A stretch of 34,139 bases of DNA from an uncultured Clostridia bacterium (GTDB taxonomy: Bacteria > Bacillota > Clostridia > Oscillospirales > Ruminococcaceae): assembly GCA_947177735.1 (NCBI GenBank), contig CAMWVP010000016.1:1-34139 (forward strand). The letters are read 5' to 3'. Each line of letters starts with the position of its first letter. Positions within the stretch are counted from its first letter, which is position 1. The position numbers were made by a program, and so were the translations under genes. Below, in pieces: positions 1 through 34,139 of this stretch. The notes below the pieces were generated by a model that worked only from the letters and a program-made list of their open reading frames with translations, did not search any database and was not told the DNA's origin.

Positions 1-1195
1 AGTGGGAGCTGTCGCTGCGATCCGTGACGAAGTACCTGTCGCGGGCGCGGAGAACCTTGTCCGAGAAGCCGCTGCCGTCGTCGGAAACGTGCACGGTGAG
101 CCCGCCCGAGCCGTAAGAGAACGTCACGCGTATCTCCTTGTCCGCGAAGCGAAGCGCGTTGCCGATAAGGTTTTCAATTATGCGGTAGAGCGCCTGCCTG
201 TCGAGATCAAGCGTTCGCGCGCCGACGCTCTCCGAAAAGAGTATCTTGTCCGAGAGCGCCGCGAAGTCTCCGCAAATGCTTCCGAAAAGCTCCGAAAACT
301 CCACGGCAGAGCGCTTCACGTCCAGCTCCTCGAGGTGGTTGAGCGTGCGTATCGATTCGGTATAGTGCTCGAGCCGCACCGCCGCGTCCTCGATATTCTC
401 CGAAACCGAGAGTATCTTTTCGTCGCTCAGCCTGGCACGGTTTATCTTCAGGTATTCCGCGTGCCCCTTGATGATGGCGACGGGGTTTCGGAGGTCATGC
501 GCGACGGACGCCTGGAGCTTGCGGCGATCGGCAAGCATCTGCCACATCTTCTCGTTGTTTTCGAGCAGCGCCGCGCGCATCTGCTCGAACGAGCCGCACA
601 GTGCTCCGAGCTCATCCGCCGCTCGGTAGTCTATCGAGAAATCAAGGTCCTGAGCGGCTATCTTCGCGGTAGCGGCGGAGAGCGTGTCTATGGGCTTTTT
701 CAGCTTTTCCTCGTAGAACAGATAACCGCACATCAACACTCCCGAAAGCGACAGTATTATCGGCACCGCGACCATTGCCGCGCCGCCGGCGTAATAGACA
801 AACTTCCGCTTCGGGCTGAGGCTCTCGGGGGAGTTGTACACGCGCGTCACGCATACGTCCAAGCCTTTAGCTCCGTCGTTAAGCATAGACGCTCCCAATC
901 GCAGAACACGGTTCTCAAGCGGGTCGTCGGAGCAGAACGGGTTGACGTCCGCGGGCTCGGCGAGCGTGACGCGGTGAAAGCCCATATTCGGCTTAACGTC
1001 GCGTGATATCTCATAGCTGCCCGTTTCCGCCCAGTTTACGTACACCTTGTCGGAGTCGGGCACCAGATACGCGCGCACGGCGACGCACCCGAGTATAGCG
1101 ATAAGCGACAGCACCGCAACGCACAGAAACGTTGCGGTGACGTACTTTATAAAATCTGCGCGCAGACGCTGCGGTCGGTTTACTGCTTTTTCCAT
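1..1195 (-). CDS. Sensor histidine kinase, C-terminus truncated by window edge
   Basis: Reverse-strand translation from ATG at 1195 (MEKAVNRPQRLRADFIKYVTATF...) shows a TM segment, a HAMP-like region, an H-box (SVAHDLRNPVAIIKGHAEYL), an N-box (ENLIGNALRFADKEIRV) and a G-box start (VSDDGSGFSDK). Overlaps the response regulator stop by 16 bp. Confidence 0.9.
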   Translation of the reverse strand, partial: MEKAVNRPQRLRADFIKYVTATFLCVAVLSLIAILGCVAVRAYLVPDSDKVYVNWAETGSYEISRDVKPNMGFHRVTLAEPADVNPFCSDDPLENRVLRLGASMLNDGAKGLDVCVTRVYNSPESLSPKRKFVYYAGGAAMVAVPIILSLSGVLMCGYLFYEEKLKKPIDTLSAATAKIAAQDLDFSIDYRAADELGALCGSFEQMRAALLENNEKMWQMLADRRKLQASVAHDLRNPVAIIKGHAEYLKINRARLSDEKILSVSENIEDAAVRLEHYTESIRTLNHLEELDVKRSAVEFSELFGSICGDFAALSDKILFSESVGARTLDLDRQALYRIIENLIGNALRFADKEIRVTFSYGSGGLTVHVSDDGSGFSDKVLRARDRYFVTDRSDSSH

Positions 1196-1860
1196 TTGTA
1201 TCCCACTCCCCACACTGTCTCAATGTAGTCCTCTTTGCCCGTGACGTCGGCGAGCTTCTGGCGTATCTTGCGGATATGCTCCTTGACGACTCCGTTGTCG
1301 CCCTCCGCGTCCAGCCCCCACACCGCCTCGTACAGGCTCTCGCGGTCGAACACCTGCCCCGCGTTCGTGATAAGGAACTCGATGATATCGAATTCGCGTT
1401 TGGAGAACGGTATCTCGCTGCCTTTGAAGTGCACTGTCCTGCTCGAAAGGTTGACTATAAGCTCCTGAGATGTCATAAGCCGCTGCGCGGAGCGGCTGCG
1501 CTCGTCACGGCGAAGATGCGCGGCAACGCGGGCAGTAACCTCCGCGAGACTGAACGGCTTGGTGATGTAATCGTCGCCGCCCGTCAGGAAGCCGTTCAGC
1601 ATATCCTGCTCGGCAATGCGCGCGGTGAGAAATACGATAGGACACGAGATGTGCTCGCGTATCGACTTGCAGAACTCCAGCCCGTCCATGCCGGGCATAT
1701 TTATGTCGAGCAGTATCAGGTCGGGCGCGTTTTTCAGCAGCGGCATAGCCTCCTCGGCGCTGTTCGCCGCGAACGTTGCGTAGCCGCAGTCTCCGAGATG
1801 GTCGCTCAACAGCGCCGTAAGCATGGGCTCGTCGTCTATTATTAGTATCTTGTAAGACAT
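1180..1860 (-). CDS. OmpR/PhoB-family response regulator
   Basis: MSYKILIIDDEPMLTALLSDHL...DLILLDINMPGMDG...FLTARI...GGDDYITKPF, then a winged-helix C-terminus (FSKREFDIIEFLITNAGQVFDRESLYEAVWG...VWGVGYKWKKQ). The start is taken at the internal Met (ORF track start is 1887). Confidence 0.93.
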   Translation of the reverse strand: MSYKILIIDDEPMLTALLSDHLGDCGYATFAANSAEEAMPLLKNAPDLILLDINMPGMDGLEFCKSIREHISCPIVFLTARIAEQDMLNGFLTGGDDYITKPFSLAEVTARVAAHLRRDERSRSAQRLMTSQELIVNLSSRTVHFKGSEIPFSKREFDIIEFLITNAGQVFDRESLYEAVWGLDAEGDNGVVKEHIRKIRQKLADVTGKEDYIETVWGVGYKWKKQ

Positions 1861-1902
1861 AATGCTCCTCCATTTAGGTATAATCATAATTATTATATAA
1901 CA

Positions 1903-1938
1903 AAAAAGTCAAAAAAGCGTCAACTTTTTTGACTTTTT
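1903..1938 (-). terminator. Intrinsic-terminator-like hairpin downstream of the cellulase
   Basis: Perfect 15-bp stem AAAAAGTCAAAAAAG / CTTTTTTGACTTTTT with a 6-nt loop, 37 bp past the cellulase stop. Confidence 0.6.
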
Positions 1939-1974
1939 CATATAGGAAACTTTTTCGGAGCGACGTAAAACATA

Positions 1975-4614
1975 TCACGGCTTTGTTCCGAATATTTCCG
2001 TACCGCCCGAGGTGATCAAGAGGTGCTCCGCGTTGCCTGCCGAGAAATCGTTTCCAAGGTCGAATTCCGTCCAGTCATCGGCGGTCAGGCGTATCTGCGC
2101 CGTAAGGGATTCACCGTCCGCAAGCGTTCCGCTGCCGAACGTTATCGCGCATTTCGTGTCGCATTTGTCGCCCGACATTGCCGAGAACGCGCCCGTAACG
2201 CTTCCCGTGAGCGCCGTGTAGGAGCTGCCCGAGGTCGCCGCGTGGTCGCACCAGAAATTCACGCTCTTGCCGTCGGCGGTGAAGAAGTAGTCTATCTCCA
2301 GTGAGGAGAGGTCTATCGCCGCGCCCGTGCCGTTCTGTAGGTCTACCGTGAACTGAATGGTATTGCCTCTGCCGCTCGACTGCTGTTGGTTCATTGTAAC
2401 GCGCAAGCCGTCCTTGTCCGCTATCGGAACGGACGGAGCCGCGCTCGATGACTGCGTGCCCGAGGAATCGGACGAGCTTGGTTTATCGGAGGGCATTACC
2501 ATGCCCGCGCTCTCGCCGTTCGGTTCCGTTCCGAAAACGAGCGTTCCGCCCTCGTACAGCGCCAGCGAATTAGCGCGGACAAGCTCCGAGCCGTTGGTGC
2601 CGACAAGCTCCGCGAAAGACGGGTCGTTGTCGGGAGACCAGCCGTCCGCCGCCATTCTGAACTGCACTTCTTTTTTGTAGGCGCTCTGCCCTCCGGGATA
2701 TATCTTGCTGCCGCCGAAATCGATGCTGACATAATAGATACCGTTGTCCTTATCCCATTCGTACAGCCCGCCGAATGACGCGCCCTCCGCGTAGTTGAGC
2801 GAGACCGTGACCGAGGACGGGTCGGACAGCTCCGAGAGGTTCACGAAATACCGCAGCTCGAGGTCGTCCGCGACCCGCGCGGGCCAAGCGGATTGGTTGT
2901 AGATCATCGCCTTTATTTCGGTAAATCCGTCGCCGCTCGCGTTGACGCGGTACTCGGCGTACATCTCCTCTGAGACGGGCTCGACCGCGCCGAAATCGAC
3001 GAGCGTTTCGCCGCCGTACTTCTTGTACAGCTTAGCGAGTGCGCCCGTGAAGCCCGCATTGTAGTCGTCCGCGACCTCGTTCTTGTTGTAGTCGGATACC
3101 GTGTCGGAGTAGCCGTCGGACGCGTCGGGGCCGCCCACCAGCGCCCCGAAGAGCGTGTGGCGGTGATAGCCGGGCTCATTCATATTGTCAGCCCACGAGC
3201 CCTGCGCGGTGCGGTGGTGAGGGTGCTCGGGAGGGTTTTCACCGAAGCCCACCACAAAGCTGCGCCCCGTGCTGCCGAGCGCGTAGTTCACCTGCCCCTC
3301 GCAGAAGTCCATGTATGTCTTGGCCTTGTCTGAGGAGCATTGACCGCCCTCGGCATAGGACGCCGCGATAAACGCGGAGGTCGTCGCGTACCGCAGACTG
3401 CCCCACGAGTCTATCCACGCCAATCCCTTGGGGGTGTAAGAGGCGCTCTCGCCGCCCTCTCCGCACCACCAGTCAAGATTTTTTTCGATCTTCTGCTTGT
3501 ACTTGTCGTCGCCTGTGAGGTTGGCGAGCAAACAGACCGCGCCCGTGTACTTGTCGTCCCAGCACATCGTCCACTTGTACTCGCCGCCGCATTGGGGCTC
3601 GTACTCCTTAGCCTTATCCAGCCACGCGCCGTCGTCCGTCGCTATGTACAGCCATACCGCCGCCCACGTCAGCTCGTCGTAGAAACCGCTCCACGAGTTG
3701 TAGAAGCCGTTCGCGGCGGTGTAGCCCGAGTCGCTTTTGGTATCCTCGGCAAACCTGTAGAGCCGTTTCGCGTGGTCGAGGCATTCTTCGGCATAGCCCT
3801 TGTCGATATCCTCAAACACGACCGCGCACGCCGCCAGCGCCGCCGCAGCCTCTCCGACAACAGTCGACCCGGGAGCGCTTCTGTCGACCTTGAACGCGGG
3901 GCGGTTCATCTGCATGACCTCGCACGCGCCCCACCAACCGTGATCGGCGTTGCCGTCGCCGACCTGATAGTAGTACACCTCGTCCTCGGGGTGGCACTTT
4001 ATGAGATAGTCGCATATCCATTTGATGTTGTCCAGCGCGTAGCTGAGCTGTCCGCACTGTTCGTAGGCGGCTTTGTCCTCGTAAACGCTCCAAGAGAGCA
4101 TAGCCGCCGTGTACGCCATCGGGAGGTTGAACTTCACGTTGTCGCCCGCGTCGTACAGTCCGCCCGTCAGATCAAGTCCTACGTCCGCGCCGTCCGACAT
4201 TCCGCTGTCGCCGCGCCAGTTCGTCCGCGCGGTCTCCTCGTCGATATCGCCGCTCCTTTGGAGCTCGTAGAACAGTATCGATTTCTGGAGCGCCTCGCCG
4301 TAGTTGAACGCGCCCGTGCCCTTAGTGCCCTCATAGCCGCTTCCCGTCATAGTCAGCCCGTTGCCTGACGGCATGGAGCTGCCGCCCGACGGGGGAACAT
4401 ATTCGGTATTATCACCGTTTGAGGTATCGGCTCCGCTGTTGCCGGAGCTGCTCTGCAAAGCGGAGGAGCCGTTATCCGAAGAGCCCGCGTCCGACGAACC
4501 GCTCTCCGACGAGACGGGTCTGTCCTCCGTGTCGGAAGCTCCGCTTTTATCGCATCCTGTCAGCAGCACCGCCGCCGCGAGAATTGCCGCCGGTATACAG
4601 TGTTTCATTTCCAT
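1975..4614 (-). CDS. Lipoprotein glycoside hydrolase family 9 cellulase with two C-terminal CBM3-like modules
   Basis: Lipobox LLTGC at the N-terminus and a Ser/Gly-rich linker. GH9 motifs [51 protein letters not shown] and [22 protein letters not shown]3c-like segment ([39 protein letters not shown]), linker, and a second CBM3-like segment ([22 protein letters not shown]...EIFGTKP). SD GGAGG precedes the ATG. Confidence 0.93.
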
Positions 4615-4636
4615 AACTTTCCTCCGTTACCGCAAA

Positions 4637-4660
4637 GCCGCGCGGAACCTTCCGCGCGGC
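4637..4660 (-). terminator. GC-rich hairpin after the radical SAM gene
   Basis: GCCGCGCGGAA/TTCCGCGCGGC inverted repeat just past the stop at 4667; the T-tract is weak. Confidence 0.4.
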
Positions 4661-4666
4661 GGTATT

Positions 4667-5644
4667 TTACTCAAACTTGTCATAAACCTGTGTGCAGTAG
4701 CAGTCGTCGCACCACTTAGAGCGCCGTTCGGCTCTGCACTGCCGAAAATACGTCTCGGCGCGGGCGAAGTCCTCCGCGCTTCTTATCTCGCGCGTGTCAA
4801 GCTTGTACTCATAGGACGTGTAGCTGCACGGGCTGATAAAGCCGCTTTCGTTGATGAACCAGAACCACGCACCCGGATCGCATTCGGCTATCGGGTTAGT
4901 CTCTTTTCTCGACGTTTTAAGTATTCTGTCGAGATACTTTTCACTGCCGTGAATGATAAGCCCGCTTTCCCCGAACAGTTTTTTTACCTTCGGAAACCTT
5001 TCCGCGAACGTTTCGACCTGCCCGCGGGTCAGCCTGTTCTCCTCGAAGAATTCGGGACGGTCAAAGCCGCCGAGCTGATTAAACGTCACCTCGTCTACCC
5101 CGAGCCACTGCAAATAGCTGCAAAACTCCTCAAACCGATCTATATTGCGCCGCATCAGGATTGTGTTGACCTTGATCTTCATATCGCTCCCGCATTCGTC
5201 CCTGAGCTTCGCGAGCGTTCTGATATTGCGCGAGACCTCCTCGAAATGCCCGTATTGCTGACGGACTATATCGTTGCAGTCCTCGAAGCCGTCAAGACTG
5301 AACACGACCTCCGAAAAGCAGTCGACCACCGATCTTTGCAGCTCTATGCGGTCGAGGAGCAGCCCATTTGTCGTCGTGCTGACGTTGATGCCGTAACCGT
5401 GCAGCATTTCCGAAAACGGGATAATGTTCTTCCACAGGAACGGTTCGCCGCCTATCCAGCTCACGAGCATATCGGTGCCCGTCTGCCGCTTGTAGTCGCC
5501 GAAAACGCCGCAAAGTCTTTCTGCCTCCGTATCGTCGGCGCTGCCGCGGACGCGCTCGACCTCGGTGCTGTACGAACAGAAACGGCATTTCATATTGCAG
5601 TTTTGAGTTACTCTCCAGACTATCACTCTGCCCACGGCGGTCAC
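4667..5644 (-). CDS. Radical SAM protein with C-terminal SPASM-like cysteines
   Basis: CNMKCRFCSY (CxxxCxxC), SWIGGEPFLWKNI, SLDGFEDCNDIVRQ. C-terminal Cys cluster CDPGAW...CSYTSY...CRAERRSKWCDDCYC. GTG start 9 bp after the upstream gene stop. Confidence 0.88.
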   Translation of the reverse strand: MTAVGRVIVWRVTQNCNMKCRFCSYSTEVERVRGSADDTEAERLCGVFGDYKRQTGTDMLVSWIGGEPFLWKNIIPFSEMLHGYGINVSTTTNGLLLDRIELQRSVVDCFSEVVFSLDGFEDCNDIVRQQYGHFEEVSRNIRTLAKLRDECGSDMKIKVNTILMRRNIDRFEEFCSYLQWLGVDEVTFNQLGGFDRPEFFEENRLTRGQVETFAERFPKVKKLFGESGLIIHGSEKYLDRILKTSRKETNPIAECDPGAWFWFINESGFISPCSYTSYEYKLDTREIRSAEDFARAETYFRQCRAERRSKWCDDCYCTQVYDKFE

Positions 5645-5653
5645 CTCGGTCGG

Positions 5654-7081
5654 TTATTTTACATATTCGTTGTATCTGTTCACAAATGTCTGCGCTATGG
5701 GGATTATTTTTTCGTACTTCGCTTCCTTTCCGTCAACAGCGCTCTTAAAAAAGTTATAAAGCTTTTTGTTGGAGCTCTGACCTGCGGCACGGCGCGCCAC
5801 ATATTCGTGCGTAGCCACGAGGTCGGGATTGTCCATGATGGCTATCGAGAAGTCAACAAAGCGCTTTGTGTCGCTGAATTGCAGGAAATTGCAGGCGGTG
5901 ACGATACTCGAATAGAAATTCGGCGAAACGATGACCTCGCCGTTGTGCTCTACGTCTCCGCGCAGCAGACAGTTCAGCTCGTCGTCCGACAGCTTATCGA
6001 TAGCGTACGCCGACTCGATCATCTCGCAGTCGGGCATCTGCTCCGATTTCTCCAGTACCGAATACGGCAGCACATTGTTGCTTACAGCCTTGCGTCGTGT
6101 AGTACCGAGCTTTGCGATAAGCACGTCGAATTGTCTCGGCTTGTATTCGGGTCTGCCCTCGATTATCAGTCTCAGCATATCCTTCGGGAACGCCGCGAGC
6201 GGTATCTTCACGGACGGGCTGCGGAAACCCGTTATCCCGTCCGGCACAAACACGGGCTTCGGCGTTACAACGGGCGCAGGCGCTGGTGTCGCCGTCTCTC
6301 CATCCTCCGCGGCGGGAGCAGGCTCCTCGGGCATATACTCGGAAACGGGCTCGGGCATTATTATATCGGTATACGGGGTGGCTATCTTTTCGATGACCGC
6401 GCAGCTGAACGGTATATCCCTGTCAATGCAGGATACCGCGCCGTGGTGCCCCTTTAGCAGTACGGAATGAAATCCGGAAAGGTGATATACGATACCCTGA
6501 ACGCGGCGGCGCTTGACCTGCTCATCGGTGTTCACCTTCACCTTTGCCGCGAAGTAGTCAAGCGGCTCGGTAGGTATAAGGTAGCAGGGCTTGAACGTTC
6601 TGACGGGACCGATAACGCGGTTGCGTTCGGCAGTTCCGCGCACCTCGTGAGAGATGTTGTAGCCGCCCCAGAAGAACACGCCGCTGCCGTCGGTGGGGTA
6701 ATAGTCTGCCATATATACAGCGTAAACGCCGTCCTCAAGCAGTCCGAAAATATCGCTCAGACCCGCGGCGAGGCTGTCGCCGTCGTTCAGCTTTTTGAAG
6801 CTGTTTCCGAGCGCGTCGTGTATCTTCGGCTCGTAGCCCTGAAATCCCGGACAGAACGACACCAGCTTGTCAAGCTGATTATTTCCGTGATTCGGGCAGA
6901 TAAGGTTTATAATGGGGTCGTTTCCGATATAGAACAGCCTCGTCTGCGTACTCGTACCGCCGCCGTTGGTGGTATGTCCCGCGGAGCAGGTGCCTATCGC
7001 CGCCTCTCCGTTCTTTACGGAAACAAGCAGCACGCTTTTCCCGTTGAGATCTATCGTTTCCGACTTAACTTCAGCGCTCAT
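5654..7081 (-). CDS. Protein of unknown function, Cys-containing N-terminal region and Pro/Ala-rich linker
   Basis: Long ORF (478 aa from 7090; start set at MSAEVK with SD AAGGAG). No family recognised. Contains GTCSAGHTTNGGGTSTQTRLFYIGNDPIINLICPNHGNN and linker EEPAPAAEDGETATPAPAPVVTPKP. Confidence 0.8.
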   Translation of the reverse strand: MSAEVKSETIDLNGKSVLLVSVKNGEAAIGTCSAGHTTNGGGTSTQTRLFYIGNDPIINLICPNHGNNQLDKLVSFCPGFQGYEPKIHDALGNSFKKLNDGDSLAAGLSDIFGLLEDGVYAVYMADYYPTDGSGVFFWGGYNISHEVRGTAERNRVIGPVRTFKPCYLIPTEPLDYFAAKVKVNTDEQVKRRRVQGIVYHLSGFHSVLLKGHHGAVSCIDRDIPFSCAVIEKIATPYTDIIMPEPVSEYMPEEPAPAAEDGETATPAPAPVVTPKPVFVPDGITGFRSPSVKIPLAAFPKDMLRLIIEGRPEYKPRQFDVLIAKLGTTRRKAVSNNVLPYSVLEKSEQMPDCEMIESAYAIDKLSDDELNCLLRGDVEHNGEVIVSPNFYSSIVTACNFLQFSDTKRFVDFSIAIMDNPDLVATHEYVARRAAGQSSNKKLYNFFKSAVDGKEAKYEKIIPIAQTFVNRYNEYVK

Positions 7082-7102
7082 TGCGCACACTCCTTTACCG
7101 TG

Positions 7103-7972
7103 TTATCTTTGTTCAAGGCTGAGCGCGATGATATCCGCGATACCGCCCACAAACTTTTTCTCGAACGCCTTTTTGGGGATATAAGCCGCGGCGGCGTTGT
7201 TTTTATACAGAATGAACATCTTATCCGACTCGATAAAGTAGTCCATTTCGCTCCACGGTACGAGGTCTCTGCCCTCGTAGGTGCAGCTTTCGCAGGCGGC
7301 GAAGCCCGCTCTGCTTACCACGAACGTTATGGGCTGTCGTGTCGCGAGATCGGCGTCCGCCATCTTCTTGAATTTTGCTCTCGCCGCAGCGTGGGTTATC
7401 ATATACACCAGCAGCGCCACGATAGCGCCCGACGCCACCGAGATCGGCACAAAGTACAGTATGTTATCGCGCGTTATGCCAATAAAAAGGTGAAGTATGC
7501 CGAATGTCACAAACATAATGAGCAGCGCGATAAGCCACAGGAACTTCACCAGCTTGAAGTTCAGCAGCATAATGAACGCCGCGGCGGTCTCGCCGTCGTC
7601 AAGCACACCCTCTCCGGTGTAGCTCTCCTTGCCGGGCGAACACTCGGTGTACATAGATTTCAGCGGGAACATACGCTTCTCATGCTGATAGCCGAACGAA
7701 AACTCCTTTTGTCTGCACTCGATGATAGCGATCGTGCGCAGTATCTCCTCGGTATTCGCGAACAGCTTATTGATGATGGTGTAGCTTTTCCCGGCGGTCT
7801 CGATGACCATTTCCCTGCGCGTTACCGATACCATTCTTATCATATCCCAGCTGTAAACGAGCGGCGGCTCGGAACCGATCATCCCGTAGACCGCGAACAC
7901 GCTCCCGATTATGTATGTATTTCCGCTTTCCTCGTCGTTTACGCATACGGGTTTTAAATCGCTGAAAGCCAT
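7103..7972 (-). CDS. YcxB-like domain membrane protein
   Basis: Two central TM helices (FLWLIALLIMFVTFGILHLFIG; ILYFVPISVASGAIVALLVYMI), then a YcxB-like segment ITFVVSRAGFAACESCTYEGRDLVPWSEMDYFIESDKMFILYKNNAAAAYIPKKAF. Confidence 0.7.
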   Translation of the reverse strand: MAFSDLKPVCVNDEESGNTYIIGSVFAVYGMIGSEPPLVYSWDMIRMVSVTRREMVIETAGKSYTIINKLFANTEEILRTIAIIECRQKEFSFGYQHEKRMFPLKSMYTECSPGKESYTGEGVLDDGETAAAFIMLLNFKLVKFLWLIALLIMFVTFGILHLFIGITRDNILYFVPISVASGAIVALLVYMITHAAARAKFKKMADADLATRQPITFVVSRAGFAACESCTYEGRDLVPWSEMDYFIESDKMFILYKNNAAAAYIPKKAFEKKFVGGIADIIALSLEQR

Positions 7973-8149
7973 TTCGGGCACCTCTTTCCGAATTTTTCAT
8001 TATCGGTTAGTTGATACAACCTTAATTCATTGTATACTCTTTACATTATAACATATATTTACGAAAAAATAAAGGGGTAAATCAAGTTTGCGAAAATTTT
8101 TTCACATTTCCTACAAATTACGATTATAATGTTTGTGAAGAAAAACGAA

Positions 8150-8181
8150 AAGCCCGCCTCCCGAAACGGGGAAACGGGCTT
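8150..8181 (-). terminator. Intrinsic terminator of secDF
   Basis: AAGCCCG...CGGGCTT hairpin; on the minus strand followed by TTCGTTTTTC. Confidence 0.7.
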
Positions 8182-8204
8182 ATACTAATTGACAATTAGT
8201 ATGA

Positions 8205-10568
8205 TCAAGCTTTGGCAGATTTTGGTGCTGCGGTTTTCTTTGCGGTCTTGCGCTCCTGCCACCAGATCCACAGCGGACCCGCGAGACAGAGCGATGAATA
8301 GAAGCCGACCAGCATACCTATCGCGAGCGGGATAGCAAAGGACATGATCGAAGTAACGCCTCTTGCCGCGCAGACGACAGCTATCGATACCATTGCGGTG
8401 ACGGTCGTCGCCGTAGTGATTATCGAACGCGAGAGGGTCTGGTTGATCGAGAGGTTTACGAGCTCTCTGTCGCTCGTCTTACCGCCGTGCTTCGCGCGGT
8501 TTTCGCGGAGACGGTCGTAGATGATGATCGTATTGTTAATGGAGTAGCCGAGCAGCGTCAGGATAACCGCCATAAAGTTGGAGTCGAGCGCCATGCCCGT
8601 GAACACGTACACCGCGTAGGTGATGATAACGTCATGGAGCAGGCAGCAGATAGCGATAATACCCGCGCTCCAGCCGCCTATCTTCTTGAAACGGAACGCG
8701 ATATAGATGACCAGCAGCACAAACGCGATTATTACCGCGATAAGGCAGGATACAAAGAACTGCGAGCCCGAGGACGCGGAAACGTTGGTGGTATCGATAT
8801 TCTCTATGCCGTTGTCGGGATATGCCTCGGCAAGCTTGTCCGATATGCTCTGTATCATTGCGTCGTCCATTTTCTCATCCTGCGCGAACGACAGCACAAT
8901 CGTGTTAAGATCGCCGGTGAAGCTCGTACCGGTCGTCACGGTCGCGCGGGGAGTGTTGAGAGCCTCAACGGTGGACTTGATGTCGTTGGTGTTCACATCG
9001 CCGCTGTACGAGTATGTCAGCATTGTACCGCCCTTGAAACGGATATCGACGTTCACGCCGATGATGAACGTACAAAGCACGGTCAAAGCGATAACAGCCG
9101 CGGAGATTATAACAAACACCTTTGTTTTGCCGACGAAATCGGCGTCGGTCTTTGCCTTTACGTTGATGTTCTGGACGGTGTCCTTGCCCTTTTCGGTGTC
9201 GCCCGAAAGCTCGGACTTGGAAACGCCGAACAGCGCGGGCTTTCTGAAGCACTTGAACTTGGAGAGCGATACGGTCATAAGCCTTGTTGCCCAGCAAGCC
9301 ATAATGAAGTTCATTATAACGCCCGCGAGCAGTGTGTAGCCGAACGAGTATACCGTACCCTCGGTAGTCGCGCCGAACCATGTGCCGAATACCGCCATAA
9401 GGATAAGCGCAACGATTATTACCGTGAGGTTGGAGTCGAGGATAGCCGTAAAGCCGCGCTGGAAACCGTTCTTGACTGCGCCGTCGATCGTGCGTCCCGC
9501 TTTCAGCTCCTCCTTGATGCGTTCCGCGGAGATAACGTTCGCGTCAACGCCCATACCTATCGACAGGATAATACCCGCGATACCGGGCAGCGTCAGCGAC
9601 GACGCGTTATTGAATCCGAAGAATCCCGTGATAGCCGCGAACATACCCGCGACCTGACCGGCAAGCGCGATGACCGCTACGAAGCCGGGCAGACGGTAGT
9701 AAACTATCATAAATATCGCGATGAGAATGAACGCGATAAGACCCGCGATCGCCATTGCGTCGCGCGCTCCGATACCCAGAATGGGCGAGATAGTCGAGAG
9801 CGTGTCTATCTCGAGCTTAAACGGCAGCGCGCCGCCGTTTATCTTGTTGGCGAGGTCGGAAGCCTCGGAACCGGTAAAGTTGCCCGAAATGAACGCAACG
9901 CCGTCGTTTATCTTATCGTTTACCTTCGGATAGCTTATGCAGGTGTCGTCCATCCAGATAGAGATGATATCGTTCTTAAGGCGCTCGGTCGCGTCCGCGA
10001 AAGCCGTCTTGCCGCTTTCCTTGAGCTCGAGCTTTACGACCTGCTGCTTTTCCTCGCTGTTGTACCATACCGAAGCTCTTTCAACGTCGGCGCCCGTGAG
10101 GACTATCTTTTCGAGGGTCTCTCCGGTCGGCAGCCCGTTTTCGTCGATCTCGTGCTTCTCACGGAAGGTGAGCAGCGCGGTCTCGCCGATCTCGCGCACA
10201 GCCTGCGCGGGGTCAAACGAAGTATCGCTGTTCTGCCACGGGAACTGCACGATGATAGCGTTCGTAGCCGCGTCAACATACACCTCGTAGTCGTTTATGT
10301 TTTTGTTGACCAGACGCGCCTCGATCATCGACTTGGCGCCGTTGAGGTCGTCCTCGGTGATCGCGCTTCCGTAGTCTGCGGGCGGCTTGAACGTAACGTT
10401 TACGCCGCCGCGGATATCAATGCCCCATCTGATGTCGTCAATTCCCCATACCCATGAGGTCTTTATGTCTCCGTAGTAGGTTCGTATTCCCATTGTTGAA
10501 AGCAACGTGAACACCGTGATGATGATAAAGACTATAAAGAACACGGGCTTTGTTATCTTGCTCTTCAA
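8205..10568 (-). CDS. secDF: SecD-SecF fusion, protein translocase subunit SecDF
   Basis: 787 aa. SecD half (GIDIRGGVNVTFKPP...GNFTGSEASDLANKINGGALPFKLE...SIGMGVDANVISAERIKEELKAG) fused to SecF half (VDIRFKGGTMLTYSYSG...LTLLGYSINNTIIIYDRLREN). Confidence 0.96.
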   Translation of the reverse strand: MKSKITKPVFFIVFIIITVFTLLSTMGIRTYYGDIKTSWVWGIDDIRWGIDIRGGVNVTFKPPADYGSAITEDDLNGAKSMIEARLVNKNINDYEVYVDAATNAIIVQFPWQNSDTSFDPAQAVREIGETALLTFREKHEIDENGLPTGETLEKIVLTGADVERASVWYNSEEKQQVVKLELKESGKTAFADATERLKNDIISIWMDDTCISYPKVNDKINDGVAFISGNFTGSEASDLANKINGGALPFKLEIDTLSTISPILGIGARDAMAIAGLIAFILIAIFMIVYYRLPGFVAVIALAGQVAGMFAAITGFFGFNNASSLTLPGIAGIILSIGMGVDANVISAERIKEELKAGRTIDGAVKNGFQRGFTAILDSNLTVIIVALILMAVFGTWFGATTEGTVYSFGYTLLAGVIMNFIMACWATRLMTVSLSKFKCFRKPALFGVSKSELSGDTEKGKDTVQNINVKAKTDADFVGKTKVFVIISAAVIALTVLCTFIIGVNVDIRFKGGTMLTYSYSGDVNTNDIKSTVEALNTPRATVTTGTSFTGDLNTIVLSFAQDEKMDDAMIQSISDKLAEAYPDNGIENIDTTNVSASSGSQFFVSCLIAVIIAFVLLVIYIAFRFKKIGGWSAGIIAICCLLHDVIITYAVYVFTGMALDSNFMAVILTLLGYSINNTIIIYDRLRENRAKHGGKTSDRELVNLSINQTLSRSIITTATTVTAMVSIAVVCAARGVTSIMSFAIPLAIGMLVGFYSSLCLAGPLWIWWQERKTAKKTAAPKSAKA

Positions 10569-10627
10569 AAAACTTTCACTCCGTTTCGGTTATTTTGGAT
10601 TTCACGACAGGCATACCCTGCCATTTT

Positions 10628-10789
10628 ATACTAATCACCGTTAAAATACTTGACAAGATTTGCGGAAAGACTGCGCCTAGCGCGAGGAAAAACAACGCAG
10701 GCGTACTTTATGTACGCCAAGGAGTTTTGACGAAGCAATAGGTGCGGGATTTTCGCAAAGATGTCAAGTTTTTAATGGGTGATTAGTAT
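10628..10789. repeat. Palindromic MITE-like element, copy E1
   Basis: Ends ATACTAATCACC...GGTGATTAGTAT. Arms continue as GTTAAAATACTTGACA / TGTCAAGTTTTTAATG. Core CGCAGGCGTACTTTATGTACGCCAAGGAGTTTTGACGAAG. Confidence 0.85.
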
Positions 10790-10806
10790 TTAATCTACAT
10801 CTATCT

Positions 10807-10835
10807 ATTATAATACAAAAAAGCGAATTAGTCAA
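10807..10835 (-). promoter_or_regulatory. Predicted sigma-A promoter for secDF
   Basis: Minus strand TTGACT-17 nt-TATAAT. Predicted start near 10800, directly before element E1. Confidence 0.7.
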
Positions 10836-10886
10836 GGGCATTTTATACTTTTAATATGTATTTTTTATGAAAATGTACTTTTCCAC

Positions 10887-10915
10887 TTGATTTGTGAGCC
10901 GATATGTGGTAAAAT
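10887..10915 (+). promoter_or_regulatory. Predicted sigma-A promoter for the DUF2339-like gene
   Basis: TTGATT-17 nt-TAAAAT. Predicted start near 10922, essentially the first base of element E2. Confidence 0.65.
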
Positions 10916-10919
10916 TAAA

Positions 10920-11088
10920 CTAGAGCGTGTTCACATTAACGCTCAACGCCCGTCTTTCGGCGGATTTTCCGCATAACTTCGTTGAAAATTCTTGAAGTAC
11001 ATACAGTACATCTGCGAATTTTCGCCTCGTTCTGCGAAAAAATCCGCTACGAAATCCGAACATTTCGGTTAATGTGAACACGCTCTAG
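10920..11088. repeat. Palindromic MITE-like element, copy E2 (core on minus strand)
   Basis: Ends CTAGAGCGTGTTCACATTAAC...GTTAATGTGAACACGCTCTAG. Minus-strand core CGCAGATGTACTGTATGTACTTCAAGAATTTTCAACGAAGTTATGCGGAAAATCCGCCGAAAGACGGGCGTTGAGCG. Confidence 0.88.
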
Positions 11089-11121
11089 GATATTATGGCA
11101 GTCCGCGAAAAAGGAGTTACT

Positions 11122-13134
11122 ATGAACGGTTTCAATAACGATCCAAACAACAATCGGGGCAATCCCGTGCAGCCTGTTCAGCCGCAAAAGGGCGCGGTGT
11201 CGGGCGGCGAGATGTTCGTCGGGATAAACCTGCTCAGCAAGATAGGCGTTGTCTTTATCATAATCGGCATTATCGCGTTCTCGGCGGCGTCCGAGGGAAT
11301 CCTGCACGTCGGGATAAGACTGGCGCTGGTTATAGCGCTGGGTTTCCTTATGCTCGGCGTGGGGGAGCTGTTCTATCGGAAAGGTTCGCACGTATTCGCA
11401 AGCGCGCTCATCTTCGGCGGCGTGGCGGAGCTGTTTATCTGTTCGCTGATCGGCTATCACGGCTTTGATATACTCAGCGAAGGAGCGGCTCTCGGAGTTT
11501 CCGCGGGAGCAGCGGCGATAGGCATACTGCTCTCGGCGAGGTACAAGTCTCAGGGTCTGCTCATCGTGACGGTGATCTCCGCGGCGCTTCCGCTGCTGTT
11601 CATCAATTTCGGCTACGTGGTGTTCTGCATTGCGGCGGTCTATCTGGTCGCCGTGCACGGCGCTGTTGCAGTGCTTGCGAGACATAACGGCTACACTGCC
11701 GCCTTTATGACGGGGATCATTACGGCAATGCTTGAACCGTATATGCTTGGCAGTCCCTCTATGAGCGTTGCCGCTGCCGGCTCGTCGAAGTATGCCATTA
11801 TCGTCAATGTGCTGTGCATTATATGCTGCGCGGTGTGCTACGGCGGAGGGCTGCTGCTCAACGCCGTGCAGGAATTTGGCAGGCTGTCCGTCACCGAGAC
11901 CGTCGAGCTCTGCTTGATAGTGGGGGCGGCTGTAATAGGCGCGGATTTCCCCATCATGTTCAGCATAGGCAGACTGGAGGCGGCTGTGGCGCTGCTTATG
12001 CTGGCGGTGATCTTCATTATTCTGGCGTTGCTTTTCTCGATGCGCTTCGGCGACGACGGCTCGGCGGTGAACGTCCTGTTCAACTTCTTCTTCATCTCGA
12101 CCGTATTGGCGGTTTTTGATTTTCCCTTCGCGCAGTATGTGATATATGTGATACTGCATATATTTGCGGCAGGGGTGCTTATTGCGGGTCTGATATTTGA
12201 GCGCCGCCTGTTCAGGGGCTGGGGATACGCGCTCATAGCTTTATCGGAGATCATCTTCTTCGGCGTGCTGATACTCAATCACGAGATGGGTCAGCGGCTG
12301 TTCGCGATAATCGTCAATCTCATACTCTGGTTCGGTATTATGGCGGTGTTTATCATCAAAGACAAGCACGAGAACAATCTGTTCCGCGCTTACACGCTGG
12401 CGGCGTTTCTCAACGCGGGAATGCTCTGTTCCGACACGATAACACGCTATCTCGTCGACCTGCTCGGCGCGGGCGAGGTCTGGTCGAACCCCGCGGCGAA
12501 GCTGACATTCTCGGCGCTGTTGTGCACCGTGCCGTGGCTGATATTGGGCTTCGTGGTCGGAAGATTCAAGTATATGAAAACATGGGGAATGGTCTCGTCG
12601 TTCATGTTGTACGGCATCGGGCTGATCTGCCTGCTTGTCGCGAACAGCATTGACAGTATGAACCGCGCTATGCTTTCGACGCATAAGCTCGGCATAGCGG
12701 CAGTCATAGTCACGATAGCCGTAAACGTCGCGTCTGTGCTGACGGTGCTTGATATGACCGCGCAGATAAGCAGCCGCGCCCCGAAGTTCACAAAGGCGGT
12801 CGGACTTATCGTTTCGGGCTATGCGCTGCTCACGCTGACGACTATTCTCGGTACCAACAATTACGTGAAATTCACGAGCTATATAATAAGTATACTTTAC
12901 ATCGCAATGGCGGCGGTTTGGATCGTTATCGGCTTTAAGAAGCTGAACGCGCTGCTGAGGAGGTTCGGGCTGGCGTTGGCGCTGCTGTCGTCGGCGAAGC
13001 TGTTCCTGTTTGACTTCTCCAATATCAGCAATATGGGCAGAACGCTGTTGTTCATAGGATTTGGTATCACTTTGCTGTGCATTGCGTTCGGGTATGCGAT
13101 CGCCGAGAAGCGGCTGAAGGACAAGGGATTGTAA
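11122..13134 (+). CDS. DUF2339-like polytopic membrane protein
   Basis: Many TM helices. N-terminal GGEMFVGINLLSKIGVVFIIIGIIAFSAASEG and GVGELFYRKGSHVFASALIFGG resemble DUF2339. SD AAGGAG precedes the ATG at 11122 (track start is 11095). Confidence 0.8.
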   Translation: MNGFNNDPNNNRGNPVQPVQPQKGAVSGGEMFVGINLLSKIGVVFIIIGIIAFSAASEGILHVGIRLALVIALGFLMLGVGELFYRKGSHVFASALIFGGVAELFICSLIGYHGFDILSEGAALGVSAGAAAIGILLSARYKSQGLLIVTVISAALPLLFINFGYVVFCIAAVYLVAVHGAVAVLARHNGYTAAFMTGIITAMLEPYMLGSPSMSVAAAGSSKYAIIVNVLCIICCAVCYGGGLLLNAVQEFGRLSVTETVELCLIVGAAVIGADFPIMFSIGRLEAAVALLMLAVIFIILALLFSMRFGDDGSAVNVLFNFFFISTVLAVFDFPFAQYVIYVILHIFAAGVLIAGLIFERRLFRGWGYALIALSEIIFFGVLILNHEMGQRLFAIIVNLILWFGIMAVFIIKDKHENNLFRAYTLAAFLNAGMLCSDTITRYLVDLLGAGEVWSNPAAKLTFSALLCTVPWLILGFVVGRFKYMKTWGMVSSFMLYGIGLICLLVANSIDSMNRAMLSTHKLGIAAVIVTIAVNVASVLTVLDMTAQISSRAPKFTKAVGLIVSGYALLTLTTILGTNNYVKFTSYIISILYIAMAAVWIVIGFKKLNALLRRFGLALALLSSAKLFLFDFSNISNMGRTLLFIGFGITLLCIAFGYAIAEKRLKDKGL

Positions 13135-13178
13135 CCCGGGGTCAAGTTCGGATTTACCCTAAGTTAAAAGGAGAAAAT

Positions 13179-13976
13179 ATGATCACCGCCGATTTCCACA
13201 CGCATTCATCCTTTTCCTCCGACAGCACCGAGCCGCTGCTTGAAATGGCCGGTGCCGCTGCCGAAAAGGGCTTGAAAACCATCTGTCTCACCGAGCACTT
13301 TGACCCGGACTATCCCGGGGGCGAATTCCTGCTCGACACAGCGGCGTACCGCGCGGAGCTTATGCGCGTCCGTGAGGCGCTTTCCGGGCGCGTCGAGGTA
13401 CTGTTCGGGGTCGAGCTCGGGATAATGGACTACCTCGCGCCCAAGCTCGCCGAATACGCCGGAGAGTGGGATTTCGACTTCATCATCGGTTCGTCACATC
13501 TCGTCGACGGCAAAGACCCGTATTATCCAGAATACTTTGAATCGCTCGGCAGCCGAAACGGTATACTGCGCTACTTCGAGAGCATTCTCGCCAACGTCCG
13601 CGCGTTTGACGGGTACGATGTTTACGGACATCTTGACTATGTGGTGCGCTACTCGCCCGAGAGGAGCTACGAACCTCTCGATTACCGCGAGATGATCGAC
13701 GAGATACTTAAGGCGATAATCGCGCGCGGAAAGGGTATTGAGGTGAACACGGCGGGGGTCGGCAAGATCGGCTATCCCCACCCGAACGCGTTTATACTGC
13801 ATCGCTACAAGGAACTCGGCGGGGAGCTGATCACGGTCGGCTCGGACGCCCACGACCGGACGCGCGTCGCCGCCGATTTCGACAGGGCGCAGGCGGCGCT
13901 TGAAGCGGCGGGTTTTGACTATTACAATGTGTTCCGCGGGAGGAAAGCCGAGTTTGTTAAATTTCAGACAAATTGA
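13179..13976 (+). CDS. PHP-domain histidinol-phosphatase family protein
   Basis: MITADFHTHSSFSSDS, CLTEHFDPDYP, FGVELGIMD, GSSHLVDG, YGHLDYVVRY, EVNTAGV, VGSDAHDRTRVAADF. SD AAAAGGAG. Confidence 0.9.
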   Translation: MITADFHTHSSFSSDSTEPLLEMAGAAAEKGLKTICLTEHFDPDYPGGEFLLDTAAYRAELMRVREALSGRVEVLFGVELGIMDYLAPKLAEYAGEWDFDFIIGSSHLVDGKDPYYPEYFESLGSRNGILRYFESILANVRAFDGYDVYGHLDYVVRYSPERSYEPLDYREMIDEILKAIIARGKGIEVNTAGVGKIGYPHPNAFILHRYKELGGELITVGSDAHDRTRVAADFDRAQAALEAAGFDYYNVFRGRKAEFVKFQTN

Positions 13977-13989
13977 CCCGCTGAAATTT
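13959..13989 (+). terminator. Hairpin overlapping the PHP gene stop
   Basis: AAATTTCAG/CTGAAATTT, 9-bp perfect arms with a 13-nt loop. Confidence 0.4.
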
Positions 13990-14053
13990 CTCCCTTGTAA
14001 CTCAAAATCACTGTTGATTTTCGTGAAAAGTATCTAAAAATTGCCTTAACTAC

Positions 14054-14082
14054 TTGCAAATTTTTAAATAATATGTTAAAAT
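14054..14082 (+). promoter_or_regulatory. Predicted sigma-A promoter of hpf
   Basis: TTGCAA-17 nt-TAAAAT; followed by a small GAGAC/GTCTC hairpin. Confidence 0.6.
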
Positions 14083-14133
14083 AAGTTAAGAGACAAACTG
14101 TCTCACTCTAACAAACGGAAGGAATGAGTTATC

Positions 14134-14652
14134 ATGAAGGTTACCATTACCGCAAAGAAGCTTAATATCTCGCAGTCGTTCACCGACTACGCGGAGAAGA
14201 AGCTCAACGCAAAGCTGGACAGATTTTTCCCCGAGGAGGCGGAGGCGAAGATCACCTTAGCGGAACGCCGCGATCTGATCATTCTCGAGCTTACCGTAAA
14301 ATATAACGGCATGATCTGCCGTGCGGAGCAGACCGCAAAAGACAAGAACGACGCGCTCGACGTGACCATCGACCGCATTATACGTCAGATCAGAAAGCAA
14401 AAGACCAAGATCGAAAAGAACCTGCGCGCGGATGCGTTCGCGGGGCTTGCTCCCGAGGACGAGGAGTCGAGCTACGAGGTCATCAGAGAAAAGACCTTCC
14501 TGCTCCGTCCGATGACCGTGGACGAGGCGATCCTGCAAATGAACCTGCTCGACCACACGTTCTTTATGTTCAAGAACGCCGACACGGGTGCCGTAAACGT
14601 CGTATACAAGCGCGACGAGGGCAACTACGCGGTGCTTGTTCCCGAGGAATGA
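14134..14652 (+). CDS. hpf: Ribosome hibernation promoting factor, long form
   Basis: MKVTITAKKLNISQSFTDYAEKKLNAKLDRFFPEEAEAKITL...; C-terminal dimerisation domain VIREKTFLLRPMTVDEAILQMNLLDHTFFMFKNADTGAVNVVYKRDEGNYAVLVPEE. Confidence 0.95.
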   Translation: MKVTITAKKLNISQSFTDYAEKKLNAKLDRFFPEEAEAKITLAERRDLIILELTVKYNGMICRAEQTAKDKNDALDVTIDRIIRQIRKQKTKIEKNLRADAFAGLAPEDEESSYEVIREKTFLLRPMTVDEAILQMNLLDHTFFMFKNADTGAVNVVYKRDEGNYAVLVPEE

Positions 14653-14694
14653 TCGAATGTTCCCCCGTTCCTAAAGAACGTGCGGTGTAGAAGT

Positions 14695-14735
14695 ATTGCG
14701 GTGTCGAGTGAAAACGCTTGTCACCGCAATTTTCT
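14695..14735 (+). terminator. Intrinsic terminator of hpf
   Basis: ATTGCGGTG/CACCGCAAT stem followed by TTTTCT. Confidence 0.6.
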
Positions 14736-14793
14736 GTGAAACGGCAAAAAAGGCATTGCCTTTAGGAATTGGGGATAGTTGCAAGGAGTGGCT

Positions 14794-15306
14794 ATGACTG
14801 TTTCGGAGAAAAACGCGCTCGGACGGGTGCTGATGATATCGCGCGAGGCGTATAAAGCGATTCCCGCAAACGGCGCGGAAAACCCCGCGGCGCTGCTTGA
14901 CGGGCTGTCGGCGGTCTTGTCGCACGTCAACGACCCGAAAAAGCCGATCGCCAAGCTGCTCGGCAATTTAAAGCGTGATATCAGGCTGAAAAACAAGAAT
15001 TTTTACGGCTCCGTGCAGTTGTATTTTTCCAAGCTCTATCCCGCGCCGGGGTTTGATTTCGACAAGGCGGTGAAGCATATCCCCGCGTTCATTCTCGGCA
15101 ACGATAAGATATGCGCTAAAGTCGTGCAGGGGCAGCGCGACCGCGTTGAAGCGATGTGCGACGCTATGAAGAGCTATCCGGGGTTTCTGTTCGGTGAGTT
15201 CGAGGCGCTTTCCGATAAGCAGTTTTACGATCTGGTTTTCGGGTTTTATCCCAAGATATACGGCGAGGATTTTATCGGGGAGATGAAAGGGTTGTTTGAA
15301 GATTGA
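14794..15306 (+). CDS. Conserved hypothetical protein (170 aa)
   Basis: ORF with SD GCAAGGAG before ATG at 14794; no family recognised. Confidence 0.7.
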   Translation: MTVSEKNALGRVLMISREAYKAIPANGAENPAALLDGLSAVLSHVNDPKKPIAKLLGNLKRDIRLKNKNFYGSVQLYFSKLYPAPGFDFDKAVKHIPAFILGNDKICAKVVQGQRDRVEAMCDAMKSYPGFLFGEFEALSDKQFYDLVFGFYPKIYGEDFIGEMKGLFED

Positions 15307-15332
15307 AACGCTTTGTTGTATATAAGGAGCAC

Positions 15333-15824
15333 ATGATGAAAAAGGCAATGCTTTCTTTGGCGACAGTGTTATTAACATTAAGCCTTACCGCATGTCAAAA
15401 GACCTATGAAACACCCGAGGCTCTGGTCGAGCAGGCTCGGGCGGGTTTTTCCGATAGGGAGACAGAGATCAAATATGCGGGGCGGTGCGACAGAGATACT
15501 TCTGCGCTATTGTGGTTCATTTCTGGCGGTGAAACGGAGGGATATCAGTATATCCCGCTGGAGTGTACCGTTAGGGATGGCGGACTTGTATTTGAACGCA
15601 GCTTTAAGGCGATGGAGCGCGGCGTTGATATTGCAGTAATGCAATGGCGCGATGGTTACAGCTTTCTTATCAATAACGAAAGCTGTCATGTGTTGAAGAT
15701 CACAGACGGTTTGGGAACGCATGAGCTTGCCGTGGACGAATATCCGTACATTTGGTATAACGAAACCCTGCCGTTGGAATATGTGTTCCTGGACGAAAAC
15801 GGAAACGAATTGCGGAGCTTTTAG
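15333..15824 (+). CDS. Small predicted lipoprotein
   Basis: MMKKAMLSLATVLLTLSLTACQKTYE signal with lipobox SLTAC; SD AAGGAG. Confidence 0.75.
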   Translation: MMKKAMLSLATVLLTLSLTACQKTYETPEALVEQARAGFSDRETEIKYAGRCDRDTSALLWFISGGETEGYQYIPLECTVRDGGLVFERSFKAMERGVDIAVMQWRDGYSFLINNESCHVLKITDGLGTHELAVDEYPYIWYNETLPLEYVFLDENGNELRSF

Positions 15825-15837
15825 ATAAGGAGTTAAT

Positions 15838-16680
15838 ATGGCTACAATAATGAACGAAAACGAACGGTTCCATCTGAAGATCAAGAACGACGACGTTGGA
15901 AGATACGTCATTCTCCCGGGCGACCCGGGGCGCGTTCCGAAGATCGCGGAGTATCTGGATAACGCCGTGCAGATCGCGCAGAACCGTGAATACAACATCT
16001 ACACGGGCTATCTGAAAGGCGAAAAGGTGAGCGTATGCTCGACGGGTATCGGAGGGCCGTCAGCGGCTATCGCCGTCGAGGAGCTTATCGACAGCGGCGC
16101 GGATACGTTTATCCGCGTAGGAACGAGCGGCGGTATCGATCTGACGGTGTTCGGCGGCGATCTGATAATCGCCGAGGCGGCTATCCGCGCGGAGGGCACG
16201 AGCTACTAGTATCTGCCGCAGGGCTATCCGTCGATCGCGGACTTTGAGGTAACTACCGCGCTTGTACAAGCGGCAAAGGAGCTTTCGGGAAACGAGCCGG
16301 GGCAGAAATATCACGTCGGCGTGGTTCACTCGAAAGACAGCTTCTACGGCGAGGTGAACCCCGACGGTTCCGCCGTCGGCGAGAACATCAAGTCGCGCTG
16401 GGAGAGCTATGCTAAGTGCGGCTGCCTTACCTCGGAAATGGAGTGCGCGGCGATCTACGCGGTAGGCTTGGTGAGGAGCGTGTTCCCGAAGAAGATACGC
16501 TGCGGCGGCGTGCTGACGGCGCTCTGGAACGCCGAGCGCTCCAAGCGGAATATGCCCGACACCATCACCAATGATTCCACGCGCGGCATAAAGTGCGCTG
16601 TAAGAGCGGTCGAGCTGCTTATCGAACAGGACAAGGCGGCGTACAACGAGTTTATGGACAAGATACACGACGGCAGATGA
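15838..16680 (+). pseudogene. udp: Uridine phosphorylase interrupted by an in-frame TAG at 16207-16209
   Basis: First part ...[18 protein letters not shown]...[34 protein letters not shown]...EGTSY*. The same frame continues without other stops as YLPQGYPSIADFEVTTALVQAAKEL...HSKDSFYGEV...SEMECAAIYAVG to 16680. Confidence 0.88.
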
Positions 16681-17015
16681 CCGCGTTTCGCATAAAAGAA
16701 TATGCGTTCCTTTTCACAAAATATACAATATCTTGTGCCAATATAACCAAAATACAGTGCCGTTCTTTGTGTGATATGCCAAAAATTCCGCTCTGTCATT
16801 AGTGTTGAGGCAAATATGGGTGATTTTTTGTGCAATATGACAATCAACCCCGTGGAATTTACAGGGAAATTTGTAAACGTTAGTGAAAGTATATAAACAG
16901 ACCAAAAAATATTTGTTAGTTTAGGCTCTTTATTTTTTTGTTCGGTTTTGGTATTATATTATTAGCGAAATATTAACTAATATTTTTGTTACATTTTTGT
17001 AGGAGGTAATATATA

Positions 17016-18158
17016 ATGGCAAGTTTATCGGCAAGAGGCATTTACAAGCGTTATGCGGGCGGCGTTGTAGCCGTTTCGGACTTCACCATGAACATCAAGG
17101 ATAAGGAGTTTATCGTACTCGTTGGTCCTTCCGGTTGCGGTAAGTCCACTACCTTGCGTATGATCGCGGGTCTGGAGGAGATCTCCGAGGGCGAGCTGTT
17201 CATCGGCGACCGTCTCGTAAACGACGTTGCTCCCAAGGACAGAGATATCGCGATGGTTTTCCAGAACTACGCTCTGTATCCTCATATGACCGTATTCGAT
17301 AATATGGCGTTCGGTCTTAAGCTCCGTAAGGTTCCCAAGGACGAGATCAAGAAGCTCGTTGAGGAAGCTGCTAAGATCCTCGATATCGCTCACCTGCTCG
17401 ACAGAAAGCCGAAGGCTTTGTCCGGCGGTCAGAGACAGCGTGTTGCGCTCGGTCGTGCGATCGTCCGCGATCCTCAGGTATTCCTTCTCGACGAGCCGCT
17501 GTCCAACCTGGACGCTAAGCTGCGTGCACAGATGAGAACCGAGCTTTCCAAGCTGCATAAGAAGCTGGGTACTACGTTCATCTACGTAACGCATGACCAG
17601 ACAGAGGCTATGACCATGGGTGACAGAATCGTCGTTATGAAGGACGGTTATGTTCAGCAGATCGATTCTCCTATCAATCTGTACGAGTCGCCCGTAAACA
17701 AGTTCGTTGCAGGCTTTATCGGTTCTCCGCAGATGAACTTCATCAACTCGAAGCTCATCATGCAGGACGGCAAGTACACCGTAGAGTTCGGCTCCGAGGA
17801 CACCAAGACCGCAAGAGGAAGAAAGTTCTATGTAGAGCTGCCCTCCGCTAAGGCTGACACCGACGCGCTGAAGTACTATGTTGACAAGGAAGTTATCCTT
17901 GGTATCCGTCCCGAGAACATTCACGACGAGGAGATGTTCCTCTCCGCTGCTAAGACCGGTATCATCGAGGCTACCGTAGACGTAACCGAAATGCTCGGTG
18001 CTGAGACCTATCTGTACCTCACCTGCGAGGGTGTGCCGCTTACCGCGCGCGTATCTCCCAGATGTACCGCACGTCCTCAGGACACCATCAGACTTGCGCT
18101 TGACCCGAACAAGATTCACCTCTTCGATCCGGGCGACGAGCACAGCCTGCTTAACTAA
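17016..18158 (+). CDS. ABC transporter ATP-binding protein, MsmX/MsmK/UgpC multiple-sugar family
   Basis: Walker [10 protein letters not shown], signature [37 protein letters not shown]-terminal regulatory/OB-like domain ([13 protein letters not shown]...). SD AGGAGGT. No permease or binding protein adjacent. Confidence 0.93.
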
Positions 18159-18180
18159 TTTAATTCATAAGCACTTTTGC

Positions 18181-18210
18181 GGCGCGGCTGTTTTTAGCCG
18201 CGCCGTTTTT
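18181..18210 (+). terminator. Intrinsic terminator after the ABC ATPase
   Basis: GGCGCGGCT-GTTTTT-AGCCGCGCC followed by GTTTTT. Confidence 0.8.
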
Positions 18211-18234
18211 AACAGCTTTGATAAGGAGGTATAC

Positions 18235-18699
18235 ATGAAAAAAACTGCCGTTATACTATGCGCGGTTCTGGGAACGCTCGGCGGGCTGCTGATAACGCTT
18301 ATAGGCAGCGCTGTATTTGGGCTTGCCGGTGGCGGGGTCAGCCTTGACCGCACGGGTGAATGGATATTCATAATAGCCTGCGAGACGGCGGTCATGGCTG
18401 CGGTCTGCATTCCAATTCAGTTCCTTCGTGAAAAGCTGTTCCGTAGGTTTGGTATAAACGCTCCGGTATTTATTGCGTCGGTAAGTGCTGTGCCGCTGGT
18501 GTGGAGCATATACGAACGGGCACATCACTTGTATCTGGTTTCTCATGGAGGTTACAGCGGCTTTATGGGCGGATTGGGCTGGGGGCTTACCGAGCTGTTC
18601 AGTTTGACATGGCTTGTTGCGTCAATAGCTTTTTTCGCGGGGCAGATCATTATGGCGTTGATCTTCAAACTCCTGCGCAATAAAAAGATTGAAAAATGA
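18235..18699 (+). CDS. Small membrane protein, tandem array member A
   Basis: MKKTAVILCAVLGTLGGLL...LREKLFRRFGINAPVFIASVSAVP...GGYSGFMGGLGWGLTELF; SD AAGGAGGT. Confidence 0.82.
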   Translation: MKKTAVILCAVLGTLGGLLITLIGSAVFGLAGGGVSLDRTGEWIFIIACETAVMAAVCIPIQFLREKLFRRFGINAPVFIASVSAVPLVWSIYERAHHLYLVSHGGYSGFMGGLGWGLTELFSLTWLVASIAFFAGQIIMALIFKLLRNKKIEK

Positions 18700-18706
18700 G
18701 GTTTTT

Positions 18707-19174
18707 ATGAAAAAAGCATTGTCGGTGACGGGGCTTATAATCGGCAGCATTGTATGGATATACGGGCTTTCATTAGCGAATATAATGTGGTTTTTGAAGT
18801 TTTATGTTCTTGAAAATCTGTTGGTCGGATTGCTTGGAGCGATAGTTATGACAGCTTTTTCGGCGTTCATTCTTGACAGACTTCGCGCGATGTTCAAGAT
18901 GAAATACGGAATTTCCGCGCTGTGGTTTTTCCTGATATCCTGTGCTCCGTCTATTATATTATCCTTAATACGCGTTACAATCACGCTGACACTTGCCGAT
19001 ACGGGATATTATAACGGACAGTTTCTGGGTGCTGCGACAGCCGGATTATTTTCAATGGGTTGGTTAATAAGCGCGGCAGCGGTTTCCGCTTTCACCGCCT
19101 TTATGCTTTTGTTATCGCGAATTGTTTATAGCGGTCTTGGCGCTCGTCGACAGAATGAACACAAAGGGGAATAA
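18707..19174 (+). CDS. Small membrane protein, tandem array member B
   Basis: MKKALSVTGLIIGSIVWIY...DRLRAMFKMKYGISALWFFLISCAPS...DTGYYNGQFLGAATAGLFSMGWLI. Confidence 0.82.
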   Translation: MKKALSVTGLIIGSIVWIYGLSLANIMWFLKFYVLENLLVGLLGAIVMTAFSAFILDRLRAMFKMKYGISALWFFLISCAPSIILSLIRVTITLTLADTGYYNGQFLGAATAGLFSMGWLISAAAVSAFTAFMLLLSRIVYSGLGARRQNEHKGE

Positions 19175-19177
19175 CGT

Positions 19178-20029
19178 ATGAAAAAATCGTTAGCTATCGT
19201 TTTGCTTGTGCTCGGCGGACTTGCCGCAGTTTTCGGTATGGCAGTTCTTGGTTTGGCTCTGATTCTTGTGCTTACGTTGGGCGGACTGCTTATCGGTATT
19301 GCATTGGTTATGGGCACGGCTTTCGGGGCTGACCGGCTGCGTATGCTGTTTAAGCGGAAATACGGTATGAATGCCGCGAAGTTCTTTCTGTGCGTCTACG
19401 TCCCTCCGATAGTCGGCTCGGTAATACTTTTCGTCGTGGTAGAACTTCTTGATGAGGCTGGTTACTTCAGCGGATTTATGGCGGGGCTGGGTGAATTTCT
19501 CATGGCGTTATCCTGCGTTATAGCCTCGGGAGCATTTGCGGCGACAGGCGGTATATGGCTGATGATTTCGACGATCATTGAAAGAAAACGCGCGGGTCTT
19601 TCCGCGTTCGCCAAGCCCGCGGCTGTAGTTGTGCTTATTCTCGGCGGCGCGGTGCTCTGGACTGCGATGCTTTTCGGACTGCAAACGCTGTGGATAGAAA
19701 CAAAAAGCGCCATACCGTCCATACTTATAATAATCGGCGTTACATTCGGGATCGCTCTGCTCGGAACGGTATACAAAAAGCAGTTCGGTATCGGCACGCC
19801 CGTGTACTGCCTCTGCGCATATTCCCCCGCTGCCGCCTGGAAAGTATTTACGATCATTGTTTATTTTGAGAAACTGTCCGTCGATCGTGAATACGGTTTT
19901 CCCACTGCCGACGACAACGCGTTTTTCTTGCGGTATGAGCCGATAGAAGCGGCGGCTGTTCTGGTTTGCGCTGTGGTCTGGTTCGCGGTCTTGACGGCGA
20001 TCACTCGCAGAAAGGAGAGCAGTGCGTGA
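19178..20029 (+). CDS. Membrane protein, tandem array member C (apparent internal duplication)
   Basis: N-half MKKSLAIVLLVLGGLAAVFG...DRLRMLFKRKYGMNAAKFFLCVYVPPIVGS...GYFSGFMAGLGEFLMAL. C-half repeats the plan: FAKPAAVVVLILGGAVLW...VYKKQFGIGTPVYCLCAYSPAAAW. Confidence 0.82.
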   Translation: MKKSLAIVLLVLGGLAAVFGMAVLGLALILVLTLGGLLIGIALVMGTAFGADRLRMLFKRKYGMNAAKFFLCVYVPPIVGSVILFVVVELLDEAGYFSGFMAGLGEFLMALSCVIASGAFAATGGIWLMISTIIERKRAGLSAFAKPAAVVVLILGGAVLWTAMLFGLQTLWIETKSAIPSILIIIGVTFGIALLGTVYKKQFGIGTPVYCLCAYSPAAAWKVFTIIVYFEKLSVDREYGFPTADDNAFFLRYEPIEAAAVLVCAVVWFAVLTAITRRKESSA

Positions 20030-20457
20030 AAAAATCAATGGCAGTCGCCTTACTTGTTATTGGCGGTATCGCAGCTGTTTACGGTGTATCGGTTATTTGT
20101 AATCTTTTAGCTTCTGAGCTTATATGGGTTAAGCTTATGTGGGTCGTGTGGTTAATTGATATCGCGCTGATTTTGGGAATGGCTTTTGGCGGATACTGCC
20201 TTAGCAAGCTTTTCCGTCGGAAATATGAGATGGGCACTTCGATGTTTTTCCTGTGTGCTTATGTCCCGCCGATGGTCGGATCGGGAATATATTTTGTTAT
20301 AATACAGATCCTTGATTCCATAGGATATTTCAAAGGATTTATGGCGGGGTTGCGCGAGGGTCTTAATGCGCTCGCCTTTGTTATAGCTTCAATAGCGCTT
20401 GCTGTGGTAGGCGGGATATGGCTTGCCTGCGGTGTCAGCAGTCAAAAATGGTCTTAG
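20026..20457 (+). CDS. Small membrane protein, tandem array member D (GTG start)
   Basis: MKKSMAVALLVIGGIAAVYG...LSKLFRRKYEMGTSMFFLCAYVPPMVGS...GYFKGFMAGLREGLNAL. GTGA overlap with the previous stop. Confidence 0.8.
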   Translation: MKKSMAVALLVIGGIAAVYGVSVICNLLASELIWVKLMWVVWLIDIALILGMAFGGYCLSKLFRRKYEMGTSMFFLCAYVPPMVGSGIYFVIIQILDSIGYFKGFMAGLREGLNALAFVIASIALAVVGGIWLACGVSSQKWS

Positions 20458-20470
20458 AAAGGCAGCGCTT

Positions 20471-20926
20471 ATGAAAAAGGCATTGATAATTATCGCGGCA
20501 ATAATTGGCGGAGCCTTGTGCAACGTGATTATTTGCGCTATCGCCATATGGCTCTGGAGCTTTAATCCCGGGATATGTATGCTGGCGATGACCGCGGTGA
20601 TACTCGGATTTTGTGCTCTGCTGAATACCGCGGCTAAGAAGGTGCGCGGGTTCGGCGTGAAAAGGAGCGTGCTGCCCGCGTGTGCTCAAATGCCGATCAC
20701 CGCGGTTGCCGTATTATTTTTCGCGGAAAGTTATCACACTTATATCAACTACAAACCCACAAATGATATGTGGTCGGGAATGAGAAAACTGGGAACGGAA
20801 TTGAATTACGGTTTATCGAAATTCTGGCTTGTTATTGTTTTGATAACGACCGTGTGCGCCGTTATCGCGGCGGTCATTTCGTATTTAAAGGAAAAGAGCT
20901 CGGCGGATAATAATATAAAGTCTTAG
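20471..20926 (+). CDS. Small membrane protein, tandem array member E
   Basis: MKKALIIIAAIIGGALCNV...FGVKRSVLPACAQMPITAVAV...YKPTNDMWSGMRKLGTELNYGLSKFWLVIVLI. Confidence 0.8.
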   Translation: MKKALIIIAAIIGGALCNVIICAIAIWLWSFNPGICMLAMTAVILGFCALLNTAAKKVRGFGVKRSVLPACAQMPITAVAVLFFAESYHTYINYKPTNDMWSGMRKLGTELNYGLSKFWLVIVLITTVCAVIAAVISYLKEKSSADNNIKS

Positions 20927-20938
20927 GGAGATGAGCTT

Positions 20939-21055
20939 ATGAGAAAGCCTTTGGCGATAGCTTTATTGTTGGTCGGCGGCGTGGCGCTGAAGATCGCTCT
21001 GTCCGTTTCGACTGCGGTTAAACGCGGAAATTCGGAGAAAGGCGGCTGCAAATGA
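20939..21055 (+). pseudogene. 38-aa remnant of an array paralog
   Basis: MRKPLAIALLLVGGVALKIALSVSTAVKRGNSEKGGCK*: paralog-like N-terminus joined directly to a polar tail. ATGA overlap with member F. Confidence 0.5.
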
Positions 21056-21525
21056 AAAAGGCACTGACAATTATCCTAACACTGATATTGGGCTTCGGCG
21101 CGAATTTTCTTGCGGTGCTTGGTCTTTATTGTCTGGTATTTTTTGTAACGGATAGCGCTGCAATATGTTTTTCCGCCGCTATTGCGGTGATAGCCGCGCT
21201 TATCGCGCTGCTGCATTTTGTTCGTAATAAATTAACAAAGTTTGCACACGGGGCGGTGATTATTCTCTGCGCGCAGCTCCCGTTTATATTATTTTGGGCG
21301 GTCAATCTTTTGCAGTTTATTTACTATTACAAAACGACCGATTTCAGATCGGGCTTCGAGAGGATAGGAGCGGGAATTGATGTTATGGTGAGCGCTATCG
21401 CAGTGATAATTCCCGCGGTAATAATGGCAGCGGCGTTTATCGCGTGGGCAGTGTCCGCTAATAAAAATAAAATCAAGAAATGGTGGAACGAAATTTTTAA
21501 AAACGGAAAGGAAAACACAATATGA
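21052..21525 (+). CDS. Small membrane protein, tandem array member F
   Basis: MKKALTIILTLILGFGANFLAV...FAHGAVIILCAQLPFILFWAV...YYYKTTDFRSGFERIGAGIDVMVSAIAVIIPAVI. ATGA overlap with MoxR start. Confidence 0.82.
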   Translation: MKKALTIILTLILGFGANFLAVLGLYCLVFFVTDSAAICFSAAIAVIAALIALLHFVRNKLTKFAHGAVIILCAQLPFILFWAVNLLQFIYYYKTTDFRSGFERIGAGIDVMVSAIAVIIPAVIMAAAFIAWAVSANKNKIKKWWNEIFKNGKENTI

Positions 21526-22436
21526 ATCCCAGAATCGAACAGCTTATCAAGAATATTGAAAACGTTATCATCGGCAAGCACGACGTTATCGTAAAGATAA
21601 TCTGCGCAATGATCGCGGGCGGTCACGTGCTTATCGAGGACGTTCCGGGCGTGGGGAAGACGCTGCTCGCGGAGACTCTCGCGAAGTCCGTTTCGGGCAG
21701 CTTCGGGCGCATACAGTTTACGCCTGACCTTATGCCGTCGGACGTTATCGGATATACCGTTATCGACCAAAAGACGGGCGCCGCCGAGTACCGCGCGGGT
21801 GCGGCGATGTGCAACTTCCTGCTCGCCGACGAGATCAACCGAACCTCTCCGAAAGTGCAGTCCGCGCTTCTCGAGGCAATGGAGGAGCTTCAAATATCCG
21901 TTGACGGGATCACTCACAAGCTCCCCGTGCCGTTTATGACCCTGGCGACCCAGAACCCCATCGAGACCTACGGAACCTACCATCTTCCCGAGGCGCAGCT
22001 TGACCGTTTCCTTATGCGCATTTCGATAGGTTACCCCGACCGCGCGGCGGAGTTACAGATGCTGGAAAAAATGCCGCATAATATCGAGGTGCAGCCCGTG
22101 ATGTCGCTGGAGGAGGTAGTTAATCTGCGCGATATGTCGTCGCGCGTCTCCGTGTCGGAGCAGGTCAAGGCGTATATACTGATGATAGTCGGAGCTACCC
22201 GCAACAAGCAGGAGATCAAGCTCGGAGCGTCTCCACGCGCCTCGATAGCACTTTACAGAGCCTCACAGGCTATGGCGCTGGTCAATAACCGCGGATTTGC
22301 CACACCCGACGACGTGAAGTCGATGGCGCCGTCCGTGCTCGGGCACAGAGTTATGCTCGCGGCGGGACAGAGCGATTACGTCTCCTCGGAGGAGATAATC
22401 CAAAAGATACTTATGGAAACAGTCGTGCCCGTTTAG
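21522..22436 (+). CDS. MoxR-family AAA+ ATPase
   Basis: Walker A EDVPGVGKTLLAE; FGRIQFTPDLMPSDVIGY; Walker B LLADEINRTSPKVQSALLEAMEE; sensor 1 MTLATQNPIETYGTYHLPEAQLDRFLM. Confidence 0.96.
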   Translation: MNPRIEQLIKNIENVIIGKHDVIVKIICAMIAGGHVLIEDVPGVGKTLLAETLAKSVSGSFGRIQFTPDLMPSDVIGYTVIDQKTGAAEYRAGAAMCNFLLADEINRTSPKVQSALLEAMEELQISVDGITHKLPVPFMTLATQNPIETYGTYHLPEAQLDRFLMRISIGYPDRAAELQMLEKMPHNIEVQPVMSLEEVVNLRDMSSRVSVSEQVKAYILMIVGATRNKQEIKLGASPRASIALYRASQAMALVNNRGFATPDDVKSMAPSVLGHRVMLAAGQSDYVSSEEIIQKILMETVVPV

Positions 22437-22445
22437 AGGTAAGAT

Positions 22446-22844
22446 ATGGATAAAAGACAACTTTTAAAGTATGCTATCGGCACTTTGGGAATATACCTGA
22501 TCTTCTTGGGTTTCTCAGCGATTTTTTATCATTGCCTTCCATACCACGGCGGAGGCGTCGGACCTTTGGCGAATATCGGCAGTTTATCGAACATTTCATA
22601 CGCGATATTTTACTATGCCGTTTGCCTGCCGCTGTGTGGAATTGCGGGAGGGCTGCTGTTCAAGGGAAAGATACCCATTTGGATGTGGGCGGCGGCAACG
22701 GTGTTGTTTGCCGTGTTCTTGGGGTTGATAAGCGGCGGTTGTGATTCTCTGCTCGGCGTGGTAGCAGTGCTGCCGTTTCCGATCATTCCGTTTCTTATTG
22801 TTAAGCTATGCTTTTATGCTTACGGGAATACGAAAAAACAATAA
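22446..22844 (+). CDS. Hypothetical membrane protein (132 aa)
   Basis: ORF with several predicted TM segments directly after MoxR; SD-like GAGGTAAG. Confidence 0.7.
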   Translation: MDKRQLLKYAIGTLGIYLIFLGFSAIFYHCLPYHGGGVGPLANIGSLSNISYAIFYYAVCLPLCGIAGGLLFKGKIPIWMWAAATVLFAVFLGLISGGCDSLLGVVAVLPFPIIPFLIVKLCFYAYGNTKKQ

Positions 22845-22856
22845 ACGGAGGTGCGT

Positions 22857-23525
22857 ATGCGCGATGATCTTTTAGCGAATATCGGGCTGCTTAAAAACAT
22901 TATCCATGCCAAAAAAACGCACACTTCTCTCGACAAGCTGCACCTTGATCTGCTCAAACGTGCGGAAAGATTTTTCGAGGACGGCGACGAGCTTCGCGCG
23001 GCGGAGCTTTGCACTGCCGTGACCGCACTCGACAAATCCGCATTGGCGAGCCGAAAGGTTCTTTCGGAGACACGGCGGCGGTATTCGGAGAATTGCCGCG
23101 ACGATCTGCTTGACGTGCTGCTCGAAAAGTATTTCGGAAAGTATATTCTGAGCGAGCCGCTGAACGAGCTGTCATCGGCGCTTACGCGGCTTAGGGCTGC
23201 GCTGCTCGACAATAACGTGCAAGGCATCGGCGGGCATATCCACGCCGTTCGCTCTGCTGCCGCCGCTTTACCCGACGAATGCAGACCGCTTGAACGGCTG
23301 ATCGAAAAAGCCGCCGACAGGACAGAGGAGCTTATTGCGCTAGGAGAGACAGAGCACGCGTGCGCGCTTGTCGACGCGGTTCATCCCCTGCCGGAGATAG
23401 CCGGTGCGCCTCGGCGAAGTCTGTCGGGCTACAAAATATGTTTTGTAAAGCCGTTCGCGAAACGGTATAAAGACGGTTTCTTTGAAAGCACGGGTATTAG
23501 TATAAAAAAGATTTTTGGAAAATAG
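22857..23525 (+). CDS. Hypothetical soluble alpha-helical protein
   Basis: ORF with SD ACGGAGG before ATG at 22857; charged, helix-rich composition; no family recognised. Confidence 0.7.
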   Translation: MRDDLLANIGLLKNIIHAKKTHTSLDKLHLDLLKRAERFFEDGDELRAAELCTAVTALDKSALASRKVLSETRRRYSENCRDDLLDVLLEKYFGKYILSEPLNELSSALTRLRAALLDNNVQGIGGHIHAVRSAAAALPDECRPLERLIEKAADRTEELIALGETEHACALVDAVHPLPEIAGAPRRSLSGYKICFVKPFAKRYKDGFFESTGISIKKIFGK

Positions 23526-23554
23526 CCGCCCGCAGGCGTTTGCTCTGCGGGCGG
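23526..23554. terminator. Bidirectional terminator between convergent genes
   Basis: CCGCCCGCAG/CTGCGGGCGG perfect 10-bp stem between convergent ORFs. Confidence 0.75.
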
Positions 23555-23558
23555 ACGT

Positions 23559-23867
23559 TTATTTTATCGCTTCAAGTATCTGCTCTTTAGTGTGCAGTCC
23601 GACAAGGCGCGTTGTCTCCTTGCCGCCGTTAATGATCACGAGCGTGGGGATATTTTCCACCCCGAACGCCTCCGAGAGTGCGGGCTGCTCGTCGGTGTTG
23701 ACCTTGCCGACGAGGATATCCGAGTGCTCCTCCGCGAGCTCGTCGACTATCGGCGACTGCATCCTGCACGGCGGGCACCACGTTGCCCAGAAATCGAGCA
23801 GCACGGGCTTTGAGCTGCCGAGGACGCTCGACTTGAAATTATCCGAAGTTACCGTCAATACTGCCAT
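23559..23867 (-). CDS. trxA: Thioredoxin with WCPPC active site
   Basis: MAVLTVTSDNFKSSVLGSSKPVLLDFWATWCPPCRMQSPIVDELAEE...VENIPTLVIINGGKE. Confidence 0.92.
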   Translation of the reverse strand: MAVLTVTSDNFKSSVLGSSKPVLLDFWATWCPPCRMQSPIVDELAEEHSDILVGKVNTDEQPALSEAFGVENIPTLVIINGGKETTRLVGLHTKEQILEAIK

Positions 23868-23889
23868 AAGAACCTCCTTTAGATTAAGT

Positions 23890-23910
23890 GAAATACCGAT
23901 TAAATCGGTA
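23890..23910 (-). terminator. Small hairpin after the MATE gene
   Basis: AATACCGAT/ATCGGTATT arms just past the MATE stop. Confidence 0.35.
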
Positions 23911-23914
23911 TTCC

Positions 23915-25297
23915 TTAAGTGATCTCAGCTGTTTTTTCCGTTATCGGCTTTATTGTGTTACGGTACATTTTGCGCATTAAGACCGTCGAAAGTATCACTC
24001 CGCACAGGTCGCTGACAGGCAGCGCTATCCAGATCGCGGACGTACCGCCGATCATTCCGAGCATTGCCGCGAGCGGCAGCGCGGGCACGAGCAGTCTCAC
24101 CACGAACACCGCAAGGCTCCACAGACCGTTGCCGAGCGCCTGGAACGCCGAGGTCATAACTATCGACGCACCGACGAACAGGAACGAGAACGACAGCGTC
24201 CGCAGCGCCGGAATGCCTATCCGCACTAGCTCGGCGTCGGGGTTGAAGAACGATAGGAAGAACTCGGGCAATAGCTGGAACAGCAGCAGGCCGATGAGCA
24301 TTGTCGCGGTCGCGTAGATTATTCCGAGCTTTATTGTCTTGGTTATGCGTTCGCCTTTGCGCGCACCGTAGTTATATGCTATTATTGGCACGATTCCGTT
24401 ATTCATACCGAAAACGGGCATAATTATGAAGCTTTGCAGCTTGAAATATACTCCGAACGCCGTTGCCGCCGCTTCCTCGTAGCCCTTTAGGATTATGTTC
24501 ATACAGTAGGTCATAACCGACATCAGCGCACTCATCACGATCGACGGCACCCCGACGGCGTATATCTTCCCGATCATATCCCTCTCAGGTCTAAAGCCCT
24601 TGAACTTCAGTTTGAGGTCATGGTTGAGCTTGAAGTGCAGGAATGCGCCTATCGCGCAGGAGAGGCACTGCCCCATAACGGTCGCGACAGCCGCGCCGCG
24701 CACCCCTAAGGCGGGAATGCCGAGCGGTTCAACTCCGAAGATAAACACGGGGTCTAGGAAGATGTTGACAAATGCGCCAACGCCCTGCATTATCATCGAA
24801 TAAACCGTCTTGCCAGTCGCCTGAAGAAAACGCTCAAAGCATATCTGAAAGAACAGTCCGAACGAGAAGATGCAAATGACCGACAAATACTCGATGCCGT
24901 AATCGATAACGGCTGAGACCTTGCTCTGCATCTCAAAGTAAAGCGGCAGCAGCGTGAGTCCCACGGTGAGGAATATCAGGTAGTTGATCAGCGTGAGCAG
25001 CAGCCCGTGTACAGCTGCCTTGCCTGCCTCCTCGGACTTTTTTTCGCCGAGCAGCCGTGACACCATGGCGTTCATACCGACGCCCAATCCCGTCTGAAAT
25101 GCTATCATCAGCGACTGCATGGAGAACGACATATTCACCGCCGTGAGCGCGTCCTGGTTTATCTGCGCCACGAAAATGCTGTCGATGAGGTTGTACATCG
25201 CCTGTACGAACATCGAAATTACCATCGGCAGCGACATCGTTATCAGCAGCTTCTGCACGGGCATCGTGCCCATTTTGTTTTCTTTTGTTTCCTGCAA
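23915..25297 (-). CDS. MATE-family efflux protein
   Basis: MGTMPVQKLLITMSLPMVISMFVQAMYNLIDSIFVAQIN...; about 12 TM helices. Start uncertain: TTG at 25297 or upstream to 25345. Confidence 0.9.
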   Translation of the reverse strand: MQETKENKMGTMPVQKLLITMSLPMVISMFVQAMYNLIDSIFVAQINQDALTAVNMSFSMQSLMIAFQTGLGVGMNAMVSRLLGEKKSEEAGKAAVHGLLLTLINYLIFLTVGLTLLPLYFEMQSKVSAVIDYGIEYLSVICIFSFGLFFQICFERFLQATGKTVYSMIMQGVGAFVNIFLDPVFIFGVEPLGIPALGVRGAAVATVMGQCLSCAIGAFLHFKLNHDLKLKFKGFRPERDMIGKIYAVGVPSIVMSALMSVMTYCMNIILKGYEEAAATAFGVYFKLQSFIIMPVFGMNNGIVPIIAYNYGARKGERITKTIKLGIIYATATMLIGLLLFQLLPEFFLSFFNPDAELVRIGIPALRTLSFSFLFVGASIVMTSAFQALGNGLWSLAVFVVRLLVPALPLAAMLGMIGGTSAIWIALPVSDLCGVILSTVLMRKMYRNTIKPITEKTAEIT

Positions 25298-25311
25298 ATT
25301 ATCACCCGTTT

Positions 25312-26337
25312 TTATTTTAATATCGACGTGTAAAACTCGTCCCACATTTGCAGAACGTGCTTTTTCTCGTAGAATTCGTTTCCGCGCTTTGCGTTAGCCG
25401 CGCCCGCCGCGTAGTAGGAGCTGTCGTCGCGGAGCTTTTTCAGCTCGTTTACAAAGCCCTCGACGCTCTTTTCCCGATAGTAGAAGTCGAACAGTATATC
25501 GTCGTATATCGGCAGGTCGCGCAGCAGTATCGGAATATTGACGCACATCGCCTCGAGGATCGTCATCGGGAACAGCTCGTCGAACGACAGCAGCGCCATA
25601 ACGTCGGCGGCGTTGTACACCTTGTTCATATCCTCGCGCTCGATAATGCCGAGGAACTTCACATTATGCGGCGGATTCTTGACCACCTTGGTAAGCTCGT
25701 CAAAGCCGTCTGACAACCGTCCGAAGCTGAAGCCGCCTGCCCACACGAACTGAACGTCCGGCAGCAGCTCCGCGCACTTGAGAAAGTCGAACGCGCCCTT
25801 GCGCACCTGCAATTGCCCCGCGCACAGCACCGTAAACTTGTCCTCGGGGATTCCCAGCTTGCGGCGAACCTTGAGCTTCTTTTCGGCGGAGATCGGGTGG
25901 AATTGTTCGGTATCCACGAAATTCGGGATATACGTCACCCGCTCGCGCGGTATGCCGTAGCTCTCAAGCGCGTCCTTGAAGTAGGGGTTTACCACGACGA
26001 GCCTGTCCATTATCTTGTAAAATTTTACCATATACGCGTAAAAGACCTTCCGTGCGGGAGCGGGCAGCGCAAGGCTCTGATCCACCGTATCGGGTATCAT
26101 ATGCACGTAGCATACCGACGTTCCCTTGCGGCAGCGCCAGTTCTTCTGAATGAAAAACGACGGGTTTATCGTGTGATAATGCGTGATGTCCGCCGCCATG
26201 TGCGCGTTTTCAAAGATCTCGAATTTATCCGACAGCCCCTCGCGCACAAGCTTGACCTGCTCCATATACGCCGAGCCTACGCCCTGACCCTTGACGCTGG
26301 TCGCCTGAGATACCATATTGATAGTTTTCTTATTCAT
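25312..26337 (-). CDS. GT4-type glycosyltransferase, LafA/BgsB-like glycolipid glycosyltransferase
   Basis: MNKKTINMVSQATSVKGQGVGSAYMEQVKLVREGLSDKFEIFENAHMAADITHYHTINPSFF...VVNPYFKDALESYGIPRERVTYIPNFVD...FDELFPMTILEAM. Confidence 0.85.
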   Translation of the reverse strand: MNKKTINMVSQATSVKGQGVGSAYMEQVKLVREGLSDKFEIFENAHMAADITHYHTINPSFFIQKNWRCRKGTSVCYVHMIPDTVDQSLALPAPARKVFYAYMVKFYKIMDRLVVVNPYFKDALESYGIPRERVTYIPNFVDTEQFHPISAEKKLKVRRKLGIPEDKFTVLCAGQLQVRKGAFDFLKCAELLPDVQFVWAGGFSFGRLSDGFDELTKVVKNPPHNVKFLGIIEREDMNKVYNAADVMALLSFDELFPMTILEAMCVNIPILLRDLPIYDDILFDFYYREKSVEGFVNELKKLRDDSSYYAAGAANAKRGNEFYEKKHVLQMWDEFYTSILK

Positions 26338-26477
26338 ATTTTCTCTCCTTATAAGCAATGGTTACTAAGTAAACACTGATCTGATCGAGGTTTTGATCTT
26401 ATAAAAACGATTTGATCAGTATCTCCCTGAAGCTATGTAGTTACATTATTGCGTTATAAGGAGACGGTCTTGCTCTG

Positions 26478-27505
26478 TTACGGACGCTGATCTCGGAGTT
26501 GGATCGCACGCTCGTATACCGCGGCGAGCTGTCTGCCCGTTTTGGCGAAGCTGCGCTCGCATACGACCCTGTACCCATCCTCAATAAGCGGCGGGAAACG
26601 TTTTTCCAGTATTCCCTCCGCAGCGCGGACGAAATCCTCGAGATCATCGGCGAAGTAGGAATTGTTCCTACCCCCCCCCCGTATGAACAAATCCAACCCG
26701 CGTACACGGGGATATTTCTTAACAACGTTGGGATTTTCATTGCCAAAGCCTCCAGCACGACTATGCCCTCCGTTTCCTCATATGACGGAAACAGGAACAG
26801 GTCGCTGCCCGACAGAGCAGCCCGGAGCGCGGGCTTGTCCACATAGCCCGCGAAAGTGAGGTTAGGCGGCGCGTTCTTGACGGCGTTCCTGACCTCGTGC
26901 CCGACGAGCGCCAAATCGGCGTCGCCGAACCATATAAACTTATACTGCGGCAGTCTCCGCGCTATCTCCGCGAAGTCGTGCACGCCCTTGCGCTTTATCA
27001 GCAGCCCCGCCGACATCACGACTTTGTCCGTTTCGGAAAAGCCGTACCTCTCGCGGAACGCCCTGCTCTCCTGCTCGTCGCGGCGGTAGTACTCGAGGTC
27101 TATGCCGTTGGAAATAACGAAAATTTCCTTTTCGATGCCATAGCCTTGCAGCAGGCGCTTGGAGTATTCGGTAGGCGTGACGATAACGTCGCCGAGACAG
27201 TAGCAGGCGGTTATCCACCGCTTAAACAATCCCGCGGTGAGATTAGCGCCGACGTAGGAGTTGCGGAAATCCTCCCGCGTGGAATGTGCGTGATAAACGA
27301 GCGGCTTGCCCGTTCTGCGGAGCCGTTTTGCGAGCCGATAGGAGTTCGGCAGCACGGTGTTGATATGCACCACGTCCGCCTCGTCAACGCTGTCGACAAG
27401 CGTTATCCCGCAGTCCGACAGGGCCTTCCTCTGATGATAGATAGCCCTCCCGACGCCGCTTTTCGCGATCTTCTTTTGCAGCTCCGAGTAGATGTAAACT
27501 TTCAT
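26478..27505 (-). CDS. GT4-type glycosyltransferase, LafB/CpoA-like, frameshifted at a G10 tract (as assembled the frame runs to 26441)
   Basis: Upstream frame: MKVYIYSELQKKIAKSGVGRAIYHQRKALSDCGI...VHINTVLPNS...HAHSTREDFRNSYVGANL...FLFPSYEETEGIVVLEALAMKIPTLLRNIPVYAGW. After the tract (26671-26680) the likely native C-terminus is in another frame: GGGRNNSYFADDLEDFVRAAEGILEKRF...RAIQLRDQRP*. Confidence 0.82.
26671..26680. repeat. Homopolymer run of 10 C (G10 on coding strand) inside the glycosyltransferase
   Basis: Direct count: ...ttccta CCCCCCCCCC gtatgaac. Confidence 0.95.
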
Positions 27506-27545
27506 TTGACCTCCGAAAATAATTTAGATGGCCACATACATTTTT

Positions 27546-27574
27546 ATTATACTATATTATCGCGGGATTGTCAA
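27546..27574 (-). promoter_or_regulatory. Consensus sigma-A promoter for the glycosyltransferase genes
   Basis: Minus strand TTGACA-17 nt-TATAAT, about 40 bp upstream of the ATG at 27505. Confidence 0.8.
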
Positions 27575-27584
27575 CGTTATTTTT

Positions 27585-27746
27585 GAACTTATTCTCATAG
27601 CCCGAAATGCTCGGATTTCGAAGCAAATTTTTTCGAGGACAAGGAAAAGCGACGCAGACGTACTGTATGTACGTCAAGGAGCTTTGACGCAGTACTCGGG
27701 AAAATTTGCCGAAAGACGGGCGTTGAGCGGCTATGAGAATAAGTTC
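27585..27746. repeat. Palindromic MITE-like element, copy E3
   Basis: Ends GAACTTATTCTCATAGCC...GGCTATGAGAATAAGTTC. Core CGCAGACGTACTGTATGTACGTCAAGGAGCTTTGACGCAG. Shares CGAAATGCTCGGATTTCGAAGC with E5. Confidence 0.9.
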
Positions 27747-28370
27747 CTACAGTTTTTTCAGCTTTTCGGGCAGCTCGGCAAGGCGCTCCAGCCTGATATC
27801 GTATCGGTCGGCGCTGCCGAAACCGTAAGCCGCGAACGCGAACCTTGCCCCCGCGCCGTAAGCGCTGTCGCAGTCGGTTTGCGTATCGCCGACGTAAACA
27901 GCGTTTTCTATGCCGTTTCGACGCATTATAAGGCGGATATTCTCCTCCTTGGGCAGCTCGTTGTCACCCCAGCAGAGGCGGTCGGTAATATGCTCCCATA
28001 GCCCGTAGTAGTCGAGGAACGCCTCAATGTACCCCGCCTGGCAGTTGCTGACGATAAACAGACGGCAGGTCTTGGAGAGCTCCGCAAGGACGGGCACGGT
28101 GTCGGGGTAGAGCTCGCCGCCGTGCTCGCGGAGATAGTCGTTCTCGCCGTTACAGCAGCGCTCCATGATCTTCTGTCGTGTTTCCTCGGGCATATCCGGG
28201 AAAAAGCGCATGGCTATTGCGTCCATCGGCATCCCCATAACGCTCTGTATGTCGGCGGCGGTAAAGCGCCTGTCCGACAGCCCCGAGACAGCCGCGTTCC
28301 ACGATTCGGCAACGTTCGCGGAGCTGTCCCAGAGTGTGCCGTCCATATCGAATATGATGTTATCTGTCAT
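27747..28370 (-). CDS. HAD-superfamily hydrolase (phosphoglycolate phosphatase-like)
   Basis: MTDNIIFDMDGTLWDSSANVAESWN...LFIVSNCQAGYIEAFLDYYGL...VYVGDTQTDCDSAYGAGARFAFAAYGFG. Confidence 0.9.
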   Translation of the reverse strand: MTDNIIFDMDGTLWDSSANVAESWNAAVSGLSDRRFTAADIQSVMGMPMDAIAMRFFPDMPEETRQKIMERCCNGENDYLREHGGELYPDTVPVLAELSKTCRLFIVSNCQAGYIEAFLDYYGLWEHITDRLCWGDNELPKEENIRLIMRRNGIENAVYVGDTQTDCDSAYGAGARFAFAAYGFGSADRYDIRLERLAELPEKLKKL

Positions 28371-28528
28371 TTTTGTACCTCGTTTCTTGCCATCGGAATT
28401 TTCTATATTGACCCTATTGCCATATTTTAAACCTATTTTCGGTGTTTTCTCTGCCTCCGGCGGGTAAAACACCGAAAAAATCCCCTTTTCTCGTGCGCCG
28501 CGGAAGAGAAGTGCTCAAAGCACGTAAA

Positions 28529-28554
28529 CACCCGAAGGCTCAAGCCCTCGGGTG
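28529..28554 (-). terminator. Hairpin downstream of jag
   Basis: CACCCGA.../...TCGGGTG inverted repeat just past the stop at 28563. Confidence 0.5.
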
Positions 28555-28562
28555 CGCAATTA

Positions 28563-29525
28563 TCAAAGCTCGATTTTTCCGTAAAGAGTAGCGTTTCTTT
28601 CGGTGTCGACGGTCTCCTTGGAGAACTCGCCCGCGTTCGCGTTTTCGTCGGGCTGGTACTGCTTGCGCTTGTACTCGCGCTCAAAGCTGGTCGAGAAGCC
28701 TCCCGACTGGCGGTAGTTTCTCGTGGACGCGCCGTCGGAGGGTCGGCGGCTGCCGCGGCGGCGGTTGTCGAACTTCGGCTTATCCGCGTAGATAACGACC
28801 TTTCTGTAAGGCTCGGTGCCCGTAGAGCGGCTGGAAACGCCCTCTATCTCGGCAACACAGCTGTGGATTATACGTCTCTCATAGGGGTTCATAGGCTCGA
28901 GAGCGATCTTTCTGCCCTGCTTGATGACCTTAGCGGAGGTCTTTCTCGCAAGTGCGTCAAGGGTCTCGCGGCGCTTGTCGCGGTAGTCGTTGCAGTCGAG
29001 CGAGATACGGCAGAAGCTCTCCTCGGCGCGGTTGGACGCGAGGATCGTCAGATATTGCAGGCTATCGAGCGTTTCGCCGCGCTTGCCGATAACGATACCG
29101 AGCTTTTCGCCCGTGATGTTCAGCACAACATTGCCCTCGCGTTTGATGGGCGTGATCTCGAAATTCTCCAGTCCGAGCGCGTGAAGGACGTCGGTCAGAT
29201 ACTCGACCGCCATCTTGACCTTGAGGCTGCTGCTGACATCAAAATCGTCGGGCAACTCGCCGTCCTCATTCTCAGTCTCATCGGTCTGAGCCTCGGCGAA
29301 CTCTTCTTCTGTTTCGGGTTCGGCAGTTTCCTCGACAGCTGCTGCGGGAGCCGGCGCGGGAGCTTCATAGACTGCCTTGACCTTAGCCTCGCCTCTCAGC
29401 CCGAAAAGCGTCTTTTTAGGCTGCTCGAGCACCTCAAATTCAATGTCGTCAACGCTTGCTCCGAATTCCCGAGCGGCAAGCGCCTTGGCTTCGTCTAAGG
29501 TTTTTGCTGTGAATTCTTTTTCCAT
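28563..29525 (-). CDS. jag: Jag/KhpB RNA-binding protein (Jag-N, KH, R3H)
   Basis: MEKEFTAKTLDEAKALAAREFGASVDDIEFEVLEQPKKTLFGLRGEAKVKA; KH segment GEKLGIVIGKRGETLDSLQYLTILASNR; R3H-like MNPYERRIIHSCVAEIEGVSSRSTGTEPYRKVVIYA. Confidence 0.95.
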   Translation of the reverse strand: MEKEFTAKTLDEAKALAAREFGASVDDIEFEVLEQPKKTLFGLRGEAKVKAVYEAPAPAPAAAVEETAEPETEEEFAEAQTDETENEDGELPDDFDVSSSLKVKMAVEYLTDVLHALGLENFEITPIKREGNVVLNITGEKLGIVIGKRGETLDSLQYLTILASNRAEESFCRISLDCNDYRDKRRETLDALARKTSAKVIKQGRKIALEPMNPYERRIIHSCVAEIEGVSSRSTGTEPYRKVVIYADKPKFDNRRRGSRRPSDGASTRNYRQSGGFSTSFEREYKRKQYQPDENANAGEFSKETVDTERNATLYGKIEL

Positions 29526-29547
29526 ATGATCCCCTTTCCGACAACGA

Positions 29548-31083
29548 TCAATCATCGTCATCGTCGTGATATTCCTCGCCGTACTTCTCTGCGTCCGCCT
29601 TTCGGGCAGCCGCGAGCCTGCGGCGGTTGATCTCTTTCTGAGAGAGCGTCTCTTCCTCTCCGTTCTCGTTTACGACTTTTACAGCCTCAACGTTTACGGT
29701 CTTTTCCTGGCGAGCCTTGTACTCGGCAAGCGCCTGCTCCTTGAGCTTAACGGGGTTGTACACCTTGTTGAGCACCAGCGTCTGCGCGATACCGAACACA
29801 TAGCTTATCGTCCAGTAGAAGCCCGCACCCGCGGGAACCGTGAACGCGATCCAGAGCGACATAAGCGGCATAAGGTACATAGTGACCTTCATCGGACCCA
29901 TGGAAGCCGCCGCCTCGGGATTGGTCTGCGCCATTATCTTGTTGGATACGAACGTTTGCACGAGCGACATCAGGAACGAGATTATAGGCACGAGCAGCAT
30001 CGGGAAGTGCATATTTTCCTTAGGCACCTCGCCGAGCTTTATCCCGATAAAGTTCAGGTTGCCGTAAAGCTCCTCGAGCTCGGCTTGAACTTCGGGGCGT
30101 ACCGCCGCCTCGCTGTACGCGTCCTTGCACTTGTAGGTGTCGGTCTGCGTTCCGAAGCAGTTCAGAGCGTACAGCTCACGCTGCATGGACGCCGTAGCCT
30201 GGAACGTTACAACGCCGTCGCCCGTCGCCTTGTACATACCGTAATGCAGCTGCACATTGTTCAGCACGTCGGTGAAGCTCTTGCTGAAAGCGTGCTCGGC
30301 GCGGTACGCGGTCTTTTCGGCTTCGTCGGTCAGCGCTTCAAGCGCGGTCTTTTCCTCGTCCGATATCTTGTACAGGTCGGTATGAGCAAACTGGGTGTTG
30401 GAATTGTCCTGCGCGTAAGCCTCGCTTATGCTCGTCTTTACGACAGTCTCAACTATACGGACATTCTCGATATTGACAGTGGAGAACACGCTCTGCGCGG
30501 TAACGGCGCTCCCGCCGTCCGCAAGGCAGTGTTCGTTATAATAGGCGATCAGCTTGGCTGAATCGCGGAGGATATCCTCGTGCCTTGCGAGATCCTTGTC
30601 CTTCATCTTGGCGATCTCGTCGGGGGACTTGCCGTACTCGTTGACGATAACGGAGGTGAGCTCGACGGCGTAGGACTCCTCGACAACTGCGGTTATTGCG
30701 TCGCTCTTCATATGAACGATATGAGTAAGCGGCTTGTAGACAACGTCGATGACGCCGAACAGCAGCAAAAACGTCAGCAGCATAGAACCGCAGCCCGACA
30801 TAGGCTTATAGCCCTCCTGCTGGAGCTTCATCAGCTCCTCCTGCTGCTTCTGCTGGTTGTTCTTGTATTTTTTCTGTATCTCCATTACCTTCGGCTGGAA
30901 GATAGCCGATTTTGCGGTGTTTTTCTGTTGCTTTACGGCAAGCGGCAGCATTGCCAGCTTTACGACGAAAGTAAATATGATAATGGCGATACCGACATTC
31001 GAGCATATAAACTTATAAATAAAGTACAGAATGTACCCTAAGGGCGTACCTATCAGACTGTAAATAAATTGAATAACGTCCAC
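29548..31083 (-). CDS. yidC: YidC/Oxa1 membrane protein insertase with large extracytoplasmic insertion (GTG start)
   Basis: TM1 region GIAIIIFTFVVKLAMLPLAVKQQKNTAKSAIFQPKVMEIQKKYKNNQQKQQEELMKLQQEGYKPMSGCGSMLL; C-terminal TMs NLNFIGIKLGEVP...FTVPAGAGFYWTISYVFGIAQTLVLNKVY. In the first-gene position relative to jag. Confidence 0.95.
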   Translation of the reverse strand: MDVIQFIYSLIGTPLGYILYFIYKFICSNVGIAIIIFTFVVKLAMLPLAVKQQKNTAKSAIFQPKVMEIQKKYKNNQQKQQEELMKLQQEGYKPMSGCGSMLLTFLLLFGVIDVVYKPLTHIVHMKSDAITAVVEESYAVELTSVIVNEYGKSPDEIAKMKDKDLARHEDILRDSAKLIAYYNEHCLADGGSAVTAQSVFSTVNIENVRIVETVVKTSISEAYAQDNSNTQFAHTDLYKISDEEKTALEALTDEAEKTAYRAEHAFSKSFTDVLNNVQLHYGMYKATGDGVVTFQATASMQRELYALNCFGTQTDTYKCKDAYSEAAVRPEVQAELEELYGNLNFIGIKLGEVPKENMHFPMLLVPIISFLMSLVQTFVSNKIMAQTNPEAAASMGPMKVTMYLMPLMSLWIAFTVPAGAGFYWTISYVFGIAQTLVLNKVYNPVKLKEQALAEYKARQEKTVNVEAVKVVNENGEEETLSQKEINRRRLAAARKADAEKYGEEYHDDDDD

Positions 31084-31139
31084 GACCTTTCTTCAGCTTA
31101 CGCTCCCGGTACGGAGCATGTGTTCTACGACTGTGTTTT

Positions 31140-31323
31140 AGAGCCTGTTCAGGATCTCGACGTATGCGGATTTTGCAGCAGATTTTGCGGATTTCAAGGC
31201 GTTTTTTCGCAGCGTTTTGCCGAAGGCATAATGCGTGTACTTGATGTACTTCAAGAAAAAACAACGAAGAAATACGCAAAATCTGCAAGAAAGATGCGTG
31301 CGGAGAGATTCTGAACAGGCTCT
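31140..31323. repeat. Palindromic MITE-like element, copy E4 (most diverged)
   Basis: Ends AGAGCCTGTTCAGGATCTC...GAGATTCTGAACAGGCTCT. Core GCGTGTACTTGATGTACTTCAAGAAAAAACAACGAAG. Confidence 0.82.
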
Positions 31324-31346
31324 TATCTATCTGTCAACTCCCGCGG

Positions 31347-31679
31347 TCAATGCCGCTTATGGGAAGATTTCTTGCGGTTTTTACGTTTGCGGTAGCGCTC
31401 CGCGCAGTCACGACCTCTTTGTGTCTCCGTGCGCGAGACGGTGAATTTTTCGGGACGAAAGCAGAACTTTTTCGGTACGGGGTCAATACCGCCGTTGCCG
31501 AACGGATTACATCTGAAAATCCGCCAAAATGTCAAATAACCGCCCTTAACCGCTCCAAAGCGCCGAATAGCGGTAAGCCCATACTCGGAGCAGGTTGGAT
31601 AGAAGCGGCAGCACGGCGGCAAGATCTTTGACAGCGTAAGTCGATACAGCTTTATAATTCCCAAAAAAATATATTTCAT
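31347..31679 (-). CDS. yidD: YidD membrane protein insertion efficiency factor
   Basis: MKYIFLGIIKLYRLTLSKILPPCCRFYPTCSEYGLTAIRRFGAVKGGYLTFWRIFRCNPFGNGGIDPVP. Confidence 0.95.
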   Translation of the reverse strand: MKYIFLGIIKLYRLTLSKILPPCCRFYPTCSEYGLTAIRRFGAVKGGYLTFWRIFRCNPFGNGGIDPVPKKFCFRPEKFTVSRTETQRGRDCAERYRKRKNRKKSSHKRH

Positions 31680-31699
31680 TTCGATCAAACGGCAGGGCA

Positions 31700-32062
31700 T
31701 CAGCCCGCCTTGTTCAACTTCGGCAGAATATTCTTTTTCATAAGACTTAAAATCTGCTGCATTTTCAGCGTTGGCGTTTTTGCCCTCGCGACAAACACGA
31801 AATCAAAGCGCCGATCGGTTTTTTCCTTGATAACCGGGTCTAAAAGGCGGAAAGCTTCTCTTATTATCCGCCTTGCCCGATTGCGTTTCACCGCGTTCCC
31901 GACCTTTTTGCCCGTGACGATGCCCAGGCGGTTTTTCCCTGCTCTGCGCGGCTTGATGTAGCACACAAAGCCGTAATTCACTACAGCCTCGCCCTTTTTA
32001 AACAGGTAAGTGAAATCGCGGTTGCTTTTGATAACGACGTATCGTTTCCTGAAGTCAGACAT
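31700..32062 (-). CDS. rnpA: Ribonuclease P protein component
   Basis: KSNRDFTYLFKKGEAVVNYGFVCYIKPRRAGKNRLGIVTGKKVGNAVKRNRARRIIREAFRLL. Confidence 0.96.
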   Translation of the reverse strand: MSDFRKRYVVIKSNRDFTYLFKKGEAVVNYGFVCYIKPRRAGKNRLGIVTGKKVGNAVKRNRARRIIREAFRLLDPVIKEKTDRRFDFVFVARAKTPTLKMQQILSLMKKNILPKLNKAG

Positions 32063-32075
32063 TCAGTTCGCCGTA

Positions 32076-32210
32076 TCAGTGAGAGAGTCTTTTTCTGCCC
32101 TTAGCGCGGCGGCGAGCGAGAACCTTTCTGCCGTTCTTGGTAGCCATTCTCTTCATAAAGCCGTGCTCATGCTTTCTCTGGAGCTTCTTGGGCTGGTAAG
32201 TTCTTTTCAT
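32076..32210 (-). CDS. rpmH: 50S ribosomal protein L34 (absent from the supplied ORF track)
   Basis: Reverse translation [44 protein letters not shown], with SD AGGAGG. Confidence 0.97.
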
Positions 32211-32282
32211 TTTCATTTCCTCCTCTAATATTTATTTGTGACGGGGTACAGTTATCCCATACACAACTACTCACATTAAATT

Positions 32283-32311
32283 ATTATAACTCATTATATA
32301 AGCGTTGTCAA
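32283..32311 (-). promoter_or_regulatory. Consensus sigma-A promoter of the rpmH operon
   Basis: Minus strand TTGACA-17 nt-TATAAT. Confidence 0.85.
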
Positions 32312-32459
32312 GAGGTTTTTATAATTTTCGTGCATTTTTACAGTTTTTTGCAGTCGGAAAGGGAGTAAATTAGGATTTATCTCAGTAACTCTGTACCGGA
32401 CTTCTGTCGCCGAAACAGACCATAATTCACCGCATTTGCAATAAAATGTCAAAACCCCC

Positions 32460-32488
32460 TTGATTTTTTCGAGGAAATGTAGTATACT
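32460..32488 (+). promoter_or_regulatory. Predicted sigma-A promoter of SRP RNA
   Basis: TTGATT-17 nt-TATACT. Confidence 0.75.
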
Positions 32489-32504
32489 ATTATAAGATAT
32501 TGAA

Positions 32505-32638
32505 AAATGCTTTCGATTATGGGGGCAGACCCTGTGCAACGGGGTGCTGTGAACCATGTCAGGCGGGGAACCGAGCAGCATTAAGCAGATTTCTCCGTGT
32601 GCCGCAGTCAGTCTGTTCCCATAATCGAGGGCATTTTT
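32505..32638 (+). ncRNA. ffs: Bacterial signal recognition particle RNA (4.5S-type)
   Basis: GGTGCTGTGAACCATGTCAGGCGGGGAACCGAGCAGCATTAAGCAGA domain IV motif. Closing helix AAAATGCTTTCGATTATGGG / CCCATAATCGAGGGCATTTT. Confidence 0.92.
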
Positions 32639-32802
32639 AGAGCCTGTCCACATAGCTCGAAATGCTCGGATTTCGAAGCGGATTTTTCGTATAACGAGGA
32701 AAAAATCCGCAGGAATACTGTATGTATTTCAAGGATTTTTGACAAAGTTATGCGGAAAATCAGCCGAAAGACGAGCGTTGAGCGGCTATGCGGACAGGCT
32801 CT
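32639..32802. repeat. Palindromic MITE-like element, copy E5
   Basis: Ends AGAGCCTGTCCACATAGCT...AGCGGCTATGCGGACAGGCTCT. Core CGCAGGAATACTGTATGTATTTCAAGGATTTTTGACAAAGTTATGCGGAAAATC. Confidence 0.9.
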
Positions 32803-32824
32803 TATTCTCATCGGAGGTGAGCGT

Positions 32825-34139
32825 TTGTATCTCGCATTGTACAGAAAATACCGTCCGAGAACTTTCGACGACGTTATTTCCCAAGAGCATATCACGACAA
32901 CGCTCAAGAACCAGATAATAAGCGGTTCCACCGCGCACGCGTACCTGTTCACGGGATCGCGCGGTACGGGAAAGACCACCTGCGCCAAGATACTCTCCAT
33001 GGCGGTGAACTGCCTTGCGCCCAAGGACGGCAGCCCCTGCCTCGAGTGCGAGCGGTGCAAAGAGATAATGGACGGCACCACGACCGATATCGTAGAAATG
33101 GACGCGGCTTCAAACAACGGCGTTGACGATGTAAGGCAGCTTCGCGACGAGGTTGCGTACACGCCCGTCAGCTGTAAGTACCGCGTTTATATTATTGACG
33201 AGGCGCATATGCTGTCCACACAGGCATTCAACGCGCTTTTAAAGACCATCGAGGAGCCGCCGCCGCATGTTAAGTTTATATTGGCGACTACGGAGCTTAA
33301 TAAAGTACCCGCGACGATCCTGTCGAGATGCCAGCGCTTTGAGTTCAGGCGCGTGGATATCGCGGACAGTGCCGACAGGCTGCTCGATATCGCGGAAAAA
33401 GAGGGCGTTTCGCTGGAGCGTGACGCTGCGGAGCTCATCTCGCGCCTGTCGGACGGCGGAATGAGAGACGCGCTGTCGGTGCTTGACCGCTGCATTTCGG
33501 CGGATACCCGCATTACAACGAACGTCGTGCGCGAATGTGCGGGCGTTGCCGATAAAAAGCATCTGTTCGCGTTTATGGAAATGATAGCGCGAAAGGACAC
33601 GGCGGGCTGCATACGTCTGCTTAGCGAGCTGCATAAGGGCTCCAAGGACATCGCGCTCATCGTGAACGAGCTTTCGGAGCAGTACCGCGATTTTATGCTG
33701 TACAAGGCGGCTCCGAACGATACGGATCTGCTTACGGCGCTTCCGGACGAGCTCCCCGAGCTTGCGCGTATCTCGGATATGTACACGCTCGCGGACATAC
33801 TTCGCTGCATAACGCTGCTTCAGCAGTGCGCCGACGGTGTCGGCAGGGCAAAGCAGCGCAAGACCCTTGCCGAAATGTGCTTTGTGCGGCTGTGCGCAGG
33901 TACGGAAATGCCCGCGGAACAGCCTGCGCAGGTCAAAGCGACTGCTGTTCCTGCTGCGGTCACGCCTGTTGCGCCACCCGCGCCGACTGTTCAGTCCGCT
34001 CCAAAGCCTGCCGAGCCCGCGCAGCCTGCTCAACGGTACGCGGAGCCCGAGCCGCCGCCCCTTACGGACGATGACGCGCCGCCGCTTGACGACGATTATC
34101 CGATACCGTCGCCGCCCGTGCCGAGCGCCGCTCCGAGAG
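32825..34139 (+). CDS. dnaX: DNA polymerase III subunits gamma/tau, truncated at window end (TTG start)
   Basis: TTG start after GGAGG: MYLALYRKYRPRTFDDVISQEHITTTLKNQIISGSTAHAYLFTGSRGTGKTTCAKILSMAVNCLAPKDGSPCLECERCKEI...DAASNNGVDDVRQLRDEV...YIIDEAHMLSTQAFNALLKTIEEPP. Pro/Ala-rich tail runs off the window. Confidence 0.97.
   Translation, partial: MYLALYRKYRPRTFDDVISQEHITTTLKNQIISGSTAHAYLFTGSRGTGKTTCAKILSMAVNCLAPKDGSPCLECERCKEIMDGTTTDIVEMDAASNNGVDDVRQLRDEVAYTPVSCKYRVYIIDEAHMLSTQAFNALLKTIEEPPPHVKFILATTELNKVPATILSRCQRFEFRRVDIADSADRLLDIAEKEGVSLERDAAELISRLSDGGMRDALSVLDRCISADTRITTNVVRECAGVADKKHLFAFMEMIARKDTAGCIRLLSELHKGSKDIALIVNELSEQYRDFMLYKAAPNDTDLLTALPDELPELARISDMYTLADILRCITLLQQCADGVGRAKQRKTLAEMCFVRLCAGTEMPAEQPAQVKATAVPAAVTPVAPPAPTVQSAPKPAEPAQPAQRYAEPEPPPLTDDDAPPLDDDYPIPSPPVPSAAPR

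Follow-up and report, generated by a model that had tools for sequence, protein, structure and literature searches.

Within the window examined here, a 34,139-nt stretch of contig CAMWVP010000016.1 from an uncultured Clostridia bacterium, a tract of ten G residues lies inside a gene for a LafB-like membrane-glycolipid glycosyltransferase and shifts its 3′ part out of frame. Weighing the sequence comparisons below, we consider it probable (roughly two chances in three) that slipped-strand phase variation at this tract toggles LafB on and off. The tract would act as a simple-sequence-repeat contingency site, at which slipped-strand mispairing during replication would change the tract length by one G at a time. 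Lengths of 8 or 11 G would then yield a full-length enzyme of the LafB/BgsA type (ON), and lengths of 9 or 10 G an inactive enzyme devoid of its C-terminal strand and helices (OFF). As assembled, the 10-G sequence places this genome in the predicted OFF state. Enzymes of this type in other Firmicutes add the second sugar to a membrane glycolipid that serves as the lipoteichoic-acid anchor; we infer that switching is reversible within a population and that the tract affects the membrane glycolipid.

Reading-frame outcomes at the G10 tract

The features on which the analysis draws are the following.

26671..26680, minus strand: G10 homopolymer, putative slippage site in the lafB-like gene; the only G/C run longer than 5 nt in the window
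26441..27505, minus strand: lafB/bgsA/cpoA-like GT4 gene; the 10-G form encodes 354 aa, with the frame lost after the tract (residue 278)
26478..26657, minus strand: native C-terminal coding part, YFADDLEDF...RDQRP, terminated at 26478; conserved among 20 orthologues and not in frame when the tract has 10 G
26658..26692, minus strand: insert-bearing loop, 35 nt, lying between a conserved W codon and a conserved Y codon
27546..27574, minus strand: sigma-70/A consensus promoter TTGACA-17-TATAAT with 12/12 matches (a consensus match only), 40 nt before the ATG (27505)
25315..26337, minus strand: LafA-like GT4 glycosyltransferase, second gene, downstream of the lafB-like gene

Around the tract, the minus strand reads TGG ATT TGT TCA TAC GGGGGGGGGG TAG GAA CAA TTC CTA C. 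The G10 tract was confirmed, and translations computed for 7–13 G reproduced each of the frame outcomes that the initial annotation had assigned to 8, 9, 10 and 11 G. With 8 or 11 G, the product is 341 or 342 aa long, ends in RNNSYFADDLEDF...RDQRP and stops at 26478; with 9 or 12 G, it is 278 or 279 aa long and stops directly after the tract; and with 7, 10 or 13 G, it continues out of frame to a stop at 26441 (353, 354 or 355 aa). The locus is an intragenic homopolymer of a length at which hypermutability is expected, and that length sets the frame. Three outcomes had been proposed, and three products were indeed computed, but in practice these amount to one ON form and two kinds of OFF.

A chance origin of G10 is ruled out by the run-length spectrum of the 34-kb window. 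All other G/C runs are at most 5 nt long (11176, 2504, 495, 99 and 15 runs of lengths 1 to 5, respectively), and an extrapolation of this decay predicts about 0.001 runs of at least 10 nt. Across the 3.36-Mb assembly, G10 is also the sole G/C run of at least 9 nt located away from contig ends. A contig-end poly-G artefact was likewise rejected, since G runs of at least 9 nt on four other contigs all lie near the contig ends beside low-complexity junk, and G10 is not so placed. As a separate observation on this assembly, three contigs (G000:C2:70173, C9:45061 and C157:7158; loci L001, L004 and L012) end within about 100 bp of a common motif, ATTGCTCCGCCAAT..ATATTTCCG..TCAAAGCTTTT, which is followed by G runs and junk and probably marks an assembly break at a repeat.

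Gene identity, context and predicted structure

In what follows, the genome of this window is designated G000, and the key relatives are G020 (CAMNXF010000001.1), G023 (UBA7135, DKXD01000038.1) and G049 (JAIEDJ010000142.1). The part of the protein encoded before the tract contains GT4 domains (Pfam), and its best NCBIfam hit is NF053513, which represents IagA/BgsA glycosyltransferases that make the LTA glycolipid anchor. Against a model cut-off of 460 bits, the tract-free orthologue of G019 scores 463.4 bits, the in-frame protein of G020 falls just under the cut-off at 448.2 bits, and the window protein up to the tract reaches 401.9 bits. The E-x7-E motif (E244 and E252) is invariant in 29 homologues, and the adjacent LafA-like GT4 gene completes a pair that is also present in G020 and G023. 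GT4 domains, the E-x7-E motif and a LafA-like neighbour together characterize LafB/BgsA/IagA enzymes, and with one in-frame orthologue above the family cut-off and another just below it, the original assignment to a LafB/CpoA-like glycolipid glycosyltransferase is upheld.

The perfect TTGACA-17-TATAAT consensus upstream suggests that the lafB-like gene is expressed. Between this promoter and a HAD gene lies a 162-bp MITE-like element (27585-27746) with perfect 16-bp terminal inverted repeats (GAACTTATTCTCATAG); a second full-length copy with the same spacing is found at G000:C168:3098-3259, and single ends occur in C24, C81 and C187. Orthologues of lafB were detected in 23 of 43 genus genomes, and because only 16 of the 27 good-quality genomes carry one, the OFF state is probably viable.

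An AlphaFold2 model of the in-frame G020 protein was built with 29 aligned homologues (mean pLDDT 92.4, pTM 0.89). The sole segment with a pLDDT below 50, residues 276-278, belongs to the glycine run and sits in a long loop leading up to strand 284-286. This strand and helices 289-300, 308-316 and 320-341 all come after the tract; in the OFF forms they are missing or give way to other sequence, and these forms are predicted to be inactive.

Variation at the tract among relatives and constraint on the tail

Twenty orthologues of the genus, from one genome per species, were compared in detail. In 16 of these, the stretch separating the conserved W and Y codons is an in-frame loop of 18 or 21 nt; the other four, all from separate assemblies, bear a G-rich insert that brings the loop to 35-36 nt. 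The 36-nt loop of G020 contains 11 G and is in frame. In contrast, the loops of G000 and G049 are 35 nt long with 10 G, that of G023 is 35 nt long with GGGGGAGGG (G5AG3, no pure long tract), and all three are out of frame, each being one base short of the 36 nt of G020. No G run of at least 6 was found in other orthologues beyond the tract bearers (89 orthologues checked). Because a G-rich insert recurs at this very codon in three other species, chance, or an artefact of one assembly, is an unlikely source. Tract length thus differs between homologues and both frame states are represented, a variation seen between species only.

The initial annotation, which had proposed phase variation, named a short non-repetitive sequence in relatives, combined with one fixed length in this strain, as one of two findings that would speak against it. 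Such a sequence is present in most relatives but not in three other species. The proposal is supported in part: it gains relatives with 11 G in frame and 10 G out of frame, together with the selected tails described below.

Tract bearers do not form one clade on either the LafB or the MutS tree, and tract presence requires four changes on each, with moderate support; a single origin of the tract is thus not supported. On these trees, the tract would be either old with several losses or repeatedly gained, and the branch support does not separate these two histories. A recent interspecies transfer of the segment around the tract was discarded, as local DNA identity is high (0.8) yet within the range of the gene (maximum 0.9). 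Because a 14-nt insertion into a 21-nt loop gives 35 nt directly, the 35-nt OFF length may be original, with the extra base of G020 having restored the frame.

In each of the three OFF genomes, the native tail beyond the tract stays free of stops, for 59, 58 and 66 codons. Pairwise comparisons between OFF tails show an excess of synonymous differences over the neutral expectation (G000-G023, p = 2.6e-4; G000-G049, p = 5.3e-4; G023-G049, p = 2.5e-3), and comparing the tail of G000 with those of G020, G019 and G049 gives dN/dS values of about 0.12-0.14, which are rough because synonymous sites are near saturation. These patterns indicate that the downstream part is kept by purifying selection even though it is out of frame, and that it has been in use most of the time since the lineages parted, which does not by itself imply present-day use.

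Proposed slipped-strand switching and its alternatives

Slippage at the tract is not boosted by a lack of mismatch repair, as mutS is full-length in 40 of 43 genus genomes, this one included; missing mismatch repair was accordingly rejected as a cause. Two further observations count against switching. The 35-nt loop, one base short, is shared by three OFF orthologues, an offset that random switching would not predict in common, and the G5AG3 sequence of G023 should slip rarely, yet this genome is OFF with a conserved tail. The same one-base deficit in three OFF genomes, one of them without a long homopolymer, leaves room for recoding or a recently dead gene.

Under recoding, the 35-nt form would be the normal one, and some full-length LafB would be made via -1 ribosomal frameshifting or RNA polymerase slippage on the G run. 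The same -1 shift would be needed in all three out-of-frame genomes, whose tails are under selection, and ribosomes are prone to slip on poly-G (G GGG GGG); in the window, a 7-bp stem with a 3-nt loop (GTAGGAA/TTCCTAC) also overlaps the tract end. However, G020 is plainly in frame, and other split genes of the genus require shifts both ways. The corresponding site of G023, CAG GGG GAG GGT ATA, is a poor slippery heptamer; neither the conserved heptamer nor the stimulatory structure of programmed -1 frameshifting was found at this locus. RNA structure as a frameshift stimulator was itself rejected, the downstream fold being no better than shuffles in 4/4 tract bearers (z -1.0 to +0.1). Recoding is unlikely on this evidence, and it is the strongest of the alternatives.

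A recently fixed loss of function, in which the tract would be a mutational accident and lafB a young pseudogene of this lineage, appears slightly less probable again. The gene is absent from 11 of the 27 good genus genomes and hence dispensable, and the interrupted tract of G023 looks frozen in the OFF state; set against this, three separate OFF lineages keep a stop-free, selected tail, and in one species of the group this tract leaves the gene in frame.

We regard as least probable a homopolymer sequencing or assembly error concealing a true tract of 11 (or 8) G: the length of a poly-G run can be wrong in a MAG, PCR stutter is prone to drop one base from such runs, which would match the shared offset, and this assembly is fragmented (247 contigs) with junk-like G runs near contig ends, but G023 is out of frame although it has no long homopolymer, the tract recurs in separate assemblies, offsets in other genes run both ways, and an error would cancel the OFF call alone and leave a hypermutable tract in place.

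Other G/C tracts in the genus and order

G/C runs of at least 9 nt were inspected in about 25 genomes of the genus and order (80 stretches), a non-random and uncontrolled set. Several genes are split by such a tract, and one Pfam family is recognized before and after it in different frames: N6/N4 DNA methyltransferases (a C10 tract in genome G019, a G11 tract in genome G133), HsdS (G10 in genome G003, G9 in genome G133), and both a GT4 glycosyltransferase and a sugar transferase in genome G010 (a G9 tract in each). A serine recombinase of G019 with a C9 tract has its Resolvase domain before the tract and its Recombinase domain after it, and a PAPS-reductase-domain protein with a G12 tract in genome G014 also fits the pattern. 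Tracts that leave the frame intact occur too, for example in ClpP of G020 and GT2 of G075. Frame repair at the split genes would take one base more at some tracts and one base less at others. G runs are not a peculiarity of the genus, as per-genome counts are of similar magnitude throughout the order (roughly 0-15).

Further loci were noted in the course of this inspection. A prophage-like cluster in G019 (L170, G019:C6:124500-132000) encodes three DNA methyltransferases (N6/N4, MT-A70 and C5), all with G/C runs of 9-10, the first of which (N6/N4) is out of frame. In genome G121, two loci (L233 and L237) that also fit the pattern of split genes share near-identical BspA-LRR lipoprotein starts; each is interrupted and out of frame at a G9 tract that directly follows the lipobox cysteine. 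Four close species (G010, G002, G007 and G005; loci L181, L184, L189 and L202) have a sensor-kinase-like gene with C9/C10 at its extreme 3′ end, with lengths of 9, 10, 9 and 10.

The tract-split genes appear to match the usual spectrum of phase-variable genes, which we treat as a lead because the set is non-random and has no control. Phase variation in these gut bacteria has been described mainly via DNA inversion. Whether a poly-G/poly-C contingency repertoire extends across gut Oscillospirales, covering membrane-glycolipid and surface-glycan enzymes, DNA methyltransferases, HsdS and lipoproteins, is a proposition on which we place even odds.

Comparison with known systems

Loss of LafB/BgsA/CpoA in other Firmicutes has been tied to changes in membrane lipids, in biofilm formation, in how cells cope with stress and lyse, and in susceptibility to antibiotics (PMC3083329, PMC3901891, PMC12802148). 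Specifically, BgsA loss in E. faecalis removes diglucosyl-diacylglycerol (PMC3083329), cpoA mutants are devoid of galactosyl-glucosyl-diacylglycerol and show pleiotropic effects (PMC3901891), and lafB loss in E. faecium alters LTA and daptomycin susceptibility (PMC12802148). If slipped-strand switching holds for the gene described here, a group of gut Clostridia would use a one-base switch to bet-hedge how much sugar its membrane and its lipoteichoic-acid anchor contain. Single consensus genomes (MAGs) would then misstate which of these genes work, as annotation treats OFF copies as broken.

Term searches of the open-access literature returned no paper that describes homopolymer switching of lafB/bgsA/cpoA or tracts of this kind in gut Clostridia. 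The gene resembles the known LafB/BgsA/IagA/CpoA diglycosyl-diacylglycerol synthases (PMC3083329, PMC3901891, PMC12802148) in its best-matching family model (NF053513), its full-length alignment and its LafA-like neighbour, and differs from them in the 4-5-residue glycine-rich insert that four species carry after IPVYxxW. The GeneTack survey of complete genomes attributed clusters of frame transitions to phase variation, with glycosyltransferases unmentioned in its main text (PMC3711429); its criteria, a repeat at the frameshift and a surface-related function, fit the lafB-like gene.

Among Firmicutes, a parallel is inlA of Listeria monocytogenes, in which a homopolymer frameshift in a poly(A) tract inactivates the gene and can be restored at high frequency (PMC2831843). 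The inlA tract differs from the present one in being poly(A) and in lying at the 5′ end of the gene. Poly(G) runs are generally under-represented in prokaryotic genes (PMC2831843).

Poly-G and poly-C phase-variable glycosyltransferases and surface-glycan genes are classical in Campylobacter, Helicobacter and Neisseria (PMC8437040, PMC2583950, PMC3068675). The locus described here shares with these an intragenic G/C tract of 9-12, one-base steps between in-frame and truncated glycan enzymes, and differing tract lengths in several related species. It departs from them in its Firmicute host (gut Clostridia/Oscillospiraceae), in concerning a membrane-glycolipid enzyme rather than LOS or capsule, in carrying its tract within the 3′ portion of the coding sequence, and in that switching is here proposed from sequence.
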